From: Candidatus Pacearchaeota archaeon
GTDB lineage: Archaea; Nanobdellota; Nanobdellia; Pacearchaeales; GW2011-AR1
Direction: 5' to 3'
Assembly (NCBI GenBank): GCA_017608705.1
Contig: JAFCFJ010000004.1
Span: 1-54,757 of the forward strand
DNA length: 54,757 bases
Below, piece by piece: positions 1 through 54,757 of this stretch; position 1 is the first letter of the stretch, and each line of letters opens with the position of its first letter. The position numbers were made by a program, and so were the translations under genes. The notes under the pieces are model-generated. The model ran no database searches. It had not been told where the DNA came from and worked only from the letters and a program-made list of their open reading frames with translations.

Positions 1-975
1 TTGCGCTGTGAATTCCTCAACTACTGGTGCAGGCTTGTCTGCATCACAAATCACATCACCACGCTCAACATCTTTCTTGCCAACACCCCTTATGTTAACA
101 CCTACATTGTCACCAGCTACAGCTTCCTGTAATGCCTCATGGTGCATTTCTATACTACGGACTTCACCTTCGATACCGCGACCAGTTCTGCCAGGTACAA
201 TGATTACTTTCTGTCCGACTTTCATCTTTCCTGTTTCTATCTTCCCTACAGGCACTGTACCAACACCTGTAATTTCGTAAACATCCTGGATAGGCATTCT
301 CAATGGCAGGTCAACTGGTTTTTGCGGTTCCTTGAACAAGTCGAATTGTTCCATTACTGTTGGTCCTTTGTACCATGGCATATTTTCGCTTTTCTTTACA
401 ATGTTGTCTCCTTTCAAACCAGATGCTGCTATAAACGTTACCTCATCAGGCTTCATACCAACAGCCTTCAACAGTTCGGTTACGTCCTCCTTTACTTTAT
501 TGAATTTTGCCTCATCATAGTTAACAGTATCCATCTGGTTTATGATTACTGCTATTTGGTCAACACCCATCGTTCTCAATAGCCAAAGATGTTCCTTTGT
601 CTGAGGCATTACTCCATGCTGCACTGCCACAACAAGGAATGCTGCATCTGCCTGGCTTGCACCAGTAATCATATTCTTCACAAAGTCTTTGTGACCAGGC
701 GCATCAATAATTGTTACCTGCCATTTCTGTGTAACGAGTTTCTTATATGCAAGGTCAATAGTAACTCCACGTTCTCTCTCCTCTTTGATTTTGTCCATCA
801 CGTATGCGAATTCAAAACCCACTTTTCCATGCTTCTGTGCTTCTTCCCTCAATTTCTGCAATTCCTGCTCAGGCACCATGCCTGCATCATAAAGCAGTCT
901 ACCGACTATTGTTGACTTTCCGTGGTCGACGTGCCCCACAAATACCACATTCAAATTAGGTTTTTCTTGTGCCAT
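1..975 (-). CDS. tuf: Translation elongation factor EF-1A, C-terminal part missing
   Basis: This GTPase delivers aminoacyl-tRNA to the ribosomal A site. The minus strand reads from an ATG at 975 without a stop to base 1 (325 codons), so about 100 C-terminal residues lie outside the window. The N-terminus [11 protein letters not shown] is followed by the P-loop GHVDHGKST. The visible end ([11 protein letters not shown]) belongs to domain II. A strong Shine-Dalgarno sequence (GAGGTG) sits just upstream, and a TATA-like box lies about 50 nt before the start. The gene therefore has its own promoter although it follows the fusA cluster. The plus-strand ORFs listed here are shadows. Confidence 0.95.
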
Positions 976-1017
976 TTTTCACCTCGAAAAAACAACAGTA
1001 ACTAACCAAAATTTTAA

Positions 1018-1034
1018 TGCTTTATAAATTTTAT
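1018..1034 (-). promoter_or_regulatory. TATA-type promoter of the EF-1A gene
   Basis: On the minus strand AATTTATAAAGC lies about 50 nt before the EF-1A ATG. Transcription should start near 1000, giving a leader of about 25 nt with the GAGGTG ribosome site. This is one of the few leadered genes in the window; most others appear leaderless. Confidence 0.5.
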
Positions 1035-1070
1035 GTTTATCCTTTATTATCTAAAAAACAAGAAGTCCAA

Positions 1071-1577
1071 CTATTTTATAACGTAGAGGTAAACTTTCAG
1101 CTTTTTATCTTGTTTTACTGGTTTCCATCCTGTAAATTTCCAATGGTGCGAAACAATTCTTGTACCAGGTTTGAGCTCTTTCTCGAGCTTAGATTTTAGT
1201 TTGTCATTTGTTTCCTGCCTGAGAAAAAGAAATATCACGCTTGCTTCGCTAAGCTTGAAATTGAAGAAATTCCCATAAACTATACGTGCATTCCTAAGGC
1301 GGTGAAGTTTTACATTGAGCCACGAAATTATGAAGCGTAGCGGGTCGATCTCTATACCAACAGCCTTGCTAACATATTTGGCTGAAGCCACAACAAGACG
1401 TGCATCGCCACAGCCAAGATCATACACAACATCATTATGGCGGAGATTTGCAAATTCAAGCATCCTTTTCATTATTCTTTTTCTTGTTGGATAATACTCT
1501 GCGCCAAAAAATCTGGTGTAGAAGAGCCAAAATATGAAGGCGAGAATTAAGAGATTTGCTAACATGATAGGATCCAT
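1071..1577 (-). CDS. Membrane-anchored SAM methyltransferase, FAM173-like
   Basis: A class I SAM-dependent methyltransferase of 168 aa. A single hydrophobic helix (about residues 3-21) is followed by the SAM-binding motif YDLGCGDARL (about 53-62) and the acidic strand-2 motif GIEIDP. The layout (short N-terminal anchor, compact Rossmann domain, late FLFLRQE segment) resembles the FAM173/ATPSCKMT group, whose eukaryotic members methylate lysines of mitochondrial inner-membrane proteins. A TATA box (GGATTTAAAAAA) centred about 26 nt before the ATG suggests a leaderless transcript. It lies between fusA and tuf, where most archaea have no such gene. The substrate is unknown; linking it to elongation factors would be a guess from position. 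Confidence 0.7.
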   Translation of the reverse strand: MDPIMLANLLILAFIFWLFYTRFFGAEYYPTRKRIMKRMLEFANLRHNDVVYDLGCGDARLVVASAKYVSKAVGIEIDPLRFIISWLNVKLHRLRNARIVYGNFFNFKLSEASVIFLFLRQETNDKLKSKLEKELKPGTRIVSHHWKFTGWKPVKQDKKLKVYLYVIK

Positions 1578-1647
1578 AATCTCGACACACCTCAGGATTT
1601 AAAAAACTTTTAGCTTTATGGTCTTTGCTTGCTTTACTCAACTAAAC

Positions 1648-3712
1648 TTATTGCTCCTCGCTTAGTCCTTTTCTTTCCCTTATTTGCTTTATTATCTTAT
1701 CCTGCAGCTCATTAGGAACGCGCTCGAACAACTGATCCACGAGAGCAAAGACACCACGACCTTCTGTACAGCCGCGTAGATCGCCAGCAAAACCAAACAT
1801 TTCTGCAACAGGCATCTTTACACGCATCGACACGTGATCAGCTTCTTGCTCAACATTGAGTAGCTGGCCGCGCTTGCTTTGCACGAGCTTGGTAACTTCG
1901 CTCATGAACTGTGCCGGCGACTCTATCTGTAGGATTTGCATAGGCTCGAACAGTACAGGCTGAGCATCTAAGATCGCTTGCTTTATTGCATCGCGAACAG
2001 CAGGATAAACCTGCGCAGGACCTCTGTGGATGGCATCTTCATGAAGTCTGGCATCCATTAGGCTAACTTTGAGCTTCATGCACGGCTCTCTTGCAAGCAC
2101 GCCGTTGTCCATCATTTGCTCAAAAGCATCCATAACAAGCTCTATAACTTCGCCTATATGCACAATACCACGGGTCTTATCAAGAAAAACATTTCCGTTG
2201 TATATATCGCGATACTGTCTTGCTTCCTCATTGCTCACACTAAGCGAAGCAAGTTTGTTCCATAGCTCCTCATTCTTTTTCTTTATCCTTCCTTCTGGTA
2301 TCTCTCCTGCTTTTATAGCTTCATAAACTGCATCCTCCAACGGCTCGACCATGATGAAGAAGCTGTTGTGTTTATTCGGTGACCTGCCTTCAAATATCTT
2401 CGAAGGCTTGAGCACTGTTTCTCTGTAAACAACAATAGGCTGGCTCGTTACGACATCAACACCTTTCTCTGTCCTAATTCTGTTAGCTATGACTTCAAGA
2501 TGAAGCTCGCCCATTCCGCTAAGCAGGTGCTGTCCTGTCTCTTCATTGATTTCAACCTTAACAGTAGGATCCTCCTTTTGCACAACACGCAGAACTTCGA
2601 TGAGTTTAGGCAAATCAGCAGGCTTCTTCGCTTCTATGCTAACAGTAACAACTGGCTCGAAAATATGTTTCATGCTCTCGAAAGGTTCCATTTCCTTGCT
2701 TGCAAGGGTTTCGCCAGCATTCACACCACGCAAACATATGTAATTCCATGCCTTTCCTTATCGTTCCGGAGAAAAGCCTTCCTGCAGCTATCTCGCCTGC
2801 CTGGGGATCAACAACAATTTTGGTTGTTACGAAGACAGTGGGGCCGTTAGGATCACAATTCAACAATGCCTTACCTTCCTCGCTTTCGAGATCACCGTGC
2901 CATAGCTTCGGGATTCTATATTTTTGCGCCTCTACAGGATTTGGTAAATGTTTCACAACCATGTCAAGCACAGCCTTATGAAGGGGCAGTTTCTTGGCAA
3001 GCTCGTCTACTTTGTTTTCCTCATACGCTTTGACTATATCTCCAAAGGTAATTCCTTCTTTTTTCATTATATTGAAGTTTATTGCCCACCTATCCTTTGC
3101 AGAACCAAAGGATACGCTACCTTCCTGGACAGAAACGAGCCATTTATCTTTAAGCTCGTCTGGTGCTATGTTACGAATAAATTTGTTAACAGAATTGATA
3201 ATCTTGATAAACCGCTCCTGTATCTGCTCGCCAGCCAGCTTCAGCTCTTTGATCAACCTGTCCACCTTGTTGATAAAAAGCACGGGCCTGACACGTTCAC
3301 GTAAGGCCTGTCTCAATACAGTTTCAGTTTGTGGCATCATCCCTTCTGCTGCACATACGACAACGACAGCACCGTCGCAAGCACGCATGGCTCTCGTAAC
3401 CTCACCACCGAAATCTACATGACCCGGTGTGTCGATAAGGTTGATGAGGTAATCATTACCTTCTACATTGTGCAACATATTCACATTTGCAGAATCTATT
3501 GTAATGCCTCTTTCTCTCTCATCCTCGTGGAAATCCATAACAAGAAGCTTACCTGCAAGCTCCTGACTTATCATGCCAGCTCCGGCAAGAAGCGAATCTG
3601 TCATAGTTGTTTTGCCATGGTCTATATGCGCAATTATGGCTATATTTCTTATCTTTTCTGGCTTGCGCATCAATTCCAAAATCTTCTTGATTTGCTCTTC
3701 TTCGCTTGCCAT
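1648..3712 (-). pseudogene. fusA: Elongation factor EF-2, disrupted by internal deletion and frameshift
   Basis: EF-2 is the translocation GTPase and is essential. The N-terminal part starts at the ATG at 3712 ([10 protein letters not shown], 1 nt after the rps7 stop), not at the upstream codon of the listed ORF. It has the P-loop AHIDHGKTT and continues to GTIRKGMEL in domain II. The C-terminal part resumes in another frame near 2745 as [13 protein letters not shown] and runs normally to the stop at 1648, including GMGELHLE. About 30 residues of domain II that family members carry between these points are absent, and the reading frame is lost. Total length 2065 nt is not a multiple of three. 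The TTG-started ORF 1648..2733 is the back half, not a separate gene. Assembly error or a true deletion cannot be told apart here. Confidence 0.9.
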
Positions 3713-3713
3713 T

Positions 3714-4328
3714 TTAGCGTGCAGCGTCAGCTTGTCTTTCGCTTTCAGTTTTCTTTTGTATTGCAAAGCTTTCAGGGCTATTTTGATAGGCAAGGATTAT
3801 TTCTTGTGCAAGTCCTTCAGCAATGGTTGTTTTTTTGTTGAAAGCCTTATCATAGCCGCCATGAACTATGTGTCTCAATGCTAAACTTAAACGTCTGTAT
3901 GGCGAGGTATCAACAGCCTGCGGATAGCGCGCACCACCGTATTCTATTGTTGTAATTTCATCATGCGGAGCAGCATTCTCTATTGCCTTGACAAGGACTT
4001 GGACAGGATTTTCTCCTGTTTTTTCCTCGATTATTTTCAATGCCTCGATCAGGATTTTCATGTTTTTGTTGTATTTTCCAGTAGCATGTTTTGTTATTAT
4101 CTTATGTTTCTTGCCTCTATGTCCTGGAACAGCCAAAATATTAGCTAGCCTCTCGAGCAAATGCACTCTTGCTTTTTCAAATCTTTGCCTTGCCTTCCCA
4201 TGAGTCTTCACGAGAAGTTTTGGCTCAAGATTTATATAACGCTTCAGTCCTGGATCTTCCACCTTTACGTTACTAACATCGAATATTCCAAGCACCTTCT
4301 CACTTTCGCTTTTATTTTTTTCTTCCAT
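3714..4328 (-). CDS. rps7: 30S ribosomal protein uS7
   Basis: Small-subunit ribosomal protein that binds the 3' major domain of 16S rRNA. The 204-aa length is typical of archaeal S7. The family features [13 protein letters not shown], the basic [20 protein letters not shown] region, [16 protein letters not shown] and [15 protein letters not shown] are all present. The start ATG at 4328 follows the rps12 stop by 1 nt, and the stop precedes the fusA ATG by 1 nt, so the three genes are tightly coupled. Confidence 0.97.
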
Positions 4329-4329
4329 C

Positions 4330-4752
4330 CTAACGTCTACCCTTCTCTATCTTGCCTTTGACAAGCATCTTGAGAGGTTGATTATTGACCTTTATCACCT
4401 GGAACCTCACGCCAGGCATGTCCCCTTTACTTCTTCCTTGCTTTCCGCCTATGCGCTCTATAATAACCTCGTCGTGCTCATCAACAAACTTTATAGCATT
4501 GTTGCCCGGCACAAAAGCAATAACTTTTTTTCCATTTTTTGTTAGCTGGACCATCACACATTTACGCATAGCAGAGTTTGGCTGTTTTGCTTCTCTCTGT
4601 ACTTTTGCTATAACGATTCCTCTTGCTTGATGCGCTCCCTCAAGGGGATCGGCTTTTTCATAGAGGTTCAGCGCACGCCTTTTATATTTCACGCTTTTCC
4701 ATCTAAACTTTTTCCTTCTCTTCTTCAACTTGAGCGCGCTAAAGAGTCCCAT
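4330..4752 (-). CDS. rps12: 30S ribosomal protein uS12
   Basis: Decoding-centre ribosomal protein of 140 aa. The diagnostic stretch [15 protein letters not shown] and the distal loop [12 protein letters not shown] are intact. Genes downstream are rps7 and fusA with 1-nt gaps. The leader contains a TATA-like box (GATTTAAAAATC, about 4796-4806) and a small GCCG/CGGC hairpin directly before the ATG, so the S12-S7-EF2 part of the cluster probably has its own promoter besides read-through from upstream. Confidence 0.97.
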
Positions 4753-4756
4753 TTTA

Positions 4757-4806
4757 GCCGAAAAGAACGGCGATAAATAATTCAGGAAAGGTTTGATTTT
4801 TAAATC
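4757..4806 (-). promoter_or_regulatory. rps12 promoter and leader hairpin
   Basis: A TATA-like box GATTTAAAAATC lies at about 4796-4806. The short inverted repeat GCCG-N7-CGGC (4757-4771) ends 4 nt before the rps12 start codon. A hairpin here could affect start-codon access and thus feedback control by a ribosomal protein, but the stem is only four base pairs and this is inference. Confidence 0.35.
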
Positions 4807-4818
4807 TTTTTATTATCT

Positions 4819-5238
4819 TTATGCAATCTTTACCTTTTCTATCCCGAAATATTCTTCCAATATTTTTTGCATTTCCTCAAGCCTAGATTTGTTTCTTCCT
4901 ATCAATAATGCTTTATTCTGCCTGCCTGCATTTATAATCACCTCTTCACCGTTCACTTTTATCTCATTTACTTTTACAGGATGGACTATGCTTGTAATAA
5001 AGTTTTCTATATCCTCTATACTCCTCGGTTCAACAACAATTTTTACTTTTTTTCCTAAAATTTTAACAAGTTTTTTCACATTCTTTCCATTTTCTCCTAT
5101 TGCCCTAGAAATCTGTCGTGGAACCACAGTAAATACTATGGAAGAGTTATAAATAAAACAACTCTTCGGCCTTATTCCTGAAACTTTTTCGAATAAGTTG
5201 ATATAACGAATTAGCTGCATGTCGAGGGTTTTTCCCAT
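4819..5238 (-). CDS. nusA: Archaeal NusA-like transcription factor
   Basis: A 139-aa archaeal NusA consisting of two KH RNA-binding domains, without the S1 and N-terminal parts of bacterial NusA. The first KH loop is in RAIGENGKNVKKL and the second in ALLIGRNKSRLEEM. In archaea this gene normally follows rpoA'' and rpl30e; here it follows rpoA directly, and rpl30e is not present between them. The likely role is transcription elongation/termination or ribosomal RNA transcription together with RNA polymerase. Confidence 0.93.
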   Translation of the reverse strand: MGKTLDMQLIRYINLFEKVSGIRPKSCFIYNSSIVFTVVPRQISRAIGENGKNVKKLVKILGKKVKIVVEPRSIEDIENFITSIVHPVKVNEIKVNGEEVIINAGRQNKALLIGRNKSRLEEMQKILEEYFGIEKVKIA

Positions 5239-5308
5239 TTTACTTCCTTACTGAGCATGATGTAGTTAATAAAGTTAACGTGCCCTCTTATCGTTTCTTT
5301 GATGTAGG

Positions 5309-8300
5309 CTAGGCGAGTTTTCCTATAACCTTTACCATTAATCCTGGCAAACCTGTTCCTACAGGGACTGGCTGATTCAATATGATATTTTCTATCACAC
5401 TTGCCAACTCTTCACGTGAACCTTTTATGCTTGCTGCAACAAACTGCTTTATTGGGGTTTCAAAACTTGCTCTTGCTAGCACAGATTCTTTCTCGGCGAT
5501 CACGCCCATTCTTGTGACACCTTTTACAGTTCCGCTCATGCACATGGCATCAGCAACAAACCATATGTGTCTCTCGTCTATATCCATTCCCTGTGCCTCT
5601 AGCACTTTTTTCACTTCTCTTACTATGAGGTTCCTTGCAGCTTCTATACCGAGACATTCCTCTGTTTCATGAATGTCATTAGTTATTGTTTTCTCTTTGT
5701 TTACTCCTTTTATTTTCATTACTTCTTTGAGGTTAGAGCCAGACGTCAATATTACATAATTACTTCCTCTTTTAACAACTAACACCTGCTCTATTCCACG
5801 AACGCCAGAAATCACAACGTTCTTGAGCTTCTCTTTGTAGCGATAAATATCCTTGAAATCAGCGTTAGCTCTTGATATCTCTATCGTGTTATCTTTTAAC
5901 TTATTTTTGTATCCTTTTTCCGTAAGTCTCTTCGAGAGTGTCTCTGGTGTAATGTGGGCCGATCTCAATGCGGAATTATCGAGAATAATTCTTATTTTCT
6001 TGTTAGAGAAATCAACATTTATTTCTGAAATTACTTCTTGCAACTTAACTTCTTTTATTTTTTCTGCAAGGATCCTTGCTTGCTTCTCATTATTATACTC
6101 TTTCTCGAGATAGATCTCCATGCTTGGCGTGCTTGGCTTTTTCCTGGCGTCGAAAATTTCGATCAATCGTGGCAAACCCTGCGTGATCTGCATTTCCTGC
6201 ACGCCAGCGAAGTGGAACACATTGAGTGCCATCTGTGTTGACGGCTCGCCAAAGGATTGGGCTGTTACTATTCCAATGGCTTCGCCAGGAGCAATCTTTT
6301 CTTGCAAGTGTAATTTGCTGACATCATAACCATCGCTACCATATACAAACTGTACAATTCTGCCCGACGCGTCACGCACTGTTCCATCATATTCTACACG
6401 TAAGTCTTGCAACGCATTTGCCAGACGTCTGTAAAGATAACCCGACTTCGGAGTTCTCAATGCGGTGTCCATGAGTGCGTCTCTTCCTGTCATCGCCCCA
6501 AAGAAGAATTCGTCTGGGTCTAGACCCTTCATGAATGAAGAATATATGAAACCGTGAGCTTTAGGAGACAGATCATGTTTCCTGAAGTGAGAGAGAGTAC
6601 GGCCAGTATAACCGAGATTGATTCTTTCTTGCCAAAGTGCCTGCTGTCCAACAGAACAGGCTATCTGTGTTATGTTAAGCATGCTTCCTGCCGCTCCTGC
6701 CTCTATAATACTGCTAACAGGATTTTCCGTAGGAAATTCTTCTTTTACTATTTGGCCTATTTTTGTTCTTACTTCATTGAGAATCTGCATTATCTTTATT
6801 TCTCTTGTTTCTTCTCTCGTCTTTCCTGGCAACGCCTCGAGTGTGCCATTATAATAAGCTTCTATTATTTCTTCTGTTTTCTTTTCAGCTTCTCTTATTA
6901 TTTCCTCTGTGGCCTTTTTTACTTTTTCATTTACGTTTATATCTTCTATACCTATCGTTATACCTCTTTTGGTAAGATAGTTTGTTCCTAATGCAAATAT
7001 CTTTCTTAAGGTTTCAAAAGTTTCATCGCGACCTACGACAGCATCTAACAATCTGATAAGCATACCGTCTTCGACACCGAAAGTATTTTTGTCTATTGCT
7101 CCTGAAATAAGTTTTCCATCTTTTATTAATAGATATGCATTGTAAGGACATTTCTCCTTTCTGCAATTCTTGTAATATGGGCAATCTTCTCCGAGACATT
7201 TCTTTGTTTTTGTTTCAAAATTTATTTTTGGTAATACAGCAGAAATTACCTCTTTTCCTTCTATATTCTTCTTTGCAAACTCGGCAATTACGCCGGCTTC
7301 GAACAGTACTTGCATCGCTTTTTCTCTTGGCAATATTGTCATGCTGAGGAGATAGTTTCCTGTTACCGCATCAGAGATGCAGCCAAGCAAGTTTGTGTTA
7401 TTCTTCGGCGAAATGAGATTTTGCTTAACATCCATTAGTATCTTGGCCTCTGCCCTCGCTTCTTCAGTCTGAGGACTATGCACATTCATCTCATCTCCGT
7501 CGAAATCAGCATTGTATGGGAAACATGCTGCAGGATGTAATCTGAAGGTTTTTCCAGGTAACACACGCACGAAATGGGCCATTAGGCTAGGTCTGTGCAA
7601 GCTAGGGTGTCTGTTGAAAAGCACAACATCGCCGTCTTGCAAGTGTCTCTCGACAAAATATCCAGGCTCAAGCTCCTCGATGATTTCTTCGCGTAGCTCA
7701 GGTGTAATTCTCTTTTTCTTTCCATCAGGCCTGATCACATAGTTTGCTCCAGGATAACCATCATTCATTATAAGCTGCTTCATTCTCTCTATGTTAAACT
7801 CTGTTACAGCTTCCTTCACAGTAAGAACTGTAGCTATCTCATACGGCACGCCAACTTCATTTATGTGTAAGTACGGATCAGGCGATATTACTGTACGGCT
7901 GCTGTAGTTAACACGCTTTCCTGCAAGATTATGTCTTATTCTTCCCTCTTTGCCTTTTATTCTCTCAGTGATTGTTTTCAAAATCTGCCCACTTCTGTGT
8001 CTTGCAGGAGGAATGCTACTCAGCGTGTTATCGAAGAAAGTTGTAACATGATATTGTAGCAGTTCCCATAGGTCCTCTATGATTACCTCTGGAGCACCAG
8101 CATTGAGACTTTCCCATAGTCGCTGGTTGGCCCTGATTATATCACTCAACTTGTGCGTTAAATCATCCTCGCTTCTCTCTCCTGTTTCAAGCGTGATGCT
8201 TGGCCTTGTCGTGACAGGTGGTACGACGAGTAATGTAAGGACAGCCCACTCAGGCCTTGTCGCCTCCGGATTGATTCCTATAAGTTTCAGCTCCTCATTT

Positions 8301-8812
8301 GGTATCCTAGCCAGCCTTTCACGAATTTCTGTAGGAAACAATCTAGTTTTTCCTTCATAGAACGCAAGGGTTGCTTTTTCCACCTTTATTTTCTGGCTTT
8401 CTGCCCCACAATGCGGACATTTTCTGGCAGAGCTTGCTTTCTTTATTCTTTCCTTTGCACTCCTGTATTTTTTGAGCTCTTTCTCTGTGAGCTTAAGCCT
8501 ATTGCATTCTTTGCAGAACGCGCTGAGACATATTTGAATTAATGAAACAAATTTTACATGTATCACAGGTCTTGCCAGCTCTATATAGCCTGGATGACCA
8601 AGACATTCTTTCAGCCTGCCACCACATGTCCTACATCTTACTCCCGGATCTATCGCGCCAAGCCTTAAATCCATGAGACCTCCATCTACCGGATAGCCAT
8701 CCACGTCATAAAGTTCAGGCGTAACTATCTTAGCTGCGCCTAACTTTTTTATTTGCTCAGGGCTAAGCAAGCTGAAACATAAACTGCGCACCTGTTTCTT
8801 TATTATCTCCAT
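5309..8812 (-). CDS. rpoA: RNA polymerase subunit A, A' and A'' in one chain
   Basis: Largest subunit of RNA polymerase. Most archaea split it into A' (rpoA1) and A'' (rpoA2); here one ORF of 1167 aa covers both. Visible parts: N-terminal zinc site CRTC (about 60-63) with further Cys pairs CKEC and CPHC, the catalytic magnesium loop NADFDGDEMNVH (about 435), the bridge-helix region, and then, with only a short linker after FVYGSDGYDVSKL, the A'' start GEAIGIVTAQSFGEP (about 842) continuing to the usual A'' end (PVPVGTGLPGLM). The start ATG at 8812 lies 1 nt after the rpoB stop with GAGGAG as ribosome site; the longer ORF start at 8842 would overlap rpoB. No intein is seen. Confidence 0.96.
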   Translation of the reverse strand: MEIIKKQVRSLCFSLLSPEQIKKLGAAKIVTPELYDVDGYPVDGGLMDLRLGAIDPGVRCRTCGGRLKECLGHPGYIELARPVIHVKFVSLIQICLSAFCKECNRLKLTEKELKKYRSAKERIKKASSARKCPHCGAESQKIKVEKATLAFYEGKTRLFPTEIRERLARIPNEELKLIGINPEATRPEWAVLTLLVVPPVTTRPSITLETGERSEDDLTHKLSDIIRANQRLWESLNAGAPEVIIEDLWELLQYHVTTFFDNTLSSIPPARHRSGQILKTITERIKGKEGRIRHNLAGKRVNYSSRTVISPDPYLHINEVGVPYEIATVLTVKEAVTEFNIERMKQLIMNDGYPGANYVIRPDGKKKRITPELREEIIEELEPGYFVERHLQDGDVVLFNRHPSLHRPSLMAHFVRVLPGKTFRLHPAACFPYNADFDGDEMNVHSPQTEEARAEAKILMDVKQNLISPKNNTNLLGCISDAVTGNYLLSMTILPREKAMQVLFEAGVIAEFAKKNIEGKEVISAVLPKINFETKTKKCLGEDCPYYKNCRKEKCPYNAYLLIKDGKLISGAIDKNTFGVEDGMLIRLLDAVVGRDETFETLRKIFALGTNYLTKRGITIGIEDINVNEKVKKATEEIIREAEKKTEEIIEAYYNGTLEALPGKTREETREIKIMQILNEVRTKIGQIVKEEFPTENPVSSIIEAGAAGSMLNITQIACSVGQQALWQERINLGYTGRTLSHFRKHDLSPKAHGFIYSSFMKGLDPDEFFFGAMTGRDALMDTALRTPKSGYLYRRLANALQDLRVEYDGTVRDASGRIVQFVYGSDGYDVSKLHLQEKIAPGEAIGIVTAQSFGEPSTQMALNVFHFAGVQEMQITQGLPRLIEIFDARKKPSTPSMEIYLEKEYNNEKQARILAEKIKEVKLQEVISEINVDFSNKKIRIILDNSALRSAHITPETLSKRLTEKGYKNKLKDNTIEISRANADFKDIYRYKEKLKNVVISGVRGIEQVLVVKRGSNYVILTSGSNLKEVMKIKGVNKEKTITNDIHETEECLGIEAARNLIVREVKKVLEAQGMDIDERHIWFVADAMCMSGTVKGVTRMGVIAEKESVLARASFETPIKQFVAASIKGSREELASVIENIILNQPVPVGTGLPGLMVKVIGKLA

Positions 8813-8813
8813 T

Positions 8814-11800
8814 TTACTCCTCGTATTTATTCTTGAGTTCAAATTTTGTTAGTATATGCATGCTTTGCAATTCATCAACAAGCAACTTGAATGCATACGA
8901 TAATTCAACAGGCTCTATTTTCTTGCTTCCGCATAACGGACAATAAAGCTTGTTTCTTATATGGTCTTTGATGCCGAGAGCACCACATTCCATACATACA
9001 TGGACTATTACTTTATCGGAATCATAACGTTCTTTCAAAAGCAGGCTTGCTCCATGGGCCACTAGAGCTTGCTGTTCCATTTCTCCCAGCCTTAGAGCAC
9101 CACCGTGTGCCCTACCTTCGACAGGTTGCCTTGTCAAAAGCGTAACTTTGCCGCTTGCTCTTGCATGGATCTTGTTACTTACCATATACTTAAGCTTGAG
9201 ATAATACATGTTTCCAACATAGATCTTTGCTTCAAGAGCTTCACCAGTGATACCATTATAGAATGTTTCCTTCCCATCATATCTGAAACCAAGCTCCTTG
9301 AGCTGTTGTTCGAGCTCTTCTATTGTCTGGCCTGAGAATGGTGTACCATCTATGATCTTGCCTGAGAGACAGCCAACTTTGCCGGCAAGTAGCTCTATAA
9401 GATAGCCGACAGTCATTCTGCTAGGGATACCATGGGGGTTGAATATTATATCTGGCTTGATGCCACGGGCAGAGAAAGGCATATTCTCCTCAGGCACGAT
9501 ATAGCCAACAACACCCTTCTGACCATGCGACGTCGAGAATTTGTCGCCAAGTTCAGGAATACGTAAGTCACGAGTTCTTACATGCACTACTTTGTTGCCC
9601 TCACTATCTTCGGTTATGAATACAGCATCAACTATTCCTTTTTCTTCCTGCCTTATAACCTCACTCGCCTCCTTCTTTGTCCTTATAGTGATTTCTCTAG
9701 CTTCTGACAAAAATTTAGGCGGCGAGACTTTACCTATAACAACTTCTCCCTCTCTGAGCTCAGCTTCAGGATATGCTATTCCATCTTCTTCAAGGAAACG
9801 GTAGTTTTGTTCTGTTCTGTAACCTGTTGTGTCTTTGTCTGGCACACAAATGGAATCTTTGAGCCCACCAGGATAACTTCGTTCTACGGTTGAATATGGT
9901 CTGAAATATGTGCTTCTTGCGAGACCGCGATCCACACTTCCCTTGTTCAAAATAATTGCATCCTCTATGTTATAGCCATCCAATGTCATGATGGCCACGA
10001 CCATGTTTTGGCCTGCAGGATAGAAATCAAGATAATCATAGACGAAACTCCTGACAATTGGTTTTTGAGGATAATGCAATATGCTAACATCTGTATCTAT
10101 TCTGCTTAGGAAGTTTGCGGCATATAGGCCTAGTGCCTGCTTCTGTGTCTTGCTTCCACGATTGAGCCTTGAACTTTGATCATGGTTCGCATAAGGCACG
10201 AGGCTCGTTACAAGACCGAGGAATGCTATCGTGTCTATTTCGAGATGTGTATGTTCATTTGTTAGTTCGTGTTCGTAAACAGCCACTAAGCAGTTTTCTT
10301 CTTCTGCAGCATCTATGTATTCTATTATCCCTTCTTTCACAAGATCTTCCCAGTTAAGTTTTCCTTCCTCAACAAGTCTAAGGTGTTCATCTGTAAGTTT
10401 TGGTTTACCATTCTCTACAATGATAAGTGGCCTCATGACCCTGCCAACTTCTGTGGAAATGTAGATTATGTCATAAGTGTCATCATATCTTATACTCATT
10501 TCTCCAGGAAGCTCGCCTTTTCTTCTTCTTTTCCTTAACTCACTCACTAGCCTTTCTGCCTCATTTGTGCTACCTATAAACTTCCCATTATAGAATATGT
10601 CAGTTTTACCTTCATGCTTATTTTCGCCTGTTTCCGCGCCAAGTTCTGAGAGTAATTCTATAAAATTGGCTTCATCAAATACCACCGCTGTTGATATCTT
10701 AGCTAGTAGGGCAAGATTTTTCCTCAGCCCGATTTCTGTACCTTCTGGTGTTTCTATAGGACAAAATCTTCCGTAATGTGTTGGATGTAGTGTTCTTGCA
10801 AGGAAATTTTCTTGCTGGCCAGAAAGCATGCTCGTAACACGCTGTAGCTGGGACATCACCGCCAAATAATTGGTTTTGTCCATATTTTGCGTCACCCCTG
10901 TTCTTTCACCTACCCAATTTCCAGTAGCTATTGCACTTTCTATCCTATGCGAGAACAATGTTGCCTTTGCTATGCTCTTTATTCCAAATACCTTCCCTCT
11001 CCTATGATATTTTTGCAAGGAGTGGATCATGTCACGCACAAGACTGTTGAGATTAACACGGAAGAGAGAAGCCATCATGTCGCCACTTAGCCTTACACGC
11101 TTGTTAGCATAGTGGTCTTTATCTGTTACAAGCTCTGGATTTTCTTTTGCTATGAGAAACTGTTTTATCATCTTACATAACGTGATTGCTTTTTCTATTC
11201 TGTCTTTCTTGTCTGTGCCTATGTGTGGCAAGAAATAAGCGTCGAGTCTTTGATTTATCCTGTCGAGTATTTCTTTCTTTGTGCCGTGAAAACCAGCTAA
11301 CTCGGCTATTTTGAGCATTGCCTCCTCTGCTGTCGCTATATTTGCAAATTCGTACAGATTTACGATGAGCAAGTCAGATTTCTTGCCAACATATTTTGCG
11401 ATGTCTGCCTCCTTCGTAAGGCCTAGTGCCTTGAGAAGTATTATAGCCGGGATATTCCTGAAACGGCTGAATGTTATCTGAATAATGCCATCTGTTTTTT
11501 CATTTATTGTTATTGGGATTCTATAAGAGCCACGTTGCGAAAATAGCCTAAGCTGTAGCTTTCCTGCTGTTTTTTCTATGAATGGCTGGTTCTCAGCCAA
11601 ATCTTCAGTAAGAACCATTACTCTCTCATTTCCGTTGATGATGAAATATCCGCCCGGATCTAGCGGATCAATTCCTGCTTTTATCATTTCTTCCTTCGTC
11701 ATTCTGCTCACAGGACATACCTTGCTTTTCACCATTATTGGAATTCTGCCTATTTCCACACGCTGTGTTTCTTGCTGACCATCCATCCGCAATGTGATCT

Positions 11801-12116
11801 CAAGATATACAGGAGCAGAGTATGTTATGTTCCTCAATCTTGCTTCTGTTGGTGTTAGCAATGTTAGGCTGCCATCAGCCTCTTTTATGCTTGGCTCTCC
11901 AACTTCTATCCTGCCAAGCTCTAGATCTATTTCTTCGCGAGGGATATTCTTATTTATATCATCTACTATCTCTTGCATCCTTCGCTCGATGAAATCGTTG
12001 AAAGAACGAATATTCGATTCGACAAGTGAATGGCTAGCTAGATAATTCTCTACAAGTATGTGCCTCTTTTCTTTTCCAGAACGTTCCATTATGCGCTTAG
12101 CTGCTGGCTTTTCCAT
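8814..12116 (-). CDS. rpoB: RNA polymerase subunit B (single chain)
   Basis: Second-largest RNA polymerase subunit, 1100 aa, with B'' and B' halves in one polypeptide. Key regions: fork/rifampicin-like region GRFCPIETPEGTEIGLRKNLA, catalytic-centre lysine region GDKFSTSHGQKGVVG, the hybrid-binding region GRAHGGALRLGEME, and a C-terminal zinc ribbon CMECG...CPLCG. It lies between rpoH (about 9 nt upstream) and rpoA (1 nt downstream) in one transcription unit. Confidence 0.97.
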   Translation of the reverse strand: MEKPAAKRIMERSGKEKRHILVENYLASHSLVESNIRSFNDFIERRMQEIVDDINKNIPREEIDLELGRIEVGEPSIKEADGSLTLLTPTEARLRNITYSAPVYLEITLRMDGQQETQRVEIGRIPIMVKSKVCPVSRMTKEEMIKAGIDPLDPGGYFIINGNERVMVLTEDLAENQPFIEKTAGKLQLRLFSQRGSYRIPITINEKTDGIIQITFSRFRNIPAIILLKALGLTKEADIAKYVGKKSDLLIVNLYEFANIATAEEAMLKIAELAGFHGTKKEILDRINQRLDAYFLPHIGTDKKDRIEKAITLCKMIKQFLIAKENPELVTDKDHYANKRVRLSGDMMASLFRVNLNSLVRDMIHSLQKYHRRGKVFGIKSIAKATLFSHRIESAIATGNWVGERTGVTQNMDKTNYLAVMSQLQRVTSMLSGQQENFLARTLHPTHYGRFCPIETPEGTEIGLRKNLALLAKISTAVVFDEANFIELLSELGAETGENKHEGKTDIFYNGKFIGSTNEAERLVSELRKRRRKGELPGEMSIRYDDTYDIIYISTEVGRVMRPLIIVENGKPKLTDEHLRLVEEGKLNWEDLVKEGIIEYIDAAEEENCLVAVYEHELTNEHTHLEIDTIAFLGLVTSLVPYANHDQSSRLNRGSKTQKQALGLYAANFLSRIDTDVSILHYPQKPIVRSFVYDYLDFYPAGQNMVVAIMTLDGYNIEDAIILNKGSVDRGLARSTYFRPYSTVERSYPGGLKDSICVPDKDTTGYRTEQNYRFLEEDGIAYPEAELREGEVVIGKVSPPKFLSEAREITIRTKKEASEVIRQEEKGIVDAVFITEDSEGNKVVHVRTRDLRIPELGDKFSTSHGQKGVVGYIVPEENMPFSARGIKPDIIFNPHGIPSRMTVGYLIELLAGKVGCLSGKIIDGTPFSGQTIEELEQQLKELGFRYDGKETFYNGITGEALEAKIYVGNMYYLKLKYMVSNKIHARASGKVTLLTRQPVEGRAHGGALRLGEMEQQALVAHGASLLLKERYDSDKVIVHVCMECGALGIKDHIRNKLYCPLCGSKKIEPVELSYAFKLLVDELQSMHILTKFELKNKYEE

Positions 12117-12124
12117 TTGAAAAT

Positions 12125-12325
12125 TCAGTCAGGAACAACAACCCTGTAATAAACACCTTCTTCCCGCTCTATTTTGATCACATCACCAACCTTACAGTCT
12201 TTTGGTAAGGCGGGATCGCTGATTTTTATTTTTGGGAGCTGACTCTTGCTTACATTTAGCTTCTCAAGCAACTCAGAAATTTCTTTCTCGCTTAGCTTAG
12301 TATGTTTGGGCTGTAGGATATGCAT
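12125..12325 (-). CDS. rpoH: RNA polymerase subunit H
   Basis: A 66-aa archaeal subunit H (RPB5 C-terminal domain homologue), first gene of the polymerase cluster. The family signature runs from HTKLSEKEISELL through LPKIKISDPALPKD to the VIKIEREEG...YYRVV end. It follows an AT-rich leader with a TATA box. rpoB begins 8 nt after its stop. Confidence 0.95.
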   Translation of the reverse strand: MHILQPKHTKLSEKEISELLEKLNVSKSQLPKIKISDPALPKDCKVGDVIKIEREEGVYYRVVVPD

Positions 12326-12336
12326 TTTTTAGGCGT

Positions 12337-12415
12337 GTGAGATACTCACGAAAGAGCAAAAATCACTTTAACAACTTGGCGATACTAAATTCTTAATATT
12401 TGCGTTTTTAAATCT
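12337..12415 (-). promoter_or_regulatory. rpoH-rpoB-rpoA promoter and leader
   Basis: On the minus strand GATTTAAAAACGC (about 12403-12415) is a good TATA box some 80 nt before the rpoH ATG, giving a leader of roughly 50 nt. The leader contains a perfect short inverted repeat, GTGAG-TAT-CTCAC (12337-12349), just upstream of the start codon. Whether it acts as an RNA hairpin or a DNA operator is not known. Confidence 0.4.
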
Positions 12416-12450
12416 TTCGCTTCTGTGCTTAGAGTTTCCTGCTCTTGCGG

Positions 12451-12711
12451 TTATATCCAGTATTTCATCTCTTTGATGCATAAATCTACCTCTTCATTAA
12501 CTGCACATTCAATCCCGTGTTTGCCAACATAACATATACAATTCTCAATGTTCTCTGGCCTTCCCGCGCAACACTCTTTGCCCCAGATGTAGGGACACCG
12601 CCATTCTCCGTTCCAGAAATAGGGTCTTTTTTCGACACGTCTTATGAGTTCTTCTTCTAGCGCTTTTATAATCTCTTTTTTGTCTACGGTTTGTAGCTTA
12701 ACACTTGACAT
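12451..12711 (-). CDS. Small Cys-rich protein of unknown function
   Basis: Not recognised. An 86-aa protein starting at the ATG at 12711, which sits about 26 nt after the TATA-like ATTTTATAAGC (12736-12746); the listed ORF starts earlier at a TTG. A helical, charged N-terminus (KEIIKALEEELIRR) is followed by an aromatic and Cys-rich half with seven Cys (RCPYIWGKECC, NCICYVG, ECAVNEE, DLCIK), suggesting a metal site or disulfides. No signal peptide. It stands alone between rpoH and tRNA-Lys. Confidence 0.65.
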   Translation of the reverse strand: MSSVKLQTVDKKEIIKALEEELIRRVEKRPYFWNGEWRCPYIWGKECCAGRPENIENCICYVGKHGIECAVNEEVDLCIKEMKYWI

Positions 12712-12799
12712 CACTATCAACGGTAATTTATTGCTTATAAAATTTCTTGTTGTTTCGTTGTTTCATAAAGTAGCAACAGAAAAATTTTCCATGTGGCAA

Positions 12800-12873
12800 T
12801 GGCCCCGACGGGATTCGAACCCGCGACACCTGGCTTAAAAGGCCAGTGCTCTACCAGGCTGAGCTACGGGGCC
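12800..12873 (-). tRNA. tRNA-Lys (anticodon TTT)
   Basis: The minus strand folds as a complete cloverleaf: acceptor GGCCCCG/CGGGGCC, D arm GCTC-AGCCTGGTA-GAGC, anticodon arm CTGGC-CTTTTAA-GCCAG, T arm GCGGG-TTCGAAT-CCCGT. The seven-base loop CTTTTAA puts TTT at positions 34-36, hence lysine. CCA is not encoded. The discriminator base reads A; many archaeal tRNA-Lys have G there. No intron. U34 of this tRNA is a usual target of the Elp3/Trm9 and thiolation enzymes encoded elsewhere in the window. Confidence 0.95.
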
Positions 12874-12911
12874 TCTGAGCAACATAGAGAAAGAGTTTTT
12901 TAAATTTTTCA

Positions 12912-13241
12912 TTAAGCCTCAATCTCTCTGAGTTTCTCTTCTATACTCTCTGCAGAGACCGCGCCAACAATTCTCTCGGCTTCCTTCCCGTTTTTGAATA
13001 TCACAAGAGTGGGAACGGACATGATTTTGAACTTAGTTGCAAGTTCTGGCACATCTTCTGCATTTACCTTGCCAAATTTTATCTTACCTTTGTGTTTCTC
13101 AGCCAGTTCATCAAGCACAGGAGAAAGCATGACACATGGCATACACCAGTCGGTGAAGAAATCTATCACCACGATACCATTCGCAACAAACTTTTCGAAT
13201 TCCTGGATTGATGCTATCTCTTCCACCTTTTCGTTCTCCAT
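12912..13241 (-). CDS. trxA: Thioredoxin
   Basis: A 109-aa cytoplasmic thioredoxin fold. The active site reads WCMPC (Cys33, Cys36), a variant of the common WCGPC; the cis-proline motif SVPTLVIFKNG is present. It lies 96 nt downstream of nrdD on the same strand, so it is a candidate electron donor for the reductase or for the fused redoxin domain. A ribosome site GAGG precedes the ATG at 13241. Confidence 0.93.
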   Translation of the reverse strand: MENEKVEEIASIQEFEKFVANGIVVIDFFTDWCMPCVMLSPVLDELAEKHKGKIKFGKVNAEDVPELATKFKIMSVPTLVIFKNGKEAERIVGAVSAESIEEKLREIEA

Positions 13242-13337
13242 TTTTCCTCAACACTATCCACTCCATAATCTCTACAAAGTGTGCAAAATCTATCTTAATA
13301 AAGATTTCGATATTCTGATGTTAAGAAAAATTCTTAG

Positions 13338-16300
13338 CTATTTTTTCTTCCTGTATTCTTTCAGAATATTCGTGTACACTCTTGGGCTGATAAGCTTATA
13401 CTTTCCATTCTCCACCCTTGTAGATTCTTTGACGTAAATGTTCCCATCTTGGATCACAAGGCTCGGCACAATATCAAGCGGTATGTTATGCCATGCAGCA
13501 ATAACTCGTGCATCTTTGTCATTTTCTATATCATAGAATTTCAGCTCAATATTATCTATTCCAAGAGATTTTACATGTCTTTCTATATTCTCATAGAGAT
13601 TATGGCAAAAGCCGCACCCTTCTTTACCAAATACCATAATTTCAAGTTTTCCATCTTTTGGTTTTGGCACCTCGTGAATCCAGTCAATTTCTGAAGAGAA
13701 ATTTGCATAATAATCTGTTGCCTTACTTCTGTCTATTCTCTCCTGTTGTTTTGATTTGTTCCAGTCTTCTACCTTGCTATAATAGCCCACTATTCGTGTT
13801 ATGTGTGAAACATTCTCAGAGCCACAATAGCTACATTTCTCTTTGAAGCCAAGCTCATGCTTGCCGCAGTCGTCACATTCTGTAAATTCTGGCGAAATCG
13901 TTACTTGTGCTGCCTGTGTTTTCCTGTAAATTTTTTCGATAAAGTTCATTATAGCCTCTGCTGATGGAAGTTTCTCTCCAACATAAGCGTGGATTATGGC
14001 ACCGCTTTCTATCATGCTGTGAAATCTTGACTGCCCCACGACCCTCTCGAGCATGCTCACAGGTGCATCAGCTCGGAAGTGGATGGAATTTGTATAATAA
14101 GGCGCATCTTTTGTTCCCTTTACAACCTCTCTCGCCTCGGGGAAATTCTTCAAATCTATTTTTGCGAGCCGTCTTGTCGCAGACTCAGCAGGTGTTTCTT
14201 CAAGCGCAAATTTGAGCCCACTCCTTTTTTTGAACTCGTGGATCTTGCCATACATATGTGATATTATCTTAAGGCCTAGCTCATAACTTTCCTTACTTTC
14301 GTGAAGCTCTTTTCCTGTCAATACCAGTACCGCCTCGTTCAAACCTATTAATCCGATAATATACGTGGCCTTTTCAAGATCAAGATAAGGCGTGCCATCA
14401 TCTGAAGGCTGCCCCAAATTATAGAGTGGTGAGCCCTCGGTTTCGAGCAACCTCTGGATATATTCTTTTTTCTCCATATGTGCCTTGAATGCTATTTCCA
14501 TCGCTTCATCGATGTTCTTCAGTGTTTCCTCTATCTTTTCCTCTAAGCTTTTTGCTTTTCTTTTGGCACGATATGCTGCCTGCGCTAAGTTGATAGTTAC
14601 ATTCTGGAAACCCGTGAATCTTATTCTCTCAGGATGTTTTAGCATGTCTTTATCCTCGATTTTTTCTCTTAGCCTGCAACACTGGGAAAGTATCGCGCTA
14701 TCTCCTCTATCGAATATGAAGTAAGTTGAGCCGTTGACGCTTGCAAGCTCGCATGCTTTTTCAAACACACGCCTTGCTTCTTCATCATTGAACACGCTTT
14801 CATCAACGTGAAAGTCGCATTTTGGGAAATGGAATGGCCTACCATGCTTATCGCCATCCTCCCATACCTGCATCAATGCAATAGCAAATCTTCTTGCAGT
14901 TTCTTCAAAATCTGCATATGTAAGTATTCTACTTCCATCGCTTGGTTGTACAACATCACCGTTACGCGGATCATCAGGATTTTTCTCATTATAGAAACGC
15001 TGTATTTCATCTTCGTCTATAAATTCGATTGTTCCGTCTGGAAGCAGCTTCATGTATTTACCGCCGGGCCCTACAGCCGGCACATTTCTCATGTATGCAG
15101 GAACACTCGCATGTATGTTAAAATCGAGGAAAAGGGTCTGGCCACCACGCGAAAAAGCATTCTGGGCACCAGAAAATATGAGGCGTTGCGCTTCCTGATA
15201 AAGTTCTTTATCTGTTGGTTTCCACAACATGACTTTTTCCTCTTTCTTTATGAACACAGGCTTTCCCTCTGCCTCATATTTTTTTGCTTCCTCTTCATTC
15301 TCAGCCATGTATAGGCTTTCATTTTCAATGAGGGCCTCAAGATCCTTTTTCCTTAACATAGTATCTCTTCCATCAAGTTTGCCTATTACCACTTTTTCAG
15401 GTTTTTCAAGCAACGGTGAGTAGAAAATGTTTAGATAGCCGATTCCTAGAGCACCTGCCCAATATGCTTGGATGCTTGCCAGCATTGTTTGCAACTGTCC
15501 TGTTAGCACATCAGCAGACTTTGGCGGTGCGGACTTTGCTTGTAAATTCGGGACTATTTTGTTCAGTCCATATTTTTTCAAATACTCAAGAGAATGACTC
15601 GAACAATAAACTCTGTCTGGATAGCCAAGGTCGTGAACATGTATCATTGCCTCTAGATGCGCCTTTGCCACTTCCTCGCTGAACACTGTATTGAGGGCAT
15701 ACTTCTTAAGAATTGTTTCAGCAATCCCGAGATTGACAGCTTCTGGATTATTTACAGCTATGTTTGAGTTTTCCTGATTTTTCGAGAAAATCAGCCTCTC
15801 TATCGCGTCATTTTCTATCGATTGCTTTGTTTCGCGTGGCTTCAAACCATAGGTGATAAGGACAGTTTTCATTAAGCTTTCTATTATTTCCTCTGGCAAT
15901 ATCAGCGATTTTCCTTCAGGCCTATTTTCTAATATGGCAACAAGATAGTTCTCAACTTCTTTCGTTACAGTAGTTGCAAATTCTGGCGTGAGTCCTTCAT
16001 TTTCGATGAGTTTTTTCTCAAGCTCGTTTCTGTTCCAAGGCACAAGTTCTTCATTATCACTTGTGATGAGTAAAGCATAATCGGTAGTGTCTGTCAAGCC
16101 GTTACCTTTTATCAATAAGTTTCTCACGGCTTTGCGTTTCTCGTTATAACTCTTGTACGAAGCATATGTAGTTTCATGTCCCGTTTCCTTCAACACGTTG
16201 AGCACCTCATTATCAATTTCCTCCACACTAATTATTTCCTTTCCTTCCTCATATACTCTCTGCCTTATTCTTTCTTCAACTTTTCTCGCTAGCTCTTCCG

Positions 16301-16442
16301 CCAGCTCACGATTACGGCCACCAACACGTCTTGCAGCTTTGAATATTGCCTCAGCAATTTTTGTTCTGTTCCATGGCTCTTTGCTTCCATCACGCTTTTT
16401 TACAACTATATTCAGTATATCTTCGAGCATTTTTTGTTTCAT
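13338..16442 (-). CDS. nrdD: Anaerobic (class III) ribonucleoside-triphosphate reductase with C-terminal glutaredoxin-like domain
   Basis: Glycyl-radical enzyme of 1034 aa reducing NTPs to dNTPs. Two ATP-cone-like regions (about 10-100 and 105-200) provide allosteric control. The catalytic barrel includes [15 protein letters not shown] and SQCCRLR (about 587). A four-Cys zinc site (CDDC...CSYC, about 856-873) precedes the glycyl-radical motif RIVGYY (about 885). The last 110 residues form a separate glutaredoxin-like domain with GCGFC (about 943). The start overlaps the nrdR stop (ATGA), indicating coupling. The activase NrdG is not in the window. The fused redoxin suggests a thiol rather than formate as reductant, which is inference. 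Confidence 0.93.
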
Positions 16443-16927
16443 TTTTGTTTATATTGTTTATATTTTTTAGTTGTTCTGGTTTTTTTGTTTGCAAGCCTTT
16501 TTAGCTCCTCTTTGAATTCATTAATATCTGCAAATTCGCGGTACACTGAGGCGAACCTTATATATGCGACCTTATCTAGTTTCTTGAGCTTACGCATTAC
16601 CAGTTCACCTATCGCTTTACTTTTGATTTCTTTTTTTCCTTTCTTCCTTAGCTCTTCAACAATCTCATCAACGAGCTTTTCTATTTTTTCTATGCTGATC
16701 GGCCTCTTCTCACAAGCTTTCTCTATGCCTGCTTTAAGCTTTTCTCTGCTGAATCTTTCACGTCTGCCATCCTTCTTTATTACGGAAAATTCTGCTGGCT
16801 CTATTCTCTCATATGTAGTATACCTTTTTCCACATCCGAGACATTCACGCCTTCTCCTAATGCCTCTTGATGTGTTTCGCTTATCCACGACCTTGCTTTC
16901 TTCTTTCCCACAGTACGGACATCTCAT
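16439..16927 (-). CDS. nrdR: Transcriptional repressor NrdR
   Basis: NrdR senses dATP/ATP and represses ribonucleotide reductase genes. The 162-aa protein has the N-terminal zinc ribbon (CPYC at 3-6, CLGC at 29-32), the basic RGIRRRREC region and an ATP-cone domain ([18 protein letters not shown] onward, [12 protein letters not shown] end). NrdR is widespread in bacteria and uncommon in archaea. It is first in an operon with nrdD (ATGA overlap), and two NrdR-box palindromes lie directly upstream, arguing for a working autoregulated unit. A basic tail (about 15 residues) extends past the usual end. Confidence 0.95.
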
Positions 16928-16933
16928 TATTTT

Positions 16934-16951
16934 ACCACAATATCTTGTGGT
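16934..16951. promoter_or_regulatory. NrdR box 1
   Basis: The palindrome ACCACAATATCTTGTGGT matches the bacterial NrdR-box pattern (acaCwAtATaTwGtgt) and lies 7 nt upstream of the nrdR start codon. Its centre is 32 bp from that of box 2, i.e. about three helical turns, as described for paired NrdR boxes. Confidence 0.8.
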
Positions 16952-16965
16952 TCCTCTTTGTTATT

Positions 16966-16983
16966 ATCACAATTTATTGTGTC
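16966..16983. promoter_or_regulatory. NrdR box 2
   Basis: The palindromic core CACAATTTATTGTG (16968-16981) is the second NrdR box, 32 bp centre-to-centre from box 1. Both lie downstream of the TATA box of nrdR, so bound NrdR would cover the start of transcription and the early transcribed region. Confidence 0.8.
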
Positions 16984-17005
16984 AGCGGAAATTTGGGAGC
17001 GAATA

Positions 17006-17020
17006 GCATATATAAATATT
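17006..17020 (-). promoter_or_regulatory. nrdR-nrdD TATA promoter
   Basis: On the minus strand AATATTTATATATGC is a good archaeal TATA box. A start about 25 nt further on (near 16985) would place both NrdR boxes right after the transcription start. The divergent tmk promoter lies about 90 bp away. Confidence 0.5.
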
Positions 17021-17130
17021 TCTGTAATACAGAATATTTTTTTGATTTTTCTCAAACGGAGAATGAAATTTCATTTACTACTTTCTCATGTTAATACAAA
17101 TTTTATAAATATCTGTGAGCTATGAATATC

Positions 17131-17736
17131 ATGTTAGGGCTGTTCATTGTTCTTGAAGGTATAGATGGAAGCGGTAAGACAACACAAGCAAAAAAACTTG
17201 TTAACTTTCTTAGATCGCGTGGAAGGAGAGTTTGGCTAACACGAGAACCGACAGACGGCAGTATCGGTAGAGAAATAAGGAGACACTTACAGGCAAAGGA
17301 TATCGATAATGAAAGCTTGCAAAAACTTTTTTTGCAAGACCGCAGAGAGCATGTTAGGGAAATAAATTCTAAGCTTAGAGAAGGCTATGATGTTGTTTGC
17401 GACCGCTACACTCTTTCGACCATAGCCTATGGAAGTCTTAACATAGCCATTGAAAAGCTAAAAAAGCTTAACAAAGAATTTCTCAAGCCAGATATAACGA
17501 TAATAATAGATGTGGAGCCAGAAATTGCGTTCCGCAGAATAACAAGAGCGAGAAGCAGGAATGAATATTTCGACACGTTGTCAAAGCTAGCAAGAGTGAG
17601 GCAAGCTTACCTATCGCTCCAGGATTTCTATCCTAACACTTTTTTGGTGGACGGCAGCAAAAGCATAGAAGAATGCTGGGAGGAAATAAGGCGAATAGTT
17701 CAGAATTTTTTGCAACCTGCTTCATGTTGTAATTAA
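17131..17736 (+). CDS. tmk: Thymidylate kinase
   Basis: Phosphorylates dTMP to dTDP in dTTP synthesis. The P-loop EGIDGSGKTTQ, the TREPTD motif, the CDRYTLSTIAYG motif and a short LID region (ARSRNEYFD) are present; about 200 aa, a normal length. The ORF track starts at the ATG at 17122, but the TATA box TTTATAAAT (17102-17110) is centred 26 nt before the ATG at 17131, so the second ATG fits a leaderless start. It diverges from the nrdR-nrdD operon, which also serves dNTP supply. Confidence 0.94.
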   Translation: MLGLFIVLEGIDGSGKTTQAKKLVNFLRSRGRRVWLTREPTDGSIGREIRRHLQAKDIDNESLQKLFLQDRREHVREINSKLREGYDVVCDRYTLSTIAYGSLNIAIEKLKKLNKEFLKPDITIIIDVEPEIAFRRITRARSRNEYFDTLSKLARVRQAYLSLQDFYPNTFLVDGSKSIEECWEEIRRIVQNFLQPASCCN

Positions 17737-17817
17737 GAGAAGGAAAAAATTTAAATACGCGAATGCATATATAATAATAGATATAATTAAAAATATATTT
17801 TATGGCTAGATGGTAAA

Positions 17818-18270
17818 ATGGCAAGCATATTTGATGAGATCAGGCGCATGCAACGCGAGATGGAAAGGCTTTTCGATAGACTTAGCAGAGTCAGCTTGCG
17901 ATTTCCAGAATTTGACCTTGACGTTGAGACAGAGATTCCTGCAGAGGCGCGAGAGCCTTTTGCAGAAATGCAGGAGACAGAGAGCGAGGTTATAGTAAGG
18001 CTAGAGATGCCTGGTTTGAGCAAGGAAGATATTCAGCTTGTAGCAACAGCAGACACGCTAGAGGTAAAAGCTGTGAAGAAGCATGAGGCAACGATCGAGA
18101 AAGAAGGCATGATGAGAGCAGAAAAAGCCTACAGAAGTTTTTACCGCAAGCTAAGACTACCTTGCAAGGTGAAGCCAGAAGAAGCAAAAGCAAGGTATGA
18201 GGCAGGTATCCTTGAAGTGAGACTGCCTAAGGCAGAGGAAAGCAAGGGTAATGAGATAGATATAGAGTAA
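17818..18270 (+). CDS. Small heat-shock protein Hsp20
   Basis: A 150-aa alpha-crystallin-type chaperone that holds unfolding proteins. A charged helical N-terminus (about 1-45) precedes the alpha-crystallin domain (VIVRLEMPGLSKEDIQL, LEVKA, SFYRKLRLP, GILEVRLPK). Upstream are two AT-rich TATA-like stretches (AAATTTAAATAC at about 17747 and one near 17775); no recognisable heat-shock operator was found. A T-rich tract follows the stop. Confidence 0.94.
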   Translation: MASIFDEIRRMQREMERLFDRLSRVSLRFPEFDLDVETEIPAEAREPFAEMQETESEVIVRLEMPGLSKEDIQLVATADTLEVKAVKKHEATIEKEGMMRAEKAYRSFYRKLRLPCKVKPEEAKARYEAGILEVRLPKAEESKGNEIDIE

Positions 18271-18299
18271 ATTCGTTTTATTTTTTCTTTTTTATTTTG
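18271..18299 (+). terminator. T-rich terminator after hsp20
   Basis: Several T runs (TTTTATTTTTTCTTTTTTATTTTG) directly after the hsp20 stop are typical of archaeal intrinsic termination. The rest of the gap to the convergent tyrS stop (to 18411) holds nothing else that I recognise. Confidence 0.45.
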
Positions 18300-18411
18300 A
18301 AATCACAACTGAAATAGAGGTTAGAAAGATAGAAAAGATAAAACACGGGCCGGAATATCTTTGGGAATCTGAACCTCTTTTGTAATCTTTTTTAGTAATC
18401 AGCGATATTGG

Positions 18412-19428
18412 TTATGGTAGAAATTCTGGGCCAAGCTCTTCCAGCATGTCTCGGTGCGAGTTGAAGTAATCACGAGCTTTTTTCAGTATCTTTATAAGAT
18501 ATTCAGCAACAGCATTTTTCAAGTCGAGAGGGTGAAGTTTCTTTTCTGAGAACAATGTTTCGAGCTCTTCGTAATTGTTTAGCTCGAGAGTTCCACCGTA
18601 TTTTGGTTCGCGCTCTATTTTCATCTTGCCTTCTGCAGGAAAGATTATGAAGCGGGCCAGCTGTAATATTGGATTATCCTCTGCTATGCCCTCAGGACAA
18701 TAGGCTTTTCTTATCTTTTCCCTTATACCCTCCTCTGAATCATAAACCTTTATATGTGTCTTTGGCAAGCTTGCGCTCATTTTTGTCCCTGGCCCTTGCA
18801 AGCTCGCAACAAGAGGTGTCATAATTTCGACACGTTTCTTGTAACCGAGCATTGGCAAGAGCTCGCGTGCGAGAGCCATTATGTGTCTCTGGTCTATACC
18901 ACCGAGCTGTATATCAACATCAAGATATTGCTCGTCAAGAGCCTGCATTACAGGATAAATCAACTCGCTTACTTTCGGATTCTTCATTCTTGTTACCTCT
19001 GAGGCAGCACGCATAGCTCTCTTTACCGTAGTGATAGTTGAGCCACGCAGAACATCAAGCACATAATTTTTGTTCAGCTGGAACTCGCTTCCTCTTACGA
19101 ATTTTGGTTTCTTTTCCCATGGTAGTGCAAGCTCTATACATTTCTTAACATATTCAGCTTTTTTGTCAAGCACTTCCCATCTAGTTTTCAGGTCATCGAG
19201 CGCAGCGTGAAGATCAGCGATCAATATCTTTGTTTCTATGCCAGCCTTTTCAAAATCTAGAATCTTGCTGAATGGAATGAAATATCCAAGATGCACCGGT
19301 CCTGTTGGTGCAATTCCACAATAAGCTTTTGGATGCTGTTTTTCTTCCAGCAAAGCATGCAACTCTTCCTTCGTTATGATTTCCGCAGTATTTCTTGTTA
19401 CGAGCTCAAACCTTTGCTTAGCATCCAT
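18412..19428 (-). CDS. tyrS: Tyrosyl-tRNA synthetase (archaeal type)
   Basis: Class I synthetase charging tRNA-Tyr, 338 aa, the short archaeal/eukaryotic form. The HIGH-type motif reads APTGPVHLGY (about 38-47), the tyrosine-binding region includes QALDEQYLDVDIQLGGIDQR, and the KMSKS-type loop is GTKMSAS (about 218). It stands alone, convergent with hsp20. Confidence 0.95.
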   Translation of the reverse strand: MDAKQRFELVTRNTAEIITKEELHALLEEKQHPKAYCGIAPTGPVHLGYFIPFSKILDFEKAGIETKILIADLHAALDDLKTRWEVLDKKAEYVKKCIELALPWEKKPKFVRGSEFQLNKNYVLDVLRGSTITTVKRAMRAASEVTRMKNPKVSELIYPVMQALDEQYLDVDIQLGGIDQRHIMALARELLPMLGYKKRVEIMTPLVASLQGPGTKMSASLPKTHIKVYDSEEGIREKIRKAYCPEGIAEDNPILQLARFIIFPAEGKMKIEREPKYGGTLELNNYEELETLFSEKKLHPLDLKNAVAEYLIKILKKARDYFNSHRDMLEELGPEFLP

Positions 19429-19512
19429 GGTTTTTTCATGCTACGCTAGTTTAATAATTTTACTGAGAAACAAAAAACAAATATTTAAAAACCGCCGGTT
19501 ATTGGTTAGGGC

Positions 19513-19785
19513 ATGACAGCAGAAATAGCAAATATGGCCTCATTGCTTGGAATTTCTCCTGCCTTGCTTGTGCTTGTCCTAGTATGGAGTCTTGCATGGA
19601 AAGGCATAGCGTTATGGAAAGCAGCAAGGAAAGGACATCTTGTGTGGTTTGTAGTGCTGTTGCTTGTGAATACAGTAGGCATTCTCGAAATCTTGTACGT
19701 GTTCCTGTTTTCAGAGCTGAAAATTTCTTACGAAGCAAACGTTCGCAAGAGTGGAGTGCGGAGAAAAAGAAAAAGCAAGAAATAG
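19513..19785 (+). CDS. DUF5652-like small membrane protein
   Basis: A 90-aa integral membrane protein with two hydrophobic helices (about 17-37 and 43-66) separated by a basic turn (KAARKGHLVW) and a very basic tail (RRKRKSKK). The pattern WSLAWKGIALWKAAR...WFVVLLLVNTVGILEILY is that of the DUF5652 family found in archaea and candidate bacterial phyla; its function is unknown. The TATA box AATATTTAAAAACC (about 19479-19492) suggests an almost leaderless transcript. Confidence 0.75.
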   Translation: MTAEIANMASLLGISPALLVLVLVWSLAWKGIALWKAARKGHLVWFVVLLLVNTVGILEILYVFLFSELKISYEANVRKSGVRRKRKSKK

Positions 19786-19888
19786 ACCACACAATAGAAT
19801 TCTAAACACAAGAGTATGTGAAAAGCTATTTTTCGACTTATATTTTTTCATACAGAAATTAGTTTAAATAAGCCTACGAGATATTTTC

Positions 19889-20851
19889 ATGGCAGCTGTG
19901 CCAAAGTGGAGTGCTACCAAGATAAAGATAGCAAGCGAGTGCTTACAGAAATATAAGCTTATTTATGTTGATAAAATAAAACCGGTGACGAAAGCTGACA
20001 TAGCTCTTGGGCTTTTTCTCCATAGGGCAATAGAGAAGATATTCAAAGATGGTAAGCTAAGATACAAAAGTGCCGAGAGCTATGCGAATGCTATGGGCGC
20101 ACAATGGGTAGTAACTGTTGTAAAGCCGGGGATGATTCAGGGAAGAAAAATTGAATGGAAGGATGACAAGGAACCGTGGATATTAAAGCATAAAATAAAG
20201 GAGATTTGTAAAAATATTCATGAGAGATACGCGAGGGAATATGAAGAAGGTATTATGCCTCTTGCTCAAGAAGTGCATTTCGAGTTTGAATTTGGGGGCA
20301 GACGTTTTGAGGGCTATATCGATGAGATCAGGCCTCAAGCAACGATACGGGACCATAAATCAACAGAATTCGTGCCAAATGAAATAGCACTTGAATATGA
20401 TCCACAGTTTACACTTTACGCCCTTGCTATAGCAGTGATTTGTTGCCATAACAGTGAATTTGCACAAGTAGTAGGTGTAAGCGAAAGGAATAATACGAAA
20501 CCCTTAGATTTACTTGAAATAATAAATCTAGAATACTACAGTTTGCAAGATAACGAAGTGATCAATGTTGCGAGGAGAACACCAAAACATTATCATGCCT
20601 TAGTTGACATGCTCCAGGGCTTGGAGAAAAATATTATCGATGGAAATTTTTATCCAAGATATGGTTCGCATTGCAAATATTGTCAGGTTGCTCATGCATG
20701 CCTGCCACGTCAGCAAGAATATGAGAAGCAAATCTTTCTCTACGATATTCCGGTGCTAGGCACAAGGAATAAAGAGCCAGGAGAAAAACAGCTGAGACTG
20801 AAGTTTCCAAGGAAGAAAGCCAAGAGAGCGGGAGAGAAAGTTAGGGCTTAG
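19889..20851 (+). CDS. PD-(D/E)XK nuclease with Fe-S cysteines (Cas4/RecB-like)
   Basis: A 320-aa RecB-family nuclease. The core motif runs from FEGYIDEIRP to the D-x-K motif RDHKS (about 152), followed by a QxxxYALA helix. One Cys near the N-terminus (Cys18) and a CxxCxxxxxC group at the end (CKYCQVAHAC, about 260-269) are spaced like the four Cys that hold a [4Fe-4S] cluster in Cas4 and AddB nucleases. No cas genes are nearby, so a repair or DNA-end-processing role is more likely than CRISPR adaptation. Its 3' end overlaps the convergent thiolase gene by 11 nt. Confidence 0.82.
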   Translation: MAAVPKWSATKIKIASECLQKYKLIYVDKIKPVTKADIALGLFLHRAIEKIFKDGKLRYKSAESYANAMGAQWVVTVVKPGMIQGRKIEWKDDKEPWILKHKIKEICKNIHERYAREYEEGIMPLAQEVHFEFEFGGRRFEGYIDEIRPQATIRDHKSTEFVPNEIALEYDPQFTLYALAIAVICCHNSEFAQVVGVSERNNTKPLDLLEIINLEYYSLQDNEVINVARRTPKHYHALVDMLQGLEKNIIDGNFYPRYGSHCKYCQVAHACLPRQQEYEKQIFLYDIPVLGTRNKEPGEKQLRLKFPRKKAKRAGEKVRA

Positions 20852-21701
20852 CATGCGGGAATGCAATTCCAAGTAGCTCGCACGCCTTACATATCTCGCG
20901 TCTTGATGGCTCGCCACATTTCTTACAATATCTTAGCTTTTCTATCCTGTCGCTCAGCTTATTTCTCATTTTTTCTATCAGCTTGAGGTTATTCATAACA
21001 ATGTTAAGCTTCTTTTCCTTGCTCATACCACTCAAGAATTTTCGCGCTTCTAGCCTGTAGCTCTCAAGCAAGCATGGACATTTTTCATACACCACAGGCA
21101 GTTTCAGCATTTTGGTATAGCGTGTTGTTTCCTTGTTTGTTACAAAGTAAAGTGGTTTTATTCTCGGAACAAATTTTTTATCACGTATTATGCCCACCAA
21201 AGGCCCGGATGTTAAACTCAGCATAGGGCTACCCTTGAAAAAATTGATCAGGGCAGTCTCTGCTTCATCATCAAGATTGTGGCCAGTAGCGAGCTTGTCA
21301 GCCTTCATCTTTCTCGCTTCTCTATTTATCACCCACTTCTTGACTATACCACAGACAGCACAGTTATTCAGCCTGAGCTTTGACTGGACACCAAGTCTTA
21401 TATAGCACATTCTGGCACCAAAGTGCTCTACCATCTTATAAACCCTTAGCTTTATACCATAGTCTTGACAAAACTGCTTTACAGCGTGAAAACATTTTTC
21501 GCTATACTTACCAAGCCCAAGATCTATATGGAATGCTTTCACTTCATAGCCAAATTTCTCGAGAAGATATGCTACTGTTGTCGAATCCTTACCGCCAGAC
21601 ATAGCCACTACAACGCTCTCATTTTTACTAAGCAAGCCATACTTCTTTATTGTTTCCTTCACTGTATTCTCAAACTTTACAAGAAATCTTTCTTTTTTCA
21701 T
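20841..21701 (-). CDS. tRNA 2-thiolase of the TtuA/Ncs6 family, lacking the N-terminal zinc finger
   Basis: ATP-dependent enzyme that activates a tRNA uridine for 2-thiolation. The PP-loop SGGKDS (about 35-40), the CAVCG motif, the LATGHNLDDEAET helix, the VPRIKPL segment, the second catalytic-type Cys region (YEKCPCL) and a C-terminal zinc finger (CKKC...CKAC) are present. The N-terminal CxxC...CxxC finger usual in this family is absent: the protein begins shortly before the helix leading to the PP-loop. The start at ATG 21701 is preferred over the TTG at 21710. It is last in the isc operon, which can supply sulfur. Whether it modifies U34 or U54 is not decidable here. Confidence 0.87.
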   Translation of the reverse strand: MKKERFLVKFENTVKETIKKYGLLSKNESVVVAMSGGKDSTTVAYLLEKFGYEVKAFHIDLGLGKYSEKCFHAVKQFCQDYGIKLRVYKMVEHFGARMCYIRLGVQSKLRLNNCAVCGIVKKWVINREARKMKADKLATGHNLDDEAETALINFFKGSPMLSLTSGPLVGIIRDKKFVPRIKPLYFVTNKETTRYTKMLKLPVVYEKCPCLLESYRLEARKFLSGMSKEKKLNIVMNNLKLIEKMRNKLSDRIEKLRYCKKCGEPSRREICKACELLGIAFPHAKP

Positions 21702-21706
21702 TTTCT

Positions 21707-21979
21707 TCAATCATTATGCTTCTTTTCTCTATTTACAGCATCCTTACCCAAATTTTGAATAAAGAATATCTTCTTGTGGCCATGGACAAGCTTCTCCAGT
21801 TCGCTGAGCTCTTTTACAAAACCAGTTGTTTCCAGCTCTACTTTTTCACCTCTCGCGATTGCTTCTTCCATTAGCTCCTTCACCTGCTCTATGCCAAGGG
21901 CATAAGCATAGCCACCGTTTTTATAATCAATTCGGCAATATAGCTTGCCTTCATAAATTTGTATTGGTTTGATTTTCAT
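21707..21979 (-). CDS. Small unknown protein in the isc operon
   Basis: Not recognised. A 90-aa soluble protein (KIKPIQIYEGKLYC start, helical middle KELMEEAIARGEK). Its start codon lies inside the end of iscU, overlapping it by 29 nt in another frame, and its stop lies 5 nt before the thiolase ATG, so it is surely translated with these genes. It contains a single Cys. A role in sulfur transfer or tRNA thiolation is suggested only by position. Confidence 0.7.
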   Translation of the reverse strand: MKIKPIQIYEGKLYCRIDYKNGGYAYALGIEQVKELMEEAIARGEKVELETTGFVKELSELEKLVHGHKKIFFIQNLGKDAVNREKKHND

Positions 21980-22394
21980 CTTTTCTCCTTTTTGCTCTTA
22001 CCTTTTTCTTCTTTTCATAATCTTCTATCGCTTTGTGCAACGCATCAGCTGCAAGATTAGAGCAATGCATCTTTATTGGCGGCAAGCCATCGAGCGCGTC
22101 AGCAATATCTTTCCTGCTTAATTTTTTTGCCTCCTTCAGCGTTTTACCTTTTGCTAATTCTGTAAGCATGCTGCTCGTGGCTATTGCTGCGGCACAGCCC
22201 ATTGTCTGGAATTTTATATCCTTGATATATTCCTCTTCGCCTTTTTTTGTTTTTCTCTTTCCTACCTTGATATAGACCCACATTATATCACCGCACACAG
22301 GATTTCCAACTTTTCCTGTGCCATCAGCATTCTTGATCTCGCCAACATTTTTTGGATTGGTGAAGTGCTCTATTACCTTCTTGCTATATTTCAT
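21951..22394 (-). CDS. iscU: Fe-S cluster scaffold protein IscU/NifU-like
   Basis: Scaffold on which Fe-S clusters are assembled from IscS-derived sulfur, 147 aa. The three conserved ligands are present: Cys34 in PVCGD (with Asp36), Cys67 in MGCAAAIA and Cys111 in MHCSNLA. The C-terminal 20 residues are a charged extension. Its ATG overlaps the stop of the DUF1858 gene (ATGA). Confidence 0.95.
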   Translation of the reverse strand: MKYSKKVIEHFTNPKNVGEIKNADGTGKVGNPVCGDIMWVYIKVGKRKTKKGEEEYIKDIKFQTMGCAAAIATSSMLTELAKGKTLKEAKKLSRKDIADALDGLPPIKMHCSNLAADALHKAIEDYEKKKKVRAKRRKDENQTNTNL

Positions 22395-22642
22395 TTTTTC
22401 TCTTTTAGTTTTTTATTCAGTAATTTCACAATCTCGTCAGGATCAAGGCCGTGAGCAATACAGCCCTGCTCTATTGTTTCTTGCATTGCCATCGGACAGC
22501 CTACACAAGCCATACCTTTTTCCATCAGGAGCATTGCCGCTTCCGGATATTTCTGCAAGAGTTCCTGGAATGTCATTTCTTTGCTTATTCTTTCTTTCTC
22601 AAATTTCTTAGCACTGTTCTTGTTTTTCATTTGGTCCTTCAT
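22391..22642 (-). CDS. DUF1858 redox-disulfide domain protein
   Basis: An 83-aa DUF1858 protein, a helical domain with a CxxC pair (ACVGCPMA, Cys46 and Cys49) and family features KYPEAAMLLMEKGM and HGLDPDEIVKLLN. Members often accompany redox or hybrid-cluster proteins. It lies between iscS and iscU with ATGA overlaps on both sides, suggesting a part in sulfur or electron transfer in cluster assembly. Confidence 0.85.
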   Translation of the reverse strand: MKDQMKNKNSAKKFEKERISKEMTFQELLQKYPEAAMLLMEKGMACVGCPMAMQETIEQGCIAHGLDPDEIVKLLNKKLKEKK

Positions 22643-23796
22643 TTAAACGGGCTTATTCTCCTTAGTTTTCTTACGCTCTCTTCTATGGCAGAGGTAACGT
22701 ATTCTATCTCGTCTTCGGTAAGAGGATAAGCCAGAGTAAGTCTCAGAGAACCATGTGCCTCAAGCTCGCTCAGACCGAGAGCAAGCAACACATGACTGGG
22801 CTCGAGTTTGTGCGAAGAACATGCAGAGCCAGTAGAGCAAGCTATGCCTTTTTTATCAAGCATCAATACAAGAGCTTCGCCCTCTATACCTTGAAACGAC
22901 ACATTGATGTTGTTGAAAATCCGTTTTTCTTTGCTTCCATTAAGCCTTACACCTTGTATCTCGAGCAGCCTCTCTAGTAGTTTGTTTCTTGTCTTCTCTA
23001 TGTTTTTGTATTCATTGCCAGAAATTTTTTTAACAGCGATTTCACTTGCCTTTCCTAAGCCCACTATTCCTGCTGTATTTTCTGTACCGCTCCTTAGCCC
23101 TTGTTCATGGCCCCCACCACTTAGCAGTGCTTTCAGCTTTACACCATTACGCACATAGAGAGCGCCAACACCTTTCGGTCCGAAAAGCTTGTGCGCGGAT
23201 ATGCTCAACAAATCCACCTTTATTTTTTTCATATCAAGTTTCAATTTTCCAAAACTTTGGACAGCATCTGTATGGAAATAAATGCCATGCTCTTGGCATA
23301 TTTTTGCAATCTTCTTTATGGGCTGTATCGTGCCAATTTCGTTATTAATATGCATTATGGAAACAAGCAGAGTTTCATCTCGTATCTCTTGCTCTAGCCT
23401 GTCAAGATCTACAATTCCTTCACTATCTACAGGTATGTAACTCACATCATATCCTTGCTTTTCTAGTGTTTTGCATGTTTCAAGCACAGCAGGATGCTCT
23501 ATTGCGCTCGTTATTATGTGCTTCTTGTCAGGATGTGCAAGCGCTAGCCCTTCTATCGCAAGATTGTCCGCTTCTGTTCCGCCACTTGTAAATACTATCT
23601 CCTCGGGCTTAGCATTTATCACGCCGGCAACTTTTTCTCTTGCCTTCTCAATAGCTTCTCTTGCCTCACGCCCAAAAGCATGCAAGCTTGATGCATTACC
23701 AAAACGTTCGCTAAAATACGGCAGCATTGCATCTAGCACCTCTCTCGCTACAGGCGTTGTTGCAGCCGCATCCAGATAGATTTTTTTAGTTTTCAT
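22639..23796 (-). CDS. iscS: Cysteine desulfurase IscS/NifS
   Basis: PLP enzyme releasing sulfur from cysteine as persulfide, 385 aa. The PLP lysine is in SAHKLFGPKG (about 203), the PLP-binding histidine region in SAIEHPAV, and the mobile catalytic Cys loop in ACSTGSACSS (about 320-325). It is the first enzyme gene of the operon, 40 nt after the HTH regulator. It probably feeds both IscU and the tRNA thiolases. Confidence 0.96.
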   Translation of the reverse strand: MKTKKIYLDAAATTPVAREVLDAMLPYFSERFGNASSLHAFGREAREAIEKAREKVAGVINAKPEEIVFTSGGTEADNLAIEGLALAHPDKKHIITSAIEHPAVLETCKTLEKQGYDVSYIPVDSEGIVDLDRLEQEIRDETLLVSIMHINNEIGTIQPIKKIAKICQEHGIYFHTDAVQSFGKLKLDMKKIKVDLLSISAHKLFGPKGVGALYVRNGVKLKALLSGGGHEQGLRSGTENTAGIVGLGKASEIAVKKISGNEYKNIEKTRNKLLERLLEIQGVRLNGSKEKRIFNNINVSFQGIEGEALVLMLDKKGIACSTGSACSSHKLEPSHVLLALGLSELEAHGSLRLTLAYPLTEDEIEYVTSAIEESVRKLRRISPFK

Positions 23797-23835
23797 TTTC
23801 CAAAACTTGTGCTTTTATTTTGTATTTTCAACATT

Positions 23836-24201
23836 TCAGTAGATTGGTCTCATACCACATTTTTTTATTATCCCTTCATTATATTTCTTGCATATCTCAC
23901 ACGAAAATCCAGATTTTTTCATCAAGCCAAGCAGGCGTAGCATTTCTTTTACTGCAAGCTTCTCGTTTCTTGCTATCCTTATTGCACTTTTTTCTATTTC
24001 CTGCTTTATCTTGTCAGGAAACTTTATCCCTCTCGCTCTTTTTCTACTCAAATATTGCGATACTGCAGCCTTGCTTACACCAAGTATCTCGCCCGCCTTT
24101 TCATAGCTCAACCCATGCTTTCTCGTAAGCAATCTTGCCAGCTCACGCCGTATTGCAGGAATTAAGTACCAAACTTCTATTTCCTGTGGTAACGCATACA
24201 T
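23836..24201 (-). CDS. HTH regulator with C-terminal cysteine motif, probable regulator of the isc operon
   Basis: A 121-aa regulator of the archaeal XRE-like kind (COG2522-type). The helix-turn-helix is KAGEILGVSKAAVSQYLS (about 35-52). The end carries three Cys in a C-x2-C-x10-C pattern (101, 104, 115), suited to a metal or Fe-S cluster. It is the first gene of the isc operon. A perfect palindrome, TGTTAAC-N4-GTTAACA, lies between its TATA box and its ATG (leaderless), so autorepression is likely. This would be an archaeal counterpart of IscR/SufR control, by inference. Confidence 0.8.
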   Translation of the reverse strand: MYALPQEIEVWYLIPAIRRELARLLTRKHGLSYEKAGEILGVSKAAVSQYLSRKRARGIKFPDKIKQEIEKSAIRIARNEKLAVKEMLRLLGLMKKSGFSCEICKKYNEGIIKKCGMRPIY

Positions 24202-24232
24202 GTTAACGATAGTTAACAGAAGTTTAAAAGCT
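24201..24232. promoter_or_regulatory. Operator and TATA box of the isc operon
   Basis: The perfect inverted repeat TGTTAACGATAGTTAACA (24201-24218) touches the start codon of the regulator gene, and the TATA box CTTTTAAACT (about 24222-24232) lies directly beside it. A protein bound to the palindrome would block transcription initiation. Confidence 0.7.
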
Positions 24233-24256
24233 TTTTGCTACACGCCTGAAATTTTT

Positions 24257-24801
24257 TTATCGTGCCAGATACAAAGGGATAGGAAACTGGGAGAATTCTT
24301 CAAGCAAGTTTGTTCCATAAATTAGTCTTGATAGAGCTTCAGCCTCAAGCTTAGCATCTTCCAATGCGTTGTGTTTTCCTTGTCGTTTTGGCAAGGCAAC
24401 ATACTCTAAGATTTTATCGAGGCTCATGGCACTTACACCACAACCGTTGATGAGTTCTGGTGTTTTATCCCGGGACAAGAGCCTTGCATAACACACGCTA
24501 TGGAGGTCAACCACGCGGTATTTCTCAAGCCATGCTGGCACATACAAGCCAGCCCGTTTCATATTGGTAACAAGAAACTCACGGTCAAAAAATACATTTT
24601 GTCCAGCGAGGGTTTTGTCTTCGATAGCATCGGCCCATGAAAGAAAATTTTCAACTAATGTACTGAAGTGCTGCTTGCTTGCAAACTCTTCTATTGTGAA
24701 ACCATTTATCTCTACCGCCTCCTGTGTTATTTCGCTTCCATCCAACGGTTTGCATTCACCATAAAATACCCTGCTGTGGTTTCAAGGTCAAGCACGATCA
24801 T
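24257..24801 (-). pseudogene. DnaQ-like 3'-5' exonuclease, disrupted by internal deletion and frameshift
   Basis: The ORF track shows only the back half from a TTG at 24745. The true start is the ATG at 24801 (MIVLDLETT), which gives the DxE motif of DEDD exonucleases and lies about 26 nt after a TATA box (GATTTATAAAAC). After ETT the frame is lost; homology resumes in another frame as SRVFYGECKPLDGSEI. Roughly 20 residues (the usual GLDP...IGA strand) are missing. The remaining motifs are GQNVFFDREF, VVDLHS and HNALEDAKLEAE. Length 545 nt is not a multiple of three. The enzyme would be an RNase T/DnaQ-type nuclease if intact. Confidence 0.82.
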
Positions 24802-24897
24802 TGTGATTTTTGTATTATCATAATAGTTTTATAAATCTAACTCAGGCTCGCTTCACCGGAATAAATCAGAATAATAAAAATAAAAAGAAACAAAAAG

Positions 24898-25086
24898 CTA
24901 GCTTACGGTTATGGCTTGCACAGGACATTCGTTCGCAGCTTCTTTCGCCTTTTCTGCGAGTTCATCACTTATTTCTTCTTGCTTCGCATAGCTTTTGCCA
25001 TCGCGAAGCTCAAAGATCTCTGGCGCAATAGCAACACAGGCACCACAGCCAATACATTTTTCCTTATCAACTGTCACTTTTGCCAT
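24898..25086 (-). CDS. Ferredoxin, one [4Fe-4S] cluster
   Basis: A 62-aa ferredoxin with ligands Cys11, Cys14, Cys17 (CIGCGAC) and Cys54 (ECP), the one-cluster archaeal/thermophile type. The central second cluster is replaced by a helix (ISDELAEKAKEAA). It is monocistronic, divergent from htpX, and a plausible electron donor for Fe-S or radical-SAM enzymes such as Elp3. Confidence 0.94.
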   Translation of the reverse strand: MAKVTVDKEKCIGCGACVAIAPEIFELRDGKSYAKQEEISDELAEKAKEAANECPVQAITVS

Positions 25087-25172
25087 ATATACTCGCGTGT
25101 AATTGTATATTTAAAATTAGCGCACTTGTGCTTTTTCAGAAAATATTTAAATCTTCTCCACCTTGGCCAAGT

Positions 25173-26066
25173 ATGAGCATGATAAGTATGCCAGCTGAAA
25201 TAAGGAAAAACAAACTTAAATCTGCTTTGTTGCTTGCAAGCATCTTGGGTATTTTTATCTTGCTTGCCTATCTTGTGTCGCGTGTGCTTGCACCTTCATA
25301 TTTCTTCATCATTATGTCGCTCGCCATAGTTTTCTCTCTTGCCTATGTGGTACTTGGTTACTATAATGCAGACCGCATAGCTCTTGCTGCTGTTCATGCC
25401 AAGCCAGCGACAAGAGAGCAGTATTGTGAGTTGTATGAAATTGTTGAGAAACTGTGCAAAAAAGCAAAGTTACCAAAGCCAAGGCTGTATGTTATGCAAA
25501 GCCCACAAATCAATGCCTTCGCTACTGGTCGCTCTCCCGAACACGCGGCAATATGCATAACTACGGGTTGCGTCAAAAAACTGAGCAAAGAAGAGCTTGA
25601 AGGTGTGCTTGCCCATGAACTAAGCCACATTGCGAATTTTGATATAAGATTTATGACACTAACAGCTGTGCTTGTTGGTCTTGTTTCGATACTAGCCCAG
25701 ATTTTTCTCCGTAGCTTGTGGTTTTCATCTCTTGACGATAGAAATGAGCGCAACGGCTTGCTTTTTATAATCGCGATACTGCTTGCAATTCTTGCGCCAA
25801 TAGCAACACAGCTTGTCCAGCTTGCAATTTCACGCCGTCGCGAATTTCTTGCTGATACAAACGCGGCAAGGCTTGGCGAGGCTCGTGGCTTGAGAAATGC
25901 TTTGGTTAAAATAAAATATGATGTAGCGGAAACTCCGAAGCGTGTGGTTCCAGCATTAGCTCCATTGTTCATAGCAAATCCATTCAAGAAAGCGAGCATG
26001 CTGTTGAGTACACATCCACCCATAGATGCACGCATAAAACTACTGGAACAGCTTAGCAAGGCATGA
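25173..26066 (+). CDS. htpX: Membrane zinc metalloprotease HtpX
   Basis: M48-family protease for membrane-protein quality control, about 297 aa. Two N-terminal transmembrane helices (about 13-60) are followed by the zinc motif HELSH (about 147-151), a third zinc-ligand region REFLADTNAAR, and two further hydrophobic segments between them. The ATG at 25173 is preferred over the listed 25080 because the TATA box AAATATTTAAATC (25141-25153) is centred 26 nt before it, giving a leaderless mRNA. Confidence 0.94.
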   Translation: MSMISMPAEIRKNKLKSALLLASILGIFILLAYLVSRVLAPSYFFIIMSLAIVFSLAYVVLGYYNADRIALAAVHAKPATREQYCELYEIVEKLCKKAKLPKPRLYVMQSPQINAFATGRSPEHAAICITTGCVKKLSKEELEGVLAHELSHIANFDIRFMTLTAVLVGLVSILAQIFLRSLWFSSLDDRNERNGLLFIIAILLAILAPIATQLVQLAISRRREFLADTNAARLGEARGLRNALVKIKYDVAETPKRVVPALAPLFIANPFKKASMLLSTHPPIDARIKLLEQLSKA

Positions 26067-26131
26067 TACTGAATGAAAAATATTTTTTTGAGAACAACAA
26101 ACTATTTTAATTAACTGGCTTCTCGTTTGTA

Positions 26132-27802
26132 ATGGAGAATTTTTCTGGCATTCCTGAAGGCTACAAAAGAGGCGTGACAAAATATATTGTAGTGACAGGA
26201 AGCGTTATTTCTGGTGTTGGCAAGGGCACTTTCACGTCAAGTCTCGCCACCTTGTTCAGGTTTTATGGCTTACGTGTTAGCATGCTGAAATTTGACGGCT
26301 ATCTCAATGTAGATGCTGGAACCCTTAACCCATACAGACATGGTGAAGTGTTTGTGCTTGCAGATGGCACAGAAACAGATCTTGACTTGGGTAGTTATGA
26401 GCGCGCGTTACACCAGGAACTAAGCAAGGACAACTATCTCACTGCTGGGAAGATTTTCAAGCACATAATAGAGAAGGAACGTAAGGGCCTATACTTAGGC
26501 AGAGATGTTCAGTTTGTGCCCCATGTGACAGGCGAGATAAAATATTTCATAAGAAAGCTTGCGATGAAAACAAAAGCACAGGTCCTTATAATAGAAGTTG
26601 GCGGTACTGTCGGGGACATAGAGAACTCATATTTTATCGAGGCCATGCGCCAGCTCAGACATGAGGAAGGACGCGAGAACGTGCTTTTTATCAACGTAAC
26701 CTATATCATAGAGCCAGAACACCTTGATGAGCAAAAAAGCAAGGCAGCACAGCTCGGCATCCTACGCTTAATGAGCCTCGGCATACAACCAGATTTCATA
26801 GTTTGTCGTGTAAGCAGAGGGCTGGAGAACAATGTGCGAGAGAAGATAAGTATTGTTGCAAGCTTACCAGAGCAAAATGTTATTGCTCTGCATGATTTTG
26901 ACAGCATATATGAAGTTCCATTATATCTGGAAAAGCAGGGGATAGGCCGGGCGATGTTGAGATATTTTAGGATAAGAGCAAAACCAGATAAAAAATTTCG
27001 TCATGCATGGCTTAGATTCTTACAAGGCTTGAGAAATCCACAGCACGAGATCAGGATAGCAATTGCTGGTAAGTACACAGACGTGCATGATTCATACTTG
27101 AGTATTCTCAAAGCACTTGAGCATGCATCGGCGAAACTTCGTTGCGGTATTAGCATAAAATGGCTCGAAACTACAGAGCTTGATAATGCCACTCATGATG
27201 AAATCGCAAAAAAACTTGCAAACATTCATGCTTTGCTTATTCCTGGTGGTTTCGGCAAGCGAGGCAGTGAGGGCAAGATAAAATGCATTCGCTATGCAAG
27301 AATGCATGGTTTGCCTTTTCTCGGCTTATGTTTTGGTTTTCAGCTCGCTGTGATAGAGTTTGCGCGTAATGTATGCAAGCTCGATGCGAACAGCACAGAA
27401 CTTGACCCTAAGTGCAGAGAGCCAGTGATAGACCTCTTGCCAGAACAAAAGAATATAAGCGAGCTTGGCGGTACCATGCGTCTTGGCGCACGAGAAATTT
27501 TGATAAAAGAGAGAACACTTGCTCATAAGATTTACCAGAAGAAAATTATAAAGGAACGCTTTAGACATCGCTACGAGGTGAATCCTGCTTACGTTCCTTT
27601 GCTCGAAGACCATGGACTTGTATTTAGTGGCGTAGCGAAAGAGGATAAGAGGATAATGCAAATTCTTGAATTACCAAGACATAGATTCTTTTTTGCGACA
27701 CAATTTCATCCAGAATATAGCTCATGGCCACTTAGGCCAAGCCCCGCTTTTGTAGAATTTGTTAATGCTGCCATGAAATATGCCAAGGAAAATTCCCATT
27801 AA
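26132..27802 (+). CDS. pyrG: CTP synthase
   Basis: Makes CTP from UTP and glutamine, 556 aa. The synthetase domain starts with VVTGSVISGVGKGTFTSS and contains LKFDGYLNVDAGTL and EVGGTVGDIEN. The glutaminase domain has GGFGKRG, the nucleophile Cys (about 398) in the variant elbow GLCFGFQ (GICLGMQ in most members) and the catalytic His/Glu in FHPEY (about 525). A TATA-like TATTTTAATTAA about 26 nt before the ATG suggests a leaderless gene. Confidence 0.96.
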   Translation: MENFSGIPEGYKRGVTKYIVVTGSVISGVGKGTFTSSLATLFRFYGLRVSMLKFDGYLNVDAGTLNPYRHGEVFVLADGTETDLDLGSYERALHQELSKDNYLTAGKIFKHIIEKERKGLYLGRDVQFVPHVTGEIKYFIRKLAMKTKAQVLIIEVGGTVGDIENSYFIEAMRQLRHEEGRENVLFINVTYIIEPEHLDEQKSKAAQLGILRLMSLGIQPDFIVCRVSRGLENNVREKISIVASLPEQNVIALHDFDSIYEVPLYLEKQGIGRAMLRYFRIRAKPDKKFRHAWLRFLQGLRNPQHEIRIAIAGKYTDVHDSYLSILKALEHASAKLRCGISIKWLETTELDNATHDEIAKKLANIHALLIPGGFGKRGSEGKIKCIRYARMHGLPFLGLCFGFQLAVIEFARNVCKLDANSTELDPKCREPVIDLLPEQKNISELGGTMRLGAREILIKERTLAHKIYQKKIIKERFRHRYEVNPAYVPLLEDHGLVFSGVAKEDKRIMQILELPRHRFFFATQFHPEYSSWPLRPSPAFVEFVNAAMKYAKENSH

Positions 27803-27894
27803 CTACCTGAAAAAGAGGAAAAATTTTGGAAAATTTTAAATAGTTTTTATCGGCTAAATATCTATCCTTGAAAGGAGGTAAAAAAGAGGTGAGA

Positions 27895-28431
27895 ATGGAT
27901 CTAGGAAAAAAAGTACTTAGCACGTTTCTTGTTGGTGGATTGGCTGGGTCGGTAATGGCGAATTCGCTTGCAGATAATCCGTTAGTAGGGTTCATAAAAG
28001 GTGCTGTTAAGTTTCCGTTCAGGGTTGCGAAAGCTATCGTGGTTGAGCCTATGAAAGGTGCGGAGAATGGAACAAAGACCGTGCCTGTTGTAGGGACAGT
28101 GCTTGGTGCAGCTAGTGGCATTGGCAGAGGAGCTGTCTATGGTGTCGTTGATGGAATAGAAGGTTGGGGACGGGATACAATAGGTGATCCAGTACCTATA
28201 GCAGACTATGGCGAGGCAGTTAACTTTATCGAAGAACGCCCGCTGCTTAAGTACGCATGTACAGTTGCAGGAAGTGCAGCTGTAGGTGGCATTATAGGTC
28301 ATAACCATGTGGATATCAAAGAGCTCGATGTGGTATCAAGCTATGACCAGCTAGACGAAGGCCTTGGTTGGGGCGCGGCAGTCGGAGTTGTTGGCGGCGC
28401 TTGTGAATACTATGGAGAACAACAGCCATAA
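27895..28431 (+). CDS. Glycine-rich protein of unknown function
   Basis: Not recognised. A 178-aa protein beginning at the ATG at 27895, preceded by two Shine-Dalgarno-like sequences (AAAGGAGGTA and AGAGGTG); the listed TTG start at 27868 is unlikely. It has several Gly/Ala/Val-rich hydrophobic stretches (TFLVGGLAGSVMANSL, VVGTVLGAASGIGRGAVYGVV, VAGSAAVGGIIG, WGAAVGVVGGACEYYG), resembling glycine-zipper membrane-inserting segments. The strong ribosome site points to good expression. T-rich DNA follows the stop. Confidence 0.7.
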   Translation: MDLGKKVLSTFLVGGLAGSVMANSLADNPLVGFIKGAVKFPFRVAKAIVVEPMKGAENGTKTVPVVGTVLGAASGIGRGAVYGVVDGIEGWGRDTIGDPVPIADYGEAVNFIEERPLLKYACTVAGSAAVGGIIGHNHVDIKELDVVSSYDQLDEGLGWGAAVGVVGGACEYYGEQQP

Positions 28432-28456
28432 TTTTTCTTTTTTTACTTCTTTTTTT
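28432..28456 (+). terminator. T-rich terminator
   Basis: The T runs TTTTTCTTTTTTTACTTCTTTTTTT follow the stop of the Gly-rich protein and precede a new TATA box. Confidence 0.45.
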
Positions 28457-28498
28457 ACCACAGAAAAATATTTAAACCCCTGATCATTAAAGAAAAAT

Positions 28499-28620
28499 AT
28501 GAACTATATGGGAGCAAGGTTGTGTTTGAACTATTTCTATCTAGCCAAGCTCCCAAAATTCACAGTTAAGTGTTTTGTCCTGTAAATCTCTTTTTGTGTT
28601 CCCGGTTCAGGGCATTTTTT
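28499..28620 (+). other. Leaderless 28-codon upstream ORF or small structured RNA
   Basis: The TATA box AAATATTTAAACC (28466-28478) places a transcription start at about 28498, exactly at an ATG that opens a 28-codon ORF ending at a TAA near 28588, in frame with the downstream zinc-ribbon gene. The same RNA can form a hairpin GGGAGC...GCTCCC (about 28509-28556) and has a T6 tract near 28615. It could be an upstream ORF, an attenuator-like leader or a small RNA. No known RNA family is recognised. Confidence 0.35.
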
Positions 28621-28633
28621 GTTTGATGATAAA

Positions 28634-28993
28634 ATGGTGCGGGAAAATTATTGGATGTGTGTTGAATGTGATGAGGCTATTTATAATCCTATTTGTCCAT
28701 CATGTCTTGTAAAAGAGATTTCTGTATGGCTCAAGAAATATCCACGACTATGGCGAAAGGTGATAATAGAGTTGAACAGGTATATAACTCAAGCCCTTAG
28801 ATTATACAAATCGGCGACTAAGTGCGTGGCATGTGGGAATAATACAACATTCCTTTGTCCTTACTGCTTTACCGCTTACACATTACAAGTTTTAAAAAAC
28901 AACAAGGCAAGTAAGATTGTATTGCGTGAATTCGTAGAATTATTCAATTTTGATTTTGAACATACGAATGAGGAATTCTGGCCGAATAACTAA
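28634..28993 (+). CDS. Double zinc-ribbon protein, unknown function
   Basis: A 119-aa protein with two zinc-binding Cys sets: CVEC...CPSC near the N-terminus and CVAC...CPYC in the middle. A helical segment (KEISVWLKKYPRLWRKVIIELNR) lies between them. The likely start is the ATG at 28634 (the listed TTG is 15 nt earlier). It is followed by a PP-loop thiolase 31 nt downstream and an Ncs2-like protein, so a tRNA-modification partner role is possible but unproven. Confidence 0.75.
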   Translation: MVRENYWMCVECDEAIYNPICPSCLVKEISVWLKKYPRLWRKVIIELNRYITQALRLYKSATKCVACGNNTTFLCPYCFTAYTLQVLKNNKASKIVLREFVELFNFDFEHTNEEFWPNN

Positions 28994-29024
28994 GTTTTAA
29001 AAACAGCGTAGCGTCCTTTTTTCT

Positions 29025-29999
29025 ATGGTGAAAAAAACAGCTAAGGCATTGGTATTATTTTCAGGCGGTCTGGATAGCAGGCTTGCTGTCAAGCTATTGC
29101 AGGAGCAAGGCATTAAGGTAGTAGGGATATTTTTCGTATTGCCTTTCGGCGGTGGCTGCTGTAATGATAGATTTTGCGCCTTCAAATTTTCACAAGAGCA
29201 AGGATTCAAGCTTTACATCGTGGATTGTAGCAAGGGCAGGAATTTCCAAGAATATCTTGCTATTATACGCAAGCCAAAATATCCACGCGGTACAGGCATG
29301 AATCCTTGCATAGATTGTCGTGTATTTATGCTTAAAAAAGCTAAACAGCTTGCCAAAAAGCTTAATGCAGATTTTATCGCTACGGGCGAGGTTCTTGGCG
29401 AGAGGCCTCTTTCGCAAAATATGAAAGCTTTACGAATTGTTGAAAAAGAAGCTGGACTCGAGGGCAAACTTCTTAGACCGCTATCAGCAAAATTGCTTCC
29501 GCCAACAGAGGCAGAAAAGCAGGGGCTTGTAGAAAGAGAGAAACTTCTGGATATAAAAGGGAGACAGCGCAAGAAACAAATTGAACTTGCCAAGAGATAC
29601 AGAATTGACTTTCCGAATCCCGCAGGCGGTTGTTTGCTCTGTGACAAAGCTTTTTCATTACGTCTTGCAGACTTATTCAAACATAGAAAAAAAATAACGC
29701 CGAGAGACATCGAGCTGTTGAAGATTGGCAGGCATTTTCGTGTTCATGGCAAGATTGTGCTTGGCAGGAATAAGCAAGAGAATGACATGCTTGAAATGCT
29801 CAAGGGTGATAATATTTTGATCGTACCAGAGAAGCCCGGACCAAGCGCACTGGTTAAGGATAAGCGTGATGTAGAAATTGCCAAAGAAATGATAGCTGCT
29901 TATTCCAAGTATGGCAAAGGAAGAGAAAAATTTGATAAATACAGGATTGATCTGGTGGCTGAAACCAAGAACAAAGGCAAAGGCGAGCGGGAAAGGTAA
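29025..29999 (+). CDS. PP-loop tRNA thiolase, ThiI/MnmA-like
   Basis: ATP-pyrophosphatase of 324 aa. The PP-loop is LFSGGLDSRL (about 10-19). Cys residues occur as GGGCC and FCAF, then CIDC in a MNPCIDCRVFM motif and CLLC in PAGGCLLCDKAFS. FIATGEVLGERP resembles the tRNA-binding/adenylation motif of ThiI and MnmA relatives. There is no N-terminal THUMP domain as in classical ThiI. The cysteines could hold an Fe-S cluster, as in other Fe-S-dependent tRNA thiolases (inference). It begins a unit with the Ncs2-like gene 11 nt downstream. The exact target uridine (s4U8 or s2U) is unknown. Confidence 0.78.
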   Translation: MVKKTAKALVLFSGGLDSRLAVKLLQEQGIKVVGIFFVLPFGGGCCNDRFCAFKFSQEQGFKLYIVDCSKGRNFQEYLAIIRKPKYPRGTGMNPCIDCRVFMLKKAKQLAKKLNADFIATGEVLGERPLSQNMKALRIVEKEAGLEGKLLRPLSAKLLPPTEAEKQGLVEREKLLDIKGRQRKKQIELAKRYRIDFPNPAGGCLLCDKAFSLRLADLFKHRKKITPRDIELLKIGRHFRVHGKIVLGRNKQENDMLEMLKGDNILIVPEKPGPSALVKDKRDVEIAKEMIAAYSKYGKGREKFDKYRIDLVAETKNKGKGERER

Positions 30000-30010
30000 C
30001 GAGATGAAAA

Positions 30011-30664
30011 ATGTGCAAAAGATGTGAGATGTTGCCTGTATGGGAATTCACGAACAAGCGCAAGCTCTGTGCAAGCTGCTTTTCACGCTATTTCGAGAAA
30101 AAATTTCTTAACACAGTAAGAAAATTCAAACTATTTTCAGCTTGCGATAAAGTACAAGTTAAGTGTGAAAGTGAAGATAAACTTTCAGAAATAAAAAGGC
30201 AGACACTGAGCTTTGTCTTGGAAAAAATGAGAGCAAAACTTAACATAGCACTTGTCAAGAGAAATGCCACTAAAAAAGCAAGCGTGGATAGTGTTGACAA
30301 TATTGCCTCTTGCCTCCTGGATTGCTTTGTTAATAAAAGGCTGAGGAACATGAAAAGATGTGGACCAATTAGGAAGGAAAAAATAGGCAAAAGATGGATT
30401 ACTATTGTTAAGCCTTTTTACCTATTTCTTGATGCTGAAATCCTGCTGTATGCTAAAATAAAAAAAATTGTGAAGCCAAATATTCTTCAACAATGGCCTT
30501 TCAGGCCAGGAGAAAGTTTTATGCTCTCTGGATTACGTGAAGTGGGGGAAAGCAAGAACAAGATGAGAAAAAAACTTCTATTATTCCTCGATGAGCTTGA
30601 GAAAAAACACCCAGAAGTTAAGCATGCGATTGTGCAGGGGTATCTCAGTGTTTACGTTACATAG
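30011..30664 (+). CDS. Ncs6/TtuA relative without PP-loop (Ncs2-like)
   Basis: A 217-aa protein. It opens with the zinc finger typical of TtuA/Ncs6 (Cys2, Cys5, Cys20, Cys23) followed by the FEKKFLNTVRKFKLF helix that normally leads into the PP-loop. The SGGKDS motif is missing (SACDKVQVKCES instead), as are the catalytic Cys pair and the C-terminal zinc finger. Later regions keep the family pattern: IASCLLDCFVNKRL at the LDDEAQT helix position, TIVKPFYLFLDAEILLYAKIKKI at the RIKPLR...EVALYA position, and LLLFLDELEKKHPEVKHAI near the end. This matches the idea of a catalytically dead partner like eukaryotic Ncs2/CTU2. Confidence is good for family, moderate for role. Confidence 0.62.
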   Translation: MCKRCEMLPVWEFTNKRKLCASCFSRYFEKKFLNTVRKFKLFSACDKVQVKCESEDKLSEIKRQTLSFVLEKMRAKLNIALVKRNATKKASVDSVDNIASCLLDCFVNKRLRNMKRCGPIRKEKIGKRWITIVKPFYLFLDAEILLYAKIKKIVKPNILQQWPFRPGESFMLSGLREVGESKNKMRKKLLLFLDELEKKHPEVKHAIVQGYLSVYVT

Positions 30665-30669
30665 TAAAG

Positions 30670-32202
30670 CTAACAAGAAAATTTACAGGTTCCACATCCA
30701 TTCACAGAATTACATGTATTGGCTTCGAATGATGTTGGAGTAGAACCGTCGCACCAAAAGTCTATTACTCCACTCTCACATACAGTTGTATTAATTATAC
30801 TGACTGCACCCGCGCCAGTGACCACATGTACACCTACACTTTGTGCATTTAATACTTTACATGAGCTCACAATGGTATCTTGAGAATCTCCTATATGAAT
30901 CCCATTGTTTGATGGATTTGCTATTGAAACATTTTTTAGTATATTCCCATTAGATCCCCCATAAATCATTATTCCAGCAGGATCAGGTGAAGAGGTTATT
31001 GAAATATTTGTTAGATTATTTTTATGAGATCTTACTATTTTAATTGCTCCACCACTCATATTTATTTTATTAATGAGGTTGTTAGAGGCATCTTCTAAAT
31101 AAATTCCTTTTCCAAAAATGTTTCGGATAGTTAAATTAGTAAGGGTACTATTTGAACTAGAGATCTTAATATCATAATAATTTTCGTTTACTTTACCATT
31201 ATTTGTAATCATGGTATCTTTTATTAAATTTTTTTCTCCTTTTATAAGCGAAATACCATTACCATTGTTTTTTTCTATTATTGAATTTACTATTATATTT
31301 TCAGAGCTATTATAAAGGTCAATTCCCGTTCCTGGATTTAGAGTTATGTTAAGGTTTTCAAATTTATTTTTGCTTGCCCCATGTGCCCCCAGGGCAAATG
31401 TGACCCAATACATAAGGGTACAGTTTTTTATTGTTATGTTAGTTACTTGAGGATTTCTCTCGTGCCAAATGGCAATCCCATTAAAATTGGTACTCTGGCC
31501 TGGCTGAGGGTCCCCACTTATCAGATGCCCTTGGCAATCAAAGATTATATTTTTTCCAGTTATATTTATACAAAGAGAAGAAGATGGTCCTATAATATCT
31601 TTTGTAAGCTTATACACAACACCAGAACGGTTGAGTTCCTGGCATGAATCTATATAGAGCACAAGAGGCTCTCTTGCCTCTGGAGGAACATCTGTTACGC
31701 TACTACCTCCAGAACCACCCCAACTAGCACCTCCGCCACCTCCTATGTCAGCCCTCTTGTATATTTCATCTTGCTTTGGCCCTATCTTGATTTGCGTGCC
31801 TATAAGAAGCATTGGGTATATAGAGAGAATATTGAAATTTGGCATGCAGCTTGTGTCAAGCGTGAATGTTTTTGTTTCTAATGGTTCGGGCAAATCTTGT
31901 GTCTTTTCTATGCTACAGCTCTCTCCTTCCTCGCTGTTCTCTAACACGAACTTAATTCCTGCAAGCTCAGCCTTGTCATTACCACGCCTTATGCTTATCC
32001 ATGCTGTCTTGCTTGTTTCGTTATAGCTGAATGCTACTATGCTCAGACTTATGCTATATGGCTCAGCCCTTATCTCTTTTTCCTGTTTTTGCATTTCTTG
32101 CTTTATTATAAGCCAGACAATAAGCACAGAGGTTACGACAAGCAAAACGAGCAGGACAGTGGCAACAATAGGGCTTACTGCTCTACTAGGCCTCTTTTTC
32201 AT
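30670..32202 (-). CDS. Archaeal pilin-domain protein with C-terminal parallel beta-helix
   Basis: A surface protein of 510 aa. The N-terminus RAVSPIVATVLLVLLVV is a class III (prepilin-type) signal and pilin helix (about 8-32). A pilin-like beta domain follows, including the motif IRRGNDKAEL shared with the protein at 43217. A Gly/Ser linker (GGGGGASWGGSGG, about 155-167) leads to a beta-helix of NosD/PbH1 type with repeated N-x-I/L-x-N-x-x-I patterns (about 205-480) and a Cys-rich end. Many N-x-S/T sites suit N-glycosylation. The likely role is a minor or tip pilin acting as adhesin or carbohydrate binder. A TATA-like box (CTTTATTAAC) lies about 28 nt upstream. Confidence 0.85.
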   Translation of the reverse strand: MKKRPSRAVSPIVATVLLVLLVVTSVLIVWLIIKQEMQKQEKEIRAEPYSISLSIVAFSYNETSKTAWISIRRGNDKAELAGIKFVLENSEEGESCSIEKTQDLPEPLETKTFTLDTSCMPNFNILSIYPMLLIGTQIKIGPKQDEIYKRADIGGGGGASWGGSGGSSVTDVPPEAREPLVLYIDSCQELNRSGVVYKLTKDIIGPSSSLCINITGKNIIFDCQGHLISGDPQPGQSTNFNGIAIWHERNPQVTNITIKNCTLMYWVTFALGAHGASKNKFENLNITLNPGTGIDLYNSSENIIVNSIIEKNNGNGISLIKGEKNLIKDTMITNNGKVNENYYDIKISSSNSTLTNLTIRNIFGKGIYLEDASNNLINKINMSGGAIKIVRSHKNNLTNISITSSPDPAGIMIYGGSNGNILKNVSIANPSNNGIHIGDSQDTIVSSCKVLNAQSVGVHVVTGAGAVSIINTTVCESGVIDFWCDGSTPTSFEANTCNSVNGCGTCKFSC

Positions 32203-32239
32203 GTTTAACTAAGGTTTTTCCTGTTAATAAAGATTTCGG

Positions 32240-32926
32240 CTAGCAACATCCAATATTTTGTTTCTTCAAAGTGTGGAGCAGGGTATTGACAAACTCACAA
32301 AGATTGCTAAAGAGAAAATCTGGCCCGGCCTTAAGAACCTTTGCCCGAGAATTCCATGCACACTTGCTGACTACTATCGCGCTTATGCATCCAGTCTTCC
32401 TTGCTGTTTCAACATCAGCTGCGCGGTCGCCAACGTAGATCAGCTGGTTTGGCCTTAGCTTGTATTGTTTCTTCAGTTTTTTTATCATTTCTTCCTTGCT
32501 TTTGAATTTATCACCGCCAATAACACGAGAGAAGCAAGATTCAACTCCAAACCTTTTCAATATTTTTTTCAGGAAAGGTGTGATAGAGTTTGAAAGTAAG
32601 ACAAGTTTATATTTAGCTTTCAGTTTTCTTAGGTGTTTTATACATTTGCATGGTCTTATCCTATTACTTTTTCTCACAGCCTCCTTATTTACTTCTCTTG
32701 CCACTTTTCTCGCTAACTCCATGCTGAGTCCAGAATCCATCAAAACCTCGTGCATTCTTTTTCCTAGATTGATAAATACCTTTCTCCTTGTGTCTCTTTC
32801 CTTGACCCCTGCTCTTTTGAGATGTTTTATCGCAAGCTTCAAATAGAATTTCTTTGTGTTGGCAATAACACCATCAAAGTCAAAGATTATAAGCTTTACA
32901 TTCTTCAACTCATGTTTATGTTTCAT
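32240..32926 (-). CDS. HAD-superfamily hydrolase
   Basis: A 228-aa HAD phosphatase with motif I FDFDGVIANT (nucleophile Asp16, Asp18), motif II LLSNS, and motif IV YVGDRAADVETARKTG. The helical cap between motifs I and II suggests a phosphoglycolate-phosphatase-like C1 cap. Substrate unknown. The start is 1 nt after the stop of the cyclase-like receptor gene, so the two are co-transcribed. The last residues are Cys-rich (NIGCC). Confidence 0.85.
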   Translation of the reverse strand: MKHKHELKNVKLIIFDFDGVIANTKKFYLKLAIKHLKRAGVKERDTRRKVFINLGKRMHEVLMDSGLSMELARKVAREVNKEAVRKSNRIRPCKCIKHLRKLKAKYKLVLLSNSITPFLKKILKRFGVESCFSRVIGGDKFKSKEEMIKKLKKQYKLRPNQLIYVGDRAADVETARKTGCISAIVVSKCAWNSRAKVLKAGPDFLFSNLCEFVNTLLHTLKKQNIGCC

Positions 32927-32927
32927 T

Positions 32928-34904
32928 TTAGCTTTGCTGTTGTCTCTTCAGGAAATCGTCTATGAACTTTTTTCTGCTTTCCACATCTATTATTCTCTGA
33001 AGCCTATAACATATCATGCCATCTCGCTCTATTTTTTCAGCCCTTATCTCTGTAACACTTTTTCTATGAGATGTCTCGCTCAGCAAAATTTCATTTTTCG
33101 CTAACCTTGCTAATTTTCTTGTCGTAGCAAAAATTCCGTGCAATGGTGTAAACCTAAGAGTTTTTCCTTCCAGCACATCAATTATCTCACCAGTATGCAT
33201 AGCGATGCCAAATTCTACTTCCTGCTTATTGAGCAATTCAGCAATTTGTTCTGCAAGTCTTCCTGCCTTGCTTTCATTCTTGTATGTTTTTGTTATGCTC
33301 GGAGAGAAAATAACGAAAAGCATTTCCTGAGTTCTGTATAGTGCGCCCTCACTTTTTTCAATAATTTTTTCAATTTCTTCTATCAGTGATTTTTTTTCTT
33401 GTTCTTGCTTTGGCTCGCTTTCAATTCTTATCGCGAGAACACATGCATTGTTTTTGTTTCCCTTAACAACAAGAGAATGCAATGCTTCAAAACCTCGAGT
33501 CGTTGGCTGTACAGTTTTTATGTTTGCACTTTTTATCTTTATTACCCGTCCTGCATGCTCATCCTTTCTCTTGCCAAATCTGCTGAGTTTTGACAGACTA
33601 AACCTGAATTTGAGAGTAGGCCTTATATTTCTTGCAGATATGAACATGAAAGCTACAACAACACCTATAAAGAAAAGCCATGCAAAAATGTATCGTAGCG
33701 TGCTTTGTTTTCTTTCTCTGTGTGTCCTGAGGCCAATTGCTTTGCCAGTCAAGGCTACGTTGCTTGCTCTTACACTCTTTACACCATCTGTGATCTCTAC
33801 ATCGTAGACACCTGTAGGTGCCTGAAGCAAGAATTTCACACGCTGTCCTACATCGAGATAGATATCTTTGATATAACTCTCATTGCCAATTCTTACTTCT
33901 ATACTCTTTTCATAAGGAACATTGCCAACATTTTCTACAATGAGTGTATCATTGATTACTCTGAATTCTGCTTCTTCGTTCTCGAGAACATAAAATAACC
34001 TTCTTCCGTCTAGGCCATTAGCTCTTGCTTCTATGCTCCAGTAGCCAGCACTCGCATTTCTCATAAGCCCGAATTCTTGTTTCTCATTAGCTTTAACTAT
34101 TTTTTCCATTACTCTTTTCTCATTGCTATCTTCTACACTTATTGTTATTTCCCCATCAATTTTATTTCCTGTCTGATCCCGCAATTCTGGTATAAAAGCC
34201 ACTGATGTGCCTGGCTTGTAATCTTGCTGTTCCATGACTATTACTATCTCTGTAGGAACCTGTTTCACATAGAATTGCATCTGTGCTGTTCCTGTATTTA
34301 GAATTTCTCCACCAGCTTTTTCATCTATGGTGACGGTAAGCAGATAATTTCCTGCCGCCATGTTTTCCGGCAAGCTTATATTGGCCTTCAATTTTCCATT
34401 ATGCATGAGAAGCTGTTTTGCAATATTTGTTCCTTCTATCTTTATCGTGGCGATGCCATCTACAGGCTCTCCATTTAGCTTCTTTGCATTCACATTCAAC
34501 ATAATGGAAGCTCCGGGCATGAATTGTTTATCATTCAGCGCTACTTCAACTTCGACGAGATTTGTGATATTGAATTGGGTCGTGGTCTGAGTTTCATTTC
34601 CATAGCTTGCAATAATTTTGCATATTCCGTGAAGGCCTTTATCAAATTTCTTTTTGCTTGTCATGAAATAAACATTTACACTGTTTTCGTGTAGATAACT
34701 GGTATAGATCACTTCTGTTGCCTCGCTACACACTAACTCAAGTTTCAGCGGTTCATCTTTTATTTCGCTTACAAGAACAGAAATAAAGATTTCATCACCA
34801 ATATTATAAACAGGTTTTGGCTCATTCAGAATAATCTCTGCTGATATAAGAGGACTGAATATAATGAGTAAGTATACAAAGTATGCAAAGATAGATTTTT
34901 TCAT
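32928..34904 (-). CDS. Membrane receptor-like protein with degenerate nucleotidyl-cyclase domain
   Basis: A 658-aa type I membrane protein. The start at ATG 34904 gives a signal peptide (KKSIFAYFVYLLIIFSPLISAE), and the TATA box TATATAAATATTT lies 26-30 nt upstream. The exterior part (about 20-400) consists of Ig/MG2-like beta domains (GASIMLNVNAKKLNGEPVDG). One transmembrane helix (about 404-423) is followed by a basic stretch and a cytoplasmic domain (about 470-640) with a class III nucleotidyl-cyclase pattern: FGIAMHTGEII, then FTPLHGIFATTRKLARLAKNEILLSE. The metal-binding Asp positions of active cyclases appear replaced (LAIRIESEP, LYRTQEMLFVIF), so it may bind a nucleotide or act as a scaffold. 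Proteins of this layout occur in DPANN archaea; function unknown. Confidence 0.7.
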   Translation of the reverse strand: MKKSIFAYFVYLLIIFSPLISAEIILNEPKPVYNIGDEIFISVLVSEIKDEPLKLELVCSEATEVIYTSYLHENSVNVYFMTSKKKFDKGLHGICKIIASYGNETQTTTQFNITNLVEVEVALNDKQFMPGASIMLNVNAKKLNGEPVDGIATIKIEGTNIAKQLLMHNGKLKANISLPENMAAGNYLLTVTIDEKAGGEILNTGTAQMQFYVKQVPTEIVIVMEQQDYKPGTSVAFIPELRDQTGNKIDGEITISVEDSNEKRVMEKIVKANEKQEFGLMRNASAGYWSIEARANGLDGRRLFYVLENEEAEFRVINDTLIVENVGNVPYEKSIEVRIGNESYIKDIYLDVGQRVKFLLQAPTGVYDVEITDGVKSVRASNVALTGKAIGLRTHRERKQSTLRYIFAWLFFIGVVVAFMFISARNIRPTLKFRFSLSKLSRFGKRKDEHAGRVIKIKSANIKTVQPTTRGFEALHSLVVKGNKNNACVLAIRIESEPKQEQEKKSLIEEIEKIIEKSEGALYRTQEMLFVIFSPSITKTYKNESKAGRLAEQIAELLNKQEVEFGIAMHTGEIIDVLEGKTLRFTPLHGIFATTRKLARLAKNEILLSETSHRKSVTEIRAEKIERDGMICYRLQRIIDVESRKKFIDDFLKRQQQS

Positions 34905-35010
34905 CTTACTTTTTCCAGGCTGAATGGCTATATAAATATTTTTGTGCATTGTGTTTAAATAGTCTTGCAAAACTCAAAAGTTTTATAAATTTATCCTACC
35001 AACACGAAAT

Positions 35011-36153
35011 ATGGAAATGAATGAGGAAAAAGAGGAACGAGTTTTTGAGGTGACACCATGGCAAGTGAGCGGGGAGGTTGATTATGATAAACTTGTGAAG
35101 CAATTTGGTGTTTCGCTTATTGATGCACAGCTCATGAAGAGAATAGAGAAACTTGCTGGCTCTCATTTTATGCTTCGTCGTGGCCTGTTTTTTGCACACC
35201 GCGACTTGCCATGGTTGCTTGCCCGGTATGAAACAGGAGAAAAATTTTTTCTTTACACAGGCAGGGGCCCGAGTGGCAAGACACATATAGGCCATCTTGT
35301 TCCTTGGATATTTACTCGCTGGCTTCAGGAAAAATTTGATGTTGAGGTCTGGTTTCAGCTTACTGACGATGAGAAATTCTTGTTCAGCGATACCATGGAG
35401 AGGCCAGAACAAGCAAATGAGCTTGCTTACGAAAATGTTCTTGATTTTCTCGCTCTTGGTTTTGAGCCTGGTAAAACTTTCGTATTCAGCAATCTCGACT
35501 ATGCCAAAACACTTTACAGACAAGCTATTCGGGTGGCAAAGAAGGTTACATTTTCTACTGTCAAGGCCGTATTCGGTTTCAACAATGAGAACAACATAGG
35601 CCAGATTTTTTTCACAAGCATGCAAGCAGTACCCGCTTTCTTGCCAAGTGTTCTTGCAGGCAGAAACATTCCTTGTTTGATTCCACATGGCATAGACCAG
35701 GATCCGCATTTCCGTATTGCACGTGATGTGTTGCCAAAGCTTGGCTATTATAAGCCAGCATCAATACAATGTAAATTCCTGCCTGGTCTGACAGCAACAC
35801 CAAAAATGTCAAGCTCAAAGCCCGGAGATGCTATTTTCACAACAGACACACCTGAGGAGATCGCCATGAAGGTAAAGAAATATGCTTTTTCTGGGGGTCA
35901 GCCAACAATACAGGAACATAGGGAAAAAGGTGGCAATCCTGACATTGACATGTGTTTCATATGGCTGAAATATCTTTTCGAGCCAGATGATAAAAAACTT
36001 GAACAGATTTATTGGGATTACAAAACAGGCAAAATGCTTACCAGCGAGCTCAAGGAGATATTTATCGAGAAGGCGACAAGTTTTTTGCGCACACATCAAG
36101 AGGCTAGGGAAAAAGTAAGGAAAGAGCTTGATAGGTTTGTGCTTAAGGACTAG
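35011..36153 (+). CDS. trpS: Tryptophanyl-tRNA synthetase
   Basis: Class I synthetase for tRNA-Trp of the archaeal/eukaryotic type, 380 aa. The HIGH-type motif is GRGPSGKTHIGHLVPW (about 86-97), the specificity region includes FFTSMQAVPAFLP and PHGIDQDPHFR, and the KMSKS loop is TPKMSSS (about 264-270). A TATA box TTTTATAAATTT (34979-34990) centred 26 nt before the ATG indicates a leaderless gene. The antisense 237-aa ORF is a shadow. Confidence 0.96.
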   Translation: MEMNEEKEERVFEVTPWQVSGEVDYDKLVKQFGVSLIDAQLMKRIEKLAGSHFMLRRGLFFAHRDLPWLLARYETGEKFFLYTGRGPSGKTHIGHLVPWIFTRWLQEKFDVEVWFQLTDDEKFLFSDTMERPEQANELAYENVLDFLALGFEPGKTFVFSNLDYAKTLYRQAIRVAKKVTFSTVKAVFGFNNENNIGQIFFTSMQAVPAFLPSVLAGRNIPCLIPHGIDQDPHFRIARDVLPKLGYYKPASIQCKFLPGLTATPKMSSSKPGDAIFTTDTPEEIAMKVKKYAFSGGQPTIQEHREKGGNPDIDMCFIWLKYLFEPDDKKLEQIYWDYKTGKMLTSELKEIFIEKATSFLRTHQEAREKVRKELDRFVLKD

Positions 36154-36161
36154 GTGATTAG

Positions 36162-36953
36162 TTAGCGTTTTTCCTTATAGAACACATGCCTACTTGGCCC
36201 AAATTTTGTTTGTAGTATGCCGATCCTCTGCATTTTTGGCGATTTTGTCCACCATGTCTTTTTTTCAACATTTTTGTGTAGATAATGGGTTGCTCCTTTA
36301 CCATAATCCGGAAGACGCTGGGCAAGTATACCATAAGCGTTTTTTACACACAACCGCCATGCTTTTCTCTCGCCAAAGCCTTGCTGTGTAGGCTTGAGCA
36401 ATTTATCTAAGTTAGGATCATTGTTATTGAAACAACTATACTGCCATCTCGCGAGCACCACCTCATGCAGAGTATCGCCATAATAGCCAGCTTTCAGCCT
36501 GTTTATTGCTGTATAACCAATTGCTATACGCTCTTCTGCATTGCAGCTACGTGCCTCGCCGTAAATCATTCTTGCAAGTAGCCATACAGGATTATCATTC
36601 CATAGCTCTTGCTTACTTTCTAAGCTTGGGTCTTGCTTGAGCAAGTATTCAAGCAAACAGGAATTTTTACGCAAATAGCTTGCAAGCTCATCAAGGTTCT
36701 CTCTTGTTACCGTCTTATACTTCGTGCAAAATTCATTCCATTTTTCATTTTTTTCCTTTTCGATCATGGTCTCCAAATTTCCCTCTGCTTTCATGTCTGC
36801 AGAACTAACAATCTCTACCACACTACCTGTCTTATTTGGTATATTTTTTTCTTGGTTCGTACCTTCATGCTTGACCATCGTATAATTCAGGGCCAGAGCT
36901 GTCGCGATGCCGAGCACAATTGGTTTCCAATATTCTCTGATTATATTTGTCAT
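36162..36953 (-). CDS. SleB/CwlJ-type cell-wall hydrolase, membrane-anchored or secreted
   Basis: A 263-aa protein with an N-terminal hydrophobic helix (about 9-25), a charged spacer, and a Hydrolase_2 (SleB) domain from about 125: ARMIYGEARSCNAEERIAIGYTAINRLKAG with the catalytic-type Glu in YGEAR (about 133), then QYSCFNNNDPN. Bacterial members cut peptidoglycan as lytic transglycosylases during spore germination or growth. Archaea have no murein, so the target may be another cell. Several Cys outside the helix could form disulfides in an exported protein. An operator-like palindrome lies between its TATA box and the ATG. Confidence 0.82.
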   Translation of the reverse strand: MTNIIREYWKPIVLGIATALALNYTMVKHEGTNQEKNIPNKTGSVVEIVSSADMKAEGNLETMIEKEKNEKWNEFCTKYKTVTRENLDELASYLRKNSCLLEYLLKQDPSLESKQELWNDNPVWLLARMIYGEARSCNAEERIAIGYTAINRLKAGYYGDTLHEVVLARWQYSCFNNNDPNLDKLLKPTQQGFGERKAWRLCVKNAYGILAQRLPDYGKGATHYLHKNVEKKTWWTKSPKMQRIGILQTKFGPSRHVFYKEKR

Positions 36954-36958
36954 ATTTT

Positions 36959-36983
36959 CACTACTCTTTAGTGATATTTAAAT
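36959..36983. promoter_or_regulatory. Promoter and palindrome before the SleB-type gene
   Basis: The inverted repeat CACTA-N5-TAGTG (36959-36973) abuts the TATA box GATTTAAATATC (minus strand, about 36972-36983) and ends 6 nt before the start codon at 36953. Its position, overlapping the expected transcription start, fits a repressor site. Confidence 0.4.
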
Positions 36984-37149
36984 CTTTCGTTTTTTCTACA
37001 CTGAAATTTAGTTAAGTTTTTCTGTATTAACATCTTCGGTCTTAAGCAGCACTATCATAACGAAGGTTGCTTTGTTTTTTATTTTTGTTTTTGATATTCA
37101 GTTGTAGAGCTGGGATTACTTTTTTAAACCCTTGGTTGCTTTTTTGAGC

Positions 37150-38877
37150 ATGAGAATCTTGTGTTTGCACTGCGATTACATCTGGTTTAAGCCAGTGAAG
37201 CCAGCATTGCGTGGTATTAAGCTAAGTAAAGAGGAGAAACAGGAGCGTAGGGTCGGGGAATGTCTTGTTGTCTTTACAGCTGTTGAGGCGAGTGATGATC
37301 TTGACATTGTTAGCTCTTTTGTGGCCAATATCGAGGAGATAGCTGACAAGGTTAATGCAAAACGTATAGTTCTTTACCCATATGCCCATCTTTCTTCAAA
37401 TCTCGCATCAGCAGAGATCGCGCTTGATGTGCTCAAAAAGGCTGAGCAAGTGCTAAAAGAAAAAGGCTATGAGGTGGTGAGAGCACCGTTTGGTTACTAC
37501 AAAGCATTCGAGCTTAGATGTAAGGGCCATCCTCTTGCTGAGTTGAGCCGTAGTTTTGGCGCGCGAGAAAAAATCAGCGAGAAGGCTGACATGCTTGTGA
37601 TAAAGGGGCTTGACAAGAAAATTGACATAGAAAAAGAGGTAGCAAGACTTGGAAAATGGCTACTTGATAAACGTGAGCTAAGCACCAGTGACCATAGGAT
37701 TATTGGACAACAACTCGACCTGTTCAGTTTTCATGATGTGGCAAGTAGTATGGTATTTTGGCATCCGAAAGGCATGCTTATTCGCAAGCTACTCATAGAA
37801 TTTTCACGCCAGGAACATAGCAAGCGCGGTTATGAAGAAATCCTCACGCCACAAATTATGGATGTGAAGTTATGGAAAATCTCTGGACATTGGGACTATT
37901 ACCGTGATTTTATGTTTCTCGCTACGAACACACAAAAAGAGCTTTTCGCGGTAAAGCCGATGAACTGCCCTGGGCATATCCTCATTTACAAAACAAAAGC
38001 ACGTTCGTATCGCGAGTTACCGATAAGATGGCTTGAATTTGGTATTGTGCATAGAAACGAGCTTAGCGGCGTAACCTCTGGCATGTTCCGTGTCAAGCAA
38101 ATAACACAGGATGATGCCCATATTTTTTGCACAGAAGAACAGCTCGAGGAAGAGATAAAGAATGTCATAGAGCTTATAGATTATTTTTACAAGATTTTTG
38201 GTTTTAGCTATAGGGTTGAGCTAAGCACGAGGCCTGATAAAAGAATCGGAAGCGATGAAATTTGGGATCTTGCCGAGAACGCGTTAAGGCAGGCTCTTGA
38301 CAAGCTTAACATTGCTTACAAGGTTAACGAGGGCGAGGGCGCTTTCTATGGGCCGAAGATTGATTTTCATATAAAAGACAGCCTTGGGAGAGAATGGCAA
38401 TGCGCCACAATTCAGCTCGATTTTTCCATGCCTGAACGTTTCAAACTTGAGTACATAGATGAGAATGGCAAGAGCAAGAGACCAATAATGCTCCACAGAA
38501 CTGTTTATGGTAGCATAGAACGCTTTACCGCTATATTGCTTGAGCATTACCAAGGTAAGCTACCGTTATGGCTTTCTCCTGTGCAAATCAAGGTGTTGAG
38601 CTTTACTGAACGTAATACAGAGCACGCGGAAAAAATTGCTAAAGTGTTGGAGCAAGAAGGCTTTCGCGTTGAGCGTGATTTCTCAAGTAGGACCCTTGAC
38701 TATAAAGTGCGGGAAGCAGAACTCGAGAAAGTGCCGTATATTGTGGTGATCGGCGACAAGGAGCAAGAGCAAGGAACGATAGCGGTAAGGAAGCGAGGAA
38801 ATAGGAAAGTAGAATTTGGTGTGAAGCTTCAAGGGTTTGTTCAGAAACTAAAACAAGAGATTGAGGAGAAAAAATGA
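37150..38877 (+). CDS. thrS: Threonyl-tRNA synthetase (archaeal editing domain)
   Basis: Class II synthetase for tRNA-Thr, 575 aa from the ATG at 37150 (the listed start at 37132 is further upstream; TATA-like TTTTTTAAACCC lies near 37120). N-terminal D-aminoacyl-deacylase-like editing domain (MRILCLHCDYIWF, about 1-140) that is specific to archaeal ThrRS; catalytic domain with MNCPGH (about 271), FRVKQITQDDAHIF and GEGAFYGPKID; anticodon-binding domain at the end. Its stop overlaps the next gene (ATGA). Confidence 0.96.
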   Translation: MRILCLHCDYIWFKPVKPALRGIKLSKEEKQERRVGECLVVFTAVEASDDLDIVSSFVANIEEIADKVNAKRIVLYPYAHLSSNLASAEIALDVLKKAEQVLKEKGYEVVRAPFGYYKAFELRCKGHPLAELSRSFGAREKISEKADMLVIKGLDKKIDIEKEVARLGKWLLDKRELSTSDHRIIGQQLDLFSFHDVASSMVFWHPKGMLIRKLLIEFSRQEHSKRGYEEILTPQIMDVKLWKISGHWDYYRDFMFLATNTQKELFAVKPMNCPGHILIYKTKARSYRELPIRWLEFGIVHRNELSGVTSGMFRVKQITQDDAHIFCTEEQLEEEIKNVIELIDYFYKIFGFSYRVELSTRPDKRIGSDEIWDLAENALRQALDKLNIAYKVNEGEGAFYGPKIDFHIKDSLGREWQCATIQLDFSMPERFKLEYIDENGKSKRPIMLHRTVYGSIERFTAILLEHYQGKLPLWLSPVQIKVLSFTERNTEHAEKIAKVLEQEGFRVERDFSSRTLDYKVREAELEKVPYIVVIGDKEQEQGTIAVRKRGNRKVEFGVKLQGFVQKLKQEIEEKK

Positions 38878-39398
38878 ACACTCTTGCTGATTTTCTCTCA
38901 AGGCTAGAGTCAAGTGAAACCTATGGGAAATTTATCGCAAGATATCCTAATGCCTATCTAAGTGCATGTTTTTTCGTGCTTGATTTTGAAACCTCGAGTA
39001 ATGTGTATGAGCTTGATTTTTATGTTCCAGGCGAGAAGAAGATAGCTACATTTTCTATCCCTGCCGACAAAAAGGGTGAAGAGATTAAGATGAGATTCGC
39101 TGAAACACTCTCGAAGAATAGCGATGAAAGGCAAGAGATGCCTGTCAAGTTGGAAAATGTTTCCATCAGCTTGGAAGAATTGCAAAAGCTAGTAAAGAAG
39201 GCTATGAAAGAACATAATATGATGAAGGGACTGAACAAAATTATTGCTATAGTGCAGAATAATCAGGGCAGAGTTACGTGGCAGCTGAACTGCATAACAG
39301 ATGGTTTCAGCATAATTAAACTAAGGATTGATGATAAAGGCAAAAACGTAGTGAGTTTTGAACAGGTTTCGCTTTTTGATTTTGTACGAAAATCCTAA
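38874..39398 (+). CDS. Unknown protein translationally coupled to thrS
   Basis: Not recognised. A 174-aa soluble alpha/beta protein with no signal peptide or membrane segment and no obvious catalytic motif. The start codon overlaps the thrS stop (ATGA), so it is co-expressed with the synthetase. The ends are folded-looking (ANAYLSACFFVLDFET-type strand near the start, IIKLRIDDKGKNVVSFEQ near the end) with a lysine-rich helix between. Convergent with the Trm9-like gene, 4 nt apart. Confidence 0.7.
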   Translation: MNTLADFLSRLESSETYGKFIARYPNAYLSACFFVLDFETSSNVYELDFYVPGEKKIATFSIPADKKGEEIKMRFAETLSKNSDERQEMPVKLENVSISLEELQKLVKKAMKEHNMMKGLNKIIAIVQNNQGRVTWQLNCITDGFSIIKLRIDDKGKNVVSFEQVSLFDFVRKS

Positions 39399-39402
39399 CA
39401 CC

Positions 39403-40001
39403 CTAACTTTTATTCTTCACATTTGTTTTAGGTTTACGCACGATTGCGATTATGTTGTATTTTGCATATCCTTCACCATTTGCTACAATTTCTATGATTT
39501 CGAAACCAGATGAAAGGAGATCTTGCTTTAGTTCTTGCTTATCATAGAGATAATAATAACGCAATACCCTTCCCTCAGGAGTTTTCCATGGCACATACAC
39601 TTCTTTACCCTTATCCCGAAATCTTTTTTGCTCTTTATTCCATACAGTTATCATAGCCTCTGCACGAGGTTTCAGCACACGAAGCAATTCCTGCAACGCC
39701 TTTAGCCTCTTATCTTTGCCAGAAATGCAATGCAGTGTGGCTATGAAAATTGCTGCATCGAAAAAATTGTCTGGGAACGTGCAATTTCACGTGCATGTTT
39801 CAGTTGTTCCGATGAAAAATCTACAGCATAGAGCTCAGCATCAAGCTTGATGAAGTTCCTGCCTGAACCACATCCCAAATCGAGAATTTTACCTTTCTTT
39901 CCTTGCAAAAAATTTACAACCTCTGGAATAGGCCTGTCACGATATTTATGCCATAATTTCGCGATCTTGTCCCATACTTTTGCTTGAATTTCGATATTCA
40001 T
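39403..40001 (-). pseudogene. Trm9-like tRNA methyltransferase, disrupted by internal deletion and frameshift
   Basis: A SAM methyltransferase of the Trm9/AlkBH8 type, which methylates carboxymethyl-uridine at the tRNA wobble position. The front ORF (from ATG 40001) has VWDKIAKLWHKYRDRPIPEV and the SAM motif ILDLGCGSGRN up to LKHAREIA. The back part resumes in another frame as CTFPDNFFDAAIFIATLHCI and runs through LRVLKPRAEAMITVWNKEQ and YYYLYDKQEL to the stop at 39403. About 15 residues between the two are missing. The span of 599 nt is not a multiple of three. It is divergent from elp3, whose product makes the substrate modification. Confidence 0.82.
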
Positions 40002-40068
40002 TTTCCTACTTCGTCAAGTAGTGATGAAAATTAATAAATCTTATTAACTTCCGCACGCATGTTTTCAC

Positions 40069-41460
40069 ATGGCACCTATAAGGAAGCCAAGCAAGAGTCT
40101 GGCGGGTGTTACACCTCTAGCTGTAGTGCTGAAACCAATGAAATGTAAGCATGGCACTTGCCTCTATTGTCCAAGCCTGGATGTGCCACAAAGCTATACG
40201 CCGAAAAGTCCTGCAGTAATGCGTGCAGCCATGCTTGACTATGATGCATTCAAACAAGCGAAGGCAAGACTCCGTGCGTTCAAGATAATGGGACATCCTA
40301 CAGATAAGATAGAACTAATTGTGATGGGCGGAACTTTCACTTGGTATCCTAAGGACTATCAGTATGAATTCGTTAAGAGATGTTATGATGCACTAAACGG
40401 CACTACAGCGAGAAATCTGCGTGAGGCGCAAGCTATGAATGAGAAAGCAAAACACAGGCTCGTGGCCCTATGTCTTGAAACAAGACCTGATGCATGCTCC
40501 GAGGATGATATAAAGAGAATGCTTGAACTAGGTTGCACACGTGTAGAACTTGGTGTGCAAACCCTTGACGACAGGATTTATAAGCTTGTCAAGAGAGGGC
40601 ACACAGTTAAGCATGTTATCAAGGCCACACAAAAGCTTAAGGATAGCGGATTCAAGATAGGCTACCATATGATGCCTGGGCTACCAGGCTCTAGCTTTGA
40701 AAAAGATCTGGCTATGTTTCGCAAGCTTTTCAACAGCGAGGAGTTCAGGCCAGACCAACTTAAGATTTACCCTTGCCAGGTTGTTAGCGGTGCCAAACTC
40801 GAAGAATGGTATTGGCAAGGAAAATACAGGCCTTACAGTTTAGACGAGACAAAGCACTTGCTGAAAGAAATCCTGAAGATTGTTCCGCGTTATTGCCGTG
40901 TAATGCGTGTTATGCGAGAGATTCCACCAGATTTTCTCGTGGCTGGTATTAAGAGAATAGATTTGAGGCGCGAGATTGAGAAAGAACTTAGGGAGGAGAA
41001 TGCTGACATAAAGGAAATTCGTTTTCGTGAAATTGGCTTCGTGGCAAGAGAGTTAGGCGAGGAAAACATTGACAAGAGGCTTAGGTTGAGAGTGAGTAGC
41101 TATAGAGCAAGCCGTGGCAAAGAATTTTTCCTAGAGATTGTGAATACAGATGATATACTTTTTGCCTTACTGCGTCTAAGATTTCCTTACAAGCCATTTA
41201 TAGATGTACTTGAGAACGCAGCCATCGTGCGCGAACTTCACGTGTATGGCAAAGCTGTTGAGATAGGCAAGAAAGGAGATGGATGGCAACATAAGGGTTT
41301 TGGTAAATTACTAATAGCCAAGGCTGAGGCTATAGCAAGAGAACACGGCTATGAAAAGCTTGCAGTGATAAGCGGTGTTGGCGTTCGCGAGTATTATCGC
41401 AAGCTTGGCTATAAGCTTGATCAGTATTATATGGTCAAACATCTTTCGAACAAGGTTTAG
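40069..41460 (+). CDS. elp3: Elongator protein 3 homologue, tRNA wobble-uridine carboxymethylase
   Basis: Radical-SAM enzyme with an acetyltransferase-like domain that starts the cm5U34 modification. The cluster motif is C-x4-C-x2-C (Cys26, Cys31, Cys34 in CKHGTCLYCPS). Other family blocks are ELIVMGGTFTWYPKDYQ, CLETRPDACSEDDI, ELGVQTLDD and GYHMMPGLPGS. The KAT domain (about 370-460) has QHKGFGKLLIAKAEAIAREHGY. At 463 aa it lacks the 50-80 residue N-terminal tRNA-binding extension of many Elp3 proteins; an in-frame stop lies just upstream. A TATA-like ATTAATAAATCTT about 29 nt before the ATG fits a leaderless gene. Confidence 0.93.
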   Translation: MAPIRKPSKSLAGVTPLAVVLKPMKCKHGTCLYCPSLDVPQSYTPKSPAVMRAAMLDYDAFKQAKARLRAFKIMGHPTDKIELIVMGGTFTWYPKDYQYEFVKRCYDALNGTTARNLREAQAMNEKAKHRLVALCLETRPDACSEDDIKRMLELGCTRVELGVQTLDDRIYKLVKRGHTVKHVIKATQKLKDSGFKIGYHMMPGLPGSSFEKDLAMFRKLFNSEEFRPDQLKIYPCQVVSGAKLEEWYWQGKYRPYSLDETKHLLKEILKIVPRYCRVMRVMREIPPDFLVAGIKRIDLRREIEKELREENADIKEIRFREIGFVARELGEENIDKRLRLRVSSYRASRGKEFFLEIVNTDDILFALLRLRFPYKPFIDVLENAAIVRELHVYGKAVEIGKKGDGWQHKGFGKLLIAKAEAIAREHGYEKLAVISGVGVREYYRKLGYKLDQYYMVKHLSNKV

Positions 41461-41464
41461 GAAA

Positions 41465-41493
41465 AATTTAAAAAGTATCACTTCTACGTGATA
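41465..41493. promoter_or_regulatory. Promoter and operator of the HTH regulator gene
   Basis: The TATA box AAATTTAAAAAG (about 41465-41475) is followed at once by a perfect inverted repeat TATCAC-N6-GTGATA (41476-41493), 17 nt upstream of the regulator's ATG. This is the classic position for autorepression in archaea. Confidence 0.6.
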
Positions 41494-41510
41494 ACACTTT
41501 TCTTGTTAAA

Positions 41511-42218
41511 ATGTACGAGATCATGAGCAAGAGCGAAGCTGCCCGCATCCTTGGCGTGAGCGAGAAAACTATCGAGAGATATGTGAGAAAAGGTTTGCTG
41601 AGAAAACTGGCCGGCCAGAGCAACAATGTATTTGCAAGAGACGTAGGAAAGCTATTATTGAGAAAAAAGATTCCAGATACTGTCATGCAGGAAATTTACA
41701 CCATGTCTGCTCTTGGTGTATCTCTTTCCGTACTATGCCATGAATTCAGTGATCTTGGATATTGGCCATGTCAAATGGTTGCTGCTCTTTCTATCTATTC
41801 ACAGGAGAGAAGAGCCTTTCTTAATAGTTTTCCAGGTAATAATGTGTTACTCGGCACAGAGGTTAGTGCAAGGCTAAGGCTTCGTAACAGACACGTACTC
41901 GAAGAACTTCTCGAGACAAGAGCTCTTGAACCTATTGTTTCAAGAAAAGGATCAAGAGAGATTTGCTTCGTGAGTAAGGAGTCGCTATTACATTATCTTG
42001 GTCCGTACTATGATAAAAGGCTTTACCGGAGCCATCATGCTAAGATAATTCTTGAAAAGCTTGGCTGTGAGGTAACTATCAATAGAATAGATAAGCTTGC
42101 CAAAAAATATAGAGTAGGTTTCAAGATTTTTCCAGAAAAGAAGAATAGTGCTTATCTCTTCTCCTACGAGGATATTTTGCAACTCTACGCTATTTATCAG
42201 CAAATCCGAGAGAAATAG
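41511..42218 (+). CDS. HTH transcriptional regulator (MerR/excisionase-type)
   Basis: A 235-aa protein with an N-terminal helix-turn-helix of the MerR/excisionase kind (MSKSEAARILGVSEKTIERYVRKGLL, about 5-30). The rest (RALEPIVSRKGSREICFVSKESLLHYL and SAYLFSYEDILQLYAIY) looks like one or two further small winged or helical units. No ligand domain is recognised. The operator-like palindrome upstream suggests self-regulation. The next gene begins 1 nt after its stop, so it is co-transcribed. Confidence 0.75.
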   Translation: MYEIMSKSEAARILGVSEKTIERYVRKGLLRKLAGQSNNVFARDVGKLLLRKKIPDTVMQEIYTMSALGVSLSVLCHEFSDLGYWPCQMVAALSIYSQERRAFLNSFPGNNVLLGTEVSARLRLRNRHVLEELLETRALEPIVSRKGSREICFVSKESLLHYLGPYYDKRLYRSHHAKIILEKLGCEVTINRIDKLAKKYRVGFKIFPEKKNSAYLFSYEDILQLYAIYQQIREK

Positions 42219-42219
42219 G

Positions 42220-42906
42220 ATGGGAAAGAAAAAAAGAGAACAAGAAAAAAAGCAAGTAAGGAGGAAACCTCTTCTTAGTCTCGAGAGCGCTCTCATGGAC
42301 CTGTCTTGCATTGAAGAAAATATTTCTTCCTTGGCGAGAATTTTGAGCCTGCCAGATCTCACGCAAGAAGAGGAATCTTTCATTAGTTATGTTTTGCTGG
42401 ATGATAGTCTCTATATATTTTTTCAGATTTATCCTATGCTGAGAAAGCCAGAAGAGATTTTTATGCTGGATAGCAAGGAAAGGCGCGCTCTTTTGCTTTA
42501 CCGTGTCGCTTTCAACAAACTTTACAGCTTTACACAACAATTTGATCCTGAAGCTTTTGGTTTTATGACAGCCAGTCATAACTTAGTTAATAAGCTTGCT
42601 AATCTAGCTGCGCTCATAGAAGAAAACCCTGAGACATGGTACTTGCGTGCTGATAGCGAGCCACGAAGGGAACTAACTTTCTACGAGAAAATGTTTTTCA
42701 GCGAGCTTGAAAGAGGCGCAAGAGCAGTGGATGTGAAGAGCATACTTGGCTATGACCCAAGCATAGAAAAATATCATTTTTTCATCGAGAATCCAGAGAC
42801 AGCATATCTCAGGATAAAGCTTAAGCAAGCCATCGCGCGCGAGGACTACGAGCTTGCGGCAAAAATTTGGGAGGAGATTAGGAGAATGAGAAAAAGCGAG
42901 AGTTAG
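42220..42906 (+). CDS. Unknown protein with C-terminal UVR-type motif
   Basis: A 228-aa, mostly helical protein with a very basic start (GKKKREQEKKQVRRK). The C-terminus LKQAIAREDYELAAKIWEEIRRM matches the UVR interaction motif (as at the UvrB end, in UvrC and McsA), a helical hairpin used for protein-protein contacts. The rest is not recognised. The start ATG at 42220 follows the regulator stop; the listed start at 42148 lies inside that gene. Confidence 0.68.
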   Translation: MGKKKREQEKKQVRRKPLLSLESALMDLSCIEENISSLARILSLPDLTQEEESFISYVLLDDSLYIFFQIYPMLRKPEEIFMLDSKERRALLLYRVAFNKLYSFTQQFDPEAFGFMTASHNLVNKLANLAALIEENPETWYLRADSEPRRELTFYEKMFFSELERGARAVDVKSILGYDPSIEKYHFFIENPETAYLRIKLKQAIAREDYELAAKIWEEIRRMRKSES

Positions 42907-43190
42907 TTATGGACAAGAGGAGCCCTGCGATATCCACGCATCACAATCTGTTTGTGTGTCATAGGTTAGGCTATTAGCGATAAATTATGTTATCTTCACT
43001 GCCTAAACAATGGAAATTGACACCTTCACTATAGCACGATGTTACATTTTCAAATGTATTTTTATTGAAATTGGACACTGAAATTCTATAGAATGATGAG
43101 TATTCGACACTGGATTTGAGATTACGTTATATTCGGCCCAATAAAGATAAATACCATGGCCGCAGTTTGCGATTTTAAAATTATATTTTT
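42907..43190 (-). pseudogene. Decayed C-terminal fragment of a beta-helix surface protein
   Basis: The gap between the UVR-motif gene and the beta-helix gene is not empty. On the minus strand, three frames together encode a beta-helix C-terminus: NCGHGIYLYWAEYNVISN, then NKNTFENVTSCYSEGVNFHC, then TDCDAWISQGSSCP and a stop at 42907. These parallel the intact gene at 43217 (NKNTFENVTSCYNN..., and NCGDWIQQTSTCP in its shifted frame). At least two frameshifts separate the pieces and no pilin N-terminus is present. It is a truncated paralogue or a silent C-terminal cassette. Confidence 0.72.
43032..43066. repeat. 35-bp direct repeat, copy 1
   Basis: TAGCACGATGTTACATTTTC onward for 35 bp is identical to 43308-43342 inside the intact beta-helix gene. 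It encodes NKNTFENVTSCY (minus strand). The copies are 276 bp apart (92 codons). Confidence 0.85.
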
Positions 43191-43216
43191 CAACTTAAAA
43201 TTTTTACTACGCATAT

Positions 43217-44572
43217 TTAAAGGTTATTATTCAGAAAATCAGGGACATGTAGAAGTTTGCTGTATCCAATCACCACAATTGTCATACAAAAGAAATCAAG
43301 ATTGTTGTAGCACGATGTTACATTTTCAAATGTATTTTTATTAGAATCATGCACTGTTATACCATAATAACTATTATTTACTTCAATATTTGAGAGAAAA
43401 TTGTTGTCGCTATCGCGTAAATATATGGCATAATTACTATCGTTTAGATTTATATTTGACAACGTATTATTATAAGACATGGATAAATAAATACCCATTG
43501 ACGAGATATCTATTATTTCCGCATACGAAACAGTATTATTATCAGAAGACAATGTAATGGCCCATGTCAAGTTGGCAAAGGTAACATCAAAAATATTAGA
43601 GTTATCTGCATCGACAAAGATACCAGATGCGCTTGTTCCTTTCCCTGTTATTGCTAGATGTTGTATATTTATATTTTTTCTGTTTTTGTTTAAATCTATT
43701 CCGTGATTGCACCAAATTTTTCCATTATCTATAGTTACTTCCGTTCCATTAACCAATATTCCATACCCAACATTCCCATTGCCGTCATCCAGACAATCAA
43801 TTGTATGCCCCGCTAAGTCGAGAACCACATTATCTGCTTGAATCTTAATACAATATCCGAGTATCTCACTCGAAATATTGGTTGTAAGTTTGTAATAGCC
43901 TTCTTGTGTAATGTTTTCACAAGAACTTAGTTCAAACATACATGCACTTGTACTAATAGTACAATCATCATTACACACAAGTTGGCCTGCAACCCCGCCG
44001 AAATCTTGACAAGTCTTTTCACCAAAATCTGAACCATCACACTCTTCACCTTCATCTAATCTTCCATTACCACATATAGGCCCACTTCCACCAGCCCGCT
44101 CTCGCTCAACCACACTACTACTCACCACACCACCTTGCTTAACTTTATCAGCTGAACGAAACACAGGCACAACACTAACCTTCACAATTTCCACACCAGA
44201 AGGAATACCTAGGTTGCTAAGATTAATCTCATAGCTTCTTGTCTCGAGCGGCCCTGGCAACCCACCAGGAGTACTAGCATTTACAGTATAAATATAACTT
44301 TTCCCGCTACCTTCAAGCACAAGCTTTATAGCTTCAAGCTCAGCCTTGTCATTCCCACGCCTGATCCTAACAGTAAGATTTCCATCACTATCAACAAAAG
44401 CTTCCTTGATATCAAGAGTAATACTCATGCCAAGTGTTGCTGTTTCTATCTCTTCCCGCTGTTCATGTATCATGGGCATGACCAAACGCCAGAGAAGCAC
44501 GAGAAGCACAAATGTGAGTAGCAATACTAAGATCGTGGCCACAATAGCACTTACACCTTTTTTCTTGTGCAT
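43217..44572 (-). CDS. Archaeal pilin-domain protein with Cys-rich module and beta-helix
   Basis: About 451 aa from the ATG at 44572. The class III signal and pilin helix are KKKGVSAIVATILVLLLTFVLLVLLW. A pilin beta domain follows with IRRGNDKAELEAIKLVLEG and LPGPLET, shared with the protein at 30670. A Cys-rich module (CGNGRLDEGEECDG...CQDFGG...CNDDC) of a type common in surface proteins comes next, then a beta-helix (about 235-430). Near the end a 1-nt shift appears: in another frame the tail would read YDNCGDWIQQTSTCP and stop at 43239, matching the fragment at 42907, whereas the annotated frame ends in the unrelated MTIVVIGYSKLL. It is probably a tip or minor pilin. Confidence 0.83.
   Translation of the reverse strand: MHKKKGVSAIVATILVLLLTFVLLVLLWRLVMPMIHEQREEIETATLGMSITLDIKEAFVDSDGNLTVRIRRGNDKAELEAIKLVLEGSGKSYIYTVNASTPGGLPGPLETRSYEINLSNLGIPSGVEIVKVSVVPVFRSADKVKQGGVVSSSVVERERAGGSGPICGNGRLDEGEECDGSDFGEKTCQDFGGVAGQLVCNDDCTISTSACMFELSSCENITQEGYYKLTTNISSEILGYCIKIQADNVVLDLAGHTIDCLDDGNGNVGYGILVNGTEVTIDNGKIWCNHGIDLNKNRKNINIQHLAITGKGTSASGIFVDADNSNIFDVTFANLTWAITLSSDNNTVSYAEIIDISSMGIYLSMSYNNTLSNINLNDSNYAIYLRDSDNNFLSNIEVNNSYYGITVHDSNKNTFENVTSCYNNLDFFCMTIVVIGYSKLLHVPDFLNNNL
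43308..43342. repeat. 35-bp direct repeat, copy 2
   Basis: Second copy of the 35-bp identical sequence, here within the C-terminal coding part of the intact pilin/beta-helix gene. It provides homology for recombination with the downstream fragment. Confidence 0.85.
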
Positions 44573-44642
44573 TTCCACTCTTCTTATTTTTTGAAATTAA
44601 TAAAAAATTATAAAAAATAAAAACAAAACTAACTTAAAAGTT

Positions 44643-45122
44643 TTATGATACTTCTCCTATTTCTGTGATTGTAGCTAAAACACCCGTGCAATCACCCTCT
44701 GCGTCTCCAACCTTTACTCGCGCTGCTAGTTCCACCTTAGATGGTTTTGTCGTGAATGTGCTGTCATACTTTGTCACATTGATGACAAATGTTTTCGTTG
44801 TCAGCTCGTCTATTTGAGGATTCTCTATTGGCACCGCAACGCTCGTATCTGTACCTTTATAAATAACTGCAGTAAGCCCAACTATTTCTCCGCCGCCTGT
44901 TCCTCTTTTTATTGTGATGCTTATATTATTATTGTTTGTTGTGTTCCACACCGCTTTTGTGATTTCTAAGTCAGTCTGTGCACACGCCTGCTGAATCTGG
45001 ATCTGGGTTTCTGGTCCTCTAAGAGCACCTTTAATTACTACCCACACTATTCCTATCAATACAAATGTCAAGAGCAATACCAACACTGTTGCCACAATAG
45101 CACTTACAGCCTTCTTATACAT
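44643..45122 (-). CDS. Archaeal type IV pilin
   Basis: A 159-aa pilin with class III signal and N-terminal helix MYKKAVSAIVATVLVLLLTFVLIGIVW, followed by a small beta domain with ISITIKRGTGGGEIVGLTAV and two Cys (QQACAQTD, EGDCTG). A very strong ribosome site AAGGAGGTGAAAA lies just before the ATG, unlike the mostly leaderless neighbours, suggesting high expression as a major filament subunit. It lies directly upstream of, and on the same strand as, the pilin/beta-helix gene at 43217. No assembly ATPase or peptidase gene is in the window. Confidence 0.88.
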   Translation of the reverse strand: MYKKAVSAIVATVLVLLLTFVLIGIVWVVIKGALRGPETQIQIQQACAQTDLEITKAVWNTTNNNNISITIKRGTGGGEIVGLTAVIYKGTDTSVAVPIENPQIDELTTKTFVINVTKYDSTFTTKPSKVELAARVKVGDAEGDCTGVLATITEIGEVS

Positions 45123-45176
45123 TTTTCACCTCCTTTTTCGAGATTTTGTTGTTAAAAAAATTGTTTTTATAATTTA
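45123..45176 (-). promoter_or_regulatory. Pilin promoter and strong ribosome-binding site
   Basis: On the minus strand AAATTATAAAAAC (about 45164-45176) is the likely TATA box, and AAAGGAGGTG stands 5 nt before the pilin ATG. The leader is about 20 nt. Confidence 0.5.
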
Positions 45177-45237
45177 AAAATGTTTTGTCTCGGTTTCTCA
45201 TTAAAAGCGTATGATAAACAATCCTGCTTTTTTCATT

Positions 45238-46902
45238 TCAACGATGCGCAAACCAAAATTCATACATGCCTTGCTTGCCTTTCCTGTCAAATCTGCAAAA
45301 GCCAAATCTTTCAAACTGTATTATTTCACCCACCTTCAATTTTTCAACATTCTTCTCAGCCACACCCTCTTGCCATTCCGCATTAGGCATCAACACCCTT
45401 GCTTTCAATGCCTCGCTTGAAGGAACCCATTGTATTTTCCTTATATCTTTTATCTCGTTGCCTGTATAGCTTGCTTTCTTGTTTTTGCCAAGTTTAATGT
45501 TGAAGAGGCCAATCAACCTTACTTCCTTTCCGCCAAATTCTTTGAAATCCTGTTCAGAGATTAAAATCTTGCTTTCAGCCTTTATCTTGCGATACTTGTT
45601 TTTTTCCGGATGTAATCTTAGTTTTACCTCACCAATATCTGGCATGTTCTCTATTTCTATCTCGATCGGATTAGGCACAAAAAAATACCTGCTGGCTTGC
45701 TTATCAAGATGCTTCCTATTTATAGCGTAAAGTTTCTCAACAGGCACAACTATATCATTTTGATTTAGCCCTATATCAAACACAAATTCACGCAGGCTCT
45801 CAGCAAGAATGCCACGTCTTCTCAAACTTTGCACGCTCCATGTTAGCGGTGTGTCCCATCCAAATTCATACTTGCCTGCCAACACTTCTTGCTGTGCCTT
45901 GCTCTTCCCTATCTTACCAATACCCTCGATGCGTACAAGACCAACATGGATAATCTCTGGATGTTGCCAGCCGAAGATGTCCCAAATAAAGCGTTCCATC
46001 TCGCTCTCCATCATCAAATCCTTACCACGTATGATATGTGTAATGCCAAGCAAATGATCATCAATAGCCCAGGAAAACTCGAGCAAGGGCCATACCCTAT
46101 ACTTCTTGCCCACACGTGGATGTTCTGCATCAGAGATTCTGAACAGTATGCGGTCACGAAATGCAGGATTCCTATGTTGCATATCTGTTTTCAACCTCAA
46201 AACGTAATCACCAGGCTTAGCTTCGAACATCGCGTGCCATCTTTCCATGTTTTCCTCTATGCTGAGGTTACGGCACTCGCATGCCTTACCAGCTTCCCTA
46301 TTCTTCCGTATTGTGTTTTTATCGCAAGAACAAACATAGGCCTTGCCGAGCTCTATAAGTTTCTCAGCATACTCATAATAAATTTCTAGCCTATCTGATT
46401 TATAGATAATTGGTTTCTCATATTTTACACCAAGCCAGTCAAAGGCATCAACAATCAACTCGTATGCCTCAGCCAAGGGTTTCTTTTCCTCACTGCCTAT
46501 GGTGTCGTCCATTACAAGCAAGAGCTTGCCTTTATATTTTTCTGCATAGAGAGCATTAAGCAAATATGTTTTTGCATTGCCTATATGCAATGCCCCAGAA
46601 GGATATGGTGCAAGCCTAAATACCGGTCTGCCTTTCACATTTGGCAACTCAGGCAAGCCCTCTTGCTTTTCCCTCTCCTTAACCATCCTACGCAACTCCC
46701 TGAACTTTGTCTCTTGTTCCTCTTTTGTCATACTGTTAACCTTCTCTATAATTTCTTGCACTTGCCGGATCACTTGCTTCACTTGCTCTCTCTTTAAGCC
46801 TTCAACAAAAAGCGCATTGATCACGTTCTGCAATCTTGCCTTGCCATTATGCTCTATTGCATTTTTCAGCGCATAAGCCAAAATCTTTTGCCTTGAAATC
46901 AT
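45238..46902 (-). CDS. gltX: Glutamyl-tRNA synthetase (archaeal type)
   Basis: Class I synthetase of 554 aa. The N-terminal helical archaeal extension (about 1-90) is followed by the HIGH-type motif APYPSGALHIGNAKT (about 93-107), the Cys cluster CSCDK...CEC, and the KMSKS-equivalent GIGKIGKSKA (about 331). The anticodon domain is the all-beta type of archaeal GluRS/GlnRS. It is likely non-discriminating (also charging tRNA-Gln), as usual in archaea; no amidotransferase genes are in the window to confirm. Confidence 0.95.
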   Translation of the reverse strand: MISRQKILAYALKNAIEHNGKARLQNVINALFVEGLKREQVKQVIRQVQEIIEKVNSMTKEEQETKFRELRRMVKEREKQEGLPELPNVKGRPVFRLAPYPSGALHIGNAKTYLLNALYAEKYKGKLLLVMDDTIGSEEKKPLAEAYELIVDAFDWLGVKYEKPIIYKSDRLEIYYEYAEKLIELGKAYVCSCDKNTIRKNREAGKACECRNLSIEENMERWHAMFEAKPGDYVLRLKTDMQHRNPAFRDRILFRISDAEHPRVGKKYRVWPLLEFSWAIDDHLLGITHIIRGKDLMMESEMERFIWDIFGWQHPEIIHVGLVRIEGIGKIGKSKAQQEVLAGKYEFGWDTPLTWSVQSLRRRGILAESLREFVFDIGLNQNDIVVPVEKLYAINRKHLDKQASRYFFVPNPIEIEIENMPDIGEVKLRLHPEKNKYRKIKAESKILISEQDFKEFGGKEVRLIGLFNIKLGKNKKASYTGNEIKDIRKIQWVPSSEALKARVLMPNAEWQEGVAEKNVEKLKVGEIIQFERFGFCRFDRKGKQGMYEFWFAHR

Positions 46903-46961
46903 ACGAAAATAAGCGGAAATATATTAATAAAGCTTTTTCCACCCATTCAAGCACGATGCGT

Positions 46962-47303
46962 TCAGAAAAAACTCTCTCCAGCTTCTACGCCCGCTTTCCT
47001 CTCCAACAACTCAACACGCTCTATTAGCTTGTAAAGTCTTCTTTCCAAACGTCGCAATCTTTCCTCTAATTCTTTCAGGTTGGTTGTTTCAGAATAGCTA
47101 GCAGAATAACTTTCGCTAGAGCTTATTGTTTCATTGCTCATAACGCTGGTGCCAGATGCAAGACCAGCAAGAATTCCAAAAGTGTTGCTTTTGCTCTCAC
47201 CTCCAATTTTATCTGTCTGTTTTAGGTTCATCTCTTGCTCCTGTTTTCTCGGCATTACAGTAAGGTCAATCACCTTCTTTTTTCTAAACAACCTGAAACC
47301 CAT
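46962..47303 (-). CDS. Unknown protein with C-terminal coiled coil
   Basis: Not recognised. 113 aa: a basic start (GFRLFRKKKVIDLTV), a Ser/Thr-rich low-complexity centre (SSSESYSASYSETT) and a strong coiled coil (LKELEERLRRLERRLYKLIERVELLE, about 75-102). The TATA box ACTTATAAATCT is centred about 26 nt before the ATG, indicating a leaderless gene. It is divergent from the 479-aa protein. Confidence 0.7.
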   Translation of the reverse strand: MGFRLFRKKKVIDLTVMPRKQEQEMNLKQTDKIGGESKSNTFGILAGLASGTSVMSNETISSSESYSASYSETTNLKELEERLRRLERRLYKLIERVELLERKAGVEAGESFF

Positions 47304-47393
47304 AGGAGATAGAGCAGGCTCGTACTTATAAATCTTGTGCTGAAAAGTTGCAAAACTTTAAAAAATCCCTGAGCATGTTAATAAAAAGGGAAG

Positions 47394-48833
47394 ATGGCTG
47401 AGATAAAGAGCATATCAGAGATTATCGAAGAGATTAGCCCATATTATCGCAAGCTTAAAGAGAAAAAGCTTGAAGGTGTTCCAGCAGAGGAGCACAAGAT
47501 CATTTATGATTCGACGGCCGAAACATTAGAGCCTGTTTATTTCTGGATCGTTGATTTTATGAATGACATGTTCAAGAAAGTCGAGAAGCTAGTGGATAAT
47601 TTTGTTTCGAGTCCTGGCTCGGGTCATTTTGCTGAGCTTGGCGCAAGAGCCACAAAGATGCAAGAAGAAGCAATGAAAATAATGCAAACTATTGGTATTC
47701 TTGTCAAGAGTCTTGTTAACATAGTATATGACTTACGCGAATTTGAAATAAGGCTAAAGCATTACGATGCTTTACACTCGAAAGATGAGAAAGAACGTGA
47801 GGCTGCGTTGCTTGCGTTGAAGCAGATATGGATGGATAATGTTGATATCAAACGAGGGCGTGGCAGCATAAATATGCTTGCACAAGATTTGAATTTTGTT
47901 ACAATTCGTGATGCATTCATGGCAGTCAAGAGCCTTGAAGAGGTGGACAAGCTTGACCTCAACGATAGGGTTAAACGTATTCTCAAAGCCCGCGTAAAGG
48001 AATTTTTTGACTGGCTTGAGCTCAGCGAGAAAGAACTGAGAAAGCGTTACGAGATAGAGCGAAGCTATCTTAAGAGTCAGGTTAATGCCTTAAGGCTTTA
48101 TACAAGATGGGCCAAGCCCTATCTCAGGGCAGCAGCACAGCTTGAGATGAAAGAGGCTGGCAGAGAACCTGCATTGGTTAAGGCATTCAGCACAATACTT
48201 CTTGAACTTACCTTACTTGGCAGGAGCCCTATCGATGTGGAGCAAGCGATAATAGATGGCGATTTGCCCGAAGCTTTCAGACGGATTAAGTTTGACCGCA
48301 ATTATTACTCCTGTGTGCTTGTTGATTTCAACTTCAGAGGAATTCCATACAGAACACCACAAGGACACTATACTTTTGGTGGCAGAGTTGAAGTTACATT
48401 CAAGGCTTATGCCCTGAACGATGACGAACTCATGCTATTAGATGAAAAGCTCAAAGAAACAGAGTTGGAGGAAGCATTGAAACTTGTGGAAGGCATGACT
48501 ACTGAAAGTTTAGAACAACTGCGTGAAGATATAGAATATTTTCTCAAGGAACCAGAAAAGCGAGAACTGGAAGAAGAGAAGAATAAAAGCCAAGATGTTA
48601 ATCCGTTCGCTGCTCTCTTTGGATTTTACAATAGGAACAAGAAGCCTGAGAAGAAAAAAGATGATAAGACAAAGAAAATAGAAGAGCTAAAAGAAGAGGG
48701 TGTAAGACCAGATAACCATGCCGAGAGCCTGCTCAGGAAACTGGCAGAGAGCGGAGCAAAAGATAAATGCTTCACAATCTTCGATGTCTACAAGAAAGCA
48801 CATGGTATGGCTTCTCATCCGGCACCAGAATAA
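47394..48833 (+). CDS. Unknown 479-aa protein, mostly helical
   Basis: Not recognised. A soluble, largely alpha-helical protein: an N-terminal helical bundle (about 1-260, e.g. ETLEPVYFWIVDFMNDMFKKVEKLV and SEKELRKRYEIERSYLKSQVNALRLY), a short beta region (FDRNYYSCVLVDFNFRGIPYRTPQGHYTFGGRVEVTFKAY, about 300-340), and a charged, partly disordered end with a final small domain. No signal peptide. It begins a run of same-strand genes leading to the TIM-barrel and nucleotidyltransferase genes. The layout suggests a lineage-specific structural or scaffold protein. Confidence 0.75.
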   Translation: MAEIKSISEIIEEISPYYRKLKEKKLEGVPAEEHKIIYDSTAETLEPVYFWIVDFMNDMFKKVEKLVDNFVSSPGSGHFAELGARATKMQEEAMKIMQTIGILVKSLVNIVYDLREFEIRLKHYDALHSKDEKEREAALLALKQIWMDNVDIKRGRGSINMLAQDLNFVTIRDAFMAVKSLEEVDKLDLNDRVKRILKARVKEFFDWLELSEKELRKRYEIERSYLKSQVNALRLYTRWAKPYLRAAAQLEMKEAGREPALVKAFSTILLELTLLGRSPIDVEQAIIDGDLPEAFRRIKFDRNYYSCVLVDFNFRGIPYRTPQGHYTFGGRVEVTFKAYALNDDELMLLDEKLKETELEEALKLVEGMTTESLEQLREDIEYFLKEPEKRELEEEKNKSQDVNPFAALFGFYNRNKKPEKKKDDKTKKIEELKEEGVRPDNHAESLLRKLAESGAKDKCFTIFDVYKKAHGMASHPAPE

Positions 48834-48886
48834 TCTTTCGCTTTTTTTTACCTAAACCTTAAATATCGAATTGATGTTCTATTTGC

Positions 48887-49534
48887 ATGGGTGAGTTAGA
48901 AGAAATCGTGCGAAAATTGAAAGAAATCTCAGAAAGGAAGGCGGGGGGCAAGAGTGAGGAAGAAGAGCAAGATGGAAGAGAGAAAGAGAGAGAAGAAGGG
49001 ACAGAAGAGCTGAAAAAAGATAAAGAGGTGGGTGGTGAAGAAAAAGAGGAAAGCACGCATGCCGAAGAGCTTGGAGAAGCAGGAACAGATGCGTTGGTTT
49101 TTGAAACAGCACCTGAACGCGTACCACCGGTTATAGCTACCACACCCCCCCAAAAGGCTGGGCCTGTAGAGGACCTTGAGTCAGAACTTGCTGGTGTTAG
49201 TGTGAGAAGTGAAGAAGAGCAAGAACAAGAGGCCGGCGAAATCTATCAGACTGGATACGAGACAGGAGAAAGCGACAGAATGTATTCTGCTGAAACAATC
49301 ATCTTAGAACTAACGCACATGAGCATGGATGAAATAGCAAATCTGCCAAGATTTCATGAAATAAGGCCTGAAGACTTTATAGTACCTGAACTTCACAATC
49401 AAGAGGAAACTAGAGCAGGTATTGAAGATTATGTGGCAAAGCCCGAAAGATTCGAGCCAGAACACAGGATGCCATTCGAACGTGAAAGTGTATGGAAAAA
49501 ATATAGGGAGAAGAAACTAGGTGGTGTGGGATAG
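48887..49534 (+). CDS. Acidic low-complexity protein, unknown
   Basis: Not recognised. 215 aa: a short helix (ELEEIVRKLKEISERK), then about 120 residues of Glu/Gly-rich disordered sequence, and a better-ordered C-terminal third (YSAETIILELTHMSMDEIANLPRFHEIRPEDFIVPEL). The C-terminal part is probably the functional element. The TATA-like ACCTTAAATATC fits a leaderless ATG at 48887. Confidence 0.7.
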   Translation: MGELEEIVRKLKEISERKAGGKSEEEEQDGREKEREEGTEELKKDKEVGGEEKEESTHAEELGEAGTDALVFETAPERVPPVIATTPPQKAGPVEDLESELAGVSVRSEEEQEQEAGEIYQTGYETGESDRMYSAETIILELTHMSMDEIANLPRFHEIRPEDFIVPELHNQEETRAGIEDYVAKPERFEPEHRMPFERESVWKKYREKKLGGVG

Positions 49535-49558
49535 ATTTAAATATAATCTTCAGATTAT
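49531..49558. promoter_or_regulatory. Promoter and palindrome before the TIM-barrel gene
   Basis: The TATA-like box AGATTTAAATAT (about 49533-49544) is overlapped by a perfect 16-bp inverted repeat, ATAATCT-TC-AGATTAT (49543-49558). The ribosome site AGAGGTGG follows before the ATG at 49581. This fits a repressor site. Confidence 0.5.
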
Positions 49559-49580
49559 CCAAGTATAAAGAGGTGGTAAG

Positions 49581-51413
49581 ATGGCAAATTATGAATTTTT
49601 CTATGAGGGTGCACCTTACAGTTTGGAACCTACCTATGGCGAATTTTTCACAGGCTATAGACTTGCGCCATATAGAGTCGGAGCACCCACAAGTATCCAG
49701 ACAGCAAACCAAATACAAGAGGTAAGCAAATTACTTAACCAGGGTATACGCACAATAGAGTTACAGCCTCTTGGCCGTGATGTTTTCGATACAATTCCGA
49801 AACAGCACCTTAAGGAAATACAAAGGCTTAGCAAGCTTACAGGTGTTGAACCAACATTTCACGCACCCATTATTGATCCTGCTGGCTTTACACAAGAAGG
49901 CTGGTCTGAGACCAATCGCGAGCTTGCAGAGAAGCAATTCAAAGATATTGTTGAGCGTGCTGCAGAAATAAGTCCGAACGGTAATATGCCGATCACAATT
50001 CATGCATCAGCCTTGCCGGGAACAGCATATTGGGAAGTCAAAGAAGAGAATGGCAAAAAAGTGCTGAAACCAAAACAAATTGTTGCTGTTGATCAGGAAA
50101 CAGGGAGGATGATTCCTCTTGAGGAAAGAAAATTTTATGAACCAAGTACGGAGGAAGAAGAGGTACATACCGCTATAGAGAGGATGCAGAATTTGAATCT
50201 CATGCATTGGGAACAAGAACTTTCAAATCTTGCTTATTACAGAAGCAGAGCAGAGGAAAATTTTGAGAAAAGTCTTAACATATTAGGAAACAAAATAAAA
50301 GAAGATGGTTCTCTTGCTGTACCTGTGAGTGAGCTTTCCCCAGTAGAGCGCAGGGCTTATGAAAGATTGATGAATAGTATGATAATGCTCGAAAATGCAA
50401 GACTTCATTATAAATCTCTCTATGATGAGATGCGTCGTTGCATAGATAAAGAGAAGCTCGAGAGATTGCCTTCAGAATTAAAAGAAGAAATTAAGAAAAA
50501 TTTTGATCTTATAAAGAGAGAATGGCAACATTTGAGAAAAGATATGCTTGAAGTAGAAAAAAAGCCTGTCAAGGCCGTTGAGATTTCAGAAAGGCTAGGA
50601 AACCTTATGCAGGCGACAAATCAGATCACTACGATTCTTAGCACTAAAGGGGTATTGCAAAAATTTGTGCCTGTCGAAGAATTTGCAAAAGATAAAGCGG
50701 CCACGACAATAGCTAATGTTGCTTTACATGCTTATGAAAAATTTAAAGATAAAGCACCAATCATATCGATAGAAAACCTGTATCCTGGCATGGCCTTTTC
50801 TCGCGCCCAAGATGTCAAAGAATTGGTAGAGAATGCAAGAAAGAAATTTATTGCCGAGGCTGAGAAAAGAGGAATAGACAGGCGTAAAGCTGAAGAAATG
50901 GCGAAGAAGATGATAGGCGTAACCTGGGATGTTGGCCATCTTAATATGATGCGTCGCGCTGGCTTGTCAGAGCGGGATATTATAGAGCAGACTAAGGTCA
51001 TTGCACCTTACGTGAAACATGTACACCTCACAGATAATTTTGGCTACTCTGACACACATTTACCACCGGGAATGGGGAATGTACCTACCAAGGAAATTCT
51101 TGAGGAGCTTGAGAAGCAAGGTTTTACTGGCAAGACGGTTGTTGAGGCTGGCGGCTTTGTCCAACATTTTCAGCGCAGTCCACATCCTTATGTGCTTGAA
51201 GCTCTTGGCTCACCGGTATATGGTATGATGATGGCTCCCTATTGGAACCAAATTGCTAATGCTTACCCTGGATATTTTTTCGGCATGGGCCCAATTTTGC
51301 CAGAATATCATTTTTCCACTCTTTACGGCAGCGGTTTTGCAAGCTTGCCTATAGAACTCGGTGGACAAATGCCTGGCACAAGGTCGCGTGTTACAGGGAC
51401 GCCGATGCAGTAG
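49581..51413 (+). CDS. TIM-barrel metalloprotein (endonuclease IV/xylose isomerase fold) with large helical insert
   Basis: 610 aa. The barrel begins after an unusual N-terminal segment (YEGAPYSLEPTYGEFFTGYRLAPY). Strand motifs of the AP-endonuclease-2 superfamily are EPTFHAPI (His), TIHAS, ISIENLYPG (Glu, about 396), TWDVGHLNM (Asp, His, about 450), KHVHLTDNFG (His, Asp), DTHLPPGMGN and VVEAGG (Glu). All usual metal ligands are therefore present. About 170 residues of helices and coiled coil (about 185-375) are inserted between strands, and a Gly/Tyr/Pro-rich tail of about 75 residues follows. It may be a sugar isomerase-like or DNA-repair-like enzyme; the substrate is unknown. Confidence 0.78.
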   Translation: MANYEFFYEGAPYSLEPTYGEFFTGYRLAPYRVGAPTSIQTANQIQEVSKLLNQGIRTIELQPLGRDVFDTIPKQHLKEIQRLSKLTGVEPTFHAPIIDPAGFTQEGWSETNRELAEKQFKDIVERAAEISPNGNMPITIHASALPGTAYWEVKEENGKKVLKPKQIVAVDQETGRMIPLEERKFYEPSTEEEEVHTAIERMQNLNLMHWEQELSNLAYYRSRAEENFEKSLNILGNKIKEDGSLAVPVSELSPVERRAYERLMNSMIMLENARLHYKSLYDEMRRCIDKEKLERLPSELKEEIKKNFDLIKREWQHLRKDMLEVEKKPVKAVEISERLGNLMQATNQITTILSTKGVLQKFVPVEEFAKDKAATTIANVALHAYEKFKDKAPIISIENLYPGMAFSRAQDVKELVENARKKFIAEAEKRGIDRRKAEEMAKKMIGVTWDVGHLNMMRRAGLSERDIIEQTKVIAPYVKHVHLTDNFGYSDTHLPPGMGNVPTKEILEELEKQGFTGKTVVEAGGFVQHFQRSPHPYVLEALGSPVYGMMMAPYWNQIANAYPGYFFGMGPILPEYHFSTLYGSGFASLPIELGGQMPGTRSRVTGTPMQ

Positions 51414-51471
51414 CGAAAGGGAAAAATATTAAAAAGTGTTAGATTATGGTAAATGATGAAAAGAGGTGAAA

Positions 51472-52311
51472 ATGCCTAGACAAGAAAAAAAGAAAAAACA
51501 GAGCAAGAAACTTTCTCCTGAAAAATTTCCAACTCTCAAGCTAAAAACAGATAAAGACATAGCTATGGATTTTGCTACTAAAGTATATGAGAAGTTTAAC
51601 AAGCTTATAAAAAGCATCGTGCTTTTTGGCAGCACAGCAAAGAACACGGCTATTGCCACATCAGATATAGACATCATAATCATTGTTGATGATGCCTCTG
51701 TGAGATGGGATGCTGAGCTTATAGCATGGTATCGTGAGGAACTTGGTAAGGTCATAGCTGCAAATCCTTACAGGAAAGAGTTGCATGTGAATAGCGTGAG
51801 GCTAACAACATGGTGGCGAGACCTACTTCGTGGCGATCCTGTTGTTATCAATGTGATACGCTACGGTGAACCGCTTATAGATTTTGGTGGTTTCTTCATG
51901 CCGCTCAAGGTCTTGCTTCAGGAAGGGAAAATTCGTGCCACGCCGGAAGCGATCTATACATGTTTGCAAAGAACTACAATGCACATGGCGAGAAGCAAGG
52001 CTTCACAGCTCGGAAGTATAGAGGGAATTTATTGGGCGATGGTTGATGCTTCTCATGCAGCATTGATGGCAGCCAAACAATTACCGCCCTCACCAGAACA
52101 AATAGGGTTGATGCTGAAAGAAAACTTTGCTGACAAACGCATGTTGTCCATGAAGTATGTTATTTGGTACCGCGATATCTATGATCTGCATAGAAAAATA
52201 GTTCATGGAATTGTTACTGAATTACCCGGGGACGAAATAGATAGATGGCGTGCTAGAGCTGATGAATTTATCCGTGTTATGGCTCAGCTTGTCAAGAAAT
52301 TAGTGGAATAA
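51472..52311 (+). CDS. Nucleotidyltransferase (pol beta fold) with helical C-terminus
   Basis: 279 aa from the ATG at 51472, preceded by the ribosome site AGAGGTG; the listed GTG start is 6 nt earlier. The nucleotidyltransferase motif is FGSTAKNTAIATSDIDIIIIVDD (Gly53-Ser54, Asp66, Asp68) with a later DxD-like region, and a helical C-terminal half (about 150-279) resembling HEPN-like or substrate-binding helices. A Lys-rich start (QEKKKKQSKK) may bind nucleic acid. It lies 58 nt after the TIM-barrel gene on the same strand. It is not a minimal MNT-HEPN toxin pair; the target is unknown. Confidence 0.82.
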   Translation: MPRQEKKKKQSKKLSPEKFPTLKLKTDKDIAMDFATKVYEKFNKLIKSIVLFGSTAKNTAIATSDIDIIIIVDDASVRWDAELIAWYREELGKVIAANPYRKELHVNSVRLTTWWRDLLRGDPVVINVIRYGEPLIDFGGFFMPLKVLLQEGKIRATPEAIYTCLQRTTMHMARSKASQLGSIEGIYWAMVDASHAALMAAKQLPPSPEQIGLMLKENFADKRMLSMKYVIWYRDIYDLHRKIVHGIVTELPGDEIDRWRARADEFIRVMAQLVKKLVE

Positions 52312-52322
52312 TTGAGCCGGCC

Positions 52323-52973
52323 TTATTCTATGTACCCCAGCGCCATAGCCCCAAGTTCGAAATATACACCTTCTCTCTCTTTTTCATCCAGTTCCTTAAC
52401 CATATCTTTGATCTCGGCAATTAGTGCTTTCTTATCATATTCTCTTATTTTTTCCTCTATTTCTTTTTGTTTTGTTTCGATTTCTCTTCTGATTCCATAC
52501 TCAAGGTCCTGTGGACTTGTTAGCAAGATATATTCCCTGATATTCCTCACAATCTCATTTTTTGTGTTATCAACAAATTTTTTGAAATCTTTCTTTTCGT
52601 ATATTTCTCTTAATTCTCTGAATTCTTTATCCGTATTTACATATAACCTCATGTAGGTCTCTTTTAGTTTTTCCTCATCTATTTTGTTCAGCAGCTGTTC
52701 AAAGTTGGCTTCTACCTCCTTTCCAATTTCTTTTTTCTTCTCTTCACTATATTTTGTTAGTTCTTCTATTCCCTTGCCTATTTTATATGGATTTGGATTT
52801 ACTACAAGCTCTGGCATTGATACTTCAAAGATTTCTTCTATCAGGCTGTGGATCGCAAAAGGTATATTCGGATTATATGGGTCTTGCTTGATTTCGTTAA
52901 CTGTGCCATCTATTTTTATTACTTCCTCATACCTTTCTTTCAGCCTTTCCTCGAGAGAATCTTGTTTTACCAT
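52323..52973 (-). CDS. Unknown charged helical protein
   Basis: Not recognised. 216 aa, very rich in Lys and Glu, with predicted long helices (SEEKKKEIGKEVEANFEQLLNKIDEEKLKE and RREIETKQKEIEEKIREYDKK). The end (EREGVYFELGAMALGYIE) looks more folded. No membrane segment. It is convergent with the nucleotidyltransferase gene, 11 nt apart. Confidence 0.7.
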   Translation of the reverse strand: MVKQDSLEERLKERYEEVIKIDGTVNEIKQDPYNPNIPFAIHSLIEEIFEVSMPELVVNPNPYKIGKGIEELTKYSEEKKKEIGKEVEANFEQLLNKIDEEKLKETYMRLYVNTDKEFRELREIYEKKDFKKFVDNTKNEIVRNIREYILLTSPQDLEYGIRREIETKQKEIEEKIREYDKKALIAEIKDMVKELDEKEREGVYFELGAMALGYIE

Positions 52974-53051
52974 TTGTTACTCTCTTATAGTGATTATACT
53001 TTATAAATCTATCGATTACTTATTTTATGAGAGCTAGACAAGGTGAAAAAT

Positions 53052-54757
53052 TTACTCAAAGATATTCTCGATTTTCCTTTCCTCTTGTGATGTTTCTTCT
53101 TTTTTATTGCCACCTGCACCTGCCTGCTCCTCGAACACATTAACACCAAAACTCACATCCTGCCATTCTTCTGCTCTTTCCGTCTTTTCTCCTTCTTGCT
53201 CGCCTGGGCTGTCCTTCTCTTCATCTTTCCTTTCTTTTTCATATACCTTTTCCTCACGCGCCTCCTCTTCTCTTGCTTCTTCCATAACTTGCTCCTCAAC
53301 TATCTCGCCAACATGCTCGAGCTCATCTATCACTTCTGGCTTCACATAATCAACTTCCACCTCTGTTTCTTGCTCCTTTGCTTTTTCCTGCTCCTCGATT
53401 TCTTCCCTAACCTCCTTCTTTATCTCTTCAGCTTTTTCTTCTATAGCCTCAAGGCTATTCATTGGTTCTATGCTGCTCTCCACGTGTTGTTGTTTTGGTA
53501 ACATGCTATCTTTCAAACCTTTCTCTTCAAGCTCACGAACAAATTTGCTTATCTCATGAGCAGCATCAGCATTAACGCTCAGACTATCTATGCCGGCCTT
53601 CACGAGGAACTCTGCCATCTCCTTGCGTGAAGCAGCCTGACCACATATGCTTGTCTCTACTCCGTGGCTTTTGCATACAGCTATGACATGCAACATCTCG
53701 CTAAGTATTGCAGGGTGCATTTCATCATACAAATACTGCACTGCTTCATTGCCCCTGTCGATCGCAAGCGTGTATTGTGTTAGGTCATTAGTGCCAAAGC
53801 TTATGAATGCTATACCTTCCTTGCAAAGCTCATCAATAATCTGGACAGAGGCAGGTGTCTCAACCATAACACCAAGTTTTGCATTTGTAAATCCTATCTC
53901 CTGAAGTATGTTCTTGACCTTACGCACTTCATCAACACTTATTACCTGTGGCAAAAGCACGCCGATTGTTTTGCCCTCATCAGCCACGCGTTTCATAGCG
54001 CGAAGTTCGGCTTTCAGCAGTTCAGGATGTTTAAGGCTAAACCTAATGCCATGCAAGCCGAGCATAGGGTTTGCCTCGATTTCTTGTGGCGCGCCTTCGA
54101 GATGGCTATACTCGTCACTTCTTATGTCGCTGGTGCGAACCCATATCTCTTCGAAATAGCGCGCGATCTTGCTTAGGCCTTCATACAGCAAGTTTTCATA
54201 CTCGCTATAGCGCTTTTGCTTTTCAAACCACAAAGGATGCTTACCACCCTCAGCGATAATACCTTCAAGCCTTGTCAAGCCGACTTCTGTTGCTTGCGTT
54301 CTGCTCGCACGCTCAGCAAAACTGGGCAAGTCTACAATCACTTTTATCTTGGTTTGTGTCGGAACTATCGGCAAGATTTCTTTCTCTACAGCTTTAGTCT
54401 TGCCTTCATAAACCTTGCCATGAAAACCATCTACTGTCACGGTCATGCCATCATGCAAGACCTCTGTAGCGTTGCCTGTACCAACCACACAAGGAATTCC
54501 CATTTCACGCGAGACAATTGCTGCATGTGCTGTCATGCCTCCTTCATCTGTCACAATAGCTGCAGCTCTTTGCATGGCAACAACCATGTCCGGATTTGTC
54601 ATCTCTGTTACAAGCACGTCTCCTTCCTGTATTTTAGCTAAATCCTCTATGCTATGCACGACCTTGACTGTGCCAGAAGCTATGCCAGGCGACGCGCCCA
54701 AGCCTGTAAGCAAGAGCTTGCCCTTTATCTCTTGCCTAGCCTCGTGCTTCTCTTTCT
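53052..54757 (-). CDS. ppsA: Phosphoenolpyruvate synthase C-terminal part with acidic tail, 5' end missing
   Basis: PEP synthase makes PEP from pyruvate and ATP. The minus-strand frame is open to the window edge (before the listed start it continues with ARQEIKGKLLLTGLG), so the ATP-grasp N-terminal half lies outside. Visible: the swivelling phosphohistidine domain with GGMTAHAAIVSREMGIPCVVG (catalytic His) and the PEP-binding TIM barrel with NPMLGLHGIR, GVMVETPAS, FGTNDLTQ and SICGQAASR. The last about 150 residues are an unusual Glu/Lys-rich low-complexity extension (REEIEEQEKAKEQETEVEVD) ending in KIENIFE, not usual for PpsA. Confidence 0.9.
   Translation of the reverse strand, partial: KEKHEARQEIKGKLLLTGLGASPGIASGTVKVVHSIEDLAKIQEGDVLVTEMTNPDMVVAMQRAAAIVTDEGGMTAHAAIVSREMGIPCVVGTGNATEVLHDGMTVTVDGFHGKVYEGKTKAVEKEILPIVPTQTKIKVIVDLPSFAERASRTQATEVGLTRLEGIIAEGGKHPLWFEKQKRYSEYENLLYEGLSKIARYFEEIWVRTSDIRSDEYSHLEGAPQEIEANPMLGLHGIRFSLKHPELLKAELRAMKRVADEGKTIGVLLPQVISVDEVRKVKNILQEIGFTNAKLGVMVETPASVQIIDELCKEGIAFISFGTNDLTQYTLAIDRGNEAVQYLYDEMHPAILSEMLHVIAVCKSHGVETSICGQAASRKEMAEFLVKAGIDSLSVNADAAHEISKFVRELEEKGLKDSMLPKQQHVESSIEPMNSLEAIEEKAEEIKKEVREEIEEQEKAKEQETEVEVDYVKPEVIDELEHVGEIVEEQVMEEAREEEAREEKVYEKERKDEEKDSPGEQEGEKTERAEEWQDVSFGVNVFEEQAGAGGNKKEETSQEERKIENIFE

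Follow-up and report, generated by a model that had tools for sequence, protein, structure and literature searches.

A catalytically dead TtuA/NcsA paralogue is the probable partner of a finger-less tRNA thiolase in DPANN archaea

The window, i.e. the whole stretch of 54,757 nucleotides that was analysed, is contig C18 of a 35-contig, 0.6-Mb MAG. It carries two genes of the TtuA/NcsA family, which lie in separate operons about 9 kb apart. The relevant features are listed below, with the evidence in brackets.

30011-30664, plus strand: predicted dead TtuA/NcsA-like subunit, 217 aa, ATG start (ORF, NCBIfam, phmmer, AF2/Foldseek)
30011-30082, plus strand: N-terminal finger of the dead subunit (C2, C5, C20, C23), then a long first helix, residues 21-38 (sequence, predicted secondary structure, family alignment)
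30413-30454, plus strand: best-conserved motif in the core of the dead family, P-[LF]-Y-L-F-L-D-x-E-x-L-L-Y-A, which corresponds to KPLY...E..YA in TtuA (invariant or near-invariant columns)
30560-30655, plus strand: C-terminal helices of the dead subunit (LEKKHPEVKHAIVQGYL), equivalent to the TtuA helices preceding the C-terminal finger (TIGR00269 match at residues 181-211, alignment, secondary structure)
29025-29999, plus strand: ThiI/MnmA-like PP-loop protein with a C-terminal NFACT-R_2 domain, 11 bases upstream of the dead gene and on the same strand
20841-21710, minus strand: predicted active TtuA/NcsA-family thiolase without an N-terminal finger, 289 aa; TTG start, with an ATG 3 codons later
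21582-21599, minus strand: PP-loop SGGKDS of the active subunit (sequence)
21351-21362, minus strand: iron-sulfur cysteines 1 and 2 of the active subunit (C117-x2-C120); the third, C211, is at 21078-21080
20880-20927, minus strand: C-terminal zinc finger of the active subunit, C262, C265, C274, C277 (PF16503 and sequence)
21707-23796, minus strand: nifS, DUF1858, nifU and a 90-aa ORF, a series of overlapping genes with the active thiolase gene as the last (sulfur/Fe-S supply context)

Just upstream of the ThiI/NFACT-R_2 gene, at 28619-28993 on the plus strand, a 124-aa protein with two CxxC...CxxC ribbons is encoded; it matched no family above the cut-off. Of 200 order genomes surveyed, 74 encode a protein of the 29025 type, including some that have no TtuA at all, and such a protein is probably another tRNA-thiolation enzyme.

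The product of the 30011-30664 frame starts with MCKRCEMLPVWEFTNKRKLCASCFSRYFEKKFLNTVRKFKL and ends with LEKKHPEVKHAIVQGYLSVYVT. In a phmmer search of the PDB it matched PH0300/TtuA over residues 15-57 and, separately, over residues 93-181 (E 3e-6), and among NCBIfam models it matched TtuA (2.5e-8) and TIGR00269 (8e-4). These matches indicate that its homology exceeds the finger. Its 21 dead-family relatives align over the full length; NF049949 is matched by 20 of the 21 dead-family members, with no Pfam or NCBIfam model above the cut-off for the family. Between the two matched stretches, the Rossmann part is shorter by approximately 90 residues, and the PP-loop and the cluster cysteines are gone with it; the frame ends where the C-terminal finger would begin. 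Neither SGGKDS, nor the CxxC...C cluster ligands, nor a C-terminal finger was found in this protein or in 59 short relatives. Catalytic cysteines are present in 63 of 63 finger-less active enzymes, versus none of 61 dead proteins. The initial annotation had claimed exactly this combination, an N-terminal zinc finger and late helices retained and everything catalytic lost, and it was correct on both counts: C2, C5, C20 and C23 and the TIGR00269 match mark what is kept, and the losses hold throughout the short relatives.

A structure of the dead protein was predicted by AF2 from an alignment of 42 dead-family rows only (pLDDT 90.7, pTM 0.86). When the model was compared to the PDB with Foldseek, the first 17 matches were all TtuA/NcsA, with E-values down to 3e-9 and approximately 283 alignment columns. 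Since the alignment contained no active enzyme, this result provides independent support for homology across the frame. Homology therefore spans the whole TtuA/NcsA frame by sequence and by predicted fold, which was the point on which the initial annotation had made its proposal depend. Judged by both, the 30011 protein is a catalytically dead TtuA/NcsA paralogue.

The short dead form (161-237 aa) occurs in about 57 of the 200 order genomes and in approximately 39 genera. Seven residues, V10, F28, K31, P135, E143, L146 and Y147, are invariant in 42 dead-family sequences, and the dN/dS ratio between close pairs is ca. 0.06-0.2, a rough figure, as dS is close to 1 or higher. Purifying selection acts on the dead gene. 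All four N-finger cysteines are kept in only 36 of 59 dead proteins, and zinc itself is thus dispensable in the family. In several lineages the N-terminal finger domain is retained while its zinc cysteines are lost, and this is seen in active as well as dead proteins (L026, L027, L031, L032, L034, L015, L017, L029 and others). In one genome (G348), a dead-family frame (L344, 700-1860) continues into an M23-peptidase-like stretch, for a total of 387 codons, a possible fusion or assembly effect.

The 20841 protein matches TtuA/NcsA over its whole length and contains SGGKDS, C117/C120/C211 and the C-terminal finger (model pLDDT 90.4). Nothing equivalent to the N-finger was found in its sequence, or upstream of its start; a stop codon lies immediately upstream, so a hidden N-finger is not possible. 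That the active enzyme lacks this finger, as the initial annotation had it, was thus borne out. A second active paralogue is encoded in the same genome (contig C5, L002 1432-2355, 307 aa). It also has no N-finger, and carries a lysine-rich tail in its place. Redundancy through a second, finger-bearing TtuA elsewhere in the genome was considered and rejected, since this only other copy is finger-less as well. The C5 protein belongs to a distant, long-branch subfamily (114 bits versus 230-350 for true orthologues), and proteins of its type were not found in the other dead-gene carriers of the order; it is therefore not part of the conserved pair.

Two sequence traits accompany the finger-less state. 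A fourth cysteine (CPC for CPx) stands beside the third cluster ligand in 56 of 63 finger-less active enzymes, versus 2 of 43 finger-bearing ones, and almost all finger-less enzymes have L/S in place of the pocket residues E88/R94. An assignment of the target nucleotide (U34 or U54) from the pocket was attempted and abandoned: L/S at positions 88/94 is TtuA-like, yet R241 is NcsA-like and the position in the tree is nearer to NcsA. The active gene closes the overlapping nifS-DUF1858-nifU-orf90-thiolase run at 20841-23796 (minus strand). The 1.5 kb next to the finger-less gene was examined at 40 other loci, and relatives of NifS, NifU or DUF1858 were present there in about one third of them. 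This gene order suggests a cysteine desulfurase/scaffold route (NifS/NifU) for both sulfur and the cluster.

To monitor how the two genes are distributed, 200 genomes of the order (Pacearchaeota-type DPANN) were scanned for the dead and active families, and the N-termini of active matches were read directly. Both the dead gene and a finger-less active gene were present in 54 genomes, the dead gene only in 5, the finger-less gene only in 5, and neither in 136 (phi 0.88; a p-value for this co-occurrence is inflated by genome relatedness). When counted by genera, the two agree in 37 of 41. The dead gene was found in none of the 12 order genomes whose active enzyme has an N-finger domain, in some of them with the cysteines lost. 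Most exceptions to the pairing are fragmented MAGs, 59-87% complete, and all dead-only cases are incomplete. A finger-less enzyme without a detectable partner was seen in four incomplete MAGs and in G036 (one 600-kb contig, 77% complete), where the dead partner was not detected after a repeat search. About two thirds of the order genomes contain neither an active nor a dead TtuA/NcsA at the thresholds used, though many of them are more than 85% complete.

The distance matrices of dead and finger-less proteins are correlated with r = 0.905 (over 51 genomes). Partial correlations given each of five neighbouring genes were all positive (0.89, 0.67, 0.58, 0.36 and 0.32), the weakest being those with HtpX (0.36) and cluster 2 (0.32), so part of the distance signal is shared ancestry. 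The dead-gene tree mirrors the finger-less-enzyme tree. The initial annotation had proposed that the two proteins complement each other's defects as a heterodimer. Within the order, complementary defects are the rule, and the same arrangement is seen in three genomes outside it; a heterodimer is strongly supported for this reason. We consider it quite probable that the 30011 protein pairs with the finger-less 20841 enzyme and forms the non-catalytic half of a heterodimer.

Several other explanations were weighed against this one. The 30011 protein might be the tRNA-binding partner of its operon neighbour at 29025 instead of the finger-less TtuA. Both are presumably tRNA-thiolation proteins, and in a comparison of 43 loci most had a 29025 homologue close to the dead gene, as a rule immediately upstream of it and on the same strand. 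The co-occurrence of these two genes, however, is weaker (phi 0.62 against 0.88): 25 genomes have a 29025 homologue but no dead gene, 10 have the dead gene but no such homologue, and the partial distance correlation favours the finger-less TtuA over 29025 (0.67 against 0.36). Moreover, in genome G120 the place next to the NFACT-R_2 gene is taken by a full-length TtuA with its finger, so that ancestry accounts for the position of the dead gene, and we regard a partnership with 29025 as improbable. Equally unlikely in our estimate is a dead protein that acts alone or as its own homodimer, having lost contact with the thiolase and serving as a tRNA-binding chaperone, decoy or regulator. Such a role would fit a small protein that is stable in prediction and keeps the finger and the packing helices, as well as the many genomes outside the order where the active enzyme is complete by itself; but the dead protein is almost never kept without an active TtuA/NcsA, within the order it is absent wherever the active enzyme has its own finger, and its evolution tracks that of the finger-less enzyme.

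That both active enzymes of the window's genome are without the N-finger could mean that 20841 and the C5 paralogue, as two catalytic subunits of different site specificity, share one dead subunit. This is very unlikely, as the C5 protein is distant and long-branched and was not found in other order carriers. The loss of every catalytic feature and about a third of the length could also be read as the decay of an NcsA duplicate into a pseudogene. Open frames in ca. 57 order genomes and at least 75 more in the phylum, a low dN/dS, invariant residues and a confident fold make the chance of this negligible; conservation, selection and fold rule out a pseudogene or an assembly artefact, and conservation across approximately 39 genera together with the dN/dS of ca. 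0.06-0.2 excludes chance. A heterodimer of the dead protein with the finger-less TtuA is the preferred reading.

To survey the phylum, 371 genomes were searched with a profile that included 16 further short dead proteins, read in other families of the class. Members of the dead family were found in at least 75 further genomes, and an active TtuA/NcsA was present in 53 of 57 further carriers checked outside the order, and in most of the first group checked. Of the active enzymes that accompany a dead gene outside the order, about half keep their own N-finger, and in these the proposed complementarity of defects did not hold. Replacing a lost finger therefore cannot be the sole role of the dead protein. 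When presence of the N-finger was compared with that of the pocket pair E88/R94, 25 enzymes had both, 2 had the finger without E/R, and 15 had neither; L351 was scored as finger-less with E/R, but on reading its N-terminus is finger-like. Finger loss goes together with loss of the NcsA pocket pair. The constant feature is thus the active/dead pair; complementary finger loss represents the most extreme version of it and has become fixed in the order to which the window belongs.

Intermediates between a complete enzyme and the short dead form were also found (INTERMEDIATES). L105 (284 aa) and L108 (278 aa) are dead but still full-length: they keep both fingers, contain SGGKNS or SGKNS and have no cluster cysteines, which is essentially the condition of Ncs2. 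L103/L233 (277-codon frame) is a longer remnant, and L099 (208 aa) is short. The genomes of L105, L108 and L099, all outside the order, each have a finger-less active enzyme. The G120 enzyme in the dead gene's slot is catalytically intact, and there is no separate finger-less enzyme in that genome. In trees built by a quick search and with moderate support, the dead proteins form one clade (SH-aLRT 94.9; 87 with phylum members) nested among finger-bearing enzymes, and the finger-less active enzymes of the order form another (97) together with those of G204-G206, the three genomes outside it, with the finger-bearing L123 and L132 as sisters.

The division of labour in the pair may be as follows. 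The 20841 chain would do the chemistry: it has kept the parts for activating the uridine with ATP, together with the cluster and the C-finger. In the 30011 chain the catalytic core has been shed, while the N-finger module, the packing helices and the first helix are left; this chain most likely provides in trans the missing N-terminal tRNA-binding module and one half of the dimer. It would occupy the position of the second protomer, offering its N-finger module and helices to the tRNA. This is the simplest reading in view of what has been published. P. horikoshii TtuA is a homodimer, and the tRNA is likely to lie on a surface made up of its catalytic site and both zinc fingers (PMC3980101). 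In NcsA the zinc domains at the two ends are mobile and may close around the tRNA like a clamp, and a model of human Ctu1/Ctu2 superposes on the archaeal NcsA homodimer (PMC10067955). We infer a physical heterodimer in which the dead chain grips the tRNA and NifS/NifU supply the sulfur. In the best reading of these sequences, an obligate catalytic/dead heterodimer would replace the archaeal homodimer, convergently with Ncs6-Ncs2. A broader statement can be made with somewhat less confidence, though we lean slightly towards it: DPANN archaea may have evolved, independently of eukaryotic Ncs2, phylum-wide tRNA-thiolase pseudoenzymes, on which in part of the phylum the catalytic chain depends for the tRNA-binding module of its N-terminus. 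NcsA's characteristic E/R pair in the uridine pocket is also given up there, so the dead chain may help to set the thiolated uridine.

Archaea are stated to use a single NcsA (PMC10067955), and 2-thiolation in them has been described as the work of one homodimer, the dead partner being regarded as a eukaryotic invention; a candidate archaeal pair is now found. Searches of open-access papers on Ncs2 in archaea and on thiolation in DPANN turned up no previous description of such a dead partner. States from the finger-bearing homodimer type through the full-length dead copy with both fingers to the long and the short remnant are still extant, and a previously unannotated gene family in well over a hundred genomes is now named. 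The eukaryotic Ncs6-Ncs2 complex has resisted purification (PMC10067955), and with small archaeal proteins the role of its dead half becomes testable.

Like the 30011 protein, Ncs2/Tuc2/CTU2, the non-catalytic partner of Ncs6/CTU1, is a paralogue within the family; both have lost the [4Fe-4S] cysteines and are retained alongside an active sister. In this sense the dead protein is Ncs2-like, as the initial annotation had suggested; orthology, on the other hand, was not upheld. The CTU2 profile gave no Pfam match at E <= 1 in any of 21 dead-family members, the protein is smaller and has no C-finger, and there is no sign of common descent beyond the family. On sequence grounds the protein is best called an analogue of Ncs2 rather than a demonstrated orthologue, and the archaeal catalytic/dead thiolase pair apparently evolved independently of Ncs6-Ncs2. 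Eukaryotic Ctu2 keeps its zinc-finger sites and most of the secondary structure and has added insertions, and Ctu1 keeps the N-finger. The DPANN dead chain, in contrast, is 160-240 aa long, without the C-finger and most of the Rossmann core, and its active partner is without the N-finger. Short dead forms keep only the N-finger, unlike Ncs2/CTU2, while the long L105 and L108 keep both. As with Ncs2/CTU2, the dead gene accompanies an active one, in 54 of 59 cases within the order (the rest being incomplete MAGs) and in 53 of 57 outside it.

NcsA of Methanococcus maripaludis and Haloferax volcanii and TtuA of P. horikoshii and T. thermophilus have the same fold and belong to the same family, and 20841 shares their PP-loop, three cysteines and C-finger. 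These enzymes, however, are single-gene homodimers in which each chain has an N-finger, a PP-loop/[4Fe-4S] core and a C-finger, whereas the roles appear to be divided between the chains of the DPANN pair. A homomeric tRNA enzyme has also become a catalytic/non-catalytic pair after duplication in the case of the ADAT2/ADAT3 tRNA deaminase and the eukaryotic m1A58 methyltransferase (PMC10067955; PMC7713142). The folds of those enzymes are unrelated to that of TtuA/NcsA and both are eukaryotic, while the DPANN case is archaeal and its intermediates are visible.
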